A stretch of DNA of 64,000 nt from Williamsia sp. DF01-3. Lineage in GTDB: Bacteria > Actinomycetota > Actinomycetes > Mycobacteriales > Mycobacteriaceae. Below the pieces are notes generated by a model, which saw only the letters and a program-made list of their open reading frames with translations, searched no databases and was not told the DNA's origin. The position numbers were made by a program, and so were the translations under genes. This document shows, piece by piece, positions 1 through 64,000 of the stretch (position 1 is its first letter; every line of letters starts with the position of its first letter). The DNA is taken from NCBI RefSeq assembly GCF_023051145.1, contig NZ_JALKFS010000005.1, positions 186,001 through 250,000 of the forward strand, read 5' to 3'.

Positions 1-2
1 GC

Positions 3-37
3 GAGGTCGCCGACCTCAATTAAGTGGACACGTCCAC
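3..37. repeat. two adjacent short perfect inverted repeats
   Basis: Two inverted repeats sit side by side at the left edge: GAGGTCG/CGACCTC (3-9 and 11-17) and GTGGAC/GTCCAC (24-29 and 32-37). They lie downstream of the TIR gene's stop codon on its strand. They could be part of a terminator or a protein-binding site; the loops are too short for a confident terminator call. No gene was recognised in bases 1-252. Confidence 0.3.
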
Positions 38-252
38 CCGAAAGATGGGCCGCGTCGAGCACTTTTGCGACACAGCATGGCAACGCTGGTGAAGGGCGTC
101 GCAGCCCGCGCTAAACCGGTTCTAGCAGCATCCGACCGACTTTGAACGTTTCGACAGACCTTACTGTCGGGTCCACGCAACCACCGACAAGCCGCCGTTG
201 TGTCAGGTCGAGCGCTGGCCCCCTCGGCTGCGGCCGCCAGGGCTTTCAGCGG

Positions 253-1089
253 CTATTCGCGGACCGCTTCTGCCAGTGCTGCGGCGATCTCGTCTACCGT
301 CATGATTGCAGTATTAAGTGCGAGGATGCCGGCAAGCAGGGGCGAGTGCCGCATCACCTCGTCCTTTGACACGTGGTGCCACACGGGGAGAACAAGGTTT
401 TCACCTGTACCCATTTTCTTGCCGAAGAGCGCATCCAACTCTGCATTCGTCCACTGTTTGGCGAAGAAGTCGGGCGAGATGATCACTACTCCGAAGCGGG
501 AGTTGGAAATCCCCTCTTCGATGCTTTGCCGGATCGAATGCCCAACCTTGATCCGGATCTCGTCGAACCACACATTAAGGTCAAGCGCTTCCAAGGCGTC
601 CTTGAGCGGACGCGCGATCTCGTCCTTGTCCTCGCTCGCATGGGAGAGAAACACATCGTGCTCCGGGCGCTGGTTCCGAATCAACGGAGTAGTGGCGCCG
701 ACACGGCTCGGTAGTGGGGTTGCGAATTGCGTGGCGGCAAGGTCAGTCGTGCGAGCGAGTTCTTGCAACTTGCGCTCCCGCGATCGTTCCCGAACCGCTC
801 GTTCCTTCTCGACCTTCCCTAGAGCGGCGTTAACCTTGACCTCTGTGGCCGCGAGTTTCTTTTCCAGATCGGCGCGTTTCTTCTCCGCGTCGTTGGCTGC
901 TTTTGTCAGGCGCTCAGCATCGGCGCGTTTACTCTTCTGCGTCGCGGGGCTTTTGGACTTGTCTGCTGCCTGTCCGGCGGCAAGTGCCTTCTTCCGCTTG
1001 TCGGCGACGGTGCTCGACGCTGCGCCGATGTCTTTCCTGAGGCGTTCGGCATCTGCTCTGTACCGCTTGAGATCTGACTCCGCGCTCAT
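253..1089 (-). CDS. TIR-domain protein with N-terminal coiled coil
   Basis: The 278-residue protein has a highly charged Lys/Glu/Ala-rich N-terminal half (about residues 1-115) that should form a long coiled coil. A TIR domain follows (about 144-270) beginning HDVFLSHASED. The WxxxE motif KQWTNAELDAL places Glu217 at the position of the catalytic glutamate of NAD-cleaving TIR enzymes such as SARM1, so it may be an active NADase. There is no signal peptide or membrane segment. The start follows a GAGGT-type ribosome site. No effector partner is visible beside it; the next gene is dnaB. Bacterial TIR proteins often serve in antiphage defence, but that role here is inference. Confidence 0.85.
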   Translation of the reverse strand: MSAESDLKRYRADAERLRKDIGAASSTVADKRKKALAAGQAADKSKSPATQKSKRADAERLTKAANDAEKKRADLEKKLAATEVKVNAALGKVEKERAVRERSRERKLQELARTTDLAATQFATPLPSRVGATTPLIRNQRPEHDVFLSHASEDKDEIARPLKDALEALDLNVWFDEIRIKVGHSIRQSIEEGISNSRFGVVIISPDFFAKQWTNAELDALFGKKMGTGENLVLPVWHHVSKDEVMRHSPLLAGILALNTAIMTVDEIAAALAEAVRE

Positions 1090-1326
1090 GTGAGGACCTC
1101 GTATCTGATCGAACTAGCTGCGTCGCCTCGACGGAGTATGAGGTTACAGCGCGCCTACGACGTGAAGTGACACCAACGTTCGATTGCCCGAGAACGCACG
1201 GCTGTAACGTACATAACCTGTGGGTATCAACCCGCAGTGATTGACCGCGGATCGAGCCGTACGGACTCGACCAAGCATGCGAACCGACATCGCTGGCCCA
1301 GGAGCACCTCCCCCGACACCAACCGC

Positions 1327-2712
1327 TCAGCCGCGCGCCATATCCACGAACCGGCTCAAATGCAGTTGGTGCGCAACGGTAATCGTCGACGTGGGACCGT
1401 TACGGTGCTTACCCAGGATGATGTCGGCTTCGCCGGCTCGAGGGTCATCGCGCTCGAATGCGTCGGGGCGGTGCAGCAGGATGACCATGTCGGCGTCCTG
1501 CTCCAGCGAACCGGACTCACGGAGGTCGGACACCTGTGGGCGCTTGTCGGTACGTTGCTCGGGACCACGGTTCAGCTGACTGATGGCGACCACCGGAACC
1601 TCGAGCTCCTTGGCGAGCAGCTTGATGCTTCGCGAGAACTCGGAGACTTCCTGCTGGCGCGATTCGACCTTCTTGCCGGACGACATCAGCTGCATGTAGT
1701 CGATGACCACGAGTTTGAGATCATGACGCTGCTTCAAACGCCTTGCCTTGGCACGGATTTCCATCATCGTGAGGTTGGGCGAGTCGTCGATGAACAACGG
1801 CGCCTCGGAGATTTCACCCATACGGCGAGCCAAGCGGGTCCAGTCGTCATCGCTCATCCGACCCGAGCGCATGTCGCCGAGTTTGATCTTCGCTTCGGCC
1901 GAGAGCAACCGCATCACGATCTCGGTTTTGCTCATTTCCAAAGAGAACATGGCGCTGGTCATTTGGTGCTTGATGGAGCACGACCGCAAAAAATCCATAG
2001 CAAGGGTACTTTTTCCAACTCCAGGCCGCGCCGCAACAATGATCATCTGACCCGGGTGCAAACCGTTGGTCACTTCATCGAGATCGTGGAAACCCGTTGG
2101 CACACCAAGGGATAGACCACCACGCGACGCGATGGAGTCGATCTCGTCCATCGTGGGCTGAAGCAATTCTTCAAGCGCCACATAGTCTTCGGCGGTACGG
2201 CGCTCGGTGACCTCGTAGACCTCGGCCTGCGCGCGGTCGACGACCTCGGCGACATCCTGGCCGTCGGCCCCGGCGTAGCCGTACTGGACGATACGGGTGC
2301 CGGCTTCCACCAGGCGCCGCAGGATTGCCTTCTCGGCGACGATCTCCGCGTAGAAGCCGGCATTGGCCGCGGTCGGCACGGTCGAGATCAGCGTATGGAG
2401 GTACGGCGCCCCTCCGATACGTCGAAGCTCGCCCGCGCGGTCGAGCTGCCCGGCAACGGTCACAGCATCGGCAGGTTCCCCCTTGCCGTACAGGTCGAGA
2501 ATTGCGTCGTAGACCGCCTGGTGCGCGGGCCGGTAGAAGTCACCGGGACGAAGCTTCTCCAGCACGTCGGCGATGGCGTCCTTGGACAGCATCATGCCGC
2601 CCAGAACAGATTGCTCGGCGGCCATGTCCTGCGGGGGCTGGCGGCCGAAGTCTTCGCTCGGGGGCACCTGCTCACGCGGAGTTGTATGCCCACGATCGTC
2701 AACTACGGCCAA
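1327..2712 (-). CDS. dnaB: replicative DNA helicase DnaB
   Basis: This is the hexameric replicative helicase that unwinds DNA at the fork. Residues about 30-130 form the N-terminal DnaB domain. The RecA-like ATPase follows, with Walker A ARPGVGKST at about 228-236 and Walker B LVVIDYMQL at about 334-342. At 461 residues it is full length and has no intein, which some mycobacterial DnaB proteins carry. The best start is TTG at 2712, preceded by an AAAGGGGTGG ribosome site; no ATG fits as well. It is the terminal member of the conserved rpsF-ssb-rpsR-rplI-dnaB block, but is separated here from rplI by about 4.6 kb of other genes. Confidence 0.97.
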   Translation of the reverse strand: MAVVDDRGHTTPREQVPPSEDFGRQPPQDMAAEQSVLGGMMLSKDAIADVLEKLRPGDFYRPAHQAVYDAILDLYGKGEPADAVTVAGQLDRAGELRRIGGAPYLHTLISTVPTAANAGFYAEIVAEKAILRRLVEAGTRIVQYGYAGADGQDVAEVVDRAQAEVYEVTERRTAEDYVALEELLQPTMDEIDSIASRGGLSLGVPTGFHDLDEVTNGLHPGQMIIVAARPGVGKSTLAMDFLRSCSIKHQMTSAMFSLEMSKTEIVMRLLSAEAKIKLGDMRSGRMSDDDWTRLARRMGEISEAPLFIDDSPNLTMMEIRAKARRLKQRHDLKLVVIDYMQLMSSGKKVESRQQEVSEFSRSIKLLAKELEVPVVAISQLNRGPEQRTDKRPQVSDLRESGSLEQDADMVILLHRPDAFERDDPRAGEADIILGKHRNGPTSTITVAHQLHLSRFVDMARG

Positions 2713-3193
2713 CGTGCCACCCCTTTCGCTTCAGGTTGTCTGGACCACTATTTCAAGAGGGTCTGACAACCCAATCGCCTCAGATCGCCGCCGATCTGCT
2801 TGCGCACCCGCCAGACACTAAGGGCTCAAGGCGATCCGGCCAAACGGAGCTGTGGACCATCCTGTGCACCAACTGTGGACGGTGTGCGGATAGTTGTTAG
2901 CGCCCTGTTGGCTACCTGTGGATAAGAGACGTGAATAGACGCATCACCGCAGCTCAGACGCGGTCGCTCACTTTTTCTTACTGTGGATACCCATTCACAC
3001 GGCGTGTCTCTGCAAGTGCGGTTTCGGGCGTGTTCGGTTTGACAAATCGAGTTGTACTACAAACGCACGAACTTCCATCTCTTGCCCTAAAGTGACCGTG
3101 ACGTGCACAGATTTGTGCTCACCGAACCGGTCACACGAGCCGCCAACAGTGGTGCAATGATCGGGCACGAACGAATGATCTGGGGAGGCGTTC
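2713..3193. other. 481-bp gene-free region upstream of dnaB
   Basis: This gap separates the divergent dnaB and a small secreted-protein gene. It holds the dnaB promoter region and a cluster of TGTGGA-type sites (listed separately) between 2851 and 2990. I see no convincing reading frame or structured RNA in it. Confidence 0.6.
2851..2990. promoter_or_regulatory. cluster of DnaA-box-like sites upstream of dnaB
   Basis: Four sites share TGTGGA: TGTGGACCA (2851-2859), TGTGGACGG (2874-2882), TGTGGATAA (2917-2925) and TGTGGATAC (2982-2990). The third is the exact reverse complement of the classical DnaA box TTATCCACA. All four are in the same orientation within 140 bp of the dnaB upstream region. 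They may allow DnaA to control dnaB transcription; function is inferred. Confidence 0.5.
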
Positions 3194-3757
3194 ATGAGGA
3201 AGATCATCGGGGTGATCGCCGCGGTTGCGGCCACTGTCGGACTGCTGTCGGCAGGATCCCCGGCCTCGGCGGTACCGGGTCCCACGTACACGCAGGTCCC
3301 CGACCTCGCCGGCTACGTGCCCGTGGACCCCTACGGCTACCGATCCCCCGACTTCGCCGACAACGGCAAGACCTTCTTCGTCACTCCCAGCGGCCGGGTC
3401 TGCGCCTTGGGCCCCGGCTACGCCTACGCAGCGTGCACCGGCCACCCGTCCACCGCGCCCCCAGGAATCGTCGGTGCGGCCATCTCTGCGGGCCAGACGG
3501 GCCCCTACTGGGTACCTCCGAACACCTCGTACACGGTGCGTCCGCGGGGCTGGTTCCAACCACCCCTGCTGCAGATCGGTGAGTCGATCACCGTCGACGG
3601 ATCGAGCTGCGCGGTGAGCCCCACCGGCGTGACATGCGTGGCCGGTCCGAGAGCGTTCACCTTGACCCAGTCCTGGTACAGGTTCGTGACGCCGGCCGGC
3701 GACCAGTACCACGACGCGAACCGCTCCCCCGAGTTCCTTCCCCCAGATCAGCGCTGA
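3194..3757 (+). CDS. small secreted protein of unknown function
   Basis: The 187-residue product begins MRKIIGVIAAVAATVGLLSAG and has a Sec signal peptide with likely cleavage after ASA (about residue 26). The mature part is rich in Pro, Gly, Tyr and Thr and has four cysteines in two close pairs (VCALGPGYAYAAC and SSCAVSPTGVTC), suggesting two disulfides in an exported domain. A GGGGAGG ribosome site precedes the ATG. It lies alone between dnaB and a convergent MarR gene. I do not recognise a family; it resembles short exported proteins common in mycolate-containing actinobacteria. Confidence 0.8.
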   Translation: MRKIIGVIAAVAATVGLLSAGSPASAVPGPTYTQVPDLAGYVPVDPYGYRSPDFADNGKTFFVTPSGRVCALGPGYAYAACTGHPSTAPPGIVGAAISAGQTGPYWVPPNTSYTVRPRGWFQPPLLQIGESITVDGSSCAVSPTGVTCVAGPRAFTLTQSWYRFVTPAGDQYHDANRSPEFLPPDQR

Positions 3758-3778
3758 CCCAATCGTCTTGAGCGACAA

Positions 3779-3840
3779 ACCCTCCGACTGTCGTCACATG
3801 CTCCGACTGCAACCGGAGGAACTCGCCGAAGTCGGAGGGT
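3779..3840. terminator. inverted repeat between convergent genes
   Basis: An 11-bp perfect inverted repeat, ACCCTCCGACT (3779-3789) and AGTCGGAGGGT (3830-3840), lies between the secreted-protein stop and the MarR stop. The 40-nt loop contains related CTCCGACTG and CCGGAGG elements. It could terminate both convergent genes. Confidence 0.45.
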
Positions 3841-3867
3841 CCGGGGGCCGCACACCGAGCCCACGAG

Positions 3868-4380
3868 TCACCGCCCGGGCGCCGCCCCACCGGGATTGCC
3901 GAGTTCGTCTTCGTACGTGTGCATCGCGGAGATCAACGCCGTGAACACCCGATGGGCCGCGGCAAGATCTTCGTCGGGAAGGTCCACCATCGCATCGTGG
4001 GTGTGCTTGCCCAGTGGCGCGAAGAACGCCCTCGCCACGGCCATCCCGTGTTCGTCGTAGCGCAGGATGACTTTTCGGCGGTCGCGCTCGTCGGTCTCCC
4101 GCCGGATGTGTCCAGAACCGATCATGCGTTCCACGAGATGCGTCACAGCCCCGCCCGACACCTGCAACCGCTTGCCGAGTGCACCGGACGTCAATGGCGC
4201 ACCCGAGGCATCGGCAACCATCACGTGGAGCAAGGCTCGAAAGTCGTTTGCACTGAGGTCATTCAGCGTGGCGAACACGCGCGTGATCTGGTCGGACTCG
4301 GCGTTGAGCGCCCGAACATCCGACGAGATCTGGGACTCCAGCGCCGCGCGGTTGTCCTGCGCCGGCTGATTGTCGGGCAT
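3868..4380 (-). CDS. MarR-family transcriptional regulator
   Basis: A 170-residue winged-helix regulator of the MarR family. The central region has the recognition-helix segment LGKRLQVSGGAVTHLVERMIGSGHIRRETDERDRRKVILRY, with the wing typical of the family (about residues 65-115). Long helices on both sides should form the dimer interface. The gene starts at an ATG preceded by GGAGGTACCC. It is divergent from the MMPL transporter gene and is the obvious candidate repressor of that transporter and the lipocalin behind it. The inducer is unknown. Confidence 0.9.
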   Translation of the reverse strand: MPDNQPAQDNRAALESQISSDVRALNAESDQITRVFATLNDLSANDFRALLHVMVADASGAPLTSGALGKRLQVSGGAVTHLVERMIGSGHIRRETDERDRRKVILRYDEHGMAVARAFFAPLGKHTHDAMVDLPDEDLAAAHRVFTALISAMHTYEDELGNPGGAAPGR

Positions 4381-4431
4381 GGGTACCTCCTGCCAGGACT
4401 ATAAGGCCTGGAGATAGTTTAGTTGCTCAAT

Positions 4432-4441
4432 ATTTTAAAAT
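4432..4441. promoter_or_regulatory. AT-rich palindrome between MarR and MMPL genes
   Basis: ATTTTAAAAT is a perfect 10-bp palindrome in a strikingly AT-rich patch (TTGCTCAATATTTTAAAATG) of otherwise GC-rich DNA. It lies between the divergent MarR and MMPL start codons. Such positions are usual for MarR operators that also overlap promoters. Binding is inferred, not shown. Confidence 0.4.
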
Positions 4442-4458
4442 GTGAGATTGTTGGGAAC

Positions 4459-6591
4459 ATGGCGACCTCGAACACGTCGACTCATTCTCCCACCTGGTGG
4501 GATCGCTGTGCTGCCGCAGTGAGCGGCCGTAGATCGTGGTGGATCGCTCTGGCGGTCATCCTGATCTCCGGCGCCGCCATGGGGCTCATCGGTGAGAACG
4601 ACTCGGGAGATCAAGCGCCGGATTCGCTTCCGCCATCGGCTGATTCGGCACAGGTCAACGAATTGCTGGACAGCTTCCCGGATTCGGACGTATCTGCAGC
4701 CGTACTCGTCACCGTTCGCAGCGACGGCGCTCCGCTGTCCGACGAGGACAAGGCTGCGGTCGGGCAAGCGCAACAGCGCATGCTGGCTGTTGACCGCTCG
4801 GTGCCCGCCACCGCATCGGCCGGTCCGGGCGCTGTCGTCTCTCCGGATGGCATCGCGGCCATCTCAGTCGTCCCTGTCAGCGCCGAGCTCAACGGCTTCA
4901 AGCTCACCGACCTCGTCGACGAGTTGCGAGACGCCGCCGACGACGGCCTACCGAGCGGACTGACCACCTACGTGACCGGTGGCCCGGCGTTCGGCGCCGA
5001 CACCGCAAACTCGTTCTCCGGTGCCAACGTCACACTGTTGGCAGTGACGGCACTCGTTGTCGCCCTGTTGCTGATCGTCACGTATCGCTCGCCGGTTCTG
5101 TGGCTGGTTCCGTTGCTGGTCATCGGGTTTGCCGATCGGTTGGCGAGTTCGGTCGGCACCGGGCTGGCCGAGCTGACCGGCCTCTCGTTTGACGGATCCA
5201 CCTCGGGCATCACCAGTGTGCTGGTGTTCGGCGCAGGCACCAACTATGCACTGCTGCTGATCTCGCGGTATCGGGAAGAGCTGCGCAAAGAGCAAGACCA
5301 CCGGATTGCGTTGCAGCACGCAGTCCGTCATGCCGGCCCGGCCATCCTCGCTTCGAACGCGACAGTGGTACTGGCACTGCTCACACTCCTGCTTGCTGCA
5401 CTGCCGAGTACCCGCAGTCTCGGTGCACTGGCGGCTGCGGGTCTTGTTGTCGCAGTGATCTTCGCCCTGGTGGTGTTGCCACCCCTGTTGGCGCTGTTCG
5501 GAACTCGACTCTTCTGGCCGTTCATCCCCAAGGTGGGCGATCCGGTGCCAACCGAGGGCGGTAACTGGTTCAAGATCGCCAACGCCGTCTCCCGGCACCC
5601 GGTTCGCGTTCTCGCGGTTGCCCTCACGGCATTGGTCGCATGTTCGTTGGGCCTGCTCGGCGCAAACATCGGCCTCTCACAGACCGAGCAGTTCCGGGTG
5701 AGCGCGGACTCCGTCGAAGGTTTTGACGCACTCGCCGAGCACTTCCCCGCCGGGCAGTCCGACCCCACAACCGTCATCGCGGACACCGCTGCAGCCGAAG
5801 AGATCCAGTCCGTCCTGGACAACACGGACGGAGTGATCTCGGCGACCGAAACGGGGAGGTCCGACAACGGTCTCACCAAGTGGTCCGTGGTCATCGACGC
5901 CGACCCAGCATCCGAGCGAGCGTTCGACATCATCGATCAATTACGCGCCGCCACGGGCGACGTTCCCGACGCGCAGGCACTCGTCGGCGGGTCCGATGCC
6001 AAAGCCCTCGACATCGCAAACGCGTCCGACCGTGACCGGCTCCTGATCATCCCGCTGATCCTCGCCGTGGTGTTCGTCATCCTGATCGTGTTCCTACGCG
6101 CTCTGGTGGCACCGGTGGTGCTGGTCGCGACAACAGTGCTGAGCACCATCGCCGCCATCGGGATCGGCAGTCTCATCAGCGAACACATCTTTGGCTTCCC
6201 TGCTCTGGACAACAACGTTCCGCTCTACTCCTTTCTCTTCTTGGTTGCCCTGGGAATCGACTACACGATGTTCTTGGTGATCCGCGCGAGGGAAGAGACA
6301 CCCGACCACGGCACGCGAGACGCCATCGTGCGCGCGGTGGCCTCTACAGGTGCCGTGATCACCAGTGCGGGAATCGTATTGGCCGCAGTCTTCTGCGTGC
6401 TCGGCATCCTCCCGCTCATCACACTGACCCAGCTGGGCATCATCGTCGGGCTCGGAATCCTCCTCGACACGTTCCTGGTTCGGACCGTGGTGATCCCCGC
6501 ACTCTTCAGCGTGATCGGGCCCCGCATCTGGTGGCCAGGCACTTTGGACCAAAAAGGGCGTCCACAACCGGAGTTACAACAACAGAAGTAG
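4459..6591 (+). CDS. MMPL-family (RND-type) membrane transporter
   Basis: A 710-residue transporter of the MMPL/RND superfamily. After a first membrane segment (about residues 25-45) there is an extracytoplasmic loop. A block of membrane helices follows with GAGTNYALLLISRYREEL, then a second loop, then a second block with ALGIDYTMFLVIRAREE, the two-fold repeat typical of the family. Family members export lipids, siderophores or drugs. The ATG at 4459 gives a normal N-terminus; an in-frame TTG lies 36 bp upstream inside the probable operator. The lipocalin gene follows 11 bp after the stop, and MarR is divergent. A drug or lipid efflux role under MarR control is likely; the substrate is unknown. 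Confidence 0.92.
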   Translation: MATSNTSTHSPTWWDRCAAAVSGRRSWWIALAVILISGAAMGLIGENDSGDQAPDSLPPSADSAQVNELLDSFPDSDVSAAVLVTVRSDGAPLSDEDKAAVGQAQQRMLAVDRSVPATASAGPGAVVSPDGIAAISVVPVSAELNGFKLTDLVDELRDAADDGLPSGLTTYVTGGPAFGADTANSFSGANVTLLAVTALVVALLLIVTYRSPVLWLVPLLVIGFADRLASSVGTGLAELTGLSFDGSTSGITSVLVFGAGTNYALLLISRYREELRKEQDHRIALQHAVRHAGPAILASNATVVLALLTLLLAALPSTRSLGALAAAGLVVAVIFALVVLPPLLALFGTRLFWPFIPKVGDPVPTEGGNWFKIANAVSRHPVRVLAVALTALVACSLGLLGANIGLSQTEQFRVSADSVEGFDALAEHFPAGQSDPTTVIADTAAAEEIQSVLDNTDGVISATETGRSDNGLTKWSVVIDADPASERAFDIIDQLRAATGDVPDAQALVGGSDAKALDIANASDRDRLLIIPLILAVVFVILIVFLRALVAPVVLVATTVLSTIAAIGIGSLISEHIFGFPALDNNVPLYSFLFLVALGIDYTMFLVIRAREETPDHGTRDAIVRAVASTGAVITSAGIVLAAVFCVLGILPLITLTQLGIIVGLGILLDTFLVRTVVIPALFSVIGPRIWWPGTLDQKGRPQPELQQQK

Positions 6592-6602
6592 GAGATGACA
6601 CC

Positions 6603-7220
6603 ATGGCGTTCTCACCTCGCCGACTCAGTCGCATCGTGATCGGCGGTCTTGCAATCGCTTTCGCTCTTGCCTGTGCGGCTCCCGCTTCGGCGGACACCAG
6701 CTCTCTACCCCAGCCACTGAAGCCGGTGGCCAAGCTGGACACCCAGCGCTACCTCGGTGACTGGAATCAGATCGCCGCCATCCCACAGCCGTTCAACCTC
6801 ATCTGCGCGCGCGACACGATGGCGAACTACCAGTTGATCGACCCGACGAACATCCGGGTGGAGAACACCTGCACCACCTGGACCAACCAAGAGAACCGGA
6901 TCGTCGGCAACGCTCGGGTCAACGACAAGGTCACCGGCGCCCAACTCCACGTCAGCTTCCCAGGCGTTCCGACGCAGGAATCCAAGGACGGGCCCACCAA
7001 CTATGTGGTCACCTACATCGCCGATGACTACTCCTGGGCCTTTGTCGGAAGTCCTGAGCGCACATCAGCATTCGTCTTGTCGCGTGAGCCGGCCGTGAGC
7101 ACCGACCAGTGGAAACAGATCCGCAAGGTCGCCGAAGACCGCGGCTACAACGCCTGCCTGCTCCTCACCTCTCCGACCACCGGCGGTTCAAACGAGATCC
7201 GTCCGCTCTGCACCGTCTGA
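6603..7220 (+). CDS. secreted lipocalin-family protein
   Basis: A 205-residue exported protein with a signal peptide ending near ALACAAPASA. It continues into a lipocalin/Blc-like fold whose first strand carries the family signature in RYLGDWNQIAAIPQPF (GxW). Cysteines near NLICARD, ENTC, NACLL and PLC probably form disulfides outside the cell. AGGAGATGAC precedes the ATG at 6603, and the gene is 11 bp behind the MMPL gene, so the two are very likely co-transcribed. An exported lipid-binding protein paired with an MMPL exporter suggests a carrier for the exported or sensed hydrophobic molecule; that pairing is inference. Confidence 0.88.
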   Translation: MAFSPRRLSRIVIGGLAIAFALACAAPASADTSSLPQPLKPVAKLDTQRYLGDWNQIAAIPQPFNLICARDTMANYQLIDPTNIRVENTCTTWTNQENRIVGNARVNDKVTGAQLHVSFPGVPTQESKDGPTNYVVTYIADDYSWAFVGSPERTSAFVLSREPAVSTDQWKQIRKVAEDRGYNACLLLTSPTTGGSNEIRPLCTV

Positions 7221-7235
7221 TCAAACGCAGATACA

Positions 7236-7269
7236 ACAAACCCCCGACCACATGTGGCCGGGGGTTTGT
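7236..7269. terminator. bidirectional terminator between lipocalin and rplI
   Basis: A 34-nt hairpin: left arm 7236-7252 (ACAAACCCCCGACCACA) pairs with right arm 7253-7269 with one mismatch. It is flanked by A-rich and T-containing ends on both sides. It lies between the convergent lipocalin and rplI genes and should stop both. Confidence 0.85.
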
Positions 7270-7288
7270 AGCGTGTTGAACCTGGTGA

Positions 7289-7744
7289 CTACTTGCCGGC
7301 AGTCACGGTGAGGTTGAACTGCGCAACAACGTCGCTGTGCAGGTTCACCAAGACCGGGTAGGTACCGGTGGCCTTGATGTGGCCCTTGGGCAGCTCGATG
7401 TTGCGCTTGTCGACAGCAGGTCCGCCGGCACTCTTGATGGCGCTGACCACGTCAGCGGCCGAGACCGAACCGAACAGCTTGCCCGAGTCGTGGGTCTTGA
7501 CACCCAACGTGACCTCGGCGAGCCCTTCGATGGCCTGCTTGAGCTCGTTGGCGTGCTCGAGACCGCGCACTGCGCGAGCGTCCTGTGCACGACGAATTCC
7601 TTCGACCTGCTTCTCTGCTCCGCGGGTGGCGACGATGGCCAGCCCACGAGGCAGCAAGAAGTTCCGGCCGTAGCCGTCTTTGACCTCGACGGTGTCGCCG
7701 GGGACGCCCAACTTCTCGACCTCTGCGGTGAGGATCAGTTTCAT
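7289..7744 (-). CDS. rplI: 50S ribosomal protein L9
   Basis: A 151-residue L9 with the N-terminal signature [28 protein letters not shown], the long connecting helix and the C-terminal RNA-binding domain. The start is preceded by AAAGGACC. It is the last gene of the rpsF-ssb-rpsR-rplI operon and is followed by a strong bidirectional terminator, so dnaB is not part of this transcript here. Confidence 0.98.
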
Positions 7745-7762
7745 GTTCTTGGTCCTTTCCGC

Positions 7763-8026
7763 TTATCGAGAGGTGGAGGTGAAGGGCAGCAAGGCAACTT
7801 CGCGCGAGTTCTTCACCGCGATGGCCACGTCCCGCTGATGCTGGACGCAGTTACCGGTGACCCGACGCGAGCGGATCTTGCCACGGTCAGACAAGAAACG
7901 ACGCAGGAGCGCGGTGTCCTTGTAATCGATCAGCAGGTTCTTCTCTTTGCAGAAAGTGCAGGCCTTGGCCTTGACGATCTTTTCTGCGCCACGGACCTTC
8001 CGTCCGCCTTTAGCTTTTCCAGCCAT
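7763..8026 (-). CDS. rpsR: 30S ribosomal protein S18 (zinc-binding type)
   Basis: An 87-residue S18. It keeps the cysteine motif CTFCKEKN near residue 23 and a later CVQHQRD, so it is the C+ (zinc-ribbon) form rather than the zinc-independent paralogue that many actinobacteria also carry. It binds 16S rRNA next to S6, whose gene heads this operon. GGAGTGA precedes the start; rplI follows after 18 bp. Confidence 0.98.
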
Positions 8027-8084
8027 GTGTTGTCACTCCAAAAGTGTTGAGGTGCACAGCTACCTGTGCAGACTCAGATGTTCG

Positions 8085-8615
8085 TCAGAACGGTGGTTCG
8101 TCGTCCCCGCCACCGAACGAGCCGCTGGCAGGCGCACTGCCCCACGGATCGTCGTTCTGTGCGGCCGCACCCGAGTTCGCAGCAGCGCCGCGGTTTCCAC
8201 CGCCGCTTCCGCCGGAACCAAAGTTGCCGCCGCCTCCGCCACCGCCGCCGCGCGAGGCCCGATTGACCTTTGCGGTGGCGTAGCGGAGCGAGGGACCGAT
8301 CTCGTCGACCTCGAGCTCCACCACGGTGCGCTTCTCACCCTCGCGGGTTTCGTACGACCGCTGCTTGAGCCGGCCGGACACGATCACTCGTGAACCCTTG
8401 GTGAGAGATTCGGCAACATTCTCGGCGGCATCGCGCCAGATGTTGCACCGCATGAACAGCGCTTCGCCGTCTTTCCATTCGTTGGACTGCCGATCGAACG
8501 TGCGTGGCGTGGATGCCACGGTGAAGTTCGCGACGGCTGCACCGGACGGCGTGAACCGGAGTTCCGGATCTGCCGTCAGGTTTCCGACAACGGTGATGAC
8601 GGTATCGCCTGCCAT
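8085..8615 (-). CDS. ssb: single-stranded DNA-binding protein
   Basis: A 176-residue SSB. The OB fold covers about residues 1-115 ([28 protein letters not shown]). A glycine-rich disordered linker follows, then the acidic tail DDEPPF, which recruits partner proteins. GGGAGA precedes the ATG. It sits between rpsF and rpsR, as in other actinobacteria, and serves replication, repair and recombination. Confidence 0.98.
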
Positions 8616-8741
8616 GTGTATCTCCCGAGTTCAGTTGCGGTTGCGCAGTGGTGTGGGTCGATGTGCACCGAGCCTAGAGCTCGGCACCGACACGCATTGG
8701 ACGTTCGAGCGAGCCCGTTCGGACCACTCGAACATCACGAG

Positions 8742-9098
8742 CTACTTGGCCGGCTTGGCCGCAGCCTTGGCAGCGTGCTTCGCAGCAACCTTGGCGCGAC
8801 GTACCTTGGCACGCTCGTCAACGCGCATCACCTTGGTGCGCAGCACGGACTCGTTCAGCTTCAGCTGGCGATCGAGCTCGGTGACCGTCTTGGGCTCGGC
8901 ATTGAGATCGACGACTGCGTAGATCCCCTCAGTGTGCTTGAGGATTTCGTAAGCAAGACGGCGCTTGCCCCAGACATCGACGCCCGCAACATTTCCGCCA
9001 TCCTGGCGAATCACATTGAGGAAGGTATCCAACGATGGAGCTACAGTTCGCTCATCCAGGTTGGGGTCAAGAATGACCATCAATTCGTAGTGACGCAT
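8742..9098 (-). CDS. rpsF: 30S ribosomal protein S6
   Basis: A 118-residue S6 ([23 protein letters not shown]), with the alpha/beta domain followed by a short Ala/Lys-rich tail typical of actinobacteria. A near-perfect AGGAGGTGAT ribosome site precedes the ATG. It is the first gene of the rpsF-ssb-rpsR-rplI operon; the promoter should lie in the 185 bp before the divergent GT87 gene. S6 and S18 form a heterodimer on the platform of the small subunit. Confidence 0.98.
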
Positions 9099-9283
9099 AA
9101 GACCTCATCACCTCCTATGGACTAGGTCGGCCACGGACGATCCGTGGCAGGAGGGTCGCCTGCGTCGGCAACCGGTCCAGGCTACCCCAACAGTGCTTGA
9201 CCAGCGAAATCCTGGCCTCCACGCCACAGCCACCCGCAGACCGGGCGGGCCGAGGCGTATCGACACCCCCTACCCTGTAGGCC

Positions 9284-10774
9284 ATGCCTTCGCCGTCCCC
9301 CACCTCCACCTGGGAAATGACGACGACACCGCGACCGGGCTGGCGGGCGCGTATCAGCGCCGGCCGCGGCGAGCTCCTGCTCATCCTGACCCTCGCGCTG
9401 TTGATCAGTTCACTGTTCATGTGGCTCGGCTACCTAGGCAAGGCCACCTGCGGCGGCCCGCCGTTCGACGAGTCCGGCCGCAGTGCGCTCTGGCCGGTCG
9501 GTTCGAGCGAGATCATCATGCCCTGCTACTCCGACCTGCAGTTCCTGTGGATCGGCCGCGACATCAACAACCACGTGTTCCCTTATATCCATGGGGGCAT
9601 CACTGACAACGGGGTGCTCTTCGGTGGCGTGGTCGAGTATCCGGTGCTGTCGGGACTGCTCATGTACTTCGGCGCCAGCGGCGCCCACACCGACACCGAG
9701 TTCCTGACCCAGTCCGCGCTCCTGCTCGTGCCCTTCGGGATCCTGATCGTCATCCTGCTCGCCCTGCTGGCCCGCTGGTACGTGATGCTCTGGGCAGCCA
9801 CTCCCCCGCTGATCCTCTACGCGTTCCACAATTGGGAGCTGCCGGTGGTCGCGACGTCGGTGGGCGCCATCGCGGTGATGATCCTCGGCGCACGGATCAA
9901 TCCGCGGACCGGCAGGCCGTGGTTGTCGTTGCGGACCAGTGCGCTCTGGGCGTCCTTCATCCTCTCGATCGGCTTCTGTCTCAAGATCTACCCCGGCTTG
10001 TTCGTGCTGCCGTTGGCCATTTTTGTGCTGACCCGCGCGATGGTGCCGGACTCCGAGGCGAGTGGGTCCGCATCGTTGCGCACCCGGCTGACCCGCCGGT
10101 CCCTGGATTGGACCGGAGCCGCCGGCGTCGTCGCTGTCGCGGTCATCACGGTGATCGCCGTGCAACTGCCGTTCATGATCGCCGGGTTCAAGGGCTGGCA
10201 GGCTTCGCTGTCGTTCCAGGGCAAACGCAAGGCCGACGTCGACACCAACACCATCTGGTACTGGGGACTGCGGCATGTCACCGGCGACGGGCCGAGCGAT
10301 GCGAACAGCGTCTACAACTCGATCGTCGGGGTCGCCTCACCACTGCTGATCATCGTCTCGCTGGGCGTGGCGGTGTGGCTGGGACTCAGACACTGGCAGC
10401 GCGGCAACGTCTTTCCGTGGATCGGCGTGAGCGCGGCCATGCTGGCCGGGTTCATGCTGTTCCACAAGGTCCATTCGCCGCAGTACACACTGTGGATACT
10501 TCCGTTCTTCGTGCTCCTCAAGGTCGACTGGCGCCTGGTCACGCTGTACCTCGTCGGCGATCTGGCGCTCGACCTCACCATCTTCCGCATGTTCGGCATC
10601 CTCACGCGAGGTGACGAGATGGAGTGGTGGGTGATGGGCGGTGTTCAACTGGGCGTGTGGTCGCACGCGCTGTGCCTGGCGATCCTGATCTACCACTTCG
10701 TCGGCCGGCCCCTGCGGGTGCCACCGGAAAAGGTCTCGCCCCCGGCTTCGACGGCGGCTACCGTACCGGCATGA
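9284..10774 (+). CDS. GT87-type polytopic membrane glycosyltransferase (first copy)
   Basis: A 496-residue protein with about ten membrane helices. It has a large first extracytoplasmic loop carrying MPCYSDLQFLWIGRDINNHVFPYI and the EYPVLSGLLMYFG motif typical of GT87/DUF2029 proteins. GT87 enzymes (for example PimE) use polyprenyl-phosphate sugars on the outer face of the membrane to build envelope glycolipids and polysaccharides. The next gene overlaps its stop by ATGA. A second GT87 protein is encoded 0.6 kb away on the opposite strand. An alternative start at 9317 is possible. The acceptor and sugar are unknown. Confidence 0.85.
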   Translation: MPSPSPTSTWEMTTTPRPGWRARISAGRGELLLILTLALLISSLFMWLGYLGKATCGGPPFDESGRSALWPVGSSEIIMPCYSDLQFLWIGRDINNHVFPYIHGGITDNGVLFGGVVEYPVLSGLLMYFGASGAHTDTEFLTQSALLLVPFGILIVILLALLARWYVMLWAATPPLILYAFHNWELPVVATSVGAIAVMILGARINPRTGRPWLSLRTSALWASFILSIGFCLKIYPGLFVLPLAIFVLTRAMVPDSEASGSASLRTRLTRRSLDWTGAAGVVAVAVITVIAVQLPFMIAGFKGWQASLSFQGKRKADVDTNTIWYWGLRHVTGDGPSDANSVYNSIVGVASPLLIIVSLGVAVWLGLRHWQRGNVFPWIGVSAAMLAGFMLFHKVHSPQYTLWILPFFVLLKVDWRLVTLYLVGDLALDLTIFRMFGILTRGDEMEWWVMGGVQLGVWSHALCLAILIYHFVGRPLRVPPEKVSPPASTAATVPA

Positions 10775-11346
10775 CCTGGTACACCGCTCCCACGCTCTCC
10801 GGCTCCCGAATCATGTTGCGCGAGTTGGTACCCGACGATGCACCCGCCCTCGCTGCCGCGGTGGACCGACCGGAGGCATTCCGATGGACAACGGTGCCCG
10901 GCGACGTTGTCGCCGCCGAGCGGTACATCCAGATCGCCCTCGACACCCCCGACCGCGTCGCCTTCGCGGTGGTCGAACAAGACAGTGGTCGTGTGGTGGG
11001 CTCCACGAGCTACTACGACATCACTCCGGACTACCGCGCGCTGGCCATCGGCCACACCTGGTACTCCGCAGCCGTCCACGGCACCGCGGTGAATCCCGAG
11101 GCCAAGCTGCTGCTTCTTCTCCGCGCATTCGAAGACCTGTCAGCCGTCAGAGTGGTGTGGCATACCGATGAACGCAACGCCCAATCGCGGGCGGGCATCG
11201 CCAAACTCGGCGCCACGTTCGAAGGTCTGCTGCGCAAGCACCGTCCACTTCCCGACGGAACATGGCGCACCACAGCGCAATACGCGATGACGGACGACGA
11301 CTGGCCCGCGACGAGAGAAGCCCTCTCCAAGAGGTTGGGGCGATAA
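10771..11346 (+). CDS. GNAT-family N-acetyltransferase (RimJ/RimL-like)
   Basis: A 191-residue acetyltransferase starting MTWYTAPTLSGSRIMLRELVPDD, in which a first strand leads into the acetyl-CoA fold. Later segments (GHTWYSAAVHGTAVNPEAKLLLLLRAF and WHTDERNAQSRAGIAKLGATFEG) are those of RimJ/RimL-type N-acetyltransferases that modify protein N-termini or small amines. The ATG overlaps the upstream GT87 stop (ATGA), so it is translationally coupled to that gene. The substrate is not evident. Confidence 0.88.
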   Translation: MTWYTAPTLSGSRIMLRELVPDDAPALAAAVDRPEAFRWTTVPGDVVAAERYIQIALDTPDRVAFAVVEQDSGRVVGSTSYYDITPDYRALAIGHTWYSAAVHGTAVNPEAKLLLLLRAFEDLSAVRVVWHTDERNAQSRAGIAKLGATFEGLLRKHRPLPDGTWRTTAQYAMTDDDWPATREALSKRLGR

Positions 11347-11394
11347 GAACGGCCTGAAGGGCCGCCTCAGCCCACCCCGTTCAGGTGCTGCAGG

Positions 11395-13074
11395 TCACGT
11401 GCGCGAGGAGACCGCCATCGAGTCGGTGGTCGGATCCTCTGGCGCCGGACGGGTTCTCACCTTGCTCCGCCTCGGCCACGGCAACCGGTCGGGAGCCCTG
11501 TCGAGCACCCCGCCGCCGGGGTCGTCCACGGCCAGGCTCTGCCATCCGGTGCCGCGTCGCACCAGATCGTCGGTCGGGTGATAAATCTGCCAGATCACCA
11601 ACGCGCACAGTGCCAGAACTGCGAAGTCCCGGACCACGACTGCGGACAGGAACCACTGCTCAGGTAAGCCGTCGTCCGTCTCCTGGAACAGGTACCACAT
11701 CATGCGCGGCACCCAGACGAGAGCGTCGATCAGCATCCACGCCAACAGGATTCGCGTGTGCGGCAGGGCCAGAACCGCGAGAGGCACCAGCCACAGCGAG
11801 TACTGCGGACTCCACACCTTGTTGACCAGCAAGAACCCGGCGACGGTCAGGAAGGCCAACTGGGCCAACCGCGGCCGAAGCGGTGCATGGAAGCCGATGA
11901 ACGCGATGCCGATACAGACCACCACGAACAACGCCATGCTCACCGCGTTCAGCAGAGACGGCGGCTGCCCGGGTTGGTTGCCCCACTGGTAGTCGGTGAC
12001 AGCCGACACCACGTTGTAGATCGTGTCGGGATCGGTACCCCGAGAAGAGTTGTGGCGAAAGAACTCGGTCCAGCCGCGAAAGTGCAGGACCATGATCGGC
12101 AGGTTGATGATCAACCAGGTCGCGGCGGTCATCAGAGCGGTGACGGCGAAGTCTCGGACCTTGCCCGCACGGAGACAGAGCACCAGCAACGGGACCAACA
12201 GCAATCCGGGGTAGAGCTTGGCCGCGATGCCGATTCCGAGGAACACCCCGGTCATCCACGGGTTTCGTCTGGCCCACGCCAGCATCGCCAGGGCGAGCGC
12301 CGCAGTCGCGATGGCATCGAAGTTGGTGAAGATGTGGACCACGACCAGAGGAGAGAGCGCTGCGAGCGTCACGGCCCACACCCTGCGCCCTGCGGTGAGC
12401 GCGGTGGCCCAGATGGTCACCAGCCAGCACAATGCCAGTCCCAGCGCCACGAGGTTGAAGAAGACCACCACGTCCAGCGCGCTGGGCAGGCCCCAATTGT
12501 CGTGTGCCCATTGCCAGGCCTCGGTGGACTGAGCCGCGGCGTACATGAACATCCCGGTCAGTACCGGGTACTCCATGAACCGCTGCTTCTGTCCTCCGGC
12601 GCCGTTGTCCTCGTACCAGAACGTCTTGTACGGGAGCGCGCCTTCGTTGAGTCGCTCGGCGCTGTAGAGCGGGATGGTGTCGGCGTAACACATCGCGGTG
12701 TACTGGCGGTGGTCCGACCAATCGAGTGTCTGCTCGCCGGTCGTCTTGTCCGGAGCCTGTTGCAGGCAACCGGCTTTCGCGTACCAGCCCAACGCCATGA
12801 ACACGAGGGCGATCAGGAGCATCACCCGGATCGGCGTCCAACCGGGACTGCGCCCGACCACCGCGTGCAGACCGACCGGGCCACCGATCACCATGCTGCC
12901 CGGAGAAGCGATCGGATCGGTACGGCTCGGCAGGACGCGTGTGGTCGCCTCCCGACGATCGGCCGCAGGCAACGCAGGCGACTCGAATGCGTTCAGGTGT
13001 TCCGTCGCAGCCGAACCGTCATCGTCGCGCACTTCGTGCGACGTCGATTCGGTCGCTTCCCCGTCGGTCATCAC
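11395..13074 (-). CDS. GT87-type polytopic membrane glycosyltransferase (second copy, Rv0051-like)
   Basis: A 559-residue polytopic protein with the same layout as the copy at 9284: an N-terminal cytoplasmic tail of about 75 residues, then membrane helices with CYADTIPLYSAERLNEGALPY, FMEYPVLTGMFMYAAA, NFDAIATAALALAMLAWAR and NKVWSPQYSLWLVPL. Its position directly behind ponA (9-bp gap, same strand) matches Rv0051 beside ponA1 in M. tuberculosis, making this the ancestral copy. A polyprenyl-phosphate-dependent envelope glycosyltransferase is expected. The start is GTG 13074 or the adjacent ATG 13071. Confidence 0.88.
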   Translation of the reverse strand: MMTDGEATESTSHEVRDDDGSAATEHLNAFESPALPAADRREATTRVLPSRTDPIASPGSMVIGGPVGLHAVVGRSPGWTPIRVMLLIALVFMALGWYAKAGCLQQAPDKTTGEQTLDWSDHRQYTAMCYADTIPLYSAERLNEGALPYKTFWYEDNGAGGQKQRFMEYPVLTGMFMYAAAQSTEAWQWAHDNWGLPSALDVVVFFNLVALGLALCWLVTIWATALTAGRRVWAVTLAALSPLVVVHIFTNFDAIATAALALAMLAWARRNPWMTGVFLGIGIAAKLYPGLLLVPLLVLCLRAGKVRDFAVTALMTAATWLIINLPIMVLHFRGWTEFFRHNSSRGTDPDTIYNVVSAVTDYQWGNQPGQPPSLLNAVSMALFVVVCIGIAFIGFHAPLRPRLAQLAFLTVAGFLLVNKVWSPQYSLWLVPLAVLALPHTRILLAWMLIDALVWVPRMMWYLFQETDDGLPEQWFLSAVVVRDFAVLALCALVIWQIYHPTDDLVRRGTGWQSLAVDDPGGGVLDRAPDRLPWPRRSKVRTRPAPEDPTTDSMAVSSRT

Positions 13075-13083
13075 CCCACTCGC

Positions 13084-15300
13084 TCAGCGGGTACCTGTGG
13101 ACGGTCCACCCTCTTCGGGCGGGAGTACCGGCTCTGTCTCCGTCTCGGTGTCAGGATCTGGCCCTCCACCCGGAAGCGGGATCACCACACCGGGACCGAT
13201 CGTCACACCCGGCCGCGTGGTGGTGGTCGGTGGTGTCGTGGTCGTCGGCACAGTGCGAGTGGGGGTGTAGGTCTGCGGCGGCGGCTCATAGGGAACGCCC
13301 GCGACCCCACCGATCTCGCCCGGCTCCGGGAACTCCTCGATCGGCTTGCCATCGAGAGCCCGGTTCATCGCTGTTCGCCAGATCTGCGCCGGCAGGCCTG
13401 ACCCGTAGATCGTTGCGCCGGTGTAGTTCTTGAGCGCGGTGCCCTTGTCGGTACCAACCCACACTGCCGTCGACAGCTGCGGCGTGTACCCCACCATCCA
13501 GGCGTCCTTGTTCAGCCCGGTGTCGCCGAGCTGGGTGGTGCCTGTCTTGGCGGCGGATGGCCGCTCGCCCCCGTCGAGCGCGTTGCCGTTCGAGTACGAG
13601 GCGATCGGTTCCAATGCAGCCGTGGTGTTGTCGGCCACCTCGGCCGGCAGCCGGCGTTCACCCGCATTGTCGGTGCGCTCGTAGAGCACCTGGCCCTGCG
13701 AGTTCTCGACCTTCTGGACGAAGTGCGGAGCGTGGTACATGCCCGACGCCGCGAGCGTGGCGTACGACGACGCCATGTCGATGACGCGAGATGCGTACTG
13801 GCCGAGCACAACACCACCCTCGACTCCGCCGTCGGGGTTCTGCAGTGTCTTGGCGCCGTCGGCCGCGACCTCGGGGATGCCCGCGCGGTGAGCCGCATCG
13901 GCGACCGCGGTGGGTCCACCGTTGAGGTCCATCATCAGGCGGTAGTAAACGGTGTTCAGCGACATCTTCATGGCCGTCGCCAGGTTGCACGACCCGCAGG
14001 ATTCGCCGTCCGAGTTGGTGACGGTGAGGCCGCCGGGTCCCTCGAACGGCGCCGAGCTGTAGGTCTTCGACAGCGGGATGCCCTGTTCGAGTGCTGCCAC
14101 CAGCGCGAACACCTTGAACGACGAGCCGGTCTGCAGATTGGCCTGTGCGTAGTCGTACCCGTTGCCGTCGTTGCCCCCGAAGTAGCCCCGGACCGCGCCG
14201 GTCCGTGGATCGATCGACACCACAGATGTTCGCAGCTCGGGCGGCTCACCCTCGCGGAGGTCGTTCGCCGCGGTGAAGTTCGCCCGCTGTACCTGGGGAT
14301 CGATGGTGGTGGTGATGCGAAGACCGCCGGTCCGGATCTCCTCCTCGGAGATGTTGAGTGTGCCGAGCTCGGCCAGTACCTGCTGCTTGATCAGTCCGTT
14401 GGGTCCGTCGCTCGCCGGGTCGCCGGCAACGGCCTGGGTATCGACGACCTTCGGGTACTGCTGCGCGTCGGCCTCTTCCCTGTTGATCGCGCCGATCGTG
14501 ACCATGCCGTCGAGGACGTACTCCCAGCGCCCTTCGGCAGCCTGGAGGTTGGTTGCCGGGTCGTAGTAGGAGGGAGAGCGGATCGACGACGCGAGCACAG
14601 CCGCCTCCGACAGGGTGATGTCGGCGAGGTTTTTGTTGAAGTACGCCTTGGCCGCTGCCGAGACACCGTAGGCGCCGCGACCGAAGTAGATGGTGTTGAG
14701 GTACGCCGCGAGGATCTCTTCTTTGGTCCACTCGCTGGACATCTTGGTGGAGATCGCGAGTTCACGGAACTTGCGCTGGTAGCTGGCCTCGTCGCCGGTC
14801 AGCACGTTCTTCACGTACTGCTGGGTGATGGTCGAGCCACCACCCGCGTCCTCGCGACCGGTCACCTTGCCCCACGCCGCGCGGGAGTAGCCGCGGATCG
14901 AGAAGCCCGAGTTGCTCGCGAACTCGCGGTCCTCGGCTGCGATCACGGCCTGCTGCAGCACCTGCGGGATCTCGGTGATCGGCACATCGGTGCGGTTGCC
15001 CTCCGGTGGCACGATTCGCGCGAGTTCGCCGCCCCGGGTGTCGACCACCGTGGCGATCTGACTCTGCTTGATGTCGCCGGGTGCGGGCACCTCGGCGCCG
15101 GCGTAGGTCACCAGGAACACCGCTGCCATCACCAGGGCGAAAGCGGGGAGCAGCGCACCGCCGAGACCGACGATCCAGGCGACTGCCTTCTGCCACCGTC
15201 GCTTCTTCTCGACCGGGCTGCTGCTGGAGGGAGCGCGGCCGCCGCCGCCATGCTCCGAGGTCCAACCGGACCGGTTGGGTCCGTCAGGGCCATTGCTCAC
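13084..15300 (-). CDS. ponA: bifunctional penicillin-binding protein (PonA1-like)
   Basis: A 738-residue class A PBP that polymerises and crosslinks peptidoglycan. One membrane anchor spans about residues 45-67. The GT51 glycosyltransferase domain has catalytic Glu123 in AAEDREF and GGSTITQQYVKN at about 154-165. The transpeptidase has SSFK (Ser393-Lys396), SLN (447-449) and KTG (585-587). A Pro/Thr-rich tail (TRTVPTTTTPPTTTTRPG) ends the protein in place of a PASTA domain. GTG start; its GTGA overlaps the upstream DUF5318 stop, and the GT87 gene follows after 9 bp, forming one operon. Confidence 0.97.
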   Translation of the reverse strand: MSNGPDGPNRSGWTSEHGGGGRAPSSSSPVEKKRRWQKAVAWIVGLGGALLPAFALVMAAVFLVTYAGAEVPAPGDIKQSQIATVVDTRGGELARIVPPEGNRTDVPITEIPQVLQQAVIAAEDREFASNSGFSIRGYSRAAWGKVTGREDAGGGSTITQQYVKNVLTGDEASYQRKFRELAISTKMSSEWTKEEILAAYLNTIYFGRGAYGVSAAAKAYFNKNLADITLSEAAVLASSIRSPSYYDPATNLQAAEGRWEYVLDGMVTIGAINREEADAQQYPKVVDTQAVAGDPASDGPNGLIKQQVLAELGTLNISEEEIRTGGLRITTTIDPQVQRANFTAANDLREGEPPELRTSVVSIDPRTGAVRGYFGGNDGNGYDYAQANLQTGSSFKVFALVAALEQGIPLSKTYSSAPFEGPGGLTVTNSDGESCGSCNLATAMKMSLNTVYYRLMMDLNGGPTAVADAAHRAGIPEVAADGAKTLQNPDGGVEGGVVLGQYASRVIDMASSYATLAASGMYHAPHFVQKVENSQGQVLYERTDNAGERRLPAEVADNTTAALEPIASYSNGNALDGGERPSAAKTGTTQLGDTGLNKDAWMVGYTPQLSTAVWVGTDKGTALKNYTGATIYGSGLPAQIWRTAMNRALDGKPIEEFPEPGEIGGVAGVPYEPPPQTYTPTRTVPTTTTPPTTTTRPGVTIGPGVVIPLPGGGPDPDTETETEPVLPPEEGGPSTGTR

Positions 15301-15809
15301 AAGTACTTCTCCATACCTTCTGTGCCGATCCCTTTTGAGCCCATTCCTTCTGGGCCACCGCCGGCACCCACGTCAGTGGCTGCATCGGCTGAACTGTTCG
15401 CCAGTCGACCCCCCGCTACCCGCCGGGTCCGCCGTACCCGTGGACGCGGAGGCAAGCCGGAAACGTACGACTGGACCAGGTGGTTCCAGCTGCAGGTCCG
15501 GCACACCTCGACCACATGTACCGAGAACTCCTCCTGGCTCACGGCCAGACGGAGGATCTCCTCGGTGGTGCGCGCCGACCCCGACACCTGCCCGAGCTTG
15601 TCGCCGAAGACCCAGGACACGATGGTGACCTGCTCTTTCCGGCAGATCGGGCATCGCACCGAACTGGGACGGCCGTGAAACTTCGCAGCACGCAGCAGAT
15701 AGGGGCTGGCATCGCACACCTCGGCAACCCCGGTACGTCCGGAGTAGACCTCGGCCAGCCGGGACTTGCGCTGTAACGCGTAGTCCACCACCTGTCGCTG
15801 CAATCGCAC
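15297..15809 (-). CDS. DUF5318 zinc-ribbon-like protein (Rv0049-like)
   Basis: A 170-residue protein with two cysteine pairs, CPICRK (about residue 53) and VCRTCSW (about 102), likely to bind one zinc ion. A basic stretch (PPRPRVRRTRRV) and a Gly-rich, low-complexity C-terminus follow. The family (DUF5318) is conserved next to ponA in mycolate actinobacteria, and the 4-bp overlap with ponA implies coupled expression. Function is unknown; a link to cell-wall synthesis is suggested only by conserved context. The GTG start has no strong ribosome site. Confidence 0.85.
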   Translation of the reverse strand: MRLQRQVVDYALQRKSRLAEVYSGRTGVAEVCDASPYLLRAAKFHGRPSSVRCPICRKEQVTIVSWVFGDKLGQVSGSARTTEEILRLAVSQEEFSVHVVEVCRTCSWNHLVQSYVSGLPPRPRVRRTRRVAGGRLANSSADAATDVGAGGGPEGMGSKGIGTEGMEKYL

Positions 15810-15992
15810 GAATCAAGAGTACGTGCCGCCGCCTCGGAAGATTTGGCGGTTCGGCCCCGCCAGGACCATGTCAGGGCTCTGATCGTGGCAGTTGGCGGCC
15901 TGATTTTTGCGGCACCGATCGTTCTCAGCGCGTGCACGCTGCGGATAAGCCCAGTTCAGGCGCAGTTTCCATCCCGGTTATATCGGCCCGAT

Positions 15993-16000
15993 ACATATGT
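15993..16000. promoter_or_regulatory. small palindrome upstream of the PadR gene
   Basis: ACATATGT is a perfect palindrome within GATACATATGTGTGTAGC, about 57 bp before the PadR start. It could be part of an autoregulatory PadR operator, whose half-sites often contain ATGT/ACAT. It is short, so the call is weak. Confidence 0.2.
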
Positions 16001-16056
16001 GTGTAGCATCTGCGGTACAGGTTTCTGCAACACGTTGAACGGAGGTGCGATCGGAG

Positions 16057-16698
16057 ATGCTCGAACTCGCGGTACTCGGTTTGCTCCTCGAATCCCCGAT
16101 GCATGGCTATGAGCTGCGTAAACGGCTCACCGGACTGCTCGGGGCGTTCCGCGCGTTTTCGTATGGATCGCTGTACCCGTCCCTGCGCCGCATGCAGGCC
16201 GACGGTTTGATCGCTGAGGATTCGGGCCCTCCGGGAACGCTCAAACGACGTGCTCGTCGCGTCTATGCGCTCACCCCGAAGGGACGCGAACGGTTCGCCG
16301 AACTGGTCGCCGACACCGGACCGCAGAACTACACCGACGACGGCTTCGGAGTGCATCTCGCATTCTTCAGCCGGACTCCCGCGGAAGCGCGCATGCGCAT
16401 CCTCGAGGGTCGTCGCCGGCAGGTGGAAGAGCGGCGCGAGGGTCTCCGAGAGGCCGTCGGACGTTCGAACCGCACAGTGGATCGCTACACCAAGCAACTC
16501 CATCAGCTGAGTCTCGAATCCAGCGAGCGTGAAGTTCGCTGGCTCAACGAACTCATCGCCGCCGAGAGTTCGGAATGGGCCGGGGATTCGACCAAGACGT
16601 CGAGGAATCCCGGACCGTTGCCCACCGAGGCGGTTACGACAGAACCCGAAACAACTTCGGTTACACCACATAAAGAAGGGGAACCCGACCATGGGTGA
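16057..16698 (+). CDS. PadR-family transcriptional regulator
   Basis: A 213-residue PadR regulator starting [24 protein letters not shown]. The winged helix covers about residues 1-85 ([23 protein letters not shown]), with a long C-terminal helical dimerisation region after it. GGAGGT ten bases upstream favours ATG 16057; the in-frame GTG at 16045 would overlap that site. It overlaps the ino1 start by 8 bp, matching Rv0047c beside ino1 in M. tuberculosis, and probably controls inositol synthesis or itself. The effector is unknown. Confidence 0.92.
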
Positions 16699-17785
16699 CA
16701 ACACAGTACGCGTGGCAATTGTTGGCGTGGGTAACTGCGCCTCATCCCTGGTCCAGGGCGTGCAGTACTACAAGGATGCCGACGAGAACGCTTCCGTTCC
16801 GGGCCTCATGCACGTGAAGTTCGGCGAGTACCACGTCCGCGACGTCGAGTTCGTCGCCGCATTCGACGTGGACGCCAAGAAGGTCGGCTTCGACCTCTCG
16901 GATGCCATCTTCTCCAGTGAGAACAACACCATCAAGATCGCCGACGTGCCGCCCACCGGCGTCACCGTGCAGCGGGGCCACACCCTCGACGGACTCGGCA
17001 AGTACTACCGCGAGACCATCACCGAGGCCGACGGCGAGGGCGGCGACGTCGTCCAGGCACTGAAGGACGCCAAGGTCGACGTGCTCGTGTCCTACCTGCC
17101 CGTCGGTTCCGAGCAGGCCGACAAGTTCTACGCACAGTGCGCCATCGACGCGAACGTCGCGTTTGTCAACGCCCTCCCGGTCTTCATCGCCAGCGACCCC
17201 GTGTGGGCCAAGAAGTTCTCCGACGCCGGTGTGCCGATCGTGGGCGACGACATCAAGAGCCAGGTCGGTGCCACCATCACCCACCGCGTGATGGCAAAGC
17301 TGTTCGAGGACCGCGGTGTCACGCTGGACCGCACGTACCAGTTGAACGTCGGCGGCAACATGGACTTCAAGAACATGCTCGAGCGTGAGCGTCTCGAATC
17401 CAAGAAGGTCTCGAAGACCCAGGCCGTCACCTCGAACCTCACCGGTTCGCTGGCGGGCAAGATCGACGACAAGAACGTTCACATCGGGCCGTCCGACCAC
17501 GTTGCGTGGCTGGATGACCGCAAGTGGGCCTACGTCCGCCTCGAAGGTCGAGCCTTCGGCGACGTGCCGCTGAGCCTCGAGTACAAGCTCGAGGTCTGGG
17601 ACTCCCCCAACTCGGCCGGCATCATCATCGACGCCGTGCGTGCGGCGAAGATCGCCAAGGACCGCGGCATCGGAGGACCCATCCTCCCGGCCTCGGCCTA
17701 CCTCATGAAGAGCCCGCCCGAGCAGCTCGCCGACGACGTCGCGCGCAAGCAGCTCGAAGCCTTCATCATCGGTGCCGACGCCTGA
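16691..17785 (+). CDS. ino1: inositol-3-phosphate synthase
   Basis: A 364-residue NAD-dependent myo-inositol-1-phosphate synthase that isomerises glucose-6-phosphate. It is the first step toward phosphatidylinositol, PIMs, lipoarabinomannan and mycothiol. The N-terminal Rossmann motif [18 protein letters not shown], the central [19 protein letters not shown] and the [18 protein letters not shown] segment are those of the short actinobacterial form. It starts at ATG 16691 inside the end of the PadR gene. A strong hairpin follows 24 bp after the stop. Confidence 0.97.
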
Positions 17786-17808
17786 TCTGATCTGACAAGC
17801 TCCACCCG

Positions 17809-17842
17809 AGAGCCGCACGCCTTCTAGAAGGTGTGCGGCTCT
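17809..17842 (+). terminator. terminator after ino1
   Basis: A 34-nt hairpin with two 17-nt arms (17809-17825 and 17826-17842) pairs throughout, with one G:U wobble and essentially no loop beyond TCTAGA. A short T-containing stretch follows. It should end the PadR-ino1 transcript. Confidence 0.85.
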
Positions 17843-17880
17843 TGGCATTTCCGGTGCAAAACGGTCCATCATCGCCAAAG

Positions 17881-19482
17881 ATGTCGACTATGACGAAATT
17901 GGCCACTTCTCGCCGGTTGCAGCTCGCCGTCGCAGCACTCTCGGCAGTTCTCATGATCTCCGCATGCGGGGACGACAGCGAATCGTCGAGCCCGGAAGGC
18001 GACTTCTCAGGTCCGCCGCCGGCGAATTCGGCTGTGGCGGTGAGCGAGCAGCAGATCGATGACGCCATCGACCGGGTGCCCGAGCTCGCCGAGGGCATCA
18101 TGTCGAAGACGAAGATCCCCGGCCTCGCGGTGGCAGTTGTCCGCGGCGGGGACGTGGCCTTCGCCGAAGGTTTCGGGGTCAGAGAGGTCGGCAAGAACAG
18201 CAAAGTGGACGCCGACACCGTCTTTCAGATCGCGTCGCTGTCCAAGTCGGTCGGAGCCACCGTGATCGCCGAGCAGGTCGGCAAAGGTGTTGTGCAATGG
18301 GACACCCCCGTGCGTCAGAACCTGCCGTCGTTCACGATGAGCGATCCGTGGATCAGTGACCACGTGACCATCGCCGACATGTACACCCACCGGTCGGGGC
18401 TGCCGCTTCACGCGGGAGACATCCTCGAAGACCTCGGCTACGGACAGCAAGAAATCCTCAGCAAGCTGGCGCAGGAGCCCATCGAGGCGGCCGATTTCCG
18501 GGTCCACGATGCGTACACCAACTTCGGCATCACTGCGGCCGCCGAATCCGTCTCCACCGCAGCCGGAACCGATTGGGCGACCCTGAGCCAGAACTCGCTC
18601 TACGGCCCGTTGGGCATGACCAACACCAGTTCTCGCTTCGCTGACTACATGGCGCACACCGACCGCGCCATTCCCCACACGCTGGTCGGCGACAAGTACC
18701 AGCCCAAGTTTCAGCGCGACCCCGATGCCCAGACCCCTGCCGGCGGCGTCTCGTCGACGGTCAACGACCTCGCGAAGTGGATGAATCTGGTTCTCGCAGG
18801 TGGGGTACACAACGGGCAGCCGTTGGTCGAGAAGGAGCCGCTGGTCGCGGCGTTCACCAGTGAATCCGCACACGGCCCCGGCCAGGACACGTCGTTCCGG
18901 TCGGGCACGTCCGGGTACGGCGTGAACGTCAGCACCACATCGTCCGGACGCGTGATCAACAGCCACTCCGGTGCATTCAACATGGGAGCTGCGACCAACT
19001 ACGTGATGATCCCGTCCCTGAACGTGGGCATCGTTGCGCTGAGCAACGCCGGACCGATCGGTGCCGTCGAGGCGCTGACCGCCGAGTTCGTCGACCTCGT
19101 CCAATACGGGAAGATCACCCGGGATTGGGTTGCGGGCTACGCACAGCTCACCGCCGAACCGGCCGAGGGTGAACTCGCCGGCAAGCAACGACCCGCCGAC
19201 GCCGCTCCGCCAGGACCGCTGCCGCGATACGCGGGCACGTACGCCAACCCGTACTGGGGCGAGGCGACCGTGGCACCGATGCCCGACGGCAACCTGCAAC
19301 TGATCATCGGGCCGGATCGGGTGCGATACACGTTGACGCCCTGGAGTGGAGACACCTGGACGTTCATCCCCACCGGCGAGATGCCGAACCCGGGCACGGT
19401 GTCGCAGGCGACGTTCAACGGCAGCACGGTGGTACTCGAGTACTTTGACGACAACGGTCTGGGAACGTTCACGAAGTCCTGA
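17881..19482 (+). CDS. lipoprotein serine hydrolase (class C beta-lactamase/PBP4* fold)
   Basis: A 533-residue lipoprotein: signal peptide with lipobox ISAC and lipidated Cys29, followed by a Ser-rich linker. The serine-hydrolase domain (about 60-430) has SLSK (Ser119-Lys122), YTN (Tyr212-Asn214) and a late HSG motif in NSHSGAFNMG. The last roughly 100 residues form a beta-rich domain often fused to these enzymes. Likely reactions are hydrolysis of D-amino acid peptides, esters or peptidoglycan stems at the cell surface. A second start lies three codons on. It is a separate unit after the ino1 terminator; the true substrate cannot be read from sequence. Confidence 0.88.
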   Translation: MSTMTKLATSRRLQLAVAALSAVLMISACGDDSESSSPEGDFSGPPPANSAVAVSEQQIDDAIDRVPELAEGIMSKTKIPGLAVAVVRGGDVAFAEGFGVREVGKNSKVDADTVFQIASLSKSVGATVIAEQVGKGVVQWDTPVRQNLPSFTMSDPWISDHVTIADMYTHRSGLPLHAGDILEDLGYGQQEILSKLAQEPIEAADFRVHDAYTNFGITAAAESVSTAAGTDWATLSQNSLYGPLGMTNTSSRFADYMAHTDRAIPHTLVGDKYQPKFQRDPDAQTPAGGVSSTVNDLAKWMNLVLAGGVHNGQPLVEKEPLVAAFTSESAHGPGQDTSFRSGTSGYGVNVSTTSSGRVINSHSGAFNMGAATNYVMIPSLNVGIVALSNAGPIGAVEALTAEFVDLVQYGKITRDWVAGYAQLTAEPAEGELAGKQRPADAAPPGPLPRYAGTYANPYWGEATVAPMPDGNLQLIIGPDRVRYTLTPWSGDTWTFIPTGEMPNPGTVSQATFNGSTVVLEYFDDNGLGTFTKS

Positions 19483-19533
19483 ACCGCGCAGCTGTCAGAG
19501 CGAACGACAAAGTTGGATCGGGGAGTCTGTGGA

Positions 19534-19752
19534 TCAGCCGACCACCGTGGTGTCGTAGTAACCGTCGCCATCGGTGTCGACGTGCACGGTGTCGATGTAG
19601 CCGTCGTTGTTCGCGTCCTCATGCATCTCGTCGGCGAATCCGTCACCGTCGGTGTCGTACTCCTCGTAGTTGGCGATGCCGTCACCGTCGGTGTCGGTGA
19701 GAGCGGTGTCGATGATGCCGTCGGCGTTGGTGTCGTAGTACTCGGTGGCCAT
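19534..19752 (-). CDS. small protein of calcium-binding-type Asp repeats
   Basis: This 72-residue, very acidic protein is built almost entirely of DxDxDG-type repeats: DTNADGIID, DTDGDGIAN, DTDGDGFAD, DANNDGYID and DTDGDGYYD. These resemble thrombospondin type-3 or EF-hand loops, with ligands at positions 1, 3, 5 and 9. There is no signal peptide or membrane helix, so it would be cytoplasmic unless exported by an unusual route. AGGAGA six bases before the ATG supports translation. It lies downstream of the FadR-type gene on the same strand but 107 bp away. Calcium binding is a family-based inference; its role is unknown. Confidence 0.75.
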   Translation of the reverse strand: MATEYYDTNADGIIDTALTDTDGDGIANYEEYDTDGDGFADEMHEDANNDGYIDTVHVDTDGDGYYDTTVVG

Positions 19753-19859
19753 GATGTCTCCTGTGACTCGGTGGTGCTGATCTCTGTCTCGGTGAAGCAG
19801 TCAGAGATAGGAGACGTCGCGGCGCGGGAATGTTCCCGCGGATTTCGATAGATGCGGCG

Positions 19860-20603
19860 CTACATCTGCCAGTGCACCGGCCGCGAGATGATCTCGTTCA
19901 ATCGGCGCCGGTAGTACTTGGCCGTTTCTTCCACGAACGCACTCATCGCGGTGGCGGACGCGTCCTGGTCGCGCTCGCGCATGGCGTCGAGAACGTCCTG
20001 CTGCATCTCGACCGCAGCAAGCCGGGTCGCCATCGGGTGCTCGCTGGGTTCGGCGTCGCGCACCAGCAGCCACAGTGTTTCCATCACGATGCGCAGAGCT
20101 GGATTCCCGGCGGCTTCGTACACCCCTCGCTGGAACACCGCGTTGTTCTCCTGGAAGTTGGCGTAATCGCCGGGGTCCTCGCGCATGCGGTCGAGCGCCA
20201 GTTGCATGGTCTCGAGCTGATCGTCGGTGACGTTCGCCGCGGCCTGACGGGCGACGATGGGCTCCATCATCAGCCGCACGTCGATGACGTCGCTGATGTT
20301 GGCGCCGTTGATCTGCAGGAACAGCTTCATCGTGTTGCCGAGCGACTCCAGCTCCGGCCGCTTTGCCACTGGGCCGCCACCGATGCCGGACTTGATCGTC
20401 ACGAGATCGCGGCTTTCGAGCAGACGCAGCGCCTCGCGGACGGTCGTACGCGCCACCCCGTGCTCGGCGACCATTTCCTTCTCTGTGGGTAGCCGTTGTC
20501 CGACGACGATTCCGCCTCCGAGGATCTGATCCGCGATCACGTTGGCCACTCGCGCCGAGATCTTGGGCGCGCGCGCCCGCGGAACGCTTTCCTCGATGGT
20601 CAT
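19860..20603 (-). CDS. GntR-family regulator, FadR subfamily (FCD domain)
   Basis: A 247-residue regulator. The GntR winged helix covers about residues 12-75 (VANVIADQILGGGIVVGQRLPTEKEMVAEHGVARTTVREALRLLESRDLV). The all-helical FCD ligand domain follows (about 90-230), usually sensing organic acids or acyl-CoAs through a metal site. ATG 20603 follows a GGGGGAG ribosome site. It is divergent from the acyl-CoA ligase operon, with an imperfect palindrome (20672-20688) in between. The same 17-bp sequence recurs 26 kb away, so it may control the whole catabolic island. Confidence 0.93.
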   Translation of the reverse strand: MTIEESVPRARAPKISARVANVIADQILGGGIVVGQRLPTEKEMVAEHGVARTTVREALRLLESRDLVTIKSGIGGGPVAKRPELESLGNTMKLFLQINGANISDVIDVRLMMEPIVARQAAANVTDDQLETMQLALDRMREDPGDYANFQENNAVFQRGVYEAAGNPALRIVMETLWLLVRDAEPSEHPMATRLAAVEMQQDVLDAMRERDQDASATAMSAFVEETAKYYRRRLNEIISRPVHWQM

Positions 20604-20671
20604 GTGTTTCTCCCCCGCCTCCAAGTTCGTCTCGCAGTGCTAACCATACCTACGGACAGTGTGATGTGCGC

Positions 20672-20688
20672 CAAGTCTGTACATAGTT
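20672..20688. promoter_or_regulatory. putative FadR-type operator, copy A
   Basis: CAAGTCTGTACATAGTT contains the imperfect palindrome AAGTCTGTACATAGTT (six of eight pairs symmetric, core TGTACA). It lies between the divergent FadR-type and acyl-CoA ligase genes, 69 bp from the first and 60 bp from the second. The same 17 bases occur at 46714-46730. Confidence 0.6.
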
Positions 20689-20748
20689 AGCGGGATTAGA
20701 TACTGTAGTCCGTGTCAGAAAAGTACTCACGGGGGCGAGGAGGTGGTC

Positions 20749-22428
20749 ATGTATCCCACACGGCCACCGAATGCTGCTCTGACGCAGAGCTATAGGAATG
20801 CCGGGCACTGGAGCGATCAGCCCGTCGCCCACTTCCTCGAGCGTGCCTGCGCTCGATCCCCAGACGCTGTTGCGGTGATCGACGGTGCGCGTCGCATCAC
20901 CTTCGGCGAGCTCGACGACGCGTCGGCACGGCTCGCGGCAGCACTGCGAGGTCGCGGTGTGCGATCCGGCGACGTCGTGGCGTTCCAGCTGCCCAATTGC
21001 GCCGAGGCGGTCATCGCGTTTCAAGCCATCATGAAGCTCGGCGCGATCGCCAACCCGATCGTTCCCATCTACCGAGCCCGGGAACTCCGCTTCATCCTCG
21101 GACAGGCTCGCGCAAAGGTGGTGCTCATCCCGGGAACGCACCGTGGGTTCGATTTCGGGGCAATGTACCGGGACCTGGTGACGGACCTTCCCGATCTGCA
21201 GCTCGTCGTCTCCATCGAAGGAAACCCCGTCGACGCGGCGGTCGGCACCACGTTCGATGAATTGACGGATTCGGCTACCCCGCAAGCCATTTCGACTGTG
21301 CGTAATCTGCCACCGGCCGACCCCGACAGCATCTGCCTGTTGCTGTACACCTCTGGTACCACCGCTGACCCAAAAGGCGTTCTGCACAGCCACAACACTC
21401 TTGTCTACGAGAACCGGTCGATGATCACCTGGTTCGGATTGAACGAGCGCGACGTCATCTTCAACCCATCACCGGTCACCCATGTGACCGGGGTGAACTG
21501 CGCGCTGACGCTACCGTGTCTACTCGGCACAACGGTTGTGCTGCAGGACATCTGGGATGCCGAAGCAGCCTTGGATCTCATCCGGTCCGAGCGCGCCAGC
21601 TTCATGATCTTCTCGACGCCCTTCCTCCGGGGCCTGCTCGACGCAGCCACCGCAGCGGAGCTCGATACCCCTTCTATCCGCTACATCGCTTGTGGCGGAG
21701 CCGATATCCCCGACTCGTTGACCTCCACCGCCACCGAGCGGCTGGGTACGGTCACGAGGATGTACGGCGCCACCGAGGGCCCGTCTGTGACGGCGTCCGA
21801 CCGATGGGACCCCATCTACCTGCGCACCAAGACCGATGGTCGGCCGATCTCACCCACGGAGGTGATCGTCGCCGACGACGACGGCACGCCCGTTGCCACA
21901 GGCGCGGTGGGCGAGATCCTCTGGCGTGGACCGGACACCTTTCTCGGGTACCTCGATGAGCGCCTGAACGAGAACGCCTTCACCGACGACGGTTTCTTCC
22001 GTACCGGTGACCTGGGTCGCTTCGACAGCAGCGGCGGCATCCACATCGTCGGACGTATCAAAGATGTCATCAATCGCTCGGGCGAGAAGATCAGCGCACA
22101 CGACGTCGAAAACCAACTCAGCGAGCATCCGGCTGTTGTCGAGGTGGCCGTTGTCGCCGGGCCTGATGCCCGGACCGGTGAACGCGGGTGTGCGTTTGTG
22201 GTGACCCGAGATCAGCGCGATCTCACGCTGCCCGAGGTGCACCGGTTTCTTCTCGAGCGAGAGATCGCGGTGCAGAAGATCCCGGAAAGCGTGTTTGTCG
22301 TCGATTCCCTGCCCAAGACCGCCAGCGGAAAAGTGCAGAAGTTCGCACTCAGAGACTGGACCAGAGACCGGACCGAGCTGCCGCCGCAGATGCAGAAGAT
22401 GACTTTCGCCGCGGCACACGAGAAATAG
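20749..22428 (+). CDS. acyl-CoA synthetase (AMP-forming ligase)
   Basis: A 559-residue ANL-superfamily ligase that activates a carboxylic acid to its CoA thioester through an acyl-adenylate. The P-loop LLYTSGTTADPKGVLHSH (about residue 200), MYGATEGP, FRTGDLGR and the C-terminal catalytic lysine region LPKTASGKVQKFALRDW are all present. GAGGAGG precedes ATG 20749; a GTG two codons earlier overlaps that site. It is first in an operon with a crotonase and two acyl-CoA dehydrogenases. The acid is unknown; similarity is to cyclohexanecarboxylate/medium-chain type ligases. Confidence 0.93.
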   Translation: MYPTRPPNAALTQSYRNAGHWSDQPVAHFLERACARSPDAVAVIDGARRITFGELDDASARLAAALRGRGVRSGDVVAFQLPNCAEAVIAFQAIMKLGAIANPIVPIYRARELRFILGQARAKVVLIPGTHRGFDFGAMYRDLVTDLPDLQLVVSIEGNPVDAAVGTTFDELTDSATPQAISTVRNLPPADPDSICLLLYTSGTTADPKGVLHSHNTLVYENRSMITWFGLNERDVIFNPSPVTHVTGVNCALTLPCLLGTTVVLQDIWDAEAALDLIRSERASFMIFSTPFLRGLLDAATAAELDTPSIRYIACGGADIPDSLTSTATERLGTVTRMYGATEGPSVTASDRWDPIYLRTKTDGRPISPTEVIVADDDGTPVATGAVGEILWRGPDTFLGYLDERLNENAFTDDGFFRTGDLGRFDSSGGIHIVGRIKDVINRSGEKISAHDVENQLSEHPAVVEVAVVAGPDARTGERGCAFVVTRDQRDLTLPEVHRFLLEREIAVQKIPESVFVVDSLPKTASGKVQKFALRDWTRDRTELPPQMQKMTFAAAHEK

Positions 22429-22436
22429 GTACCTAC

Positions 22437-23219
22437 ATGTCTGTACAACCAGCGGGGGTCGAACACGTCACGGTGACCGAGCCCGAGCCGGGGATCGCCG
22501 TTGTCGAACTCGCGCGTGGCAAGGTCAACGCCCTCAACACCCAGATGTACACCGAGATCGCCACCGTCTTCGACGGGTTGTCGGAGAACCCCGGCGTTCG
22601 GGTGGTAGTCCTCACCGGGCGTGGCCGAATCTTCTGTGCCGGCAACGACTTGGCGAACTTTCGAACCATGGACGGCGACAACGGAGACATCGAGATGCGC
22701 ACGGTGCGACGAGCGATCTTCAGCGTCCTGGACTGCCGGCTACCTGTGGTCGGGGCCATCAACGGACCCGCGCTGGGCAGCGGTTTCGGACTCACCTCTG
22801 TCTGTGACCTGGTTGTCGCCTCTGAACGGGCCACTTTTGGACTGCCCGAGATGAACGTGGGAGTGCTCGGCGGTGGCCGATTCACTGCGCGTATGTTGCC
22901 CCAGCAGGCGATGCGGCGGATGTTCTTCACCGCTGAAGCCGTTGACGCTCAGACACTCCGCACGTGGGGAGCACCGATCGAGGTCGCAGCCCACGATGAC
23001 TTTCTTGCGATCGCGATGGCGCGGGCACGATCTATCGCCGCCAAGAGCCGCCATGCGATCGTGCTGGCCAAGCAATCGCTCAACGGCTGCGAAGATCTCG
23101 ACCTCAAACGCGGCTACGAACTCGAACAGACCTTCACCGTGCGACTGTCCGAGCACCCCGACTCCAAGAAGGCAGTCGAGGCCCGTATCGCCGAGATGTC
23201 GAAAGGAAAGAAGCCATGA
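22437..23219 (+). CDS. crotonase-family enoyl-CoA hydratase/isomerase
   Basis: A 260-residue crotonase with the oxyanion-hole segments GRGRIFCAGNDL and GAINGPALGSGFGL. The classical hydratase uses two glutamates. Here the second (in FGLPEMNVG) is kept, while the first, normally in GGGxE, is replaced by glycine in LGSGFGLTSVCD. This pattern fits an isomerase or another crotonase reaction better than a standard hydratase. It starts 8 bp after the ligase and ends in an ATGA overlap with the first acyl-CoA dehydrogenase. Confidence 0.9.
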   Translation: MSVQPAGVEHVTVTEPEPGIAVVELARGKVNALNTQMYTEIATVFDGLSENPGVRVVVLTGRGRIFCAGNDLANFRTMDGDNGDIEMRTVRRAIFSVLDCRLPVVGAINGPALGSGFGLTSVCDLVVASERATFGLPEMNVGVLGGGRFTARMLPQQAMRRMFFTAEAVDAQTLRTWGAPIEVAAHDDFLAIAMARARSIAAKSRHAIVLAKQSLNGCEDLDLKRGYELEQTFTVRLSEHPDSKKAVEARIAEMSKGKKP

Positions 23220-24451
23220 CCCCGAACCCGGGAGCAAGCGGATCCGTCGACGCACAGGTGATCGACGTCGACGCATTCTCCGAAAAATGCGTTGCGTGGC
23301 TCGACGAGCACCTCGACCGGCGGGAGACGGGGCCGGCGGTTGCGGCAGACCCGAACTACGCAATCTTCCACAACCACACCCACGACGAGGAACGCGCCCT
23401 GATCGACGCTGCCCGGGACTGGCAGCGGAAGAGGGTCGATGCCGGCTTCGGTGCCATCACCTGGGGTTCGGAATGGGGTGGCGCAGGACTGACTGCCAGC
23501 CACGAACGCGTGTACGTCGGCCTCGAGCGGCAGTACACCACTCCGGACCGTCACGAGACCGTGCTCGTCACAGTCGAATTGGTGGCGCCCACACTTCATG
23601 CGCTCGGCACCGAGGAGCAGCGACAGCGGTTCGTCCGGCCATTCCTTCGCACCGACGAACTGTGCTGCCAGCTCTTCTCCGAGCCCGGCGCCGGTTCCGA
23701 TCTGGCCGGGCTGTCCACCAAAGCTGCGGCCACCGGCGACGGTTGGCGCATCAACGGGCAGAAGGTGTGGAGCTCGGGTGCACAATTCTCCGAGTGGGGC
23801 CTGCTCATCGCCCGCACCGACACCACCGTGGCCAAACACCGTGGCATGACGGCGTTCATGGTTCCGATGGACGCGCCCGGCGTTGATGTACGACCCATTC
23901 GGCAGAGTTCCGGTGGATCCACGTTCAACGAGGTCTTCCTCACCGACGTCGAAATCCCTGACTCGCTGCGCATCGGTGCCGAAGGTGACGGTTGGAAGGT
24001 CGCGCTCACCACGCTTGGCTTCGAACGCAATTCGAGCGCGGGTATCGTCAGCGCCGGCGGTAACAGCGCCGATCTGGTGCGTCTGGCAAAGAGTCTGGGC
24101 ATCACCGACGATCCCCTGGTACGCCAGCAATTGGCAGACGCTGCGATCTACGAGCGCGCCTCGGCACTGATGGTGGCTCGCTACGCCGAACGTGAGCAAT
24201 CCGGAGCCGTTCCAGGAGTGGAGGGTTCGATCGGCAAACTCGTCTGGACCCAGAACCTCAAGCGGATCGGCGACGCCGCCGCATCGTTCCTCGGCCCGAA
24301 GATCCTCGCCGACACCGGAGAACCGAACACGTTCGCCTGGACCGAACACCTCCTGGGCGCACCCGGCTATCGCATTGCGGGCGGCTCCGACGAGATCCAG
24401 CGAAACATCATCGGCGAACGCGGGCTCGGACTGCCCCGCGAACCACGTTAG
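23216..24451 (+). CDS. acyl-CoA dehydrogenase, large subunit type
   Basis: A 411-residue FAD-dependent acyl-CoA dehydrogenase. Helical N-domain, central beta domain (LCCQLFSEPGAGSDLAGLSTKA, INGQKVWSSGAQFSEWGLLIART) and C-domain ending GYRIAGGSDEIQRNIIGERGLGLPR are complete. It overlaps the crotonase by 4 bp and is followed 10 bp later by a shorter acyl-CoA dehydrogenase. Such adjacent long/short pairs form alpha2beta2 enzymes in actinobacterial sterol side-chain degradation, so a bulky or cyclic acyl-CoA substrate is a reasonable inference. Confidence 0.93.
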   Translation: MTPNPGASGSVDAQVIDVDAFSEKCVAWLDEHLDRRETGPAVAADPNYAIFHNHTHDEERALIDAARDWQRKRVDAGFGAITWGSEWGGAGLTASHERVYVGLERQYTTPDRHETVLVTVELVAPTLHALGTEEQRQRFVRPFLRTDELCCQLFSEPGAGSDLAGLSTKAAATGDGWRINGQKVWSSGAQFSEWGLLIARTDTTVAKHRGMTAFMVPMDAPGVDVRPIRQSSGGSTFNEVFLTDVEIPDSLRIGAEGDGWKVALTTLGFERNSSAGIVSAGGNSADLVRLAKSLGITDDPLVRQQLADAAIYERASALMVARYAEREQSGAVPGVEGSIGKLVWTQNLKRIGDAAASFLGPKILADTGEPNTFAWTEHLLGAPGYRIAGGSDEIQRNIIGERGLGLPREPR

Positions 24452-24461
24452 GAGATCGGCA

Positions 24462-25514
24462 ATGCCTCTCGAATTGACGGTCGAACAACGCGATCTCGAA
24501 TCAAGCCTCCGGTCGTCGCTGGCCCGTACCGCGGCCGGCGAAGACGTCTGGGACTCGCTGCTGGAGATGGGCCTGACCGAGGTCCCGTTCCCGGAGAACT
24601 ACGGCGGAGCAGGGTTCACCCTGAAGGACACCGCTGTCGTGATGGCCGAACTGGGCCGGTCACTCGGCGCCGCTCCATACTTTTCCTCGGTCATCCTGGC
24701 AGGTTTCACGCTGCTGCACGCAGGCTCGGATGCCGCCAAAACACAACATCTTCCGACCATCGCGGATGGCAGCGTGACCGCCGCACTCGTGACCGGATAC
24801 CCGTTTGCGTCCACGTCGATCACCGCGTCCGGAGGTGACAACAACACAATCGTTCTCGACGGCGCTCAGGAGGCCGTGGTCGCCGGAGCCGATGCTGATC
24901 TGCTTGTCGTCGTCGCCGAGGGACCCTCGGGTCCTGAGTTGGCGGTCATCGGTGGTGACGCCGCCGGCGTAGTCCGCACTGCGCGTGAGTCACTCGACTT
25001 CACCAGACCACTCGCGCGGATCGAGTTCACCGGGGCGTCAGCACAGCGCGTCGGCGGCAACGACCTCGTAGCGGGTCTCGACAGGGCGCAGGCCATCGCC
25101 ATCACGGCTCTCGCCGCCGAACAGGTGGGGGCTGCACGCGCCTGCCTGGAGATGTCTGTCGACTACGCCAAGACCCGTCAACAGTTCGGACGTGCCATCG
25201 GGTCTTTTCAGTCGATCAAACATCGACTCACCGACATGCTGGTGGCAATCGAACTGGCCGAGGCAGCTGTACTCGATGCCGCCGACGCCGACTCCCGCAG
25301 TAGCGGCGAGTTATTCGTCGCTGCCGCGACGGCCCGAGTACTTGCCTCCCGAGCCGCGACCTTCGCGGCCGAGGAGTCCGTGCAGATCCACGGCGGCATC
25401 GGATTCACCTGGGAGCACCCGTTGCACAGGTACTTCCGCCGGGCCAAGACCAGTGAGTTGCTGTTCGGCGACCCCACCGTTCACCTGGAGGCCGTTGCTT
25501 CAGCTCTCATCTAG
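24462..25514 (+). CDS. acyl-CoA dehydrogenase, small subunit type
   Basis: A 350-residue shorter acyl-CoA dehydrogenase (MPLELTVEQRDLESSLRSSL). FAD- and substrate-contact segments YAKTRQQFGRAIGSFQSIKHRLTDM and VQIHGGIGFTWEHPLHRYFRRAK are present. The middle domain is reduced, as in the partner subunits of heteromeric dehydrogenases. TAGGAGAT precedes the start. It is the last gene of the ligase-crotonase-dehydrogenase operon and probably pairs with the preceding enzyme. Confidence 0.92.
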   Translation: MPLELTVEQRDLESSLRSSLARTAAGEDVWDSLLEMGLTEVPFPENYGGAGFTLKDTAVVMAELGRSLGAAPYFSSVILAGFTLLHAGSDAAKTQHLPTIADGSVTAALVTGYPFASTSITASGGDNNTIVLDGAQEAVVAGADADLLVVVAEGPSGPELAVIGGDAAGVVRTARESLDFTRPLARIEFTGASAQRVGGNDLVAGLDRAQAIAITALAAEQVGAARACLEMSVDYAKTRQQFGRAIGSFQSIKHRLTDMLVAIELAEAAVLDAADADSRSSGELFVAAATARVLASRAATFAAEESVQIHGGIGFTWEHPLHRYFRRAKTSELLFGDPTVHLEAVASALI

Positions 25515-25522
25515 AGCAACCC

Positions 25523-25555
25523 GCCTTGCCGGGCAGCGCCTGAGTTCGGCAAGGC
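25523..25555. terminator. bidirectional terminator
   Basis: A 9-bp perfect inverted repeat GCCTTGCCG (25523-25531) and CGGCAAGGC (25547-25555), followed by CTTCT, lies between the convergent acyl-CoA dehydrogenase and HNH genes. Confidence 0.7.
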
Positions 25556-25589
25556 CTTCTGGCTATGCGTACTCGTCGGGTGATGGCAC

Positions 25590-27152
25590 CTACTCGAGGT
25601 GTTCGGACGAATCATCGTGGTCTGCGTGATCGCCCACCGCCGGTGAAGGAGCGTCGAGTTGTCGTGATTTCATCCGTTCCTCGCGTTCATCGAGTGCGGC
25701 CTGTCGTTCGTTGATCACGCGTTGCCAGGTGGCTTCGACGGTGACATCGACGTGGTGGGCGCGGTTGATCCTGGGTTGTTGATCGGGGTCGATGTATTTC
25801 GGTGGGATCCACGCCACGCGTCCGGCGTCGGGACCATCGGTGACCATGACTGTTTGCCATTGATCGTCGCCGGGTCCGATCATCGCGTGGTGCGGGATGC
25901 ACGCTGGGGCCAGTTCGTCGATGTCAGTAAAGCCGCCATCGGCCCAGGCGGTGGTGTGATGGATTTCGGTCCAGGAGATCGGGTTACGACAACCCGGACT
26001 CGTACAGCCCCGGTCTTTGGCGAACAACGCCATCCGCTGGCCTTGCTGGGCAGTGCGTTTGGCCCGAGCGAAGTAGAGAACGTCCGCGGAGTGGTTGGCG
26101 AACACCGCCAACGACCACTCCGCCCGCGCCGCCAACTCCAACGCATCCTTCACGGGTACATCTACCCCGGAGGCGGTGTGGGCGATCCCCGCAGCCTCAT
26201 CAAGCTGCTGCTTGGTCATCGTGACAATCACCTGCACCGGCAGGCCACGATGCGAAGTACCCAACAACCTGTACTCCAGAATCGTCTTCAAGATCGCCTT
26301 GACCGCATCATGCTGACGCTGCGCACGCGAACGGGTGTCACGCCCCGCGGCAGCCTCGAGGATTGCTGGGTCCATGCTCGGGTCGTCTGCGGCGCCGGTG
26401 GGTGAGTTCGGGTCATCAGGGTTGTTCATCCCTGGTGCTGCCCACACATCCATCACGGTTCGAAACAACGCCAATGTTGCCGGGTCCAGGTTGCCGGTAA
26501 TTTTGGCCATCATGTCCAAGCCCTGGCCGCCATCAGACAAGCCCCGGTTACGTCTGCGGTCAGCGTCATCAGTGAGCGACCCGTCCGGATCCACCCGCGC
26601 CAACACTTCCCGCCCACACACCTCGAGCTCAGTCGGAGTCAACGTGCGCGCGTTGTCGGTCAGCCACGCATCGACCACGTCATACACCTCCGGCGCTGAC
26701 TTGTGCGGAATCTTGTCGCGGACTTTGAGCATGACATCCATGTGCGCCAACCCAATCGCGCCCTCGGCCAACGCTTCCGCAGCGGCCGGACATTTCGGCG
26801 GCAGCACTTCGCCCTGCATCGACAACAACACACCGGCCGCATCAAGTGCTTTCAACCGCGAGGAGGCATCACCACGAGAGACCCGCAGCTCACTCATCAC
26901 AAACCGATGCAACGTCGAATGACCAGCCTTACGAAACAAACCCCGATCATTCACCTCCTGCAACCGCCGAAGGCCCTGAAACGACAGTGCCCGAACAACT
27001 CTCTCGTTCACCCGCACCAACTCAGCAACCTGCACATCATCAACATCAGCCGACGACGCCCCAGCAATCCGCTGCAGCACCGCATCAAGATCGCGATACA
27101 ACCCCACCAACAACGGAACCGACGGTGGATCAACCGTCACCGAACCACTCAT
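25590..27152 (-). CDS. DUF222/HNH endonuclease-like protein (13E12 repeat family)
   Basis: A 520-residue member of the 13E12 repeat family, common in many copies in mycolate actinobacteria. DUF222 fills most of residues 20-330. An HNH motif follows: CTSPGCRNPISWTEIHH, then TDIDELAPACIPHH. The usual central Asn before the Leu (TDxDNL) is Glu here, so catalysis is uncertain. A GGGGGG run precedes the ATG. Between 25880 and 27150 codon choice is richer in A/T-ending and CAC/ATC codons than in neighbouring genes, compatible with an acquired element. Biological role is unknown. Confidence 0.9.
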   Translation of the reverse strand: MSGSVTVDPPSVPLLVGLYRDLDAVLQRIAGASSADVDDVQVAELVRVNERVVRALSFQGLRRLQEVNDRGLFRKAGHSTLHRFVMSELRVSRGDASSRLKALDAAGVLLSMQGEVLPPKCPAAAEALAEGAIGLAHMDVMLKVRDKIPHKSAPEVYDVVDAWLTDNARTLTPTELEVCGREVLARVDPDGSLTDDADRRRNRGLSDGGQGLDMMAKITGNLDPATLALFRTVMDVWAAPGMNNPDDPNSPTGAADDPSMDPAILEAAAGRDTRSRAQRQHDAVKAILKTILEYRLLGTSHRGLPVQVIVTMTKQQLDEAAGIAHTASGVDVPVKDALELAARAEWSLAVFANHSADVLYFARAKRTAQQGQRMALFAKDRGCTSPGCRNPISWTEIHHTTAWADGGFTDIDELAPACIPHHAMIGPGDDQWQTVMVTDGPDAGRVAWIPPKYIDPDQQPRINRAHHVDVTVEATWQRVINERQAALDEREERMKSRQLDAPSPAVGDHADHDDSSEHLE

Positions 27153-27320
27153 GAAGCCCCCCAGCCCCGATGAACTACTTTCTCAAAGTCTACCGGTCAA
27201 ACCCCAGATTGTCGAACGTCTGTTCGAGTAAAAGTGGCCACGTCGACTACCACCGCTACGCGGCCGGCACTCCCTCCGCCGCGAGTTGTGCTCCCGCACA
27301 TACGTTCTTACGGTCCTTCG

Positions 27321-30300
27321 TCACCCGATCACCAGAAGCAGGTCGCCACCATCGACCTGTGCTGCACCACTGATGGGCACTCGGCTGACGGTGCCGGAGC
27401 GGGGCGCGGTGATCGCGGCCTCCATCTTCATCGCCTCGATGCTTCCCACCAATTCACCCTGCTCGATGGCGTCGCCCTCTTTGACCGACAACGTGACCAC
27501 ACCGGTAAACGGCGCCGGCACCTGTCCCGGATCGGTGCGATCGGCCTTTTCGGCTTCGCGAGTGGTCGTCTCGACGCTGCGGTCACGTACCTGTACCGGA
27601 CGGAGCTGACCGTTGAGGATGCACAGCACGTTTCGCATGCCCTGGGCATCGGGTTCGGAGATGGCTTCCAGACCGATCAGCAACTCCACGCCGGGTTCGA
27701 GTTGCACCCGGTGCTCCTCACCTTGCCGCAGGCCGTAGAAGTATTGATTGGTCGACAACTGCGCGGTGTCTCCGAAGTTGTCGCGGTGGGTTTCGAATTC
27801 CGTTGTCGGACCGGGGAACAGCAGCCGGTTCAACGTCTCCCGCTTGACTTCGCTCGGCCCCGACAGTCCCGCAAGCTGTTGTTCCGTGAGGGGTGTGACC
27901 GCTCTTGGCTCGGCCCGACCGGCCAGCGCCCGGGACCGCAGCGGTTCTGGCCAGCCACCGGCGGGGTCGCCGAGGTCGCCGCGGAGGAAGTCGATGACCG
28001 ACGACGGGATGTCATAAGAGGACGGTTCGGCTGCGAAGTCGTCCGCTGTCGCATCGGCGCCGACAAGCGCCAACGCGAGGTCGCCGACGACCTTCGACGA
28101 CGGGGTCACCTTGACCAATCGGCCCAGAATCCGGTCGGCGCCGGCATAGGCCGACTCGATGTCCTCGAACCGATCGGCCAGGCCGAGCGCCGAGGCCTGC
28201 TGGCGCAGGTTGGACAGCTGCCCGCCCGGGATCTCGTGGGTGTACACGCGGCCGGTGGGAGCGGGGAGTCCTGACTCGAATGGCGCATAGTTCGAACGGA
28301 TTGCGGCCCAGTAGGGTTCGAGGTCGCACACGGCGCTGAGATCGAGCCCGGTGTCACGTGTTGTGTGCTCGGTCGCGGCCACGATCGCCGACAGCGCCGG
28401 CTGACTGGTGGTGCCGGCCAACGCGGCGCTGGCGCCGTCGACGGCGTCGACACCGGCGTCCCAGGCCGCGAGGTACGTGGCCAACTGGCCGCCCGGGGTG
28501 TCATGGGTGTGGAGATGAACCGGTAGATCAAAACGTGAACGCAGTGCTGCGACAAGGGTTGCGGCGGCCGGGGGACGCAGCAGACCGGCCATGTCCTTGA
28601 TCGCGAGAATGTGTGCGCCGGCCTCCACCAGTTGTTCGGCGAGCCGCAAATAGTAGTCGAGCGTGTACAGGTCCTCGTCTGGATCGGTCAGATCGCCGGT
28701 GTACGACATCGCCACTTCGGCAACAGCTGTGCCCGTGTCGCGAACCGCATCGATGGCCGGACGCATCTGATCGACGTTGTTGAGCGCATCGAAGATCCTG
28801 AAGATGTCGACACCCGTGTCTGCCGCCTCGCGAACGAACGCATGGGTCACCTCGTCGGGGTACGGCGTGTATCCCACCGTGTTCCGGCCTCGCAGCAGCA
28901 TCTGTATGCAGATGTTCGGCATCGCCTCACGTAGCGCGGACAATCGCTCCCACGGGTCCTCGTGCAGAAAGCGCAGCGCCACATCATATGTCGCGCCTCC
29001 CCATGCCTCCACCGACAGCAGCTGCGGGGTCATCCGGGCGACGTAGGGCGCAACGGCGACGAGATCACGGGTTCGTACGCGCGTTGCCAGTAAGGACTGA
29101 TGGGCATCTCGGAATGTGGTGTCTGTGACGGCCAGAGCCGTTGAGCGACGGAGGTCTGCGGCGAACCCCGTCGGTCCGAGGCGGAGCAGCCGATCCCGCG
29201 ATCCGGCCGGAGGTGGGTTGCCGACGTCCACCGCCGGCAGCTTGTCCACGGCATATACGGTGGACGGACGCTCGCCGTGTGGCCGGTTGACGGTGATCTC
29301 TGCCAGGTAGCGGAGGATGCGAGTGCCTCGGTCCGCGGAGACGTTCTGGGTCAACAGTTCCGGGTGGTTCTCGATGAAGGACGTGTCGACCCTCCAGGCC
29401 AGGAAGTCGGGATTGTCCAGGACTGCCTGCAGGAAAGGAATGTTGGTCGCCACACCACGGACACGGAACTCGGCGATCGCCCGCCGGGCGCGGGCCGCTG
29501 CGGTGACGAAGTCGCGTCCGCGGCAGGTGAGTTTGACCAGCATCGAGTCGAAATGCGAACCGATCTCCGATCCGAGTCCGACACTGCCGTCCAATCGGAC
29601 GCCTGAGCCGCCCGGTGTGCGATAGGCCGTGACCCGGCCGGTGTCGGGGCGGAATCCGTCGGTGGGATCCTCGGTTGTGATTCGGCACTGCATGGCGGCG
29701 CCGCGGATCTCGATGGAGTCCTGCGTCAGACCCAGGTCGGTCAGCAACTCACCCGACGCGATACGCAGTTGCGCCGCAACCAGATCGACATCGGTGATCT
29801 CCTCGGTGACGGTGTGCTCCACCTGGATACGCGGGTTCATCTCGATGAAGACGTGATTGCCGTATGGGTCCAGAAGGAACTCCACGGTGCCTGCGCAGGT
29901 GTATCCGATGTGCCGAGCGAACTTCACCGCGTCGGCGCAGATACGTTCGCGCAGTTCGGGATCGAGGCCTGGCGCGGGAGCCACCTCGACAACCTTCTGG
30001 TGTCGCCGCTGCAACGAGCAGTCTCGCTCGAAGAGGTGGATGACCTCGCCGCTGCTGTCACCCAGGATCTGGACCTCGATGTGCCGGGGGTTGACCACCG
30101 CCTGTTCGAGGAAGACGGTCCCGTCACCGAACGCCGTGTGCGCCTCTCTCGATGCAGCCTCGATGGAAGACCGGAGTGATTCCGGGTCGGCGACACGTCG
30201 CATTCCTCGGCCGCCGCCGCCGGCAACCGCCTTGACGAATACAGGGAAGCGCATTCCCTCCGCTGCGGCGACCAGCTCGTCGACATCATCGGATGGCGCA

Positions 30301-30704
30301 CAGGAGGCCAGCACCGGCAGCCCGGCGGCTCGGGCGGCGGCAACAGCGTGCGACTTGTCCCCGGTCAGCCGGAGTATGTCGGCGGACGGGCCGACGAAGG
30401 TGATCCCCGCAGCTGCACAGGCAGCGGCCAGATCCGGATTCTCGGAGAGGAACCCGTATCCGGGGTAGATCGCGTCGGCACCAGCACGTTGTGCGGCCGA
30501 GATGATCTCGTCGACAGAGAGGTAGGCGCGAACGGGATGGCCCGGTTCACCGATTTGATACGCCTCGAACCCTTTGGCGCGATGGGCCGAGTTGCGGTCT
30601 TCGTAGGGGTAGACGGCAACCGTCGACGCACCCAGTTCAACGGCGGCACGAAATGCGCGGACCGCGATCTCGCCACGGTTGGCGACCAGGACCTTTGTGA
30701 ACAT
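27321..30704 (-). CDS. pyc: pyruvate carboxylase
   Basis: A 1127-residue single-chain pyruvate carboxylase that replenishes oxaloacetate. The biotin carboxylase domain (about 1-450) starts MFTKVLVANRGEIAVRAFRA. The carboxyltransferase domain (about 520-830) has TDTTFRDAHQSLLATRVRT. The C-terminal biotinyl domain carries EAMKMEAAITA with the biotinylated Lys1093. ATG 30704 fits the family start and follows AGAGAGGAA. It is divergent from the phosphohistidine-domain gene. Its position in a catabolic island may serve anaplerosis when growing on acyl-CoA-yielding compounds. Confidence 0.97.
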   Translation of the reverse strand: MFTKVLVANRGEIAVRAFRAAVELGASTVAVYPYEDRNSAHRAKGFEAYQIGEPGHPVRAYLSVDEIISAAQRAGADAIYPGYGFLSENPDLAAACAAAGITFVGPSADILRLTGDKSHAVAAARAAGLPVLASCAPSDDVDELVAAAEGMRFPVFVKAVAGGGGRGMRRVADPESLRSSIEAASREAHTAFGDGTVFLEQAVVNPRHIEVQILGDSSGEVIHLFERDCSLQRRHQKVVEVAPAPGLDPELRERICADAVKFARHIGYTCAGTVEFLLDPYGNHVFIEMNPRIQVEHTVTEEITDVDLVAAQLRIASGELLTDLGLTQDSIEIRGAAMQCRITTEDPTDGFRPDTGRVTAYRTPGGSGVRLDGSVGLGSEIGSHFDSMLVKLTCRGRDFVTAAARARRAIAEFRVRGVATNIPFLQAVLDNPDFLAWRVDTSFIENHPELLTQNVSADRGTRILRYLAEITVNRPHGERPSTVYAVDKLPAVDVGNPPPAGSRDRLLRLGPTGFAADLRRSTALAVTDTTFRDAHQSLLATRVRTRDLVAVAPYVARMTPQLLSVEAWGGATYDVALRFLHEDPWERLSALREAMPNICIQMLLRGRNTVGYTPYPDEVTHAFVREAADTGVDIFRIFDALNNVDQMRPAIDAVRDTGTAVAEVAMSYTGDLTDPDEDLYTLDYYLRLAEQLVEAGAHILAIKDMAGLLRPPAAATLVAALRSRFDLPVHLHTHDTPGGQLATYLAAWDAGVDAVDGASAALAGTTSQPALSAIVAATEHTTRDTGLDLSAVCDLEPYWAAIRSNYAPFESGLPAPTGRVYTHEIPGGQLSNLRQQASALGLADRFEDIESAYAGADRILGRLVKVTPSSKVVGDLALALVGADATADDFAAEPSSYDIPSSVIDFLRGDLGDPAGGWPEPLRSRALAGRAEPRAVTPLTEQQLAGLSGPSEVKRETLNRLLFPGPTTEFETHRDNFGDTAQLSTNQYFYGLRQGEEHRVQLEPGVELLIGLEAISEPDAQGMRNVLCILNGQLRPVQVRDRSVETTTREAEKADRTDPGQVPAPFTGVVTLSVKEGDAIEQGELVGSIEAMKMEAAITAPRSGTVSRVPISGAAQVDGGDLLLVIG

Positions 30705-30883
30705 GGGCGTTCCTCTCTTGTCGGGACGATGCCGGGAACGGCGAATCACACCGCACGGGCAGGCACGGTGTGGCGAGGTATGTGAGCTGAGTCTCTCATG
30801 TTTTAGCATCACTTACTAGATGGGCAGTCAAGTTAGTCAGATTCGGCTGTCGCCTGAGAATGTTGCTCAACTTGCTGCGCAAT

Positions 30884-30895
30884 ATCTCTGTACAT
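30884..30895. promoter_or_regulatory. putative FadR-type operator, copy C (weaker)
   Basis: ATCTCTGTACAT matches AAGTCTGTACAT of copies A and B at ten of twelve bases, including the core TCTGTACAT. It lies in the 262-bp gap between divergent pyruvate carboxylase and the phosphohistidine-domain operon, 72 bp before the latter's start. Confidence 0.4.
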
Positions 30896-30966
30896 GTTTC
30901 TATTTGGGCGACGTTTCTATAGTGTGACTTGAAATACAGTCCGTCAGCCGCCTTCAGGAGGACTCG

Positions 30967-32706
30967 ATGAGCAACGCGCCACGCGCCGACCACTGGATCA
31001 CCGATTGGGAGTTCAGTGAGCGCTACCCCGTCTACACGCGGGCCAACGCGGGAGAGGTCCTGCCCGACCCGTCGAGTCCGCTGAACGTGACACTCGTGTG
31101 GAACAAGGGTCTCAACATCGGGTGGCGCGAAGGCTACGTCGAGCACCTCGGAACCCACCTGGCCTCCGAGATCGACGAGACGATGCCCGAGATCATCGGC
31201 AACTTCGGCGGCTACCACTACACCAACTTCTCGATGACCGAGCTCAACGGCGCTCGCCTACCTGGCCTGACCGTGCCGGTGTGGAACCGCCTCTGGGTGG
31301 GCGACCACCCCGACCTACCTGAGTACGAGCCGAAGCCGGGCCACGAGAACGCTGAACTGACCGCGGGTCTTGCCGAGAAGACCGCGTGGGCATTGACCAC
31401 CGATACGTATCCCGAAGCCGAAGAGACCAAGCGCCGCGCCGACCTCGCGCGCGAGCAGCGTCCTGACCTCAGCGCCCTGAGCGATCAGGAATTGGTCGAC
31501 CACGCACGATCATTCGTTCCCGACCTGGTCTTCTGCTACGCCTACCACCCGGTCACCACCACACTGTCCACGATGGGACCGGCAGTGGCCGGCGCCCTGC
31601 TCGAGTCCATCGGTGAGAGCGACAAACTCGGCGATCTGCTGAGCGGATTGGGCGGTGTCGACTCGGCCGCTCCGTCTTTCGCAATGTGGAAGATGGGCCG
31701 CCTTGTCGCTGCCTCAGACGAACTGACCACCATCTTCGACGGTGGTCTCGCCACTGTGCTCGACGCGGTCGACGCCAGTGATTCCCCCGATGCCAAGCAG
31801 TTCCGCATCGACTTCGACGACTTCCTGTACAAGTACGGTTCCCGGGCACCGAACGAATGGGACATCCGTTCGGACAGCTGGGAGACCAAACCTGTTCTCG
31901 CACTGATGGCGATCAACGGCATGCGTCTGAGCCCCGACGATGCCGATCCAGAGCTGATCCTCGAGCGCAACCAGGCCAAGCGCATCGCGCTCACGGCCGA
32001 GCTCGCCGACAAGATGCCCGATGCAGACACCCGCCAGAGCTTCCTCGACGCAGCCAAGTCGATCACCAAGTTCATGCCATGGCGCGAACGGACCAAGACA
32101 TCGTGCGTCAAGGTGATGGGTGAGATGAGAGCGGCCCTTTACGAATTGGGGCACCGCATGGTCGCTCGCGGGGTGATGGACGACCACCACGACATCACCA
32201 TGCTGCTCGACACCGAGCTCGACGACTTCGCTGCCGACCCCGAGTCGTTCTCGGCCACCATCGCCGAGCGCCGCGAGCAATACCTGCAGTTGTTCGACCT
32301 GGAACCGCCGTTCTTCCTGTTCGAGCCGCTCCCCTTGTCACAGTGGCCGCGCCGGACCGAACACAAATCGGAACCCGCCCTGCCGGGTGACACTCTGAGC
32401 GGCGTGGGTGGCGCTCCGGGCGTGAGCCGGGGCCGAGCTCGAGTACTTCACGACCCCTATGACGCAGGCGATCTAGCAGAGGGCGACATCATCGTCGCAC
32501 CGCAGACGGACCCGGCCTGGACCCCGTTGTTCGTCTTTGCCGGTGGCGTGGTGGTGAACGTCGGGGCCACCATCACCCACTCGTCGATCGTCTGTCGCGA
32601 ACTGGGCATTCCCTGTGCGGTCTCGGTCCAGGATGCGACCGCACGCATCCCCGACGGCGCGATGATCGAGGTGGACGGCAACACCGGGACAGTGACCGTA
32701 CTGTGA
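30967..32706 (+). CDS. phosphohistidine 'swivel' protein resembling the C-terminal two-thirds of rifampicin phosphotransferase
   Basis: The 579-residue protein has a large N-terminal substrate-type domain (about 1-460) with the segment YTRANAGEVLPDPSSPL, like the drug-binding domain of rifampicin phosphotransferase. A PEP-utiliser mobile domain follows (about 480-579). The swivel motif is NVGATITHSSIVCRELGIP with His538 as the probable phosphorylated residue. The ATP-grasp domain that normally supplies phosphate is missing, as in subunit 1 of phenylphosphate synthase, so a partner is required. AGGAGG precedes the start. It heads an operon with an LLM oxidoreductase, alcohol dehydrogenase and SDR. 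Phosphorylation of a hydroxylated catabolic substrate is inferred. Confidence 0.75.
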   Translation: MSNAPRADHWITDWEFSERYPVYTRANAGEVLPDPSSPLNVTLVWNKGLNIGWREGYVEHLGTHLASEIDETMPEIIGNFGGYHYTNFSMTELNGARLPGLTVPVWNRLWVGDHPDLPEYEPKPGHENAELTAGLAEKTAWALTTDTYPEAEETKRRADLAREQRPDLSALSDQELVDHARSFVPDLVFCYAYHPVTTTLSTMGPAVAGALLESIGESDKLGDLLSGLGGVDSAAPSFAMWKMGRLVAASDELTTIFDGGLATVLDAVDASDSPDAKQFRIDFDDFLYKYGSRAPNEWDIRSDSWETKPVLALMAINGMRLSPDDADPELILERNQAKRIALTAELADKMPDADTRQSFLDAAKSITKFMPWRERTKTSCVKVMGEMRAALYELGHRMVARGVMDDHHDITMLLDTELDDFAADPESFSATIAERREQYLQLFDLEPPFFLFEPLPLSQWPRRTEHKSEPALPGDTLSGVGGAPGVSRGRARVLHDPYDAGDLAEGDIIVAPQTDPAWTPLFVFAGGVVVNVGATITHSSIVCRELGIPCAVSVQDATARIPDGAMIEVDGNTGTVTVL

Positions 32707-33655
32707 CCCTGAAGGTCGGTCTCACCCTCCCCCAGCTCGGAGAACACGTCGACGCGACGGCGGTGCGCGACTTCGCCGTTGCCGCAGAGGAACTGGGGTT
32801 CAGCAGCCTGTGGGTTCAGGAGCACCTGTTCTACCCAGAGCAGAACGAATCGATCTACGGCGGCAGGCACACCACCACCGTCCACCCGGCCTACCGCTCG
32901 GTGCTCGGCGCCACCGAGCTCATGGCGTTTGTTGCCGCGTGCACGCAGAAGGCGATGATCGGCAGCAGCATCCTGGTGGCCGGGTATCACCGACCCATCG
33001 AATTGGCTCAGCGTCTTTCGACGCTCGACGTGCTGTCCGGCGGTCGACTGGTCGCCGGGCTCGGCGCGGGCTGGTCAGACGAAGAGCACGGACAGATGGA
33101 TGTGGATCCGCGCACACGCGGACGACGGATGAGCGAGTTGGTCGCGGCCGTCCAGGCATGTTGGGGCCCCGACCCTGTCGAGTTCTCAGGCGACTTCTTC
33201 AACATCCCCAGGTCGGTGGTTCGGCCCAAGCCGGTGCAGCAGCCACACCCCCGCTGTTGTCCGGGCTGCGTTCGGCCGCCGGATTGGCCCGTACCGCAGC
33301 AATGTTCGACATCTGGAATCCCAGCAGCGGCACCGCAGAGGCGTTGCTCGATCGACTGCAGACCATGCGCGAGGTACGGCCGGATCAGGTCGCCCCCGTA
33401 CGCCTCTTCTTGCGCTCGTACCTGCAGCGGCCGACCGATGCGGTCGGTTCCGGTGGCCAGGGTGTCGACGGCGTCCGCCGCGACATCCGGACGGCAGTCG
33501 CTGCCGGAGCCGAACAATTCATCGTCGAGATCAATTTCTGGGACGAGATGCGGTCCACCCGAGACTGGGCACAGGCACCCGCCCGGCTGGCCACCTTGCT
33601 CGAGTCCGCCGAAGAAGAGTCGGCAGCAGCACAATTGGCGAAGGAGAGTGTGTAA
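32703..33655 (+). pseudogene. LLM-class F420-type oxidoreductase, frameshifted
   Basis: The first part (32703 to about 33245) encodes MTLKVGLTLPQLGEHVDATAV...LDVLSGGRLVAGLGAGWSDEE, a luciferase-like TIM barrel. The family's next segment, PHPPLLSGLRSAAGLARTAAM, appears only after shifting frame at a run of five C (33248-33252). From there an open frame runs to a TAA at 33653-33655. One missing C accounts for it. The whole gene would encode about 318 residues. It overlaps the upstream gene (GTGA) and abuts the alcohol dehydrogenase. It may be a real pseudogene, but the homopolymer position makes a sequencing error likely. F420 or FMN use is inferred. Confidence 0.85.
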
Positions 33656-34756
33656 GTGAAGGCAGCGGTGTGGGCCGGCGATGGCCCCGACCTCACGATT
33701 GAAGACATCCCCCGACCCGAGCCACGCCGTGGCGAGATCCTTCTCAAGGTCACCGCCTGCGGCGTGTGCCACACCGACCTGCACGTGCTCAAGTCGGAGG
33801 TGAAGTTCCCGGCACCCGCCGTACTCGGGCACGAGGTCTCCGGCGTGGTGGAGCAGATCGGCGATGGCGTGGACAACGTCGCTGTCGGCGACCGGGTTGT
33901 CTGCAGCTTCATCATGCCCTGTGGCGACTGTCGGCACTGCGTGCGCGGACTGGAGGACCTGTGCGAGAAGTTCTTTGCGCACAACCGACTGAACGGCACT
34001 CTTTACGACGGCGAGACCCGGCTGGCGCGCGAGGACGGTACGTCACTTGCGATGTACTCGATGGGCGGTTTGGCGGAGTTCTGCGTGGTCCCGGCTTCTG
34101 ACGCCTTCAAGGTGCCGGATGGTGTGGGCCTCGGTGAGGTGTCGATTCTGGGATGCAGCTCGTTCACCGCGCTGGGTGCGGTCAACAATGCAGAGCTCGA
34201 ACTCGGCGACCGCATCGCAGTGATCGCTGCCGGAGGAGTGGGGTCGTCGATCGTACAGTTCGCGGCGGCCGCCGGAGTGGCGCAGATCATCGCCATCGAC
34301 GTCAGCGACGAGAAGCTCAAAGCCGTTGCCGCACTTGGTGCCACCCATACCATCAATTCCAGCACCACCGACGTGGTCGCCGAGGTTCGGGCGCTGACCG
34401 ACGGCCACGGTGTTGACGTGGCCTTCGAGGCGTTGGGCAACAAACACACGTTCGCCACGGCAATGGAGATCCTCGACGACGGTGGTCGCGCCGTGGTGGT
34501 CGGCATCGCCCCCGCCGGCTCCGCAGGAGAGATCGACCTCGCCCGACTGGTTCGCCGCAAGCTGGAGATCCACGGTTCGTATGGAGCCAAGGCACGGCGG
34601 GACATGCCGGCCCTGCTTCGGATGGTCTCGGGCGGCATCGTCGAGCCCGAGCGCGTCATCACCCGTCGGTACACGCTCGAGCAGGCGGACGAAGCGTACA
34701 AAGCTCTCGCGCGCGGTGAGATCGTGGGACGAGCAATCATCGAGATGCCGTCATGA
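33656..34756 (+). CDS. zinc-dependent alcohol dehydrogenase
   Basis: A 366-residue medium-chain dehydrogenase. Catalytic-zinc ligands lie in CGVCHTDLH and GHEVSG; the structural-zinc cysteines are in CGDCRHCVRGLEDLC. The NAD-binding motif AAGGVGSSIVQ is at about residue 193. The GTG start at 33656 follows directly on the preceding TAA, with AAGGAG inside the LLM gene. It overlaps the SDR by ATGA. It should oxidise an alcohol to an aldehyde in the same pathway. Confidence 0.94.
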   Translation: MKAAVWAGDGPDLTIEDIPRPEPRRGEILLKVTACGVCHTDLHVLKSEVKFPAPAVLGHEVSGVVEQIGDGVDNVAVGDRVVCSFIMPCGDCRHCVRGLEDLCEKFFAHNRLNGTLYDGETRLAREDGTSLAMYSMGGLAEFCVVPASDAFKVPDGVGLGEVSILGCSSFTALGAVNNAELELGDRIAVIAAGGVGSSIVQFAAAAGVAQIIAIDVSDEKLKAVAALGATHTINSSTTDVVAEVRALTDGHGVDVAFEALGNKHTFATAMEILDDGGRAVVVGIAPAGSAGEIDLARLVRRKLEIHGSYGAKARRDMPALLRMVSGGIVEPERVITRRYTLEQADEAYKALARGEIVGRAIIEMPS

Positions 34757-35541
34757 CCGAAGCCGAGAACGGTTCGGTTGCAACCGGACTCGTCGCGGTT
34801 GTGACAGGCGCTGCCTCCGGCATCGGCCGGGCCGCCGCCGAGCTGATCCTCGAACGCGGCGGTCGCGTGGTCGCGTTCGACCGGTCTGCCGACAGCCTGG
34901 ACTGGCTCAGCGACAACGACCACGCAGTGCCCTTCGTCGGCGACGTCACGCTGAGCGTCGACAACCGCGACGCGATGTCGGTGGCCGTCGAATCGTTCGG
35001 GACCCTCGATGCGCTGATCCTGAATGCCGGAGTTCCGGCGTCGGGTTCGATCGAGACCCTCGACATGGATGTCTTCGACCGGTCGATCGACGTCAATCTC
35101 CGAGCGGTGGCCCTCGGTATCCGCGAATCGATCCCCTTCTTCCGCCGGGCAGGCGGCGGCTCCGTGGTGATCACCTCGTCCGCCACCGCCATGGGCGGAG
35201 AGCCCAACCGGTGGCCCTATGCAGCGGCCAAGGCGGGCGTCGTCAATCTCGCCAAGTCACTGGCGCTGGACCTGGCCAACGACTCGATCCGGATCAATTG
35301 CGTCTGTCCGGGGCCCATCAGCACGGGCATGACCAAACGCATCGAAGAGAACACGCCGGAGCGGTACGAGTCGCTCAAAGCCATGGTGCCGCTGCACCGT
35401 TGGGGTACCGCACGCGAGGTCGCCGAGGTGATCGCGTTCCTCGCCTCACCGCTGGCGTCGTTCGTGACGGGAACCGCGATCCCGGTCGACGGCGGCGCCA
35501 CCTGCGGGAGCGGCCAGACCGTTCCGATCCCCGCTCGCTGA
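34753..35541 (+). CDS. short-chain dehydrogenase/reductase
   Basis: A 262-residue classical SDR with the NAD(P) motif TGAASGIGRA (about residues 17-26), NAG in LILNAGVPA, catalytic Ser in ITSSATAMGG and YAAAK. The acid after the second strand (VVAFDRSAD) favours NAD over NADP. It is the last gene of the operon starting at 30967 and ends 2 bp before a convergent lipoprotein gene. The substrate is likely a secondary alcohol or ketone of the pathway; not determinable here. Confidence 0.93.
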   Translation: MTEAENGSVATGLVAVVTGAASGIGRAAAELILERGGRVVAFDRSADSLDWLSDNDHAVPFVGDVTLSVDNRDAMSVAVESFGTLDALILNAGVPASGSIETLDMDVFDRSIDVNLRAVALGIRESIPFFRRAGGGSVVITSSATAMGGEPNRWPYAAAKAGVVNLAKSLALDLANDSIRINCVCPGPISTGMTKRIEENTPERYESLKAMVPLHRWGTAREVAEVIAFLASPLASFVTGTAIPVDGGATCGSGQTVPIPAR

Positions 35542-35543
35542 CC

Positions 35544-36884
35544 TCAGTTGCCTGGTGACGGCGTGGTCGGCATGCTCGTTGAACTCGGAGCCACCGCGGA
35601 GGACGGTGCCGCTGCCGGGTCGGCCCCCGGCACCGATCCCTCGCCGTAGAACACCGGCATGATGGCCTTGAGAATCGTCAGCGCCGAACCCTCGCCGGTG
35701 GGCACAGTGGCAAGATTGGTGCCGATAGTGATCGTCAGTCCACTGCTCGGGTCGTGGCCCATGAATGTCATGAACCCTGGGATCTGCCCGTCGTGTCCGG
35801 TCAGCTCGGGACCGAACCGGGCGATGCCCAGCCCGTAACCGGCAGCGGCAGGGTTGTCCGGAACGGTCGGGGTGATACTGGACAGCCGAATCTGCTGCAT
35901 CTGCTGATCGAGCAGACCCCCACCCACCAACGCACGAACGTAGGTGGACAGATCGCGCATGGTCGAGATCGCTCCACCCGCCGTCCACGCCCACGACGGG
36001 TTCGCGTCGGTTTCATTGTTGGGCTTGAGTGTTCCGTTCAGCGCCAAAGGCTGCTCGGCAGCGGGCAGTTCGTAGGTGTTGATCGTCGACACATTGGTCC
36101 CGAAGGAGTAGCCGTTGGGGTGTGGGTCCGGGATGGCGGCATCCGCGGGTGGCGGCAACGAGGTGTTCTTCAGTCCCAGCGGCTCAAAGATCCTCTCGGA
36201 GAACGCCGCCGATGCGGTCTTCCCGGTGAGCTGCTCGATCAGCAACCCCAGAAGGACGATGTTGGTGTTGCAGTAGTCGAACCGTGCCCCCGGTTCGAAC
36301 TGCACCTCGTGAGAGAAGGCGATGTCGAGGAGTTCCTGAGGTTGCCACACCTTGCCGGGATCAGCGTCGAGCGTTGCGTTGAAGCCGGGGTCGAGGGTGT
36401 AGCTGTACAGCCCACTACGCATCTCGGACAGCTGGGCCACGGTGATGCGATCGCCCATCGGGACCCCGGGAATGTACTTTCCGATCGGATCGTCGAGAGC
36501 AAGCTTGCCTTCCTGCACCAGTTGCAGGATCACCGTCGACGTCATCGTCTTGGTGTTGCTCCCGACCCGGAAATGGTCGTCGACGGTCATCGGATCGTTC
36601 GCTCCGATGGTGCGTGTTCCGAAGGCTTGGGCCCAGTCACCGTGTCCAGGCCAACTGACCGTCACCACGGAACCAGGAATGACGTTGTCTGCCATGGTCT
36701 TCTCGATCAGCGGCGTCAGCTCGGCGGCGAACGCCGGCGCAGCCGAACTCGGACTCGTGGCCGCCGCCGAACCGGCGGGCGGCGATGTCGACGACTGCGA
36801 ATTGCTGTCGGAGGACGTACACGCTGTGGCGATGACACACACCGCGGCGAGTGAAGTTCCCATGAGCTTGCCGGTACGAATCAT
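35544..36884 (-). CDS. lipoprotein serine hydrolase (beta-lactamase/D,D-carboxypeptidase fold)
   Basis: A 446-residue lipoprotein: lipobox IATAC with Cys22, a Ser/Pro/Ala linker, then a penicillin-binding-type serine hydrolase with SNTK (Ser109-Lys112), YCN (Tyr204-Asn206) and a late GHDGQIPGF motif. A Pro/Ser/Thr-rich tail ends it. It is related in type to mycobacterial Lpq-family esterase/carboxypeptidases. It is the only cell-surface gene between two catabolic operons and is transcribed toward the SDR gene. It is distinct in sequence from the lipoprotein hydrolase at 17881. Confidence 0.88.
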   Translation of the reverse strand: MIRTGKLMGTSLAAVCVIATACTSSDSNSQSSTSPPAGSAAATSPSSAAPAFAAELTPLIEKTMADNVIPGSVVTVSWPGHGDWAQAFGTRTIGANDPMTVDDHFRVGSNTKTMTSTVILQLVQEGKLALDDPIGKYIPGVPMGDRITVAQLSEMRSGLYSYTLDPGFNATLDADPGKVWQPQELLDIAFSHEVQFEPGARFDYCNTNIVLLGLLIEQLTGKTASAAFSERIFEPLGLKNTSLPPPADAAIPDPHPNGYSFGTNVSTINTYELPAAEQPLALNGTLKPNNETDANPSWAWTAGGAISTMRDLSTYVRALVGGGLLDQQMQQIRLSSITPTVPDNPAAAGYGLGIARFGPELTGHDGQIPGFMTFMGHDPSSGLTITIGTNLATVPTGEGSALTILKAIMPVFYGEGSVPGADPAAAPSSAVAPSSTSMPTTPSPGN

Positions 36885-36989
36885 CTGCGTCTCTCATCCA
36901 GGTCGAATCATCGGGAGACTACCTGGTGTTCAACGATTCCACTACGAAACCCTGGGTGAATTCGCCTGCGCTCACCGTCGCGAGGGATA

Positions 36990-38045
36990 TTACCTCTTGG
37001 GGTCCACCAGAACTTTTGCGTGACGACTCTTTCCCGAATCCAGTTCGGCGAACATGGGTACCAGCTCATCGAGGCCGATGGTGCCCGTGTGCAGGGAGCG
37101 CACATCCACCCGGCCGGCGGCGATGAGTGTCATGGCGCCGAGGAAGTCCTCGTGCGAATACGCCAGGGAACCGATCACCGTCAGCTCGCGACTCTGCCAG
37201 TCTCCGTAGCTCACCGAAGAATTGGTACCCGGGTAGCCCAGCAATGCGAGAGTTCCGCCTCGACGGACCAGTTCGGCCGAGGGCTGGAGCAATTCGGCCA
37301 CGCCTGTGCATTCGAAGAGCACATCCGCGCCCAGTCCATCGGTGGCCTCCGCGAGCAGCGCCTTCAGATCGCCCGGCTCGACCACCTCGGTGAACCCCAG
37401 ATCGACGGCCGCCGAGCGCCGAGCGGGCGAAGGCTCGCTCACGATGATCCTGCCGGCACCCGCCACCCTCGCATGCTGGGCGGTGAGCAGACCGATCGGT
37501 CCCGCTCCCTGCACCACCACGGCGGCACCGAGGCGAATACCGGCGCGCTTGACCGCGTGGAAGGTGACGGTGGCCGGCTCCATCAGGGCCGCCTCCTCGT
37601 CGGAGATCGTGTCCGGGATCGGAATGGCCCTGCGCGCAGACACTTTGAGCCTGGTCGCGAACCCGCCGTGCACAGGGGCATCGTCGGTGATCCCGTTGGC
37701 TTCGGCGAACGCGAGGTCGCAGTGAGCCGCATGCCCGGCGCGACATTGAGCGCACTGGCCACACGCCGGCCCGACACCGGCGACCACACGTTGTCCGACC
37801 GAGAGTCCGGTGACCTCCTCACCGACCGCGCTGATCGTGCCCATCCACTCGTGTCCGAAGACGGCAGGCGGCAGGCCGGCGGATGCGTAGCCGTGGGTAT
37901 CGGTGGCGCAGATGCCGCAATAGCCGATGTCCACGACCACGCCGTTCGGCGCTGGGACCGGGTCGGACTCCAGCGCGGTTTCTGCTGTCTGCGGCGCCAC
38001 CATGTGTACGTACTTGTTCTGTCCGTCGGTAACCATGCTTTTCAC
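36990..38045 (-). CDS. zinc-dependent alcohol dehydrogenase (threonine/sorbitol dehydrogenase-like)
   Basis: A 351-residue medium-chain dehydrogenase with CGICATDTHGY and GHEWMG (catalytic zinc) and CGQCAQCRAGHAAHC (structural zinc). QGAGPIGLLTAQHARVAGAGRIIVSE forms the coenzyme fold, with an acidic residue after the strand favouring NAD. GTG 38045 overlaps the upstream LLM stop (GTGA); ATG 38036 is an alternative start. It is the last gene of the six-gene ABC-transporter operon, so it probably oxidises the imported compound or a sugar-like derivative. Confidence 0.93.
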   Translation of the reverse strand: MKSMVTDGQNKYVHMVAPQTAETALESDPVPAPNGVVVDIGYCGICATDTHGYASAGLPPAVFGHEWMGTISAVGEEVTGLSVGQRVVAGVGPACGQCAQCRAGHAAHCDLAFAEANGITDDAPVHGGFATRLKVSARRAIPIPDTISDEEAALMEPATVTFHAVKRAGIRLGAAVVVQGAGPIGLLTAQHARVAGAGRIIVSEPSPARRSAAVDLGFTEVVEPGDLKALLAEATDGLGADVLFECTGVAELLQPSAELVRRGGTLALLGYPGTNSSVSYGDWQSRELTVIGSLAYSHEDFLGAMTLIAAGRVDVRSLHTGTIGLDELVPMFAELDSGKSRHAKVLVDPKR

Positions 38046-39016
38046 TTCCCGCTCATGCGCTCGACCACGGGCGCAAACTGTTCGTAGGCCCTATCGCCGA
38101 TCGTAAAGTAGGAGAATCCGAACTCCTCGCGACGTTGTTCGAGCTGCTCGCAGATGTCATCGACGGACCCGACGAGAGCATGCGGAAATGCCCGGAGCTC
38201 GGGTCGGCTGAAGCCGGTTCGATCGATCAGGGCGTCTTCGGTGATGTCGGTCTTGCCCTCGATCGCCACGAAATAAGCGCCGGTCTCGATCTCGATGTCT
38301 CCGAACCGATCGCCGGCGCCGTCCCGAACCCAGCCCATCTTCTTGTGGGTCTCTTCGACGGTGGAGGTGAGCACACTGTCCGAACCCAGGACACCCGAAC
38401 GGTTGTTGAAGTTGATGCTAACGATGTCGGCGGTCCTACCGGCGAGCGTCAGGACCCGGCGAGCGCCGCCTCCGACCATGATCGGGGGCGCGGTCTCGGG
38501 TACGGGGAGCGGAGCGAACCCCGCGGCCTTGACGATCTTGCCGTCCACGTCGATCTGTTCGCCGCGAAACTGCTGGGCGATGAGTTCGATCGTCTCCTCG
38601 AGACGGTCCACCCGAGATCCCGCCGAAGGGAAATCGATACCCATGGCTTCGTATTCGGCCCCGAGCCATCCCGCTCCCAACCCGATCTCGATCCGGTCGG
38701 GCGCGAACATCGCAAGCGTTGCAGCCTCTTTGGCCAGCACAACCGGTTCGTGGTAGCTGGTGCAGAACATTCGGCACCCCACCTTCAGGGTCTCGGTCAC
38801 CTCGGCCGCGACAGCCATGCTCGTGATCGGGGCCATCGTCACCGGCCGATGGCCGGTGGGGTCCAGGGCAGCGCCCGGTCCGATGTAGTGATCTGAGACG
38901 TGTAGCGCCGAATAGCCCATGTCCTCGACCTTGTGGGCCACGTCGCGCCACTCTTTGCCGGTGTTCGCGCGGTAGACCTGCGCAGCGAATCGAAACGGGC
39001 GGGTCTGGTGTGTCAT
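38042..39016 (-). CDS. LLM-class F420-type oxidoreductase
   Basis: A 324-residue luciferase-like monooxygenase-fold protein starting MTHQTRPFRFAAQVYRA. Features include HVSDHYIGPG, the conserved RIEIGLGAGWLGAEYEAMGI, and PPIMVGGGARRVLTLAGRTADIV. This is the F420-dependent subgroup common in mycolate actinobacteria. ATG 39016 follows GTGGAAG. It overlaps the following alcohol dehydrogenase, and the isomerase-like gene lies 95 bp upstream in the same operon. Unlike the LLM gene at 32703 it is intact. The exact substrate is unknown. Confidence 0.9.
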   Translation of the reverse strand: MTHQTRPFRFAAQVYRANTGKEWRDVAHKVEDMGYSALHVSDHYIGPGAALDPTGHRPVTMAPITSMAVAAEVTETLKVGCRMFCTSYHEPVVLAKEAATLAMFAPDRIEIGLGAGWLGAEYEAMGIDFPSAGSRVDRLEETIELIAQQFRGEQIDVDGKIVKAAGFAPLPVPETAPPIMVGGGARRVLTLAGRTADIVSINFNNRSGVLGSDSVLTSTVEETHKKMGWVRDGAGDRFGDIEIETGAYFVAIEGKTDITEDALIDRTGFSRPELRAFPHALVGSVDDICEQLEQRREEFGFSYFTIGDRAYEQFAPVVERMSGK

Positions 39017-39111
39017 GACTTCCACTTTCGTCCTGTTGTGTGTTTCTGTCGTCCAGATGGGCCGATGGGCTTGTTGGTCTGGTGGCCTGAACGGTCCGGG
39101 GTCGGTTCGGG

Positions 39112-39960
39112 TCAGTGACCCGCAGCTGCCGTTCGGTCACGGTCCAGGTACTCGAAGAGTTCACGAGCAGCGGCACCCAGCTCGGCCGCCCACCCACGGG
39201 GATCGGCGGAGCCGCGGTCAGACGGCGCCTCGACACTGATCGCGGCCGTCGGCGGCAATGCGCGGACCAGATCGGCCAACGGCAGCACCCCCTGACCGGG
39301 CGCCAGCCGGTGCTGGCGCGCTTCGGTGATCGCTGCGTTCTCATCCGTGGCCGGTTCGGCCGAAAGTGCGTCGCACAACTGGCAATAGGGGAACAGGTCC
39401 GGCGACTGCCTTGCGATGTCGTCGATCGGCGTGCCGGCCCGGGCAACGTGCAACGCGTCGAGCAGGATGCCCGAGCCGCCGTCACCCGCGTCGGCCAGGA
39501 AGCGAGCCGCGGCATCCATGTCGCGGACGGCACTGAAGATCATCGGTTCGAGGCAGCACCGCAGACCATGATCGGCGGCGGCAGCCGCGAGTTCACCGAA
39601 CAGCGTGGTCGCCCGCTGGTAGTCGTCGTCGAGAACGGTCACGAGCAAGTACGACGCCGACAAGGCCTGTCCGGCCTCGAGCACATGCATCCAGTCCTCG
39701 CGCGAGCTGCCCGGGTGCAGTTTGATCACCTCGGCATCGAGGACGCGCATTCCGTTGTCGTGCAACGCCTGCCTGGTGTCGCGGAGAAGAGCCGAACCCT
39801 CCAGCAACTGGAACCCGCGGTCTCGTGGTGTCTGTGCCACCCGGAGTCCGACTGCGTTGAAGCCCGCCGCCGCGGCGTTCTCGATGAACTGGGGCGGCGG
39901 CACCTGAATCGCCGAGAGGTGTGACAACGACAGGATTCGTTGCTGTGGAGGCTGTTCCAT
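39112..39960 (-). CDS. sugar phosphate isomerase/epimerase-like TIM barrel
   Basis: A 282-residue xylose-isomerase-like TIM barrel (AP endonuclease family 2 fold). Metal ligands are suggested by LDAEVIKLHPG, CCLEPMIF and GILLDALHVARAG, and by the terminal ISVEAPS. Members include inosose isomerase/dehydratase, tagatose epimerase and hydroxypyruvate isomerase. It lies 91 bp after the substrate-binding protein gene in the ABC operon, which suggests conversion of an imported polyol or sugar-like ring. Confidence 0.85.
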   Translation of the reverse strand: MEQPPQQRILSLSHLSAIQVPPPQFIENAAAAGFNAVGLRVAQTPRDRGFQLLEGSALLRDTRQALHDNGMRVLDAEVIKLHPGSSREDWMHVLEAGQALSASYLLVTVLDDDYQRATTLFGELAAAAADHGLRCCLEPMIFSAVRDMDAAARFLADAGDGGSGILLDALHVARAGTPIDDIARQSPDLFPYCQLCDALSAEPATDENAAITEARQHRLAPGQGVLPLADLVRALPPTAAISVEAPSDRGSADPRGWAAELGAAARELFEYLDRDRTAAAGH

Positions 39961-40051
39961 ACGGGTTCCGATCGTTCGGGCGTCTCACCGGTCGCGCGGA
40001 AGTGCCCGGGGCATGGTGCTCGCCCCGGGCAGTTCCTCACCTACACAGAGA

Positions 40052-41182
40052 TCACTTCTTCCAGAGGGCCTTGAACTGGTCCTGGTAGTCGGCGACTCCG
40101 ACATAGAAGCCGGTCTTGTCGTCGATCACCGCCGATCCGATGTTGTCCTTGTTGAGGAGCTGGGTCGGCAGGAACGCATCGTCGGCGGGCTTCAGGTCGT
40201 CGCCGTTGAACGAGCGGGCCAGCATGTCCAGTACGCGCCATCCGAGGATCTGCACGGGGAAACCGACCCACACGCTGTTGTCACCGTCTTCGAGCGACTT
40301 CAGGTTGTCCGGTGTGGGGGTCTGACCGGCAAAGGTCACCTGGTCTTGCAGGCCGGCACCGCGCAGTGCAGCGTCCACACCGAGCACGAGGTCACCGAAC
40401 GAGAAGACCGCGTAGTTGATGTTCGGGTCTCTCTGCAGCGTGCTGACCACGCTCTGAGGGGTCTTGGTACCGAGGTCGGTGACCTGCTGATTGACCATCT
40501 CCACCTTGCAGCCCGGGCACTGCGCCTTCATCTGCGCGGTGAAGGCATCGGTGAAGACGTTGAGGATCGGGTAATCGGTGATCGTGAAGACCGCGACGTT
40601 CGCATCGCCTTCACTGTCGACGACAACCTGGCTGGCCACCATCTTTCCCCACTCCTGCACCTGCGCAGTTCCATCCAAGGATGTGGAGATCACGCCGGGG
40701 ATCGGCTCGTCACCGACACTGTCGGCGATCACGGTGATCCCGGCCGCCTTCGCGGACTCGATCTGCTTGCTCAGCATCGACACCGGGGTGCCGGAGAAGT
40801 GGATGGCATCCGGCTTCAGCGCAATGGCCTGATCCATCGCCTTGGGTGCGGCCTCTGCGTCGGTTCCCATGATGATCCGCTGGTACCGCCAGCCGAGCAG
40901 ATCGGCAGCCTGCTGGATGGCGTCGTCCTTGGCACTCGAGATCGGTTGCGGGGTCTCGATGCTGATGACGTACTTGCCCGCTTCGGGGGCTTTGCTCAGC
41001 GGGGTGTCGAGCACGAGGTTGGTCGGCGCGGCCTCGTACTGATCGGTCACCGCCTGCGCGGCGGCGATGTCTGCCGGCTGGCTGGAGCCGCCGTCGTCGC
41101 TGCTGCTACACGCGGTGGCGAGCAGACTCGCGGAGACAACGGCAACGAACGCCTTTGTCCAGGTTGTCGTTTTCACATGCAT
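40052..41182 (-). CDS. ABC transporter sugar-type substrate-binding lipoprotein
   Basis: A 376-residue lipoprotein with lipobox LLATAC (Cys25), then a type-1 periplasmic-binding fold (Peripla_BP_4, RbsB-like): ISIETPQPISSAKDDAIQQAADLLGWRY, IALKPDAIHFSGTP, DANVAVFTITDYPILNVF. It should capture the substrate outside the cell for the permease and ATPase encoded just upstream on the same strand. The ligand cannot be read from sequence; members of this group bind sugars, polyols, autoinducer-2 and purines. Confidence 0.93.
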   Translation of the reverse strand: MHVKTTTWTKAFVAVVSASLLATACSSSDDGGSSQPADIAAAQAVTDQYEAAPTNLVLDTPLSKAPEAGKYVISIETPQPISSAKDDAIQQAADLLGWRYQRIIMGTDAEAAPKAMDQAIALKPDAIHFSGTPVSMLSKQIESAKAAGITVIADSVGDEPIPGVISTSLDGTAQVQEWGKMVASQVVVDSEGDANVAVFTITDYPILNVFTDAFTAQMKAQCPGCKVEMVNQQVTDLGTKTPQSVVSTLQRDPNINYAVFSFGDLVLGVDAALRGAGLQDQVTFAGQTPTPDNLKSLEDGDNSVWVGFPVQILGWRVLDMLARSFNGDDLKPADDAFLPTQLLNKDNIGSAVIDDKTGFYVGVADYQDQFKALWKK

Positions 41183-41238
41183 TCCTTTCGAGGGGTGGCC
41201 GATAGGCCGGGTGGAGAAGACGTTCGGAGACCGGGCCG

Positions 41239-42260
41239 TCAGGCGCGACGGGCGGTACGGGCCGCCAGGGCGACGGCGACGATGAGGGCGAGACCGTTGA
41301 AGAGGTCGTTGACGTAGCTGGGCGCACCTGCGAGCTGCAACCCCTTGACGCCCGTCGCCAGGAGGTAGATGGCGATCAGCGTGCCGAGCACGTTGACTCT
41401 TCCGGCCCGGATCTGAGTGGAACCGAGGAACACCGCGGAGAACGCCGGCAACAGATAGGAGGGTCCGATGTCAGGTGCGGCGGTCCCCAGTTTGGCAGCC
41501 AGGATGACACCGGTGAGGGCCGCGACGGTCGCCGAGGTGACCAACGCGCCGAACATGATTCGTTCCACCCGTAGTCCGGCGAGCCTGGCCGCCTGGCGAT
41601 TGCCACCGGTGGCGTACAGGTACCGGCCGAGGGGAGTCTTTTCCAAGATCACGTACATCACGGCGGCGACGGCGATCATGTAGAAGAACGGAAGGGGCAG
41701 TCCGAGAAAGGGCTTGCTGCCCAGATCGAGGAAGCCGTCGGTGAAGCCCTCGGTGATCTGCTTTCCGTCGGTGACCCAATATGTGCCTGCCAGAAGGATG
41801 CTGGACATACCAAGGGTCGCGATGAAGGAGTCGACGTGGAGTTTGACCACCACGAACCCGTTGACCGCACCGATCAGGGCCCCGCAGAGCAAGGTGGTGA
41901 TGATCGCGATCGGTGCACTGATCCCCTTGGACAACTGGTACGAGACCATCGCCACCGAGAAGCCCATCACGCCGGCGATCGAGAGGTCGAAGACTCCCGC
42001 CGCCAGGGGAACGATCAATCCGATCGCCAACATAGCGGTGATCGCCTGGTCGCCGGCGATGATCCGGAAGTTGCCCTCGGTCATGAACGTGTCGGGGATC
42101 CAGATCGCGAACAGCACGATGATGGCAACCCACACATAGATTCCGCTGAACCGGTCGAGACCGAGGTTGATCTTGCGCTTGCCGCGCCCGGCTTGATGAC
42201 CGCCCGTGGGCGGTGGACCCTTGGTGATGTCGCCGTCTCTTCAGGGGATTGTGTTGTCAT
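41239..42260 (-). CDS. ABC transporter permease (RbsC-like), N-terminus apparently frameshifted
   Basis: From GTG 42135 downward there is an intact 298-residue permease of the branched-chain/sugar type (VGIDLS-like region AAGVFDLSIAGVMGFSVAMVSY; LYATGGNRQAARLAGLRVERI). Family-like sequence continues upstream in the same frame (KINLGLDRFSGIYVWVAIIV), but no start exists before a stop. A good start, ATG 42260 after GAAAGGAACACC, opens MTTQSPEETATSP in another frame. One inserted base near 42220-42240 would join the two to about 338 residues. Either the protein starts at 42135, or the sequence has an error there. Confidence 0.85.
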
Positions 42261-42365
42261 GGTGTTCCTTTCACCGACGTGGTGCCCGGAGGTAGAGGAG
42301 GTGTCGCTGCGGCGGATCGGGCATCGGGTCCGCTGCGATGCCGCGAGACGGCGGCCGCGGAGGGC

Positions 42366-43886
42366 TCAGGACTCGGCGAGTGCGGGCTTCTTGAGAGTGG
42401 AGGCGGTCAGTCGATCGGGTTCGATGCGCGGCCGGCGCAGATCGTCCACGACCCGTCCGGCGGACAGGACGATCACGCGGTCGCACAGCCTCGTCAATTC
42501 ACCGTGGTCGGTGGAGACCACCAGGACGGCGGCACCCTTCTCCGCGGCGTCGTCGATCAGCGCATGGATGTCGGCTTTGGCGCCGATGTCGACCCCTTGG
42601 GTGGGCTCGTCGAGTAGGAGTACACGCGGATTGCGCCGCAGCCAGCGTGCCAGCATGACCTTCTGCTGGTTGCCACCGCTGAGGGTGCCGAGGGCCCGCT
42701 CGGTGTCACCGGTTGGGCGTACCCCGAGGCGTTCGAGCCACGTTGCGACATCGGACTTCTCACGTCCTGCACGGAGCCAGCCACCGCTGGTGTACGCCCA
42801 CGGGTCGGCCACGGACACGTTCTCGCGCAACGATGCGGTCGCGAACGCGGCGTTGCTGAGACGTTCGGCGGGAACACAGCCCATCCCTGCCGACATCGCG
42901 AGATCGGGACGGCCCTGCTCGATGACCTTGCCATCGACAGTCACCGCGCCTGCGCGGCTCTCGCCGCCGAACAGCGCCGGGACGATGTGTTCGCGGCCCG
43001 AACCGGTGATCCCGGCGATTCCGAGGACCTCTCCGGGATGGATCGCAAAGCTGAGCTCGTGTGCGGCACCACAGGTGAGTGCATCGACCTCGAGCGCAGG
43101 CGCTCCGGCATGTGTTGTCTCTTCGGGCTCGGCGAGGAACTCCTCGACTCGGCGGCCGATCATCAGTTCCACCAGACCGGGTTCATCGAGCCCCTCGAGG
43201 GGGCGTGTGGTGACGACTTTGCCATCGCGCATCACGGTGACGCTGTCGCACAGCGAGAACACCTCTCCGAGGTGGTGCGAGACGAACAGTACGGCCACAC
43301 CGCGGTCGCGGATCTTTCGGACCAGGTCGAACAATCGAACCGCCTCGGCCGCAGGCAGATTGGCGGTCGGTTCGTCGAGCACGAGAATGTGGGTGTCGCC
43401 GCTGCGGCCCTGGACCGCGCGTGCGACGGCCAGCATGGTCCGCTCGCTCATGGTGAGCGCACCGGCCAGTTTCTTGAGGTTCAGGTCGAACCCGAGTTCT
43501 GCGAGCGCTTCCTTGGCCTGGGCCCGTTCTGCGCGGTTGTCGATGGTACCGACCGCAGTGCGCTTGTAACCGTGGCCCAGAGCGAGGTTGTCGACGACAT
43601 CCAGACTCTCGACGAGGCCCAGTTCTTGGTGCACAAAACGCAGCCCGGCCGCCTCCCCACCACCGGGGACTCCGAGGTGCAGCTCATTTCCCGCCACGGT
43701 GATCTTCGCACCGTGGTCCGGATCATGGTATCCGGCAAGAACTTTGATCAGTGTCGACTTGCCGCACCCGTTTTGCCCCACCAGTCCACGGATTTCGCCG
43801 GGGGCAAGCGAGAGATCGACACCATCGAGGGCTCGTTGGCCGCCGAAAGTCTTCGAGAGGCCGCTGATGCTGAGCGCGTCTGTCAT
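42366..43886 (-). CDS. ABC transporter ATP-binding protein (RbsA/MglA-like, two domains)
   Basis: A 506-residue double ATPase. The N-terminal domain has Walker A GQNGCGKST (37-45), a non-canonical signature around LTMSERTML and Walker B ILVLDEPTANL. The C-terminal domain has a degenerate first motif (AGITGSGREHI), signature LSGGNQQKV and Walker B VLLLDEPTQGVD, as usual for RbsA/MglA proteins. It is the first gene of the operon running leftward to the permease, binding protein, isomerase-like protein, LLM and alcohol dehydrogenase. A putative operator lies 62 bp upstream. Confidence 0.95.
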   Translation of the reverse strand: MTDALSISGLSKTFGGQRALDGVDLSLAPGEIRGLVGQNGCGKSTLIKVLAGYHDPDHGAKITVAGNELHLGVPGGGEAAGLRFVHQELGLVESLDVVDNLALGHGYKRTAVGTIDNRAERAQAKEALAELGFDLNLKKLAGALTMSERTMLAVARAVQGRSGDTHILVLDEPTANLPAAEAVRLFDLVRKIRDRGVAVLFVSHHLGEVFSLCDSVTVMRDGKVVTTRPLEGLDEPGLVELMIGRRVEEFLAEPEETTHAGAPALEVDALTCGAAHELSFAIHPGEVLGIAGITGSGREHIVPALFGGESRAGAVTVDGKVIEQGRPDLAMSAGMGCVPAERLSNAAFATASLRENVSVADPWAYTSGGWLRAGREKSDVATWLERLGVRPTGDTERALGTLSGGNQQKVMLARWLRRNPRVLLLDEPTQGVDIGAKADIHALIDDAAEKGAAVLVVSTDHGELTRLCDRVIVLSAGRVVDDLRRPRIEPDRLTASTLKKPALAES

Positions 43887-43947
43887 GTTGGCCTACCTAC
43901 GTGAGGAGAGTTACTTGAACATCACTTGTGTTACCTGGATCATAGTG

Positions 43948-43959
43948 AAGTATGTACAT
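43948..43959. promoter_or_regulatory. putative FadR-type operator, copy D
   Basis: AAGTATGTACAT differs at one of twelve bases from copies A and B. It lies in the 242-bp gap between the divergent ABC operon and VOC gene. A related but weaker ACATGTATCTACAG stretch is at 44070-44083. Confidence 0.45.
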
Positions 43960-44128
43960 GGATATGTCCAGCGTTTGCGCAATTTGTTATTTTCGGCTCT
44001 GACCGGCAGATTCATGCACACTGCGGCGGTTGTCCCGCGCCACCGCCGTCAACCCGATGTCATCGAGACAACATGTATCTACAGTCAGATAGAAGTTACC
44101 GAGCGGTAGAGGAGAGGTGACCTTCTAT

Positions 44129-44647
44129 ATGGACGTCCAACTGGGGACCGTCGTGCAAATCGCCTACATGGTGGACGATGTCGCGTCCGCTGCCGAGGAC
44201 TTCGCGGCGCGGCTCGGCGCAGGGCCCTTTTTCGTGCGTCGCAACCGCATCACCGGCGCCCTGGGCCCCGACGGCGCGCCGGGCGCTTTCGACCACTCAT
44301 CCGCCTACGGCCAGTGGGGTCGCCTACAGATCGAACTGGTGCAGACCCACACCGCGGAGCCCGCGGCGTTCGCGGCCACCACCTCCGTCCGGAACAGCAT
44401 CCACCACGTCGCGGTCATGGTGGAGTCGTTCGCCGAGCAACAGCGCGTGTACGCCGAATCAGGTTGGCCGGCACTACTTTCTGCAACCACCCCGAACGGC
44501 AACGACTTCGCGTTTCACGATGCCCGTCCGCAACTGGGCCACCTGGTGGAGATCTACGAACCCAGACCGTCCATCCTGCGCCTGTATCGGACGGTCGCCG
44601 ATGCCGCCGTGAACTGGGACGGCACCGACCCCGTGCGCCAGATGTGA
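44129..44647 (+). CDS. VOC/glyoxalase-superfamily protein (methylmalonyl-CoA epimerase-like)
   Basis: A 172-residue vicinal-oxygen-chelate protein. VVQIAYMVDDVASAAEDFAARLGAGPFFV starts the first repeat, IHHVAVMVESFAEQQRVYAESG the second, and GHLVEIYEP supplies the terminal metal-ligand Glu. Related proteins are annotated as methylmalonyl-CoA epimerase or dioxygenase-like. ATG 44129 follows GGAGAGG; GTG 44117 overlaps that site. It is divergent from the ABC operon and convergent with the SnoaL gene, with no gap between the stops. Confidence 0.85.
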   Translation: MDVQLGTVVQIAYMVDDVASAAEDFAARLGAGPFFVRRNRITGALGPDGAPGAFDHSSAYGQWGRLQIELVQTHTAEPAAFAATTSVRNSIHHVAVMVESFAEQQRVYAESGWPALLSATTPNGNDFAFHDARPQLGHLVEIYEPRPSILRLYRTVADAAVNWDGTDPVRQM

Positions 44648-45121
44648 TCAGGCGGCCGCCAGCAGTTCGGCTGCCCGATCCCGGGCGAGGGCGAGAACCT
44701 GCGGATTGCCCGAGTTCCACAGCACCGTGAGCCGTTTGCTCCGGATCTTCCACTCTCCGCCAACCCGCACCACCCCGTCGGTGTAGTAGCCGCCGATGGT
44801 GAACATCGAGTCTCCGGAGGTGTTGGGCAGGACGTGCTCGGCCCGTACGTAGGAGGTCACGGTGCCCTCCTCGCCGTCGATGTCGATGTCGAGGTTCGAC
44901 AGGAAGTGCTGGGATGCAGCGAGTCCCGGGAACAGCATTCGTCCGCGCTGCACCCAGTCCTCGGCGCGAAAGCGGCCTTCGTTCCCGGCGCGATAGCTCG
45001 TGTAGTCGATGTCGATCTCATCGGTGAACACAGAGCGGTACAAATCCCAGTCCCGCAGGTCGATACCCCGCGCGAACCTTGCCATCAAGCGGGTGATCTC
45101 CACATGGGCTGTCTCGGTCAT
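44648..45121 (-). CDS. SnoaL-like (NTF2-fold) protein
   Basis: A 157-residue SnoaL_4/NTF2-fold protein: LMARFARGIDLRDWDLYRSVFTDEIDIDYTSY, then SQHFLSNLDIDIDGEEGTVTSYVRAEH. Members are small dehydratases, isomerases or hydrolases acting on polyketides, steroids and terpenoids. ATG 45121 follows AAGGAACC; an upstream GTG at 45139 is less likely. It lies 57 bp downstream of the aldehyde dehydrogenase on the same strand and probably belongs to its transcript. Confidence 0.85.
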   Translation of the reverse strand: MTETAHVEITRLMARFARGIDLRDWDLYRSVFTDEIDIDYTSYRAGNEGRFRAEDWVQRGRMLFPGLAASQHFLSNLDIDIDGEEGTVTSYVRAEHVLPNTSGDSMFTIGGYYTDGVVRVGGEWKIRSKRLTVLWNSGNPQVLALARDRAAELLAAA

Positions 45122-45178
45122 GGTCGGTTCCTTGTCCACATGTTCGTTGAGGTGAGCGGGTTCGTTCAGGGCAGCGGG

Positions 45179-46612
45179 TCAGCTACGCAGCTGGAGCGAG
45201 ATCTTCTCGAAATACTCCTCGAGTCCATCGGGGCCGAGTTCACGTCCGATGCCCGATTTCTTCATGCCACCGAACGGGGCCATGGCGTTGAACCGGCCTC
45301 CGTTGATCGAGACCTGTCCGGTACGCAGACGCCTGGCGATTGCGATGGCCGCGTCGTCGTCCGCCGCGAACACCGCACCTGACAATCCGTACTCCGAATC
45401 GTTGGTGATCGCGACGGCGTCGTCGATGTCTTGATAGGTGAGGACGGCAAGCACCGGGCCGAACACTTCGTCCCTCGCGATAGGGGTGTTGTTGTCCACG
45501 CGACTGACCACCGTCGGACGCACGAAGTAGCCCGACCGCAGTCGTTCATCGAGCCCGTCCACGTCGCCGGGGCCGCCCACCAGGAACGTCGCGTCCGCCG
45601 GCACGTCCGCGAGATGTTTGAGCACCGACTGCTGCTGGTCCTGTGAGGCCATCGGTCCCACATCGACCGTTTCGTCGAGTGGGTCGCCGATCGTCTGAGA
45701 GCCGACCAGTTCCACCAGTCGCCGCTCCACCTCGTCGAGCCGATCGGCCGGGACGAGCAACCGGGTGGTGGCCGTACAGGTCTGGCCGTTGTTGACATAG
45801 CAGCTACGAACAGCGGCGTTCAGCGCCGCGTCCATGTCCGCATCAGGGGCCACGATGAACGCCGATTTCCCTCCCAACTCGAGTGTCACTTTCTTGATTC
45901 CAGCTGCAGCCAGCTGACCGACTCGAGCTCCTGCAGATGTCGACCCGGTGAGACTCACCAGATCGACGTCCGGGTGCCCGGCGAGCCGTTCGCCGACGCG
46001 GCCACCAGAACCCGACACCACGTTGAGGACGCCGCGTGGCAATCCGATGGCGTCAGCGATGTCGGCGACCACAAAGGCAGCAAGCGGAGCAACGCTGCTG
46101 GGCTTGACCACGGTGGTGCACCCAGCCGCGATCGCCGGCGCGACCTTGGCCGCCAGTTGGTACAGGGGGTAGTTCCACGGAGTGATCGCACCGACCACAC
46201 CTGCGGGAACCTTGAGGATCAACGACGTTCCGCGCCGTTCTTCCATCGGGAGTGTCTCGAGGACGTCGGCCATCGATCGGAAGATCGTCACGCCCAGGCC
46301 CACCTGCACGCTCCGTGACCGTGCGATCGGTGTTCCGACCTCTCGCGCCATCGTCTCGGCCAACTCGTCCTCGCGCTGCTGGAGTTCGTCGGCGAAGCGT
46401 CGGAGCAGCGCAACGCGGTCGGCCACCGGCGATTGCGACCACGACGGGAACGCCCTTTTTGCCGCTGCCACCGCAGCGTCGACATCAGCTTCTGTGCCTG
46501 CAGGGACGCGGGCCAACAGGCCGCCGGTGGCAGCCTCGAAGACGTCGATCGTGCCTCCACCGTCCGACGGCACCCACGTGCCGTCGATATAGAGCTCGGT
46601 GCGATCGTCCAT
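45179..46612 (-). CDS. NAD(P)-dependent aldehyde dehydrogenase
   Basis: A 477-residue aldehyde dehydrogenase. The Rossmann region has TPWNYPLYQLAAKVAPAIAAGCTTVVKPS, the general base Glu is in VTLELGGKSAF, and the catalytic Cys in NNGQTCTATTR. The C-terminal EVFGPVLAV is typical. ATG 46612 follows GGAGG; a longer in-frame start at 46663 has no ribosome site. It should oxidise the pathway aldehyde to the acid activated by the CoA ligase at 20749. It is divergent from the PPDK-like operon, with operator copy B between them. Confidence 0.95.
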   Translation of the reverse strand: MDDRTELYIDGTWVPSDGGGTIDVFEAATGGLLARVPAGTEADVDAAVAAAKRAFPSWSQSPVADRVALLRRFADELQQREDELAETMAREVGTPIARSRSVQVGLGVTIFRSMADVLETLPMEERRGTSLILKVPAGVVGAITPWNYPLYQLAAKVAPAIAAGCTTVVKPSSVAPLAAFVVADIADAIGLPRGVLNVVSGSGGRVGERLAGHPDVDLVSLTGSTSAGARVGQLAAAGIKKVTLELGGKSAFIVAPDADMDAALNAAVRSCYVNNGQTCTATTRLLVPADRLDEVERRLVELVGSQTIGDPLDETVDVGPMASQDQQQSVLKHLADVPADATFLVGGPGDVDGLDERLRSGYFVRPTVVSRVDNNTPIARDEVFGPVLAVLTYQDIDDAVAITNDSEYGLSGAVFAADDDAAIAIARRLRTGQVSINGGRFNAMAPFGGMKKSGIGRELGPDGLEEYFEKISLQLRS

Positions 46613-46713
46613 TCTGGGCGCCTCCACTTCGTCGTGCGATGAACACCGAGTGGCGACCATCACAGCCAGCGTAAACTACTTTGCGGATTCGGTGTCAAGT
46701 AACTCTTCAGTTT

Positions 46714-46730
46714 CAAGTCTGTACATAGTT
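46714..46730. promoter_or_regulatory. putative FadR-type operator, copy B
   Basis: CAAGTCTGTACATAGTT is identical over 17 bases to the site at 20672-20688. It lies between the divergent aldehyde dehydrogenase and the unknown-protein/PPDK-like operon. A TTGACT (46744-46749) and TACTAT (46755-46760) nearby could be promoter elements for the rightward operon. Confidence 0.6.
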
Positions 46731-46858
46731 TCTGCGTTCTTTCTTGACTTCCACTACTATTTGGGTACGTTATGAGCACGGTCACAGTCTCCGAGCGCGA
46801 GGCACCGACCACTCTCGCCATCCGCCGTCCCGCAGCCGGGACCCGTTCGAGGAGCACC

Positions 46859-47485
46859 ATGAACGACCTCGCGATCAACAACTCTGCACCGGCCACCGCG
46901 TCAGCCGAGCTGGTCAATCTTGTTGTGAAGGGCATGTCCCGTGGGCCGATCGCCCCTGAGCTCCAGATAGTTGTCGACGCCGGGCATGCCATCGCGAAGG
47001 GTCCGATGGTGATGCCGACCCCCGCGGGTATTGCCGAGGCAGGCCGTCTGGTCCGTCTGCCGGAGGGCAGTGCGCAGGAGCAGGCCGTGCGGGACTTCCT
47101 CCACGCCTTTCTCCCCGTCAACCGGCAGCTGCGTGAACTGTGCACTGCGTGGCAGTGCCGACCGGACGGCTCGGCCAACGACCACTCGGACGCCCAGTAC
47201 GACGCCTCCATCCGGGATCGTCTCGACGACATCCACTCGGCGGTCTCGAAGATGCTGCGGCGGGCAGGCAAACAGGCCCCCGAACTCACCGAATACCGCG
47301 ACCGTCTCGGGGTCGCGCTCGAACGCTTCGACGACGGCGACACCGCATCCCTCACCTCGCCCCTCACCGACGGCTACCACACCGTCTGGATGTGGCTGCA
47401 CCAGCACGTTCTGATGATGCTCGGTGTCACCCGCGCCGAGGACGAGGCACTCGAGGAGGAGCTCGTTTCGGGTTCGTCCCGATGA
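46859..47485 (+). CDS. unknown helical protein coupled to the PPDK-like enzyme
   Basis: I do not recognise this family. The 208-residue product is predicted mostly helical, with VVDAGHAIAKGPMVMPTPAGIAEAGRLVRL near the start and DGYHTVWMWLHQHVLMMLGVTRAEDEALEEEL at the end. It has no signal or membrane segment. ATG 46859 has GAGGAG just upstream; a start at 46772 would need a leaderless message. Its stop overlaps the PPDK-like start by ATGA, so the two are translated together. A regulatory or adaptor subunit of that enzyme is a reasonable guess only. Confidence 0.75.
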   Translation: MNDLAINNSAPATASAELVNLVVKGMSRGPIAPELQIVVDAGHAIAKGPMVMPTPAGIAEAGRLVRLPEGSAQEQAVRDFLHAFLPVNRQLRELCTAWQCRPDGSANDHSDAQYDASIRDRLDDIHSAVSKMLRRAGKQAPELTEYRDRLGVALERFDDGDTASLTSPLTDGYHTVWMWLHQHVLMMLGVTRAEDEALEEELVSGSSR

Positions 47486-50025
47486 CGTTGTCGGAGAACA
47501 CATTCCCGGCAACGACCCGCGCCGCCGTTCCTTACGGCCAGGGACGTGCCCGCGGACTCGGCGCAGACGTGCTCGGGGTACACGGCGTCGAGATGGACAA
47601 CCTCGTCGCCCTCGGCCTGCCCGTCGTCCCAGGATTGACGGTGCCGATCGGCGCCGGATCCGGCCTACAGGATCACCAAACCGCCACCACGGCGATCGAT
47701 CTGCTCGAAAAGCTCGCAGTCCGAGGCATCTGGCCGGCTGTGCGTACAGAGCGGCGGCCGATGCTCATGCATCTGCGCTGCAGCGCACCCGTACCCGTGT
47801 CGGCTCTACCGCCCGCCATCTCGGTCATCGGCTTGTCCAGCCGGAACATCGACGCGCTGGTGGAAGTGATCGGACGCGAACGCGACATCTACGACTCGTG
47901 GGCCGCGAATCTGCGGTTCGTCGCCGAGAACGCTCTCGAAGTCGATGTTGATGACCTCGACGACCTCGCGGACGACCATCCCGACAGCAGGGCCCAGGTG
48001 CCCGCGCTGCTCGAACTGATCGAAGAGTCGACAGGCTCACCCTTTCCCGCCGACCCGGCCGAACAACTAGGCCTGGCGGCCAAAGCGATGCTGGCGCGGT
48101 GGGCGTCACCTCGAGGCCAGCGGGCCCGCAGAGCGCTGTCGCTTCCCGATGATCTCGGTATCGCCCTGCATGTCCGAGCGCTGCGTCTGGGCTCGTGGAA
48201 CGAGTCCGGGTACGGATCGGCCATCAGCCGCGACCTCGAGACCGGCCGTTTCGCACCCCACGGCGTCTTCCATCTCGGCGTTCGCCGGGCCGACCCGAAT
48301 CCGGGCCCCGGCGACCCCCTTGACCAGACACCGGGCGGTGTCCAGATCCTGGACCAGATCTTCGCAACCCTCGAGCCGCATCTGCGTGGAGTCGCAGAGG
48401 TCGAGTTCGAGGTGCGAGACCGCCAGCTGGCGTTGCTGAGTGCCCAGGCGGTCGAACACCCCGGACCACGTGCGATCACACACCTCGCGGTGGATCTCGC
48501 GACCGCAGGCTCGATCAATCGCAGCGAAGCCGTTCGTATGCTCGAACCAGACCTGATGCAAGACCTCCTGCACGCCCAGCTCAAACTGACCGGGTCTGAA
48601 CAATTGCTCGCACGCGGGCTACCGGCCTCTCCCGGCGCTGCGATCGGCGAGATCGCCCTGTCGAGCGACCGCGCGATCCAGCTCGCAGGCCAGGGCAAGA
48701 ACGTCATCCTCGTGGCGTCCGAGACGAGCCCGGCGGACGTGCCGGCTCTACTCGCGGCCACCGCGGTGGTCACATCGAACGGCGGGCTGGCATCGCATGC
48801 CGCGGTCGTCGCACGGGGGGCCGGACGCCCGGCTGTCTGCGGAGCGACGACGCTGCGCATCGACGCGAACGCCGGCACCGTCACCGCCGGTGACGTGACA
48901 CTCCGTGAAGGCGACACCGTGTCGGTCAACGGGCGCACCGGAGACGTGTATTGCGGCACCGTGACGATCCGCCCCGCCGAGCCATCGGCCGAACTCGAGG
49001 TCCTGCTCGGGTGGGCCGACGAAATCCGGCGCCTGAGGGTGCGCACCAATGCAGACAACGCCGAGGACGCCGCAACGGCGTTTCGGCTCGGTGCCGAGGG
49101 AATCGGCCTCTGCCGCACCGAACATCAGTTCCTCGGCGATCAACTTCCTCTTGTGCAGCGCCTTGTGCTCGCAGAATCAGAGGCTGAAGAAATCGAGGCG
49201 ATCGCCGCTCTCACCACCGCCCAGCAGAGCGACTTCACCGACCTGCTGCGAGTGGTCGGGAACCGCCCGATCACGGTTCGCCTTCTCGACGCCCCACTCC
49301 ACGAGTTCCTGCCTGCCGACGGCGAATACCGCGACGAGGCGCAGGCCCAGCGCGCCGCCGACACCCATGAATCGAATCCGATGCTCGGATTGCGGGGTGT
49401 GCGGTTCGCGATGGTGCAACAGAAGCTGTATCCGGCACAGGCCGAGGCGCTGTTCAGGGCATGGGTGACCGTGAACGGCGAAGGGCTGCAACCACAACTC
49501 GAGGTTATGATCCCGCTGGTGTCACTGCCCGGCGAGCTGTCCAAAGCGATCAAGCAGGTGCGTTCGGCCGCAGCGGATGTCGAGCGAGACACCGGCGTGA
49601 CGATTCCGTATCTCGTGGGCAGCATGGTCGAGACACCCCGCGCCGCCTTGCTGGCCGACTCCTTGGCCGAAGACGCGCAATTCCTCTCGTTCGGCACCAA
49701 CGATCTGACGCAGCTGACCTATGGGTTCTCGCGGGACGACGTCGAGAAGACCATGCTCACCCACTATCTCGAACACGGGCTGCTCGACGACAGTCCTTTC
49801 GCCGTACTGGACACCGATGGCGTCGGGGCGTTGATCTCGATGGCCGTCCGCAGTGCGCAGCAGGCACGGCCCGCGGTGAAGCTCGGTGTGTGCGGCGAAC
49901 ATGGCGGCGATCCTGCGTCAATCGCCTTCCTTGATTCTGTTGGACTGCACTATGTTTCGTGTTCACCACGTCGTGTCCCGGTGGCCCGGCTGGCTGCTGC
50001 GCACGCGGCACTCGAAAGCAGGTGA
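47482..50025 (+). CDS. pyruvate, phosphate dikinase-like protein with degenerate nucleotide domain
   Basis: The 847-residue protein has PPDK order and length. The C-terminal two-thirds look functional: swivel-domain His439 in NGGLASHAAVVARG, PEP-domain motifs GLCRTEHQF and FGTNDLTQLTYGFSRDD, and catalytic Cys804 in GVCGEHGGDP. The N-terminal ATP domain is eroded: the hallmark RSGAxxSMPGMMDT reads RCSAPVPVSALPPAIS (about 99-114), and the LQTRxGKR-type segment reads LLSAQAVEHPG (about 318-328). It may still phosphorylate its histidine from PEP but not use ATP normally. It overlaps the upstream unknown gene (ATGA); an acyl-CoA dehydrogenase follows 6 bp later. Confidence 0.8.
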   Translation: MTLSENTFPATTRAAVPYGQGRARGLGADVLGVHGVEMDNLVALGLPVVPGLTVPIGAGSGLQDHQTATTAIDLLEKLAVRGIWPAVRTERRPMLMHLRCSAPVPVSALPPAISVIGLSSRNIDALVEVIGRERDIYDSWAANLRFVAENALEVDVDDLDDLADDHPDSRAQVPALLELIEESTGSPFPADPAEQLGLAAKAMLARWASPRGQRARRALSLPDDLGIALHVRALRLGSWNESGYGSAISRDLETGRFAPHGVFHLGVRRADPNPGPGDPLDQTPGGVQILDQIFATLEPHLRGVAEVEFEVRDRQLALLSAQAVEHPGPRAITHLAVDLATAGSINRSEAVRMLEPDLMQDLLHAQLKLTGSEQLLARGLPASPGAAIGEIALSSDRAIQLAGQGKNVILVASETSPADVPALLAATAVVTSNGGLASHAAVVARGAGRPAVCGATTLRIDANAGTVTAGDVTLREGDTVSVNGRTGDVYCGTVTIRPAEPSAELEVLLGWADEIRRLRVRTNADNAEDAATAFRLGAEGIGLCRTEHQFLGDQLPLVQRLVLAESEAEEIEAIAALTTAQQSDFTDLLRVVGNRPITVRLLDAPLHEFLPADGEYRDEAQAQRAADTHESNPMLGLRGVRFAMVQQKLYPAQAEALFRAWVTVNGEGLQPQLEVMIPLVSLPGELSKAIKQVRSAAADVERDTGVTIPYLVGSMVETPRAALLADSLAEDAQFLSFGTNDLTQLTYGFSRDDVEKTMLTHYLEHGLLDDSPFAVLDTDGVGALISMAVRSAQQARPAVKLGVCGEHGGDPASIAFLDSVGLHYVSCSPRRVPVARLAAAHAALESR

Positions 50026-50031
50026 TGGGCG

Positions 50032-51105
50032 GTGAGTACCGAACTCGATGACCTGCGTACTGCAGTCCGTGATGCCGCTGCCGACCTCGGCGGGCCGGCG
50101 CTGTGCCGTCGTCTGGATGCCGACGGCCCTGGCTGGGATGCCAGAGCGTGGTCGGTGCTGGCCGAGCAGATCGGCATCGGCGCACTGGGCTTGCCCGAAG
50201 ACCTGGGAGGTCTCGGTGGTCTCCCCGAACTGGCAGTGGTGGCCGAAGAGCTCGGAGCCGCACTGCTGCCGGTCCCCTTTCTCTCCACCGTCATCGCCGG
50301 CCAGGTCCTACTGGGCGTACCCACGCCTCCCGACGACGTCCTGACGGAGATCGCCGAGGGAGCGCCTGCGGCATTCGCAGGTCTCGACCGACGGGGGTGG
50401 TGGTCGACTGACGAATTTCTCTTCGCTGCAACCGAAGTCGACGGCGGCTGGGTGATCGACGGACACGCCCCGGCCGTGCTCGGCGCCGCAGGAGCGACAT
50501 GGATTGTCGTCGCCGCGAACACCGCAGACGGTCCCGACATCTTTGTCGTCGCGGCGACCACAGACGGCGTCGGCGTCCATCCCGTCGAAACCCTCGACCT
50601 CACGCGCGCCCAGGCCTCGGTCCACCTCGCTGCCGTCCCGGCGATCCGGCTCACCACCGGTGGGAGTGCCTCTGCTGCAGTGCTTCCGGCCCTCGATACA
50701 GCATGCATCGTGCTGGCAGCCGAGCAACTCGGCGGTTCTCAGGCCAGCCTCGATCACACGGTCGACTATGTGAAAGAGCGCCGGCAGTTCGGTCGGGCCA
50801 TCGGCAGCTTCCAAGCCGTCAAACACACCCTCGCGGATCTGCTTGTCCTCGTCGAGTCGAGTCGCTCGGCAGTGAGCCGCGCAGTCGAGTCCGATGACCG
50901 GACCGAGGCCGGGGCCGTCGCACGGGCCTGGTGTTCGGACGCCTACCGGACAGTGAGTGCCGAAGCCGTGCAGTTACACGGCGGCATCGGGTTCACGTGG
51001 GAACACCACTGCCATCTTTATTTTCGGCGAGCGCGCGCCGACGCCCAACTGCTCGGCGGCAGTGCCATGCATCGCGAGCGACTGGCCACGGCCCTGGCCT
51101 GGTGA
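50032..51105 (+). CDS. acyl-CoA dehydrogenase (small-subunit type)
   Basis: A 357-residue acyl-CoA dehydrogenase close in type to the short enzyme at 24462: YVKERRQFGRAIGSFQAVKHTLADLL and VQLHGGIGFTWEHHCHLYFRRARADAQ, with a compact middle domain. Proteins of this type often act as the second subunit of heteromeric dehydrogenases. GTG start with GGTGATGGGCG upstream. It is the third gene of the PPDK-like operon, which ties that operon to the acyl-CoA pathway. Confidence 0.9.
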   Translation: MSTELDDLRTAVRDAAADLGGPALCRRLDADGPGWDARAWSVLAEQIGIGALGLPEDLGGLGGLPELAVVAEELGAALLPVPFLSTVIAGQVLLGVPTPPDDVLTEIAEGAPAAFAGLDRRGWWSTDEFLFAATEVDGGWVIDGHAPAVLGAAGATWIVVAANTADGPDIFVVAATTDGVGVHPVETLDLTRAQASVHLAAVPAIRLTTGGSASAAVLPALDTACIVLAAEQLGGSQASLDHTVDYVKERRQFGRAIGSFQAVKHTLADLLVLVESSRSAVSRAVESDDRTEAGAVARAWCSDAYRTVSAEAVQLHGGIGFTWEHHCHLYFRRARADAQLLGGSAMHRERLATALAW

Positions 51106-51168
51106 GCGCCTGACCGCACGGAGAGGCGCGGCCGAGGCGTTCGCCCGATGTTCATTTGGCGCACTGCA

Positions 51169-51198
51169 TCGACACCTGTCAATATAGATCGGTGTCGA
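51169..51198. promoter_or_regulatory. ArsR operator/promoter of the arsenic operon
   Basis: An 8-bp inverted repeat TCGACACC (51169-51176) and GGTGTCGA (51191-51198) flanks the AT-rich TGTCAATATAGATC, which contains a TATAGA -10-like hexamer (51183-51188). The probable GTG start of ArsR lies in the right arm, implying a leaderless or near-leaderless message repressed by ArsR binding over the start. Confidence 0.55.
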
Positions 51199-51578
51199 AT
51201 CAAAGTCCGAACCCGTCCGGCGATGAAACCTGTTGCTCGCCCTTGGTCAACGAACCGCTCAGCATGGACCGCACCGTCCAGCTGGCGCGCATGTTCAAGG
51301 CGTTGGGAGACCCGGTACGGCTGCGACTGTTGAGCCTGATTGCCAGTCACCTCGGCGGTGAAGCATGCGTCTGCGACATATCGGACTCGTTCGACCTGTC
51401 CCAGCCGACGATCTCCCATCATCTGAAGGTGCTACGCCAGGCCGGCTTGCTCGGCTGTGAGCGCCGCGGGACCTGGGTCTACTACCGGGTGATACCCGCA
51501 ACGCTGCAACAGCTCTCGGCGACACTCGACATGTCCGATCTTTCGCACACCGTCGACGAAGCCCTGGTGACCTCGTGA
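51192..51578 (+). CDS. arsR: ArsR-family arsenic-responsive repressor
   Basis: A 128-residue ArsR/SmtB winged helix: MFKALGDPVRLRLLSLIAS and the recognition region DLSQPTISHHLKVLRQAGLLGCERRGTWVYYR. Starting at GTG 51192 keeps the vicinal pair Cys14-Cys15 (ETCCSPL). With Cys59/Cys61 (EACVCDIS) this reproduces the three-cysteine As(III) site described for Corynebacterium glutamicum ArsR. The inner ATG 51264 would lose it. The next gene overlaps by GTGA, giving arsR-ACR3-arsC in one operon. Confidence 0.92.
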   Translation: MSNQSPNPSGDETCCSPLVNEPLSMDRTVQLARMFKALGDPVRLRLLSLIASHLGGEACVCDISDSFDLSQPTISHHLKVLRQAGLLGCERRGTWVYYRVIPATLQQLSATLDMSDLSHTVDEALVTS

Positions 51579-52684
51579 GCACGGCGACAAACGCGGCCGA
51601 CAGACCGGCGGTCGTCGCGAAGCTGTCCACACTCGACCGATTCCTGCCGGTGTGGATCGGCGTCGCGATGGTCGTCGGCCTGGCGCTCGGCCGGCTGATC
51701 CCCGGACTGAACAAGGCGCTGTCAGCGATTTCGGTCGACGGCGTCTCGCTGCCCATCGCCATCGGGTTGCTGATCATGATGTACCCGGTGCTCGCCAAGG
51801 TCCGCTACGACCGTCTCGACTCCGTGACCGGGGACAAACGGCTGCTGGTGGCCTCGTTGGTGCTGAACTGGCTGATCGGCCCCGCATTGATGTTCGCCCT
51901 GGCGTGGCTGTTCCTCCCAGACCTGCCCGAGTACCGGACCGGCCTCATCATCGTCGGGCTGGCACGGTGCATCGCGATGGTGATCATCTGGAACGACCTC
52001 GCGTGCGGTGATCGCGAAGCTGCCGCAGTGCTTGTCGCGATCAACTCGGTGTTCCAAGTGGTCATGTTCGCCGTGCTCGGATGGTTCTACCTCTCGGTAC
52101 TCCCGGGGTGGCTGGGTCTGGAACAGACCACCATCGAGGCGTCACCCTGGCAGATCGCGCAATCTGTGCTGATCTTCCTGGGAATCCCGCTCATCGCCGG
52201 TTTCCTATCCCGTTATCTCGGCGAGAAGCGCAAAGGCCGAGAGTGGTACGAGACAACTTTCCTATCGCGAATCGGCCCCTGGGCGCTGTACGGACTGCTG
52301 TTCACGATCGTCATTCTCTTTGCGCTGCAGGGTGATCAGATCACGTCGCAGCCTCTCGACGTGATCCGGATCGCCCTCCCGCTGCTGGTGTACTTCGCGG
52401 TCATGTGGGGTGGCGGATATGCGTTCGGGGCAGCGATGGGGCTGGGGTACGCACGCACCACCACACTCGCGTTCACCGCGGCGGGCAACAATTTCGAACT
52501 CGCCATCGCCGTCGCCATCGCGACCTACGGCGCCACGTCGGGGCAAGCGCTCGCCGGTGTTGTCGGGCCCTTGATCGAGGTACCTGTCCTCGTCGCCCTG
52601 GTGTACGTGTCGCTCGCACTGCGTCGACGCTTCACCCCGCAACCGTCGTCCACCCAGGCAACGGATGTGACGCGCAATGTCTGA
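51575..52684 (+). CDS. arsB: ACR3-family arsenite efflux permease
   Basis: A 369-residue ten-helix ACR3 permease that exports arsenite using the proton gradient. The conserved essential cysteine is in ARCIAMVIIWNDLACGD (helix 4), followed by NSVFQVVMFAVLGWFYL. The late helix AAGNNFELAIAVAIATYG is diagnostic. GTG start overlaps arsR; the arsC start lies within its last codons. The symbol follows common usage; the protein is ACR3 type, not E. coli ArsB type. Confidence 0.95.
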   Translation: MSTATNAADRPAVVAKLSTLDRFLPVWIGVAMVVGLALGRLIPGLNKALSAISVDGVSLPIAIGLLIMMYPVLAKVRYDRLDSVTGDKRLLVASLVLNWLIGPALMFALAWLFLPDLPEYRTGLIIVGLARCIAMVIIWNDLACGDREAAAVLVAINSVFQVVMFAVLGWFYLSVLPGWLGLEQTTIEASPWQIAQSVLIFLGIPLIAGFLSRYLGEKRKGREWYETTFLSRIGPWALYGLLFTIVILFALQGDQITSQPLDVIRIALPLLVYFAVMWGGGYAFGAAMGLGYARTTTLAFTAAGNNFELAIAVAIATYGATSGQALAGVVGPLIEVPVLVALVYVSLALRRRFTPQPSSTQATDVTRNV

Positions 52685-53111
52685 CGAAATGCCAACGGTC
52701 AACAGGGTTCCCAGCGTGCTGTTCGTATGCGTGAGCAACAGGGGCAAGTCGGTGATGGCGCAGGGCCTCGCCCAGAAGATCGCCGGCGATGCCGTGGCCG
52801 CAGGCTCAGCAGGCACCGAAGCGAAGGTCGATGGCCGGGTGAACGAACTGTCCGCCCAGACTCTCGCCGAGGTCGGGGTGGATGTCTCCGATCACCGGCC
52901 CCGCCAGCTCACCGACGACCTGATGCGCGCCGCTGACGTGACCGTGGTCGTCGGGTCAGCCGCGCAGGTGAACCCTCCCGAGGGAACCACACTCGAGGTG
53001 TGGGACACCGATGAACCATCACTGCGGGGGATCGAGGGCATCGACCGGATGCGCGTGATCCGAGACGACATCGCAACCCGGGTCACCGACCTGATCGCCC
53101 GGTTGACCTGA
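52677..53111 (+). CDS. arsC: arsenate reductase / arsenate-mycothiol transferase
   Basis: A 144-residue low-molecular-weight-phosphatase-fold protein. The P-loop is FVCVSNRGKSVMAQ with nucleophile Cys18 and Lys instead of Arg at the loop end, as in actinobacterial CVxNxGKS proteins. There is no other cysteine, which fits the mycothiol/mycoredoxin-dependent mechanism rather than the thioredoxin type with three cysteines. It converts arsenate to an arseno-mycothiol adduct, later reduced to arsenite for ACR3. It overlaps the ACR3 gene by 8 bp. Confidence 0.9.
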   Translation: MSDEMPTVNRVPSVLFVCVSNRGKSVMAQGLAQKIAGDAVAAGSAGTEAKVDGRVNELSAQTLAEVGVDVSDHRPRQLTDDLMRAADVTVVVGSAAQVNPPEGTTLEVWDTDEPSLRGIEGIDRMRVIRDDIATRVTDLIARLT

Positions 53112-53122
53112 GCTGATCGAGC

Positions 53123-53252
53123 GGGCTCGGTGGGCAGCTCACAAAACTTGGAGAAGCTCGCACCACAGACCGAGCAACGGCGAGAACACCGCGCGGGGTT
53201 GGTGGCCAGCGCGCAGAACTCGCGAACGCTCGCGCTACAGACCGAGCAACAA
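53123..53252. repeat. imperfect tandem repeat between arsC and arsI
   Basis: Two copies of a roughly 58-bp unit with a 73-bp period (53123-53180 and 53196-53252) share blocks such as ACAGACCGAGCAAC and AAGCTCGC/ACGCTCGC. The region lies between the convergent arsC and arsI stops. Read on the minus strand it gives a Cys-rich repeat (CSVCGASFSKFC / CSVCSASVREFC) reminiscent of a zinc finger, but no start of its own is visible. It may be a genome-dispersed element. Confidence 0.5.
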
Positions 53253-53289
53253 CCAGCACACCGAGCGGGGCGGACCAGGAGCGAACCAA

Positions 53290-53769
53290 CTAGCAGCAGG
53301 ACTTGCTGAGATCTTCCCCTACACCCGAACCGCAGCACACCGAACCACTCGAACCCATCTCGGTATCGCTCTCCGACAACAACTTCGGACTGGTGCCAAA
53401 CGTGTCTGACTCCGCGAGGACGGTGTACACCTCCCACTTCTCACCCGCCGGGCCGGTCACCCACACCTTGTCCTGGGTGGCGAAGCAGCAGGTCGAGTTG
53501 ATCTCTTCTTCGGTGAAGAGTCCCTCGCCGCTGAGTCGGGCGATCTCGCCGTGAACCTTTTCGCTCGACTCCACCTCGACCCCGAGATGGTTGATCGTTC
53601 CGCCCTTGCCTGGGTTCTCCAGCAGGACCAACTTCAGTGGCGGTTCCGTCACCGCGAAGTTCGCATATCCGGGCTTGAGTTTGGCCGGCGGGACGTCGAA
53701 CAATTTCGAGTAGAACGCGACCGCCTGATCCAAGTCGTCGACATTGAGTGCCAGCTGCATACGGGACAT
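53290..53769 (-). CDS. arsI: ArsI/CadI-family dioxygenase-fold protein
   Basis: A 159-residue VOC protein. Likely Fe ligands are Gln5 (RMQLALNV), His61 (INHLGVEVE) and Glu113 (EKWEVYTV). The vicinal Cys94-Cys95 pair (NSTCCFAT) matches the arsenical-binding site of ArsI C-As lyases, which split trivalent organoarsenicals; M. tuberculosis CadI is the same family. An unusual tail adds CCGSG and SKSCC (Cys145-146, 158-159). GGAGGT precedes the ATG. It is divergent from a second arsR, with two operator-like palindromes between. Confidence 0.9.
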   Translation of the reverse strand: MSRMQLALNVDDLDQAVAFYSKLFDVPPAKLKPGYANFAVTEPPLKLVLLENPGKGGTINHLGVEVESSEKVHGEIARLSGEGLFTEEEINSTCCFATQDKVWVTGPAGEKWEVYTVLAESDTFGTSPKLLSESDTEMGSSGSVCCGSGVGEDLSKSCC

Positions 53770-53789
53770 GGCCTAACCTCCACCTGTGA

Positions 53790-53844
53790 GACATACGTCG
53801 AATTACTTGCCACACCCACACTGGCTACCTTTTCGACATATGTC
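53790..53844. promoter_or_regulatory. paired ArsR-type palindromes
   Basis: Two 10-bp palindromes, GACATACGTC (53790-53799, one mismatch) and GACATATGTC (53835-53844, perfect), lie 45 bp apart between the divergent arsI and arsR genes. Each is 20-25 bp from one start codon, so each probably covers one promoter. Confidence 0.65.
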
Positions 53845-53867
53845 AAGAGAGTCGGTAGAGTTCAGGC

Positions 53868-54227
53868 ATGCCCAAGACACTTCCGGTGATCGACATGACG
53901 GCACCCATCTGCTGCGCGCCGGTCTCGGCGTCACCGATGGACGATGCCGCCGCACTGGAAGTTGCGTTGCGGCTCAAGGCACTTGCCGACCCTGTGCGGA
54001 TCAAGCTCATGTCGATTCTCCTCACGGCAGAGTCGGGTGAGGTGTGCACCTGCGACCTCGCCGCGGCGGTGAAGTTGTCCGAGCCGACGGTCAGTCACCA
54101 TCTCGGACAGCTCAAGAAGGCGGGCATGGTGCGGCCGGAGCGACGCGGCATGAACGTCTACTACCGCGCCCACACCGACGCGTTGCAGGCCCTGCGGCAG
54201 GTTCTCGACCCCTCCTGCTGCCGCTGA
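53868..54227 (+). CDS. ArsR-family metalloregulator (second copy)
   Basis: A 119-residue ArsR/SmtB regulator: LRLKALADPVRIKLMSILL and LSEPTVSHHLGQLKKAGMVRPERRGMNVYYR. Cysteines occur as Cys15-Cys16 (ICCAP), Cys60/Cys62 (EVCTCDL) and a terminal Cys117-Cys118 (PSCCR). The first two groups again match the C. glutamicum-type As(III) site; the terminal pair is extra. It is divergent from arsI, which it likely controls. M. tuberculosis Rv2642, next to cadI, is the closest arrangement I know. Confidence 0.92.
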   Translation: MPKTLPVIDMTAPICCAPVSASPMDDAAALEVALRLKALADPVRIKLMSILLTAESGEVCTCDLAAAVKLSEPTVSHHLGQLKKAGMVRPERRGMNVYYRAHTDALQALRQVLDPSCCR

Positions 54228-54255
54228 GTGCGTCGCCCGGCCGCACACGCGCCGT

Positions 54256-54741
54256 TCAATTCGACATCTGCGCGAACATGCCTGGCTCGTAGGCGCCTGC
54301 CGGCGTTCTCACGATCACGTTGATCCGGTTTGCCGCGTTGATCAATGCGATGAGGCAGATCAGGGCGCCAACCTGATCGTCGTCATGGTGTTTGCGCACC
54401 TCCGCCCAGGTTTCATCGCGGACGCCACGGTGATGATCGGCGAGTCGGGTGGCTTCTTCGGTGAGGGTCAACGCAGCACGCTCGGCGTCTGTGAACACGG
54501 TTGCCTCACGCCACACGGCAATCAGATTGAGCCGCGTCGATGTTTCCCCGGCTGCGGCCGCCTCCTTGGTGTGCATGTCCGTGCAGAATCCACACCCATT
54601 GATCTGACTGGCGCGAATCTTGACCAGTTCCTGGGTCGATCTCGGCAGTGGCGAATCGTCGATCACCAGGCCGGCGTTGAGGAACCGCTTGCTGAACTTC
54701 GCGGCAACGTCATTGTCGAGCATGTCGAATCGGGCAACCAT
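54256..54741 (-). CDS. AhpD-like carboxymuconolactone decarboxylase-family protein
   Basis: A 161-residue CMD/AhpD-fold protein with the redox motif NGCGFCTDMHTKEA (Cys-x-x-Cys-x-x-x-His). These reduce peroxides or serve as peroxidase partners. It is divergent from an ECF41 sigma factor, and its upstream region carries an ECF41-type promoter. Carboxymuconolactone decarboxylases are one of the three typical 'COE' partners of ECF41 sigma genes. GAGGAC precedes the ATG. Confidence 0.92.
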   Translation of the reverse strand: MVARFDMLDNDVAAKFSKRFLNAGLVIDDSPLPRSTQELVKIRASQINGCGFCTDMHTKEAAAAGETSTRLNLIAVWREATVFTDAERAALTLTEEATRLADHHRGVRDETWAEVRKHHDDDQVGALICLIALINAANRINVIVRTPAGAYEPGMFAQMSN

Positions 54742-54793
54742 TGGTCATGTCCTCACTTGAGATGGTGTCTGTCGCGGAATGCGACAACCACGA

Positions 54794-54820
54794 GATGTCG
54801 GGGAGCCTCCGGTTGTGACA
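54794..54820 (-). promoter_or_regulatory. ECF41-type promoter of the AhpD-like gene
   Basis: On the minus strand TGTCACA (54814-54820) is followed after 16 bp by CATC (54794-54797). This nearly matches the ECF41 consensus TGTCACA-N15/16-CGTC. It reads toward the AhpD-like gene. Confidence 0.65.
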
Positions 54821-54831
54821 CCCCAACCAGG

Positions 54832-54858
54832 TGTCACACATTCGCCGACACGGACGTC
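54832..54858 (+). promoter_or_regulatory. ECF41-type promoter of the sigma factor gene
   Basis: TGTCACA (54832-54838) and CGTC (54855-54858) are separated by 16 bp, an exact match to the ECF41 consensus. It lies 38 bp before the sigma-factor start, so the gene is probably autoregulated. Confidence 0.75.
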
Positions 54859-54895
54859 TCATGGGGAACAAGCGACCAACGCAAGGAAGGCACCG

Positions 54896-55819
54896 ATGAC
54901 CGACGAGCCCCTGACCGCAGCCGACACCCCCGGCGGTCATTCTGATGCCGCGACCGACGTGTTCCTCGCTCATCGCAATCTGCTATTCACGATTGCCTAC
55001 GAGATCCTCGGTTCTGCTGCCGACGCCGAGGATGCGTTGCAAGAGACCTGGATGCGCTGGGCGGGAGTCGACCTCGACGACGTCCGCAACGAGCGCGCGT
55101 ATCTGGTCACAATCGCCACCCACCAGGCACTGTCACGGCTGCGAACGCTGGGACGTCAACGCGAGTCCTATGTCGGCCCATGGCTGCCGGAACCGTTGCT
55201 GACAGCACCCGATGTGGCGGATGACGTCGAGCTGGCCGAGAGCGTGTCGATGGCGATGCTGCTCGTGATGGAGACTCTCGCACCCACCGAGAGAGCGGTG
55301 TTCGTATTGCGGGAGGTGTTCGACCTTCCGTATGACGAGATCGCGATCGCCGTCGACAAGACCTCCGCCGCCGTCAGACAGATTGCTCACCGAGCCCGCG
55401 CACATGTTGCCGCTCGCCGACCGCGAGGCACTGTGAGTCCCGACGAATCACGGGTTGCCCTGCAAGCCTTTCAGCACGCCGTCGAAACGGGCGATCTGCA
55501 AGAGCTGGTCGACCTCCTCGCACCTGATGTGGTGCTCCTCGGCGACGGAGGCGGAGTCAAGAAGGCCGTGGTGCGCCCCATCGTCGGGTCCGACCGCGTG
55601 GCACGACTCCTCGCCGGCGGCCTGCCCCGAATCGAGGGATCGGTGTCCACCGAGCGAGTCCTGATCAACGGCTCCCCCGCTCTCATCGTCAGCATCGATG
55701 GACAGATCGACAATGCGGTGTCGTTCAGGTTCGACGAGGGCAAGATCACGGGTCTCTACATCGTGCGCAATCCCGACAAGCTCTCCCGTCTTGCCCAAGA
55801 GGTTTCACTTGATCGGTGA
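54896..55819 (+). CDS. ECF41-family RNA polymerase sigma factor
   Basis: A 307-residue ECF sigma factor. Region 2 (DVFLAHRNLLFTIAYEILGSAADAEDALQETWMRW) and region 4 (LAPTERAVFVLREVFDLPYDEIAIAVDKTSAAVRQIAHRAR) are followed by a SnoaL-like C-terminal extension of about 120 residues. That extension is the hallmark of ECF41/SigJ and controls activity in place of an anti-sigma factor. AAGGAAGG precedes ATG 54896. The divergent AhpD-like gene is the predicted main target. Confidence 0.95.
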   Translation: MTDEPLTAADTPGGHSDAATDVFLAHRNLLFTIAYEILGSAADAEDALQETWMRWAGVDLDDVRNERAYLVTIATHQALSRLRTLGRQRESYVGPWLPEPLLTAPDVADDVELAESVSMAMLLVMETLAPTERAVFVLREVFDLPYDEIAIAVDKTSAAVRQIAHRARAHVAARRPRGTVSPDESRVALQAFQHAVETGDLQELVDLLAPDVVLLGDGGGVKKAVVRPIVGSDRVARLLAGGLPRIEGSVSTERVLINGSPALIVSIDGQIDNAVSFRFDEGKITGLYIVRNPDKLSRLAQEVSLDR

Positions 55820-55921
55820 GTTCTTCCCCACCGAACATTCCGAAATCCGGTTCGCCCGATAAGAACGCGGAGTACATTCACTGCTCGAACACGCCGAAGG
55901 TGCGACTCCTGAGGAGGGCGT

Positions 55922-56758
55922 ATGAGCACCTCGCAAGAACGCGCAGAGCAACTCGACCTGATCGCCCGACTGCAGTCGTCCTATCCCGAACTCCCTGACG
56001 CACCGACACCCGACCTTCTCGACCACAAACGGTTTGTCGCGTACATGAAGCCTGTTCACGACGTCGGCGGCGAACCCGATGCGCCGCTGAAGTACGAGAA
56101 CAAGGCGTACGAGTACTGGGAGCACATGACATACGTGATGTGCGAGGTTCTCGCGTGGCGGGGAATCTGGCTGTCCGAAGAACGCCGGCGCATCGGCAAC
56201 GTCGACGTCGGCCGGGCGGTGTACCTCGGGATACCGTATTACGGCCGTTGGCTTTACGCCGTTGCCCGGATACTCGTGGAGAAGCACCACATCGGGCTCG
56301 GAGAACTCGCCGAGAGAATGTTAGAAGTCCAGAACCGCTACCCGGACGGGCTGTCCGGCAACCGACTCGAGGCCACACCACGCCACGAGGGCGACGGGTC
56401 CGGGGTCTCACGCAACACCCATCACCGGCACGCGGTGGGAATCGGAGATCCGCAGATCTACGCGGGGCAGGCCGGCGAGCCCGCGTTCGCAGTTGGCGAT
56501 CGCGTTCTCGTCCGCGAACTCCCGGTGCTGCTCTACACCCGCACACCCGAGTATGTGCGCGGAGCCCATGGACGGATCGAGTCCGTCGCCTACGAGAGTC
56601 CCGCACCCGAAGACGAGACATGGGGTCGCGAGGACGCGAAACCGGAGTGGTTCTACGTCGTCGGGTTCGAGATGGCGGAGCTGTGGGAGGGCTATACCGG
56701 CACACCAGATGACATCCTGCGGACCGAGATACCGCAACGTTGGCTTGCATCGGCGTAG
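55922..56758 (+). CDS. nitrile hydratase/thiocyanate hydrolase beta-type subunit
   Basis: A 278-residue beta-type subunit. KPVHDVGGEPDAPLKYENKAYEYWEHMTYVMCEVLAWRG covers the N-terminal helical part. The C-terminal SH3-like barrel has FAVGDRVLVRELPVLLYTRTPEYVRGAHGRIESV. Together with the next gene it should form the metal enzyme that hydrates nitriles to amides, or acts on thiocyanate. GAGGAGG precedes the ATG. It is first of three adjacent genes; the beta-before-alpha order is typical of cobalt-type enzymes. Confidence 0.9.
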   Translation: MSTSQERAEQLDLIARLQSSYPELPDAPTPDLLDHKRFVAYMKPVHDVGGEPDAPLKYENKAYEYWEHMTYVMCEVLAWRGIWLSEERRRIGNVDVGRAVYLGIPYYGRWLYAVARILVEKHHIGLGELAERMLEVQNRYPDGLSGNRLEATPRHEGDGSGVSRNTHHRHAVGIGDPQIYAGQAGEPAFAVGDRVLVRELPVLLYTRTPEYVRGAHGRIESVAYESPAPEDETWGREDAKPEWFYVVGFEMAELWEGYTGTPDDILRTEIPQRWLASA

Positions 56759-56774
56759 GGGAAGGACAGGGGGA

Positions 56775-57500
56775 ATGACCGAGCACAACCACGATCACGA
56801 CCATGACCATGACCACGAGCGGACTGTCGCCCCGATGGTCGACGAGGTGACCGATTTCGAGGTGCTTGAGATCGCGTTACGCGAACTCTGCATCGAGAAA
56901 GGGCTTTTCACCGCAGAAGAGCACCGGCTCTTCACCGAATTCGCGGAGCAGATCGGGCCGACGCCCGCGGCGCGCCTCGTTGCTCGCGCCTGGCTCGATC
57001 CCGAGTTCAAACAACTCGCCCTGAGTGATCCGATGGCGGCAAGCAAGGAGGTCGGTGTCGACTGGCTTGAACCCACCGGCTTCGGAACCCCCAGCGATTT
57101 CACCGCCTTCTCCATTCTTGAAGACACCCCCACCGTTCACAACGTCATCGTCTGCGCGCTGTGCTCCTGCTATCCGCGACCCATTCTCGGCAACTCGCCT
57201 GAGTGGTACCGCACCCCCAATTACCGGCGCCGCATGGTTCGGTGGCCCCGCCAGGTACTCGCCGAATTCGGCCTCTACCTTCCCGACAATGTTGCTGTGC
57301 GGGTCCAAGATTCGAATCAGAAGCACCGATTCATGGTGATGCCCATGCAACCGCCTGGCACCGAGGGTTGGAGCGAAGACGAGCTCGCCGAGATCATCAC
57401 CCGCGACAGCCTCATCGGGGTGGCGCTGCCGAAACCCAGCGTGACCACCAATGTCATCACCGAGACACGGGCCGCAATCCACCCCGCACAGGACAATTGA
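56775..57500 (+). CDS. nitrile hydratase/thiocyanate hydrolase alpha-type (metal-binding) subunit
   Basis: A 241-residue catalytic subunit. The metal claw is VCALCSCYPRPILG (Cys127, Cys130, Ser131, Cys132). Tyr after the last Cys is typical of cobalt enzymes, but the usual Thr/Ser at 128 is Ala. The PEWYR segment just after the claw resembles thiocyanate hydrolase gamma. The N-terminus is a His/Asp run (residues 4-14), an unusual addition that could hold metal for active-site loading. AGGGGGA precedes the ATG. It follows the beta gene by 16 bp. Nitrile versus thiocyanate specificity cannot be decided. Confidence 0.92.
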   Translation: MTEHNHDHDHDHDHERTVAPMVDEVTDFEVLEIALRELCIEKGLFTAEEHRLFTEFAEQIGPTPAARLVARAWLDPEFKQLALSDPMAASKEVGVDWLEPTGFGTPSDFTAFSILEDTPTVHNVIVCALCSCYPRPILGNSPEWYRTPNYRRRMVRWPRQVLAEFGLYLPDNVAVRVQDSNQKHRFMVMPMQPPGTEGWSEDELAEIITRDSLIGVALPKPSVTTNVITETRAAIHPAQDN

Positions 57501-57501
57501 C

Positions 57502-57861
57502 ATGGGAGACAGCACTTCCGGGAGCACGAGCGACTACGCACCGCTCGCCGAGATCGTCGAACGGGGGCAGGTGTGGCCGACGATGGCGCAAAAATACGGC
57601 GTCGAAAACCCGGTACCGCCGTGGAAGACCAGTCTTGATGGCGTCTGTGACGCTCTCGACAAAGCCGATTCTGCACAAGCGCCGAGTGTCACCGACCGTA
57701 GGGATGACGAGGACCGCTTGTCATCGACGATTTATGCGGATGTTCCCTACCCCGAGAGCCAGTTGATCTCGCTTGCGCACTCCCTCCTGGATCGTGGCGT
57801 GATCGACGAGGCCGAGCTACGTCAGCGGCTCTCCGCCGTCCGTGCCCGACTCGAGGCCTGA
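57502..57861 (+). CDS. third small subunit or accessory protein of the nitrile hydratase-type enzyme
   Basis: A 119-residue protein beginning 1 bp after the alpha-type gene. Segments VPPWKTSLDGVCDALD and LAHSLLDRGVIDEAELRQRLSAVRARLEA resemble the helical part of nitrile hydratase beta/accessory proteins. Three-gene arrangements are known for thiocyanate hydrolase and toyocamycin nitrile hydratase, where a small chain completes the enzyme. Its last 45 bp overlap the end of the convergent WYL regulator. Whether it is a subunit or a metallochaperone is uncertain. Confidence 0.75.
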   Translation: MGDSTSGSTSDYAPLAEIVERGQVWPTMAQKYGVENPVPPWKTSLDGVCDALDKADSAQAPSVTDRRDDEDRLSSTIYADVPYPESQLISLAHSLLDRGVIDEAELRQRLSAVRARLEA

Positions 57862-58805
57862 CGCGTCGCCGTACCGGTGTGCGATCCAGGTCCCGAGCGC
57901 GCCTAACCTGTCGTTCAGTGCGGGCGGCTCCAGCACATCGAAGTCGAAGTTCTGGTAGACCAGCCAGCGCGCAGCCCAATCCAGGTCGTCGGCACCAAGC
58001 GTCAGTACGCAATCGTCACCGTCGTCGGTGACCGAGCCGACCACCGGACGCACTATTCGTCTTGCTTCGTCGCCCGACATGTACAGCCGCACCCGGATGT
58101 GGTGCCGCCAGCCGTGAGCGAAGGCGTCTGCCACGAAGGCCGCGGCATCGGGAGGTGGGGGCGGGGTACCGAACCTCGTGCCCAGCGGCCTCACATCGCT
58201 GATCCGGTCAAGGGCGTAGGTCAGCCACTGCTGCGATCCGCGCTCGTTGCCCACCAGGTACCACCGCCCGCTTGCGCGAACAAGACTCAGTGGCTGGATA
58301 TCTCGTGCTTCACCACGGCGATCTGTGCGTCGGCGATGCCGGAAGCGGACGGCCTCCTCTGATCGGCACGCAAGCGCCAAGGTGACGAGCACACCCGCGT
58401 CTGCAGACACCATCTCGCCACCCTCGAGCGCCTCGGCTGCGGCCACCGCCTCGAACCGCCCGCGCAGGCGCGACGGGATGGTCTCGGTCAACTTGGCGAG
58501 TGCGGTGACCGCGGCGGGAGCCAATCCCCCGACCCCCACCGACCCGTGCAGCCCGAGGGCGACCGCCAGTGCCTCGTCGGCGTCGAGGACGAGAGGTGGG
58601 GTCACCGATCCCGCGGCGAGTGTGTACCCCCGAAACGGCCAGGTTCGGCGTCGATCCGATAGCCGAGATCTCGGAGATGTTCCACATCGCGTCGCGCCGT
58701 GCGCTCGGTGACATCGAGGCGATCGGCCAGCCGGCCCGCGCTGATACCCGGGTTCGACTGCAAGATCGCCAGCATCTGCAGGCGACGACCGGTCGGTGTG
58801 GACAT
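57817..58805 (-). pseudogene. YafY/WYL-domain transcriptional regulator, frameshifted
   Basis: The N-terminal helix-turn-helix (MSTPTGRRLQMLAILQSNP, VTERTARRDVEHLRDLGYRIDAE) starts at ATG 58805 and ends after PGRFGG. The expected continuation YTLAAGSVTPPLVLDADEALAVALGL is in the next frame and runs to a TAG at 57817. The WYL part includes IQPLSLVRASGRWYLVGNE. The break falls at a run of five C on the plus strand (58627-58631); one more base restores a protein of about 329 residues. It may be a true pseudogene or a homopolymer sequencing error. It is divergent from the RidA gene, its likely target. Confidence 0.85.
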
Positions 58806-58868
58806 TACGTGGATAATGATGCCAAACCCTGACAGTTCTTGGCAGGGTATTGGTCTAGCTTCACCTCC

Positions 58869-59273
58869 ATGGACACAATCACATTGCTCAGACCCGAAGG
58901 GCTGGTACACAGTCCGGCGTTCAGTCACGTTGCCGTTGTCCCGCCTGGCGCCACCACCATCTACATCGGCGGCCAGAACGCGGTCGATGCCACCGGGGCA
59001 ATCGTCGGTGGCGACGATGTCGGAGCCCAGACCGCACAGGTCATGAAGAACCTGCAGACCGCGTTGGCCGCCGCCGGGGCGACGATGTCGGATGTGGTGA
59101 GCATGACGCTGTTCGCCGTCGACGGCATCGACCTCACCGCCGGTTATGCCGTTGCCGCACAAGCTCTCGACCCGACAGGCGATCCGCCCTTGATCGCGGC
59201 GGCGATGGTCGCGTCGCTGGCGGTCCCCGGCGCACTTGTCGAGCTGTCCGCGATCGCCGCCGTCATGCGATGA
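58869..59273 (+). CDS. RidA/YjgF-family protein
   Basis: A 134-residue RidA-fold protein (FSHVAVVPPGATTIYIGGQNAVDATG, VMKNLQTALAAAGATMSDVVSMTLF). The arginine that binds the imine carboxylate in true RidA is not evident near the C-terminus (DPPLIAAAMVASLAVPGALVELSAIA), so it may be another subfamily rather than an enamine/imine deaminase. It overlaps the SRPBCC gene by ATGA and is divergent from the WYL regulator. Confidence 0.88.
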   Translation: MDTITLLRPEGLVHSPAFSHVAVVPPGATTIYIGGQNAVDATGAIVGGDDVGAQTAQVMKNLQTALAAAGATMSDVVSMTLFAVDGIDLTAGYAVAAQALDPTGDPPLIAAAMVASLAVPGALVELSAIAAVMR

Positions 59274-59695
59274 GCTCGCGCGAAACCGGTCACACCAAAG
59301 ACGCGGGATGGCAGATCGGCGTCTCGAAGACGGTGGATTGTCCGCTCGACGTCGTCTGGGATTTCCTCACGTCGGCTGAGGGGACAGCATTGTGGCTCGG
59401 GCATGGGGTGTCGGTGCTGGACGCAAAGGGTCGGGCATATCAGACCCGAAACGGAGTCGTCGGCGAGACAAGGACTTTCCACCGGCGTGACCGGATCCGA
59501 CTGACGTGGCAGCCACCCCACTGGGACCACGACAGCACCGTGCAGCTCGCGGTGAGGGCAGGCGGACCGGGCAAGACGATGATTCGCTTCCACCAGGAGC
59601 GCCTGCTCGATGCAGGCGAGCGAGAGCAACAGCGCGCCCACTGGCGTGCTGTCATGGCCTCTGTTGTCGCGGCACTGGACACCCGCGACGTTTGA
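59270..59695 (+). CDS. SRPBCC/AHSA1-type protein
   Basis: A 141-residue START-like fold protein: VSKTVDCPLDVVWDFLTSAEGTALWLGHG, then LTWQPPHWDHDSTVQLAVRAGGPGKTMIRFHQERL. The AHSA1 branch includes Hsp90-activator-like and small-ligand-binding proteins. It is translationally coupled to the RidA gene. The ligand is unknown. Confidence 0.88.
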   Translation: MSSRETGHTKDAGWQIGVSKTVDCPLDVVWDFLTSAEGTALWLGHGVSVLDAKGRAYQTRNGVVGETRTFHRRDRIRLTWQPPHWDHDSTVQLAVRAGGPGKTMIRFHQERLLDAGEREQQRAHWRAVMASVVAALDTRDV

Positions 59696-59711
59696 CCACC
59701 AGGCCGCAATC

Positions 59712-59766
59712 TTTTTTGACTGATTCCAGAAAAACCTTCCCATCGGGCGGGCTCTGTGCTTATCGT
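59712..59766 (+). promoter_or_regulatory. probable furA promoter and autoregulatory site
   Basis: An AT-rich stretch with TTGACTGATTCCAGAAAAA (59716-59734) lies about 40 bp before furA and resembles the conserved AT-rich sequence upstream of mycobacterial furA. TTATCG (59760-59765), about 8 bp before the ATG, could be a -10 giving a leaderless message. Assigned by analogy. Confidence 0.5.
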
Positions 59767-59773
59767 GGTAGCC

Positions 59774-60205
59774 ATGGCCACCACACCGGACAACGCGGAA
59801 CGGCTACGCGCCGCAGACCTCCGCGTCACCCAGCCCAGGGTGGCCGTTCTGGAAGCCGTGGACAGTCACCCACACGCCGACACCGACACCGTTTTCGGTC
59901 TCGTGCGCGCAGCGCTGCCGTCCGTCTCGCGCCAAGCCGTCTATGACGTGCTGGGCGCGCTGACAACTGCACGGCTCGTGCGCCGGATACAACCGGCCGG
60001 CCACGTCGCACGGTACGAATCCCGGGTTGGCGACAACCACCACCATGTGGTGTGCCGCGCGTGCGGTGTGATCGCTGATGCCGATTGCGCGGTCGGAGAA
60101 GCGCCGTGTCTCAACCCTTCCGACTCGCACGGATTCCTGCTCGACGAAGCCGAGGTCACCTATTGGGGTCTGTGCCCCGATTGTGCCGATGCGACCAGAG
60201 TTTGA
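59774..60205 (+). CDS. furA: Fur-family regulator FurA
   Basis: A 143-residue Fur-family repressor: winged helix with LRVTQPRVAVLEAVDSHPHADTDTVFGLVRAALPSVSRQAVYDVL, a metal-binding HHHVVC segment, and two structural zinc pairs CRAC and CPDC. It is directly upstream of katG (49-bp gap), as in mycobacteria, where FurA represses its own operon and responds to oxidative stress. The start is ATG 59774; an upstream in-frame codon is within the promoter. Confidence 0.94.
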   Translation: MATTPDNAERLRAADLRVTQPRVAVLEAVDSHPHADTDTVFGLVRAALPSVSRQAVYDVLGALTTARLVRRIQPAGHVARYESRVGDNHHHVVCRACGVIADADCAVGEAPCLNPSDSHGFLLDEAEVTYWGLCPDCADATRV

Positions 60206-60218
60206 TCACAGCCCGTGA

Positions 60219-62480
<2,262 letters not shown>

Positions 62481-62511
62481 TCGTTTGATCAACTGACAGA
62501 ACAGATTACGC

Positions 62512-62543
62512 CGATGCCGGTCCCGTTCAGGGGGCCGGCATCG
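62512..62543. terminator. terminator after katG
   Basis: A perfect 9-bp inverted repeat CGATGCCGG (62512-62520) and CCGGCATCG (62535-62543), extended by CCC/GGG inside, lies between katG and the convergent membrane-protein gene. Confidence 0.7.
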
Positions 62544-62550
62544 CCGTGTG

Positions 62551-63072
62551 TCACGGCTTGTCTGAAGTACCGATCCCCGGGCCCGGGGCAAACCGGCGGG
62601 CCCACACCTCCCGCACAGCGACTGCGACCAGCACCACACCCAGGGTCTGCATCGTTCCGAACTGAATGCTGTCGAGGACGCCGGGAGTTGCCGACAACAG
62701 CAACCCGAAGGCGACGCACGGCGCCGCAACAGTCACGATCCCCGGCACCACCTGACGCGATGCGATTGCCTCGATCACAGCAGCGAGGAGCACCACTGCG
62801 AATGCAGTCACCGACAGCACTTCGAGCTGGGTCCACGGATCGTGTTCGAACGACGACGCACCCGTAAAGTTGGCGATGGCCACCGGAGCTGTGATCTCGC
62901 TGTAGGCCTGCCGATTTCCCGACCACCCCGTGCCGGACGTGGGGCCGAGGTACTCGCTGGCCCCCGTCCAGGTGATGCCACCTGCGAACAACGTCACCAC
63001 CACGAACACCCACCAGGCAACATGGCCGGTGATGCGGGCGAGCGGGAATACGCGGTGCCAGGTCATCGGCAT
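62551..63072 (-). CDS. small integral membrane protein of unknown function
   Basis: A 173-residue protein with about four membrane helices: WWVFVVVTLFAGGITW, VLSVTAFAVVLLAAVIEAIA, IVTVAAPCVAFGLLLS and LGVVLVAVAVREVWA. A 50-residue non-helical loop follows the first helix. I do not recognise the family. It is convergent with katG across a hairpin and 25 bp downstream of the SRPBCC gene on the same strand, so it may share its message. Confidence 0.75.
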   Translation of the reverse strand: MPMTWHRVFPLARITGHVAWWVFVVVTLFAGGITWTGASEYLGPTSGTGWSGNRQAYSEITAPVAIANFTGASSFEHDPWTQLEVLSVTAFAVVLLAAVIEAIASRQVVPGIVTVAAPCVAFGLLLSATPGVLDSIQFGTMQTLGVVLVAVAVREVWARRFAPGPGIGTSDKP

Positions 63073-63097
63073 AGTCTTACATCACCGAACGTCCGCT

Positions 63098-63616
63098 TTA
63101 CCGACTTTCTACAGCTGTGCGCAGTGCTTCAAGCGTTTTCGCGATGTTTCGGCGCTGGAACTCCGGGAATGTCATTCCGCGGGTGACAATCCGGTCGAAC
63201 ACACCTGCCACCGCATCGGGCCACTTGATCCGATCGTCGAACCAGGTCTCGGTGACTCGGGTGCGACCGTCCTCGGTAACTGCGAACCGGTACTCCCAGG
63301 ATGCATTTGCACCTTTGAGGCGTGGGGTCTTCGGTCCGATCGCATGGACTCGAAACGCGAAGTGCGCACCGGGCTCGGCTGCGGTCACCGTGCAACGGGT
63401 GACCCACTTGGTGCGCCCACGCCTGTTGCGACCGTCGAACACCATCCCCACAAAAGCTGCGCCGTCGGCCGCCGGGTTCACCACGGTTGCACCGAGGTTC
63501 TCCGGGCTCCATTCACCCATCCGGGTCGGGTCACTGACCATCTCGTACAGACGACCGGGGTCCGCAGCGATGTCGATGCTGTCGGATACCTGCATGAGGC
63601 GCTTGGCTGTGGGCAT
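63098..63616 (-). CDS. SRPBCC-family protein (polyketide cyclase/dehydrase type)
   Basis: A 172-residue START-like protein: VSDSIDIAADPGRLYEMVSDPTRMGEWSPENLGATVV, then TRVTETWFDDRIKWPDAVAGVFDR. These form a hydrophobic cavity for lipids or aromatic ligands; actinobacteria have many of unknown function. ATG 63616 fits the family start; an in-frame extension to 63727 is unlikely. It lies 43 bp downstream of a TetR-type gene on the same strand. Confidence 0.88.
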   Translation of the reverse strand: MPTAKRLMQVSDSIDIAADPGRLYEMVSDPTRMGEWSPENLGATVVNPAADGAAFVGMVFDGRNRRGRTKWVTRCTVTAAEPGAHFAFRVHAIGPKTPRLKGANASWEYRFAVTEDGRTRVTETWFDDRIKWPDAVAGVFDRIVTRGMTFPEFQRRNIAKTLEALRTAVESR

Positions 63617-63659
63617 CTCTCGACAGTAGTGGTGGGCAGGCCGCGGCGGATACCTCGCG

Positions 63660-64000
63660 TCAGCGAACGTGCAATCCGTCCATGAGCATTCCGACCATGC
63701 GTCTTGCGTCGTAGGTCGAGGTGTCACCCGATCCGATGCACAAGTTGCCGACGCCCCTCATCAGCTCCAATGCGGCGACGTCTGAACGGGTTTCACCGGC
63801 GGCCGCGCCGGCTTCGAGTAGGGAAGCACATACGGGGACCAGCCGGTCGAGGAAGTAGCTGTGCAGGGTCTGGAACCTGGCGTCGTCCGACTGCAGGGCC
63901 TCGGCCAGACCGTGCTTTGTCACCAGGAAGTCGACAAAAAGATTGATCCACTGGGTCAGCGCAGCGTGCGGGGACGTCACGGACGTCAGGAGCGCCGGGC
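63660..64000 (-). CDS. TetR-family regulator, C-terminal part (cut by window edge)
   Basis: Only the C-terminal ligand-binding half is inside the window. The frame is open to base 64000, and the segment TQWINLFVDFLVTKHGLAEALQSDD through LMRGVGNLCIGSGDTSTYDARRMVGMLMDGL matches the SbtR-like C-terminal domain of TetR regulators. The helix-turn-helix should lie beyond the right edge. The downstream SRPBCC gene is its likely operon partner or target. Confidence 0.8.
   Translation of the reverse strand, partial: PALLTSVTSPHAALTQWINLFVDFLVTKHGLAEALQSDDARFQTLHSYFLDRLVPVCASLLEAGAAAGETRSDVAALELMRGVGNLCIGSGDTSTYDARRMVGMLMDGLHVR

Follow-up and report, generated by a model that had tools for sequence, protein, structure and literature searches.

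We found that the window (the 64,000-nucleotide stretch of DNA that was analysed) encodes a protein, P0003, which retains the swivel and PEP-binding domains of a pyruvate phosphate dikinase (PPDK) while its ATP-grasp region has been rebuilt, and that its gene is coupled to that of a small protein, P0001, from a family otherwise accompanying the kinase VadK. We put at about one half the probability that P0003, as a former PPDK, takes the place of VadK together with P0001, is charged by PEP and feeds a third protein, P0002. More tentatively, the three proteins may represent a modular small-molecule kinase with an interchangeable phosphoryl source, either the ATP-driven VadK or the PEP-driven P0003, in which PEP would activate a catabolic substrate outside the PTS by a His-to-His relay from P0003, perhaps through P0001, to P0002. 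The features concerned are collected in Table 1.

Table 1. Positions of genes, protein domains and operator-like sites in the window
Feature	Position	Strand	Remark
GntR/FCD regulator	19860..20624	-	candidate reader of operator-like sites
Operator-like site	20672..20688	+	between GntR/FCD regulator and acyl-CoA ligase genes; identical to 46714..46730
Core-only match TCTGTACATG	30884..30900	+	P0002 promoter; longer pattern not reached within 2 mismatches
P0002 (RPH/HpeH-like substrate-binding region and swivel with His538, no ATP-grasp domain)	30967..32706	+	proposed receiver
Operator-like site	43948..43961	+	upstream of ABC-transporter/VOC genes
Aldehyde dehydrogenase (ALDH)	45179..46663	-	divergent from P0001
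Operator-like site CAAGTCTGTACATAGTT	46714..46730	+	between ALDH gene and P0001; same 17 bases at 20672-20688
P0001 (small protein, 208 aa, VadK-partner family)	46859..47485	+	stop overlaps P0003 ATG
P0003 (PPDK-like protein, 847 aa)	47482..50025	+	ATG at 47482 overlaps P0001 stop
P0003 rebuilt ATP-grasp region	47569..48561	+	approx. aa 30-360; equivalents of Lys22, Glu279, Gln335 and Arg337 lost, those of Arg92 and Glu323 retained
P0003 swivel (mobile) domain, with His439	48601..48981	+	approx. aa 374-500
P0003 PEP-binding domain, with Cys804	48982..50022	+	aa 501-847

The P0001-P0003 gene pair and the PEP-binding half of P0003

The mechanical ORF of P0003 (47140..50025) begins upstream of its likely start, the ATG given in Table 1, and P0001 has an alternative longer start at 46772 that would yield 237 aa. 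The two genes share four bases (ATGA), and the same overlap is present in all 19 orthologous pairs, in agreement with the co-translation claimed in an earlier note on this DNA. His439 lies within SNGGLASHAAVVARG and Cys804 within VKLGVCGEHGG; the swivel His was kept in 19/19 orthologs, and the nine PEP-domain columns checked were all identical to those of PPDK in the same 19, so that the same note's statement that both elements are intact holds. A Pfam search recovered the mobile and PEP domains (PEP-utilizers_C, 2.6e-69). The PPDK model TIGR01828 matched P0003 over its whole length, at 693.1 bits against a curated cut-off of 843.45, and the PTS enzyme I model TIGR01417 scored 120.7 bits, far below its cut-off of 341.7. 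The position two before the swivel His, a regulatory Thr in PPDK, was Ala in every ortholog. From this intact half, charging of P0003 by PEP would be predicted.

P0001 belongs to a family of VadK companions

VadK-type kinases consist of ATP-grasp and swivel domains and have no PEP domain. Among the best 80 of at least 581 confirmed loci, ranked by a family member from outside the window, a P0001-family gene adjoins a VadK-type kinase in 77, and in 14 of these 77 the two form a single fused protein, with the P0001 relative at the C-terminus of VadK, where a PEP domain would sit; none of the 80 loci contained a PEP domain. The recognition of this family as a companion of VadK, here found fused to it, is new. 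P0001 had previously been described as an unknown helical protein, and the "unknown" part of that description falls away, since the protein belongs to the family accompanying VadK. In the tree, P0001 groups (94/89) with the small proteins of seven clusters, each holding VadK, an ALDH, the small protein and a P0002-like gene together. Conserved residues of P0001 include N88, W98, Q99, N107, H109, D111, D115, D171, H174, W177 and H181. We read its N-terminal part as winged-helix-like; a Pfam winged-helix model matched one P0001 relative, below the cut-off of the model.

P0002 and its association with VadK or P0003

Residues 282-579 of P0002 align with residues 571-866 of rifampin phosphotransferase (RPH), which, unlike P0002, includes an ATP-grasp of its own within the single polypeptide. 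By description, P0002 also resembles the HpeH type of the HpeHI/CreHI/PpsAB two-component aromatic dikinases (PMC12167813), with a substrate-binding region and a swivel but no ATP-grasp; it differs in that no stand-alone ATP-grasp partner was seen, the nearby donor being P0003. In five of the 19 P0003 genomes no PPDK_N domain was found anywhere, and this search likewise revealed no separate ATP-grasp partner for P0002 there; such a partner, considered as a housekeeping explanation, was set aside for its absence from these five genomes. In nine genomes of the genus, the PPDK_N matches fell in frames of RPH, PpsA or VadK size or in two short frames next to a swivel half.

The P0003 form is present in 19 of 401 genomes of the family and is always coupled to P0001. 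Conserved co-occurrence of the three genes in relatives, whose absence the earlier note had named as refuting its idea of a PEP-driven phosphorelay to a small molecule or to P0002, was found, and this idea is partly supported: P0001, P0003 and P0002 occur together in all 19 P0003 genomes, from four genera, and P0002-like genes elsewhere accompany VadK. In 18 of the 19, P0002 and P0003 share a contig at a distance of 9.2-14.8 kb, the P0003 starts of ten genomes having been extended from the PEP-domain match. With at most three candidates scored per genome for the VadK and P0002-like lists, 39 of the 40 genomes with P0002-like genes also carry VadK or P0003. Among the P0002-like loci listed, 60 of 70 share a contig with one of these donors; the distance stays within 50 kb for all of these 60 and within 20 kb for 52. 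The hypergeometric probability of the co-occurrence was 8e-25, a value that counts genomes as independent though they are not and includes, among 104 donor genomes, two with canonical PPDK (G450 and G455). G591 and G649 each hold at least one further P0002-like locus, absent from the P0002-like genome list. Most VadK genomes had no P0002-like match at the cut-off and number of candidates used, and VadK therefore clearly has other roles. In one genome, G746, a P0002 ortholog (84%) occurs although no P0003 or VadK was detected there; this observation, like the VadK genomes lacking a P0002-like match, speaks against a relay from P0003 to P0002.

These associations bear on whether P0003 and P0001 might by themselves be a PEP-driven small-molecule kinase, in which P0001 would bind the acceptor and replace the second-substrate domain missing from VadK, and P0002 would have another donor. 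The fusions at the PEP-domain position of VadK (14/77 among the best 80 of at least 581) and the many invariant polar residues of P0001 relatives would suit such an arrangement, but it leaves unexplained why P0002-like genes constantly keep to VadK or P0003, and why five genomes show no PPDK_N protein that could partner P0002, and we regard it as unlikely. Less probable again is a PEP-charged regulatory phosphoprotein pair whose targets would be metabolic enzymes encoded in the island, modelled on a proposal for VadK (Rv1127c). According to the available part of PMC13400623, VadK autophosphorylates, is a proposed regulator of methylcitrate-cycle enzymes and is made more soluble by its operon partner; the genes linked to P0003, however, are those of a catabolic island containing an acceptor-type kinase, not methylcitrate genes.

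The ATP-grasp region of P0003 has been rebuilt

The ATP-site columns of the 19 P0003 orthologs were compared with those of 13 canonical PPDKs, with residue numbers that we take to follow C. symbiosum PPDK. Lys22 was replaced by His and Gln335 by Ser in all 19, Arg337 by Gly in 15 and Gln in 4, and the Glu279 column held Ala in 11 and Thr in 8; Asp321 was variable (Glu in 14, Gln in 3, Gly in 1 and Lys in 1). VadKs kept Gln335 and Arg337 in 88/90 each and Lys22 in 86/90, the 90 rows including one 27-aa fragment (L177). PPDK_N was absent from the Pfam search of P0003 at E<=1. P0003 kept 31% of the PPDK-conserved columns in the N-domain versus 71% in the PEP domain, and 69 of 160 such N-domain columns were fixed to a different residue in all 19 orthologs. 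Nevertheless, the dN/dS of the N-domain was 0.05-0.12 in seven comparisons (dS near 1, hence rough), as low as that of the PEP domain; because purifying selection acts on it, the domain appears rebuilt rather than decaying, and on these rough values a decaying pseudogene was rejected. A canonical PPDK was also rejected, the ATP columns being lost in 19/19 and the TIGR01828 cut-off missed.

Arg92 and Glu323, described as ATP contacts in the available part of PMC5507339, were kept in 19/19 orthologs. Their retention speaks against a loss of ATP use, and because of it P0003 may still bind some nucleotide; the view that the N-terminal nucleotide motifs are strongly altered was thus correct, the columns being changed in 19/19, but to call the ATP site gone would be an overstatement. 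The same two residues, with the whole-length though sub-cut-off match to the PPDK model, would be expected of an altered PPDK still using a nucleotide, with the nucleotide or direction changed; we consider this improbable in view of the changes at Lys22, Gln335, Arg337 and the Glu279 column in 19/19, the first three of which are mostly kept in VadKs, and of the 31% versus 71% retention. That P0003 is catalytically dead and only a scaffold to P0001 and P0002 would be compatible with the rebuilt domain but has no direct support, and is very improbable, since His439, Cys804 and all nine checked PEP-domain columns are kept in 19/19 under strong constraint.

Proposed relay and comparison with known systems

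In the reading we prefer, P0003 would be a former PPDK turned PEP-charged phosphoryl donor. PEP would phosphorylate His439, as the intact PEP domain and swivel suggest; ATP would no longer be made or used in the PPDK way, given the residues lost from the N-terminal domain, and this domain, with P0001, may present the phosphoryl group to an acceptor. The most likely acceptor would be P0002, with its substrate-binding region, its own His538 and no ATP-grasp partner, and P0002 might in turn transfer the group to a catabolic substrate of the island. Since P0002 has its own swivel, such a relay would need a His-to-His step, which speaks against it. Because VadK fills the same place in related bacteria, the energy source appears to have been exchanged from ATP to PEP in the clade of the window.

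Related kinases differing in ATP or PEP as donor are known from the PEP-dependent dihydroxyacetone kinase DhaKLM, whose proteins are unrelated to the P0003 module and whose donor passes through PTS proteins. We found no report of a PEP-driven version of the VadK-type module in the open-access literature with the terms used. P0003 resembles PTS enzyme I in a swivel His predicted to be charged by PEP and in a related PEP domain, but an HPr-binding domain was not recognised and the model score was far too low. As a precedent, the available part of PMC13099321 describes phosphorylation of rifampicin in vitro by PTS enzyme I alone. Genes resembling that of PTS enzyme I also occur in P0003 genomes, and the donor could be one of their products, a point against the P0003-P0002 relay.

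The mycobacterial pair VadK (Rv1127c) and Rv1126c resembles P0003-P0001 in its derivation from PPDK, its swivel His and its small partner protein, Rv1126c being a presumed member of the P0001 family by gene position beside VadK alone; VadK combines an intact ATP site with the lack of a PEP domain, whereas P0003 shows the reverse. P0003 shares with PPDK the domain order, swivel His and PEP-binding site, but differs in the lost ATP-site residues, the Ala in place of the regulatory Thr, the coupled small protein and the sub-cut-off score. In the tree, it fell on the side of the full-length PPDKs, at 99, and not inside VadK, so that an origin from VadK through a regained PEP domain is not favoured; with a stem of 5 changes per column, however, long-branch effects may have influenced this placement.

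If true, PEP would drive a phosphorelay outside the sugar PTS in the P0003 module, and P0003 and VadK would represent a natural exchange of ATP for PEP as donor within one module. Such a reading gives a testable role to three orphan groups: to the VadK partner family, fused to VadK here, to HpeH-like proteins that lack an ATP-grasp partner, and to full-length PPDKs without kinase motifs, which the available part of PMC13400623 mentions in two mycobacteria.

Operator-like sites and neighbouring genes

An operator-like site had earlier been thought common to the island; this stands for three intergenic regions, while the P0002 promoter has the core only. The sharing of the motif counts in favour of the proposed relay, as do the seven clusters that hold VadK, an ALDH, the small protein and a P0002-like gene. 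We infer that the GntR/FCD regulator may read these sites. In addition, the ALDH proteins of the seven clusters holding VadK and a P0002-like gene are 40-45% identical to the ALDH of the window.

P0003 and its ATP site

The genes of the small protein P0001 and the PPDK-like protein P0003 are joined in the window by an ATGA overlap (see table). A Pfam search recognised the mobile and PEP-binding domains of P0003 and gave no PPDK_N match at E<=1; the protein scored 693 bits against the PPDK model, below the cut-off of 843, and aligned with solved PPDKs over its full length, end to end. The longer form of P0001 had zero Pfam matches at E<=1.

Coordinates of the genes and reading frames discussed
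Feature	Position	Length
P0003, PPDK-like protein	window 47482-50025	847 aa
P0001, small protein	window 46859-47485	208 aa
Pyruvate carboxylase gene	window 27321-30812	
RPH-like gene of the window's genome, apparently split	G000:C5:3221890-3224102	frames of 494 and 347 aa
VadK remnant (apparent) beside a small protein	L116:10708-11016	102 aa
VadK-like protein	L049:8945-11386	~813-836 aa
VadK-like protein	L051:8982-11477	~813-836 aa

We compared 19 P0003 orthologs with 90 VadK-type rows and 13 canonical PPDKs in one alignment, numbering residues as in C. symbiosum PPDK. All 19 orthologs carry His at the Lys22 column and Ser at Gln335; Arg337 is replaced by Gly in 15 and Gln in 4, Glu279 by Ala in 11 and Thr in 8, and the Asp321 column is variable. 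VadK rows retain Lys22 (86/90), Gln335 (88/90) and Arg337 (88/90). The P0003 orthologs retain, in 19/19, the swivel His, the equivalent of Cys831 and a further nine PEP-domain columns, and every one has Ala in place of the Thr two positions N-terminal of the swivel His. However, the orthologs also all keep Arg92 and Glu323, which PMC5507339 describes (there as Arg95 and Glu324) as direct ATP contacts; this speaks against the reading proposed here, in which P0003 no longer uses ATP as PPDK does.

Across the 19 orthologs, a mean of 49.5 (31%) of the 160 PPDK-conserved N-domain columns are retained, against 63% in the swivel and 71% in the PEP domain; yet the 19 agree on one residue at 212 of the 331 N-domain positions, and at 69 all of them carry a residue that is not the PPDK one. 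Comparing the window with seven other genomes (dS ~0.8-1.5, near saturation), dN/dS was 0.051-0.115 for the N-domain, 0.067-0.154 for the swivel and 0.074-0.103 for the PEP domain of P0003, 0.133-0.187 for P0001, and 0.085-0.148 and 0.025-0.065 for the substrate region and swivel of P0002. Judged from these sequences, the N-domain of P0003 is rebuilt rather than decaying.

Distribution of P0003 and company of P0002

A search with the PEP domain of P0003 (E<=1e-60) picked out 21 of the 401 family genomes. Nineteen have P0003 orthologs, namely all nine genomes of the genus and ten from three other genera; the matches in G450 and G455 are 50-52% identical to P0003 and look like canonical PPDKs, with no P0001 found within 15-20 kb around them. 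The earlier note thought a PEP-driven phosphorelay conceivable, with a small molecule or P0002, the swivel protein encoded at 30967 in the window, as acceptor. Co-occurrence of P0001, P0003 and P0002 is indeed conserved in relatives: in 19/19 P0003 genomes P0001 lies immediately upstream with the ATGA overlap, and a P0002 ortholog (84-100%) is present, on the same contig at 9.2-14.8 kb in 18 and split from P0003 in G605. A 41-45% P0002 paralog also occurs in all 19, on P0003's contig in 15 (7.0-33.4 kb apart). At E<=0.001, PPDK_N (PF01326) was found nowhere in five of the 19 (G320, G505, G572, G581 and G707); in the nine genus genomes its matches fall in frames the size of RPH, PpsA or VadK, apart from two short ones adjoining a swivel half.

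P0002-like genes (E<=1e-60, at most three candidates scored per genome) occurred in 40 of the 401 family genomes, and 39 of these have VadK or P0003. Among the matches listed, 60 of 70 loci share a contig with such a donor, all 60 within 50 kb and 52 within 20 kb; for nine more the donor is on a different contig of the same genome. The sole exception, G746, has P0002 without VadK or P0003: P0002 retains its LLM, ADH and SDR neighbours, P0001, P0003 and ALDH are all absent from the 54 kb taken around it, P0003 was not found in the genome, and one PPDK_N protein is present, in a 792-aa frame. The converse fails, as most of the 90 genomes with a VadK match lack a P0002-like match at the same threshold and candidate number.

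In the window, as in L245 and L248, a pyruvate carboxylase gene adjoins P0002; PEP-driven transfer would yield pyruvate. Past the window's right end, L243 and L244 contain a second P0002-like gene and other enzymes, some of which, from their protein starts, resemble 2-oxoacid dehydrogenase subunits, histidine phosphatases and a Rieske protein. On plasmid pRZP2, a similar gene set is annotated close to a VadK pair.

The P0001 family and VadK

The P0001-family profile gave strong matches across many actinobacterial genera. At E<=0.001, counting weaker matches too, it hit 144 of the 394 class genomes; the weaker ones reach no further than the N-terminal part and probably represent unrelated winged helices. 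Among the best 80 of at least 581 confirmed loci, from named genomes, a VadK-type ATP-grasp adjoins the P0001-family gene in 77 (at most 3 kb away in 76 of these), a PEP domain is nearby in none, and an HpeH-like region is also present in 20. The three loci without neighbouring VadK are L116, where VadK seems to have shrunk to a remnant of 102 aa, and L178 and L179, both short contigs. In L044 the end of the small protein resembles a VadK or swivel-domain remnant. VadK and the small protein form a single reading frame in 14 of the 77, mostly in Nocardia (L136, L137, L144-L146, L150-L152, L155, L158, L163, L164, L169 and L172). The L145 fusion has PPDK_N and mobile domains (Pfam), and its small-protein part occupies the place after the swivel, whereas in PPDK the PEP domain follows there. 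PMC13400623 describes VadK (Rv1127c) as made more soluble by its operon partner Rv1126c, which a 2 M NaCl wash detached from it; from gene position alone, we infer that the P0001 family is the Rv1126c family. The C-terminal part of the L049 and L051 VadK-like proteins resembles, by eye, a degraded PEP-binding barrel, and these proteins are possibly a mirror image of P0003.

Of twelve P0002-like regions compared, seven (L251, L253, L254, L255, L257, L261 and L262) combine VadK, ALDH, a small protein and the P0002-like gene. Their ALDH is 40-45% identical to the window's, and their small protein shares 36-43% identity with P0001. The remaining five regions (L252, L256 and L258-L260) have VadK and the small protein beyond the stretch taken. 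L254 additionally has P450, SurE and SDR genes and a TetR regulator. In Rhodococcus pyridinivorans P23, a named case, such a cluster lies on plasmid pA, its genes annotated as 'pyruvate, phosphate dikinase', 'MarR family transcriptional regulator' and 'PEP-utilizing enzyme'. P0001 and its orthologs cluster, on a long stem, with the small proteins of the VadK clusters with moderate support (94 bootstrap / 89 SH-aLRT; 91 in a larger quick tree). P0003 groups with full-length PPDKs, not VadK (support 99), a placement needing caution because its stem measures 5.0 changes per column. The simplest story would be that a PPDK-derived protein replaced VadK beside a pre-existing set of small protein and acceptor.

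A possible phosphorelay

Residues 282-579 of P0002 align to residues 571-866 of rifampin phosphotransferase (E 5e-32). P0002 has a mobile domain with His538 and lacks an ATP-grasp, the arrangement described for HpeH in PMC12167813, where a separate HpeI provides the ATP-grasp. The parts fit a relay in which PEP would phosphorylate His439 of P0003, the group would pass, perhaps by way of P0001, to His538 of P0002, and P0002 would phosphorylate a substrate. PTS enzyme I could instead be the donor for P0002, and enzyme I-like genes are present too in P0003 genomes. PMC13099321 reports that rifampicin was phosphorylated in vitro by enzyme I on its own, the activity being undetectable in vivo, and this offers a precedent for a PEP-charged swivel enzyme phosphorylating a small molecule.

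Operator-like sites

The sequence CAAGTCTGTACATAGTT stands in front of P0001 and recurs unchanged in the gap that separates the GntR regulator gene from the acyl-CoA ligase gene. In the window, the form AAGTNTGTACATRG is matched exactly at three places, each of them intergenic, against a mean of 0.31 in shuffles, where three or more matches arose in 1 of 100. The P0002 promoter has the core TCTGTACAT only; TGTACA alone proves little, because the window contains 14 copies (~4 expected), mostly within genes. Among the 19 orthologs, TGTACA recurs at a similar position upstream of P0001 in 16 and upstream of P0002 in 17.
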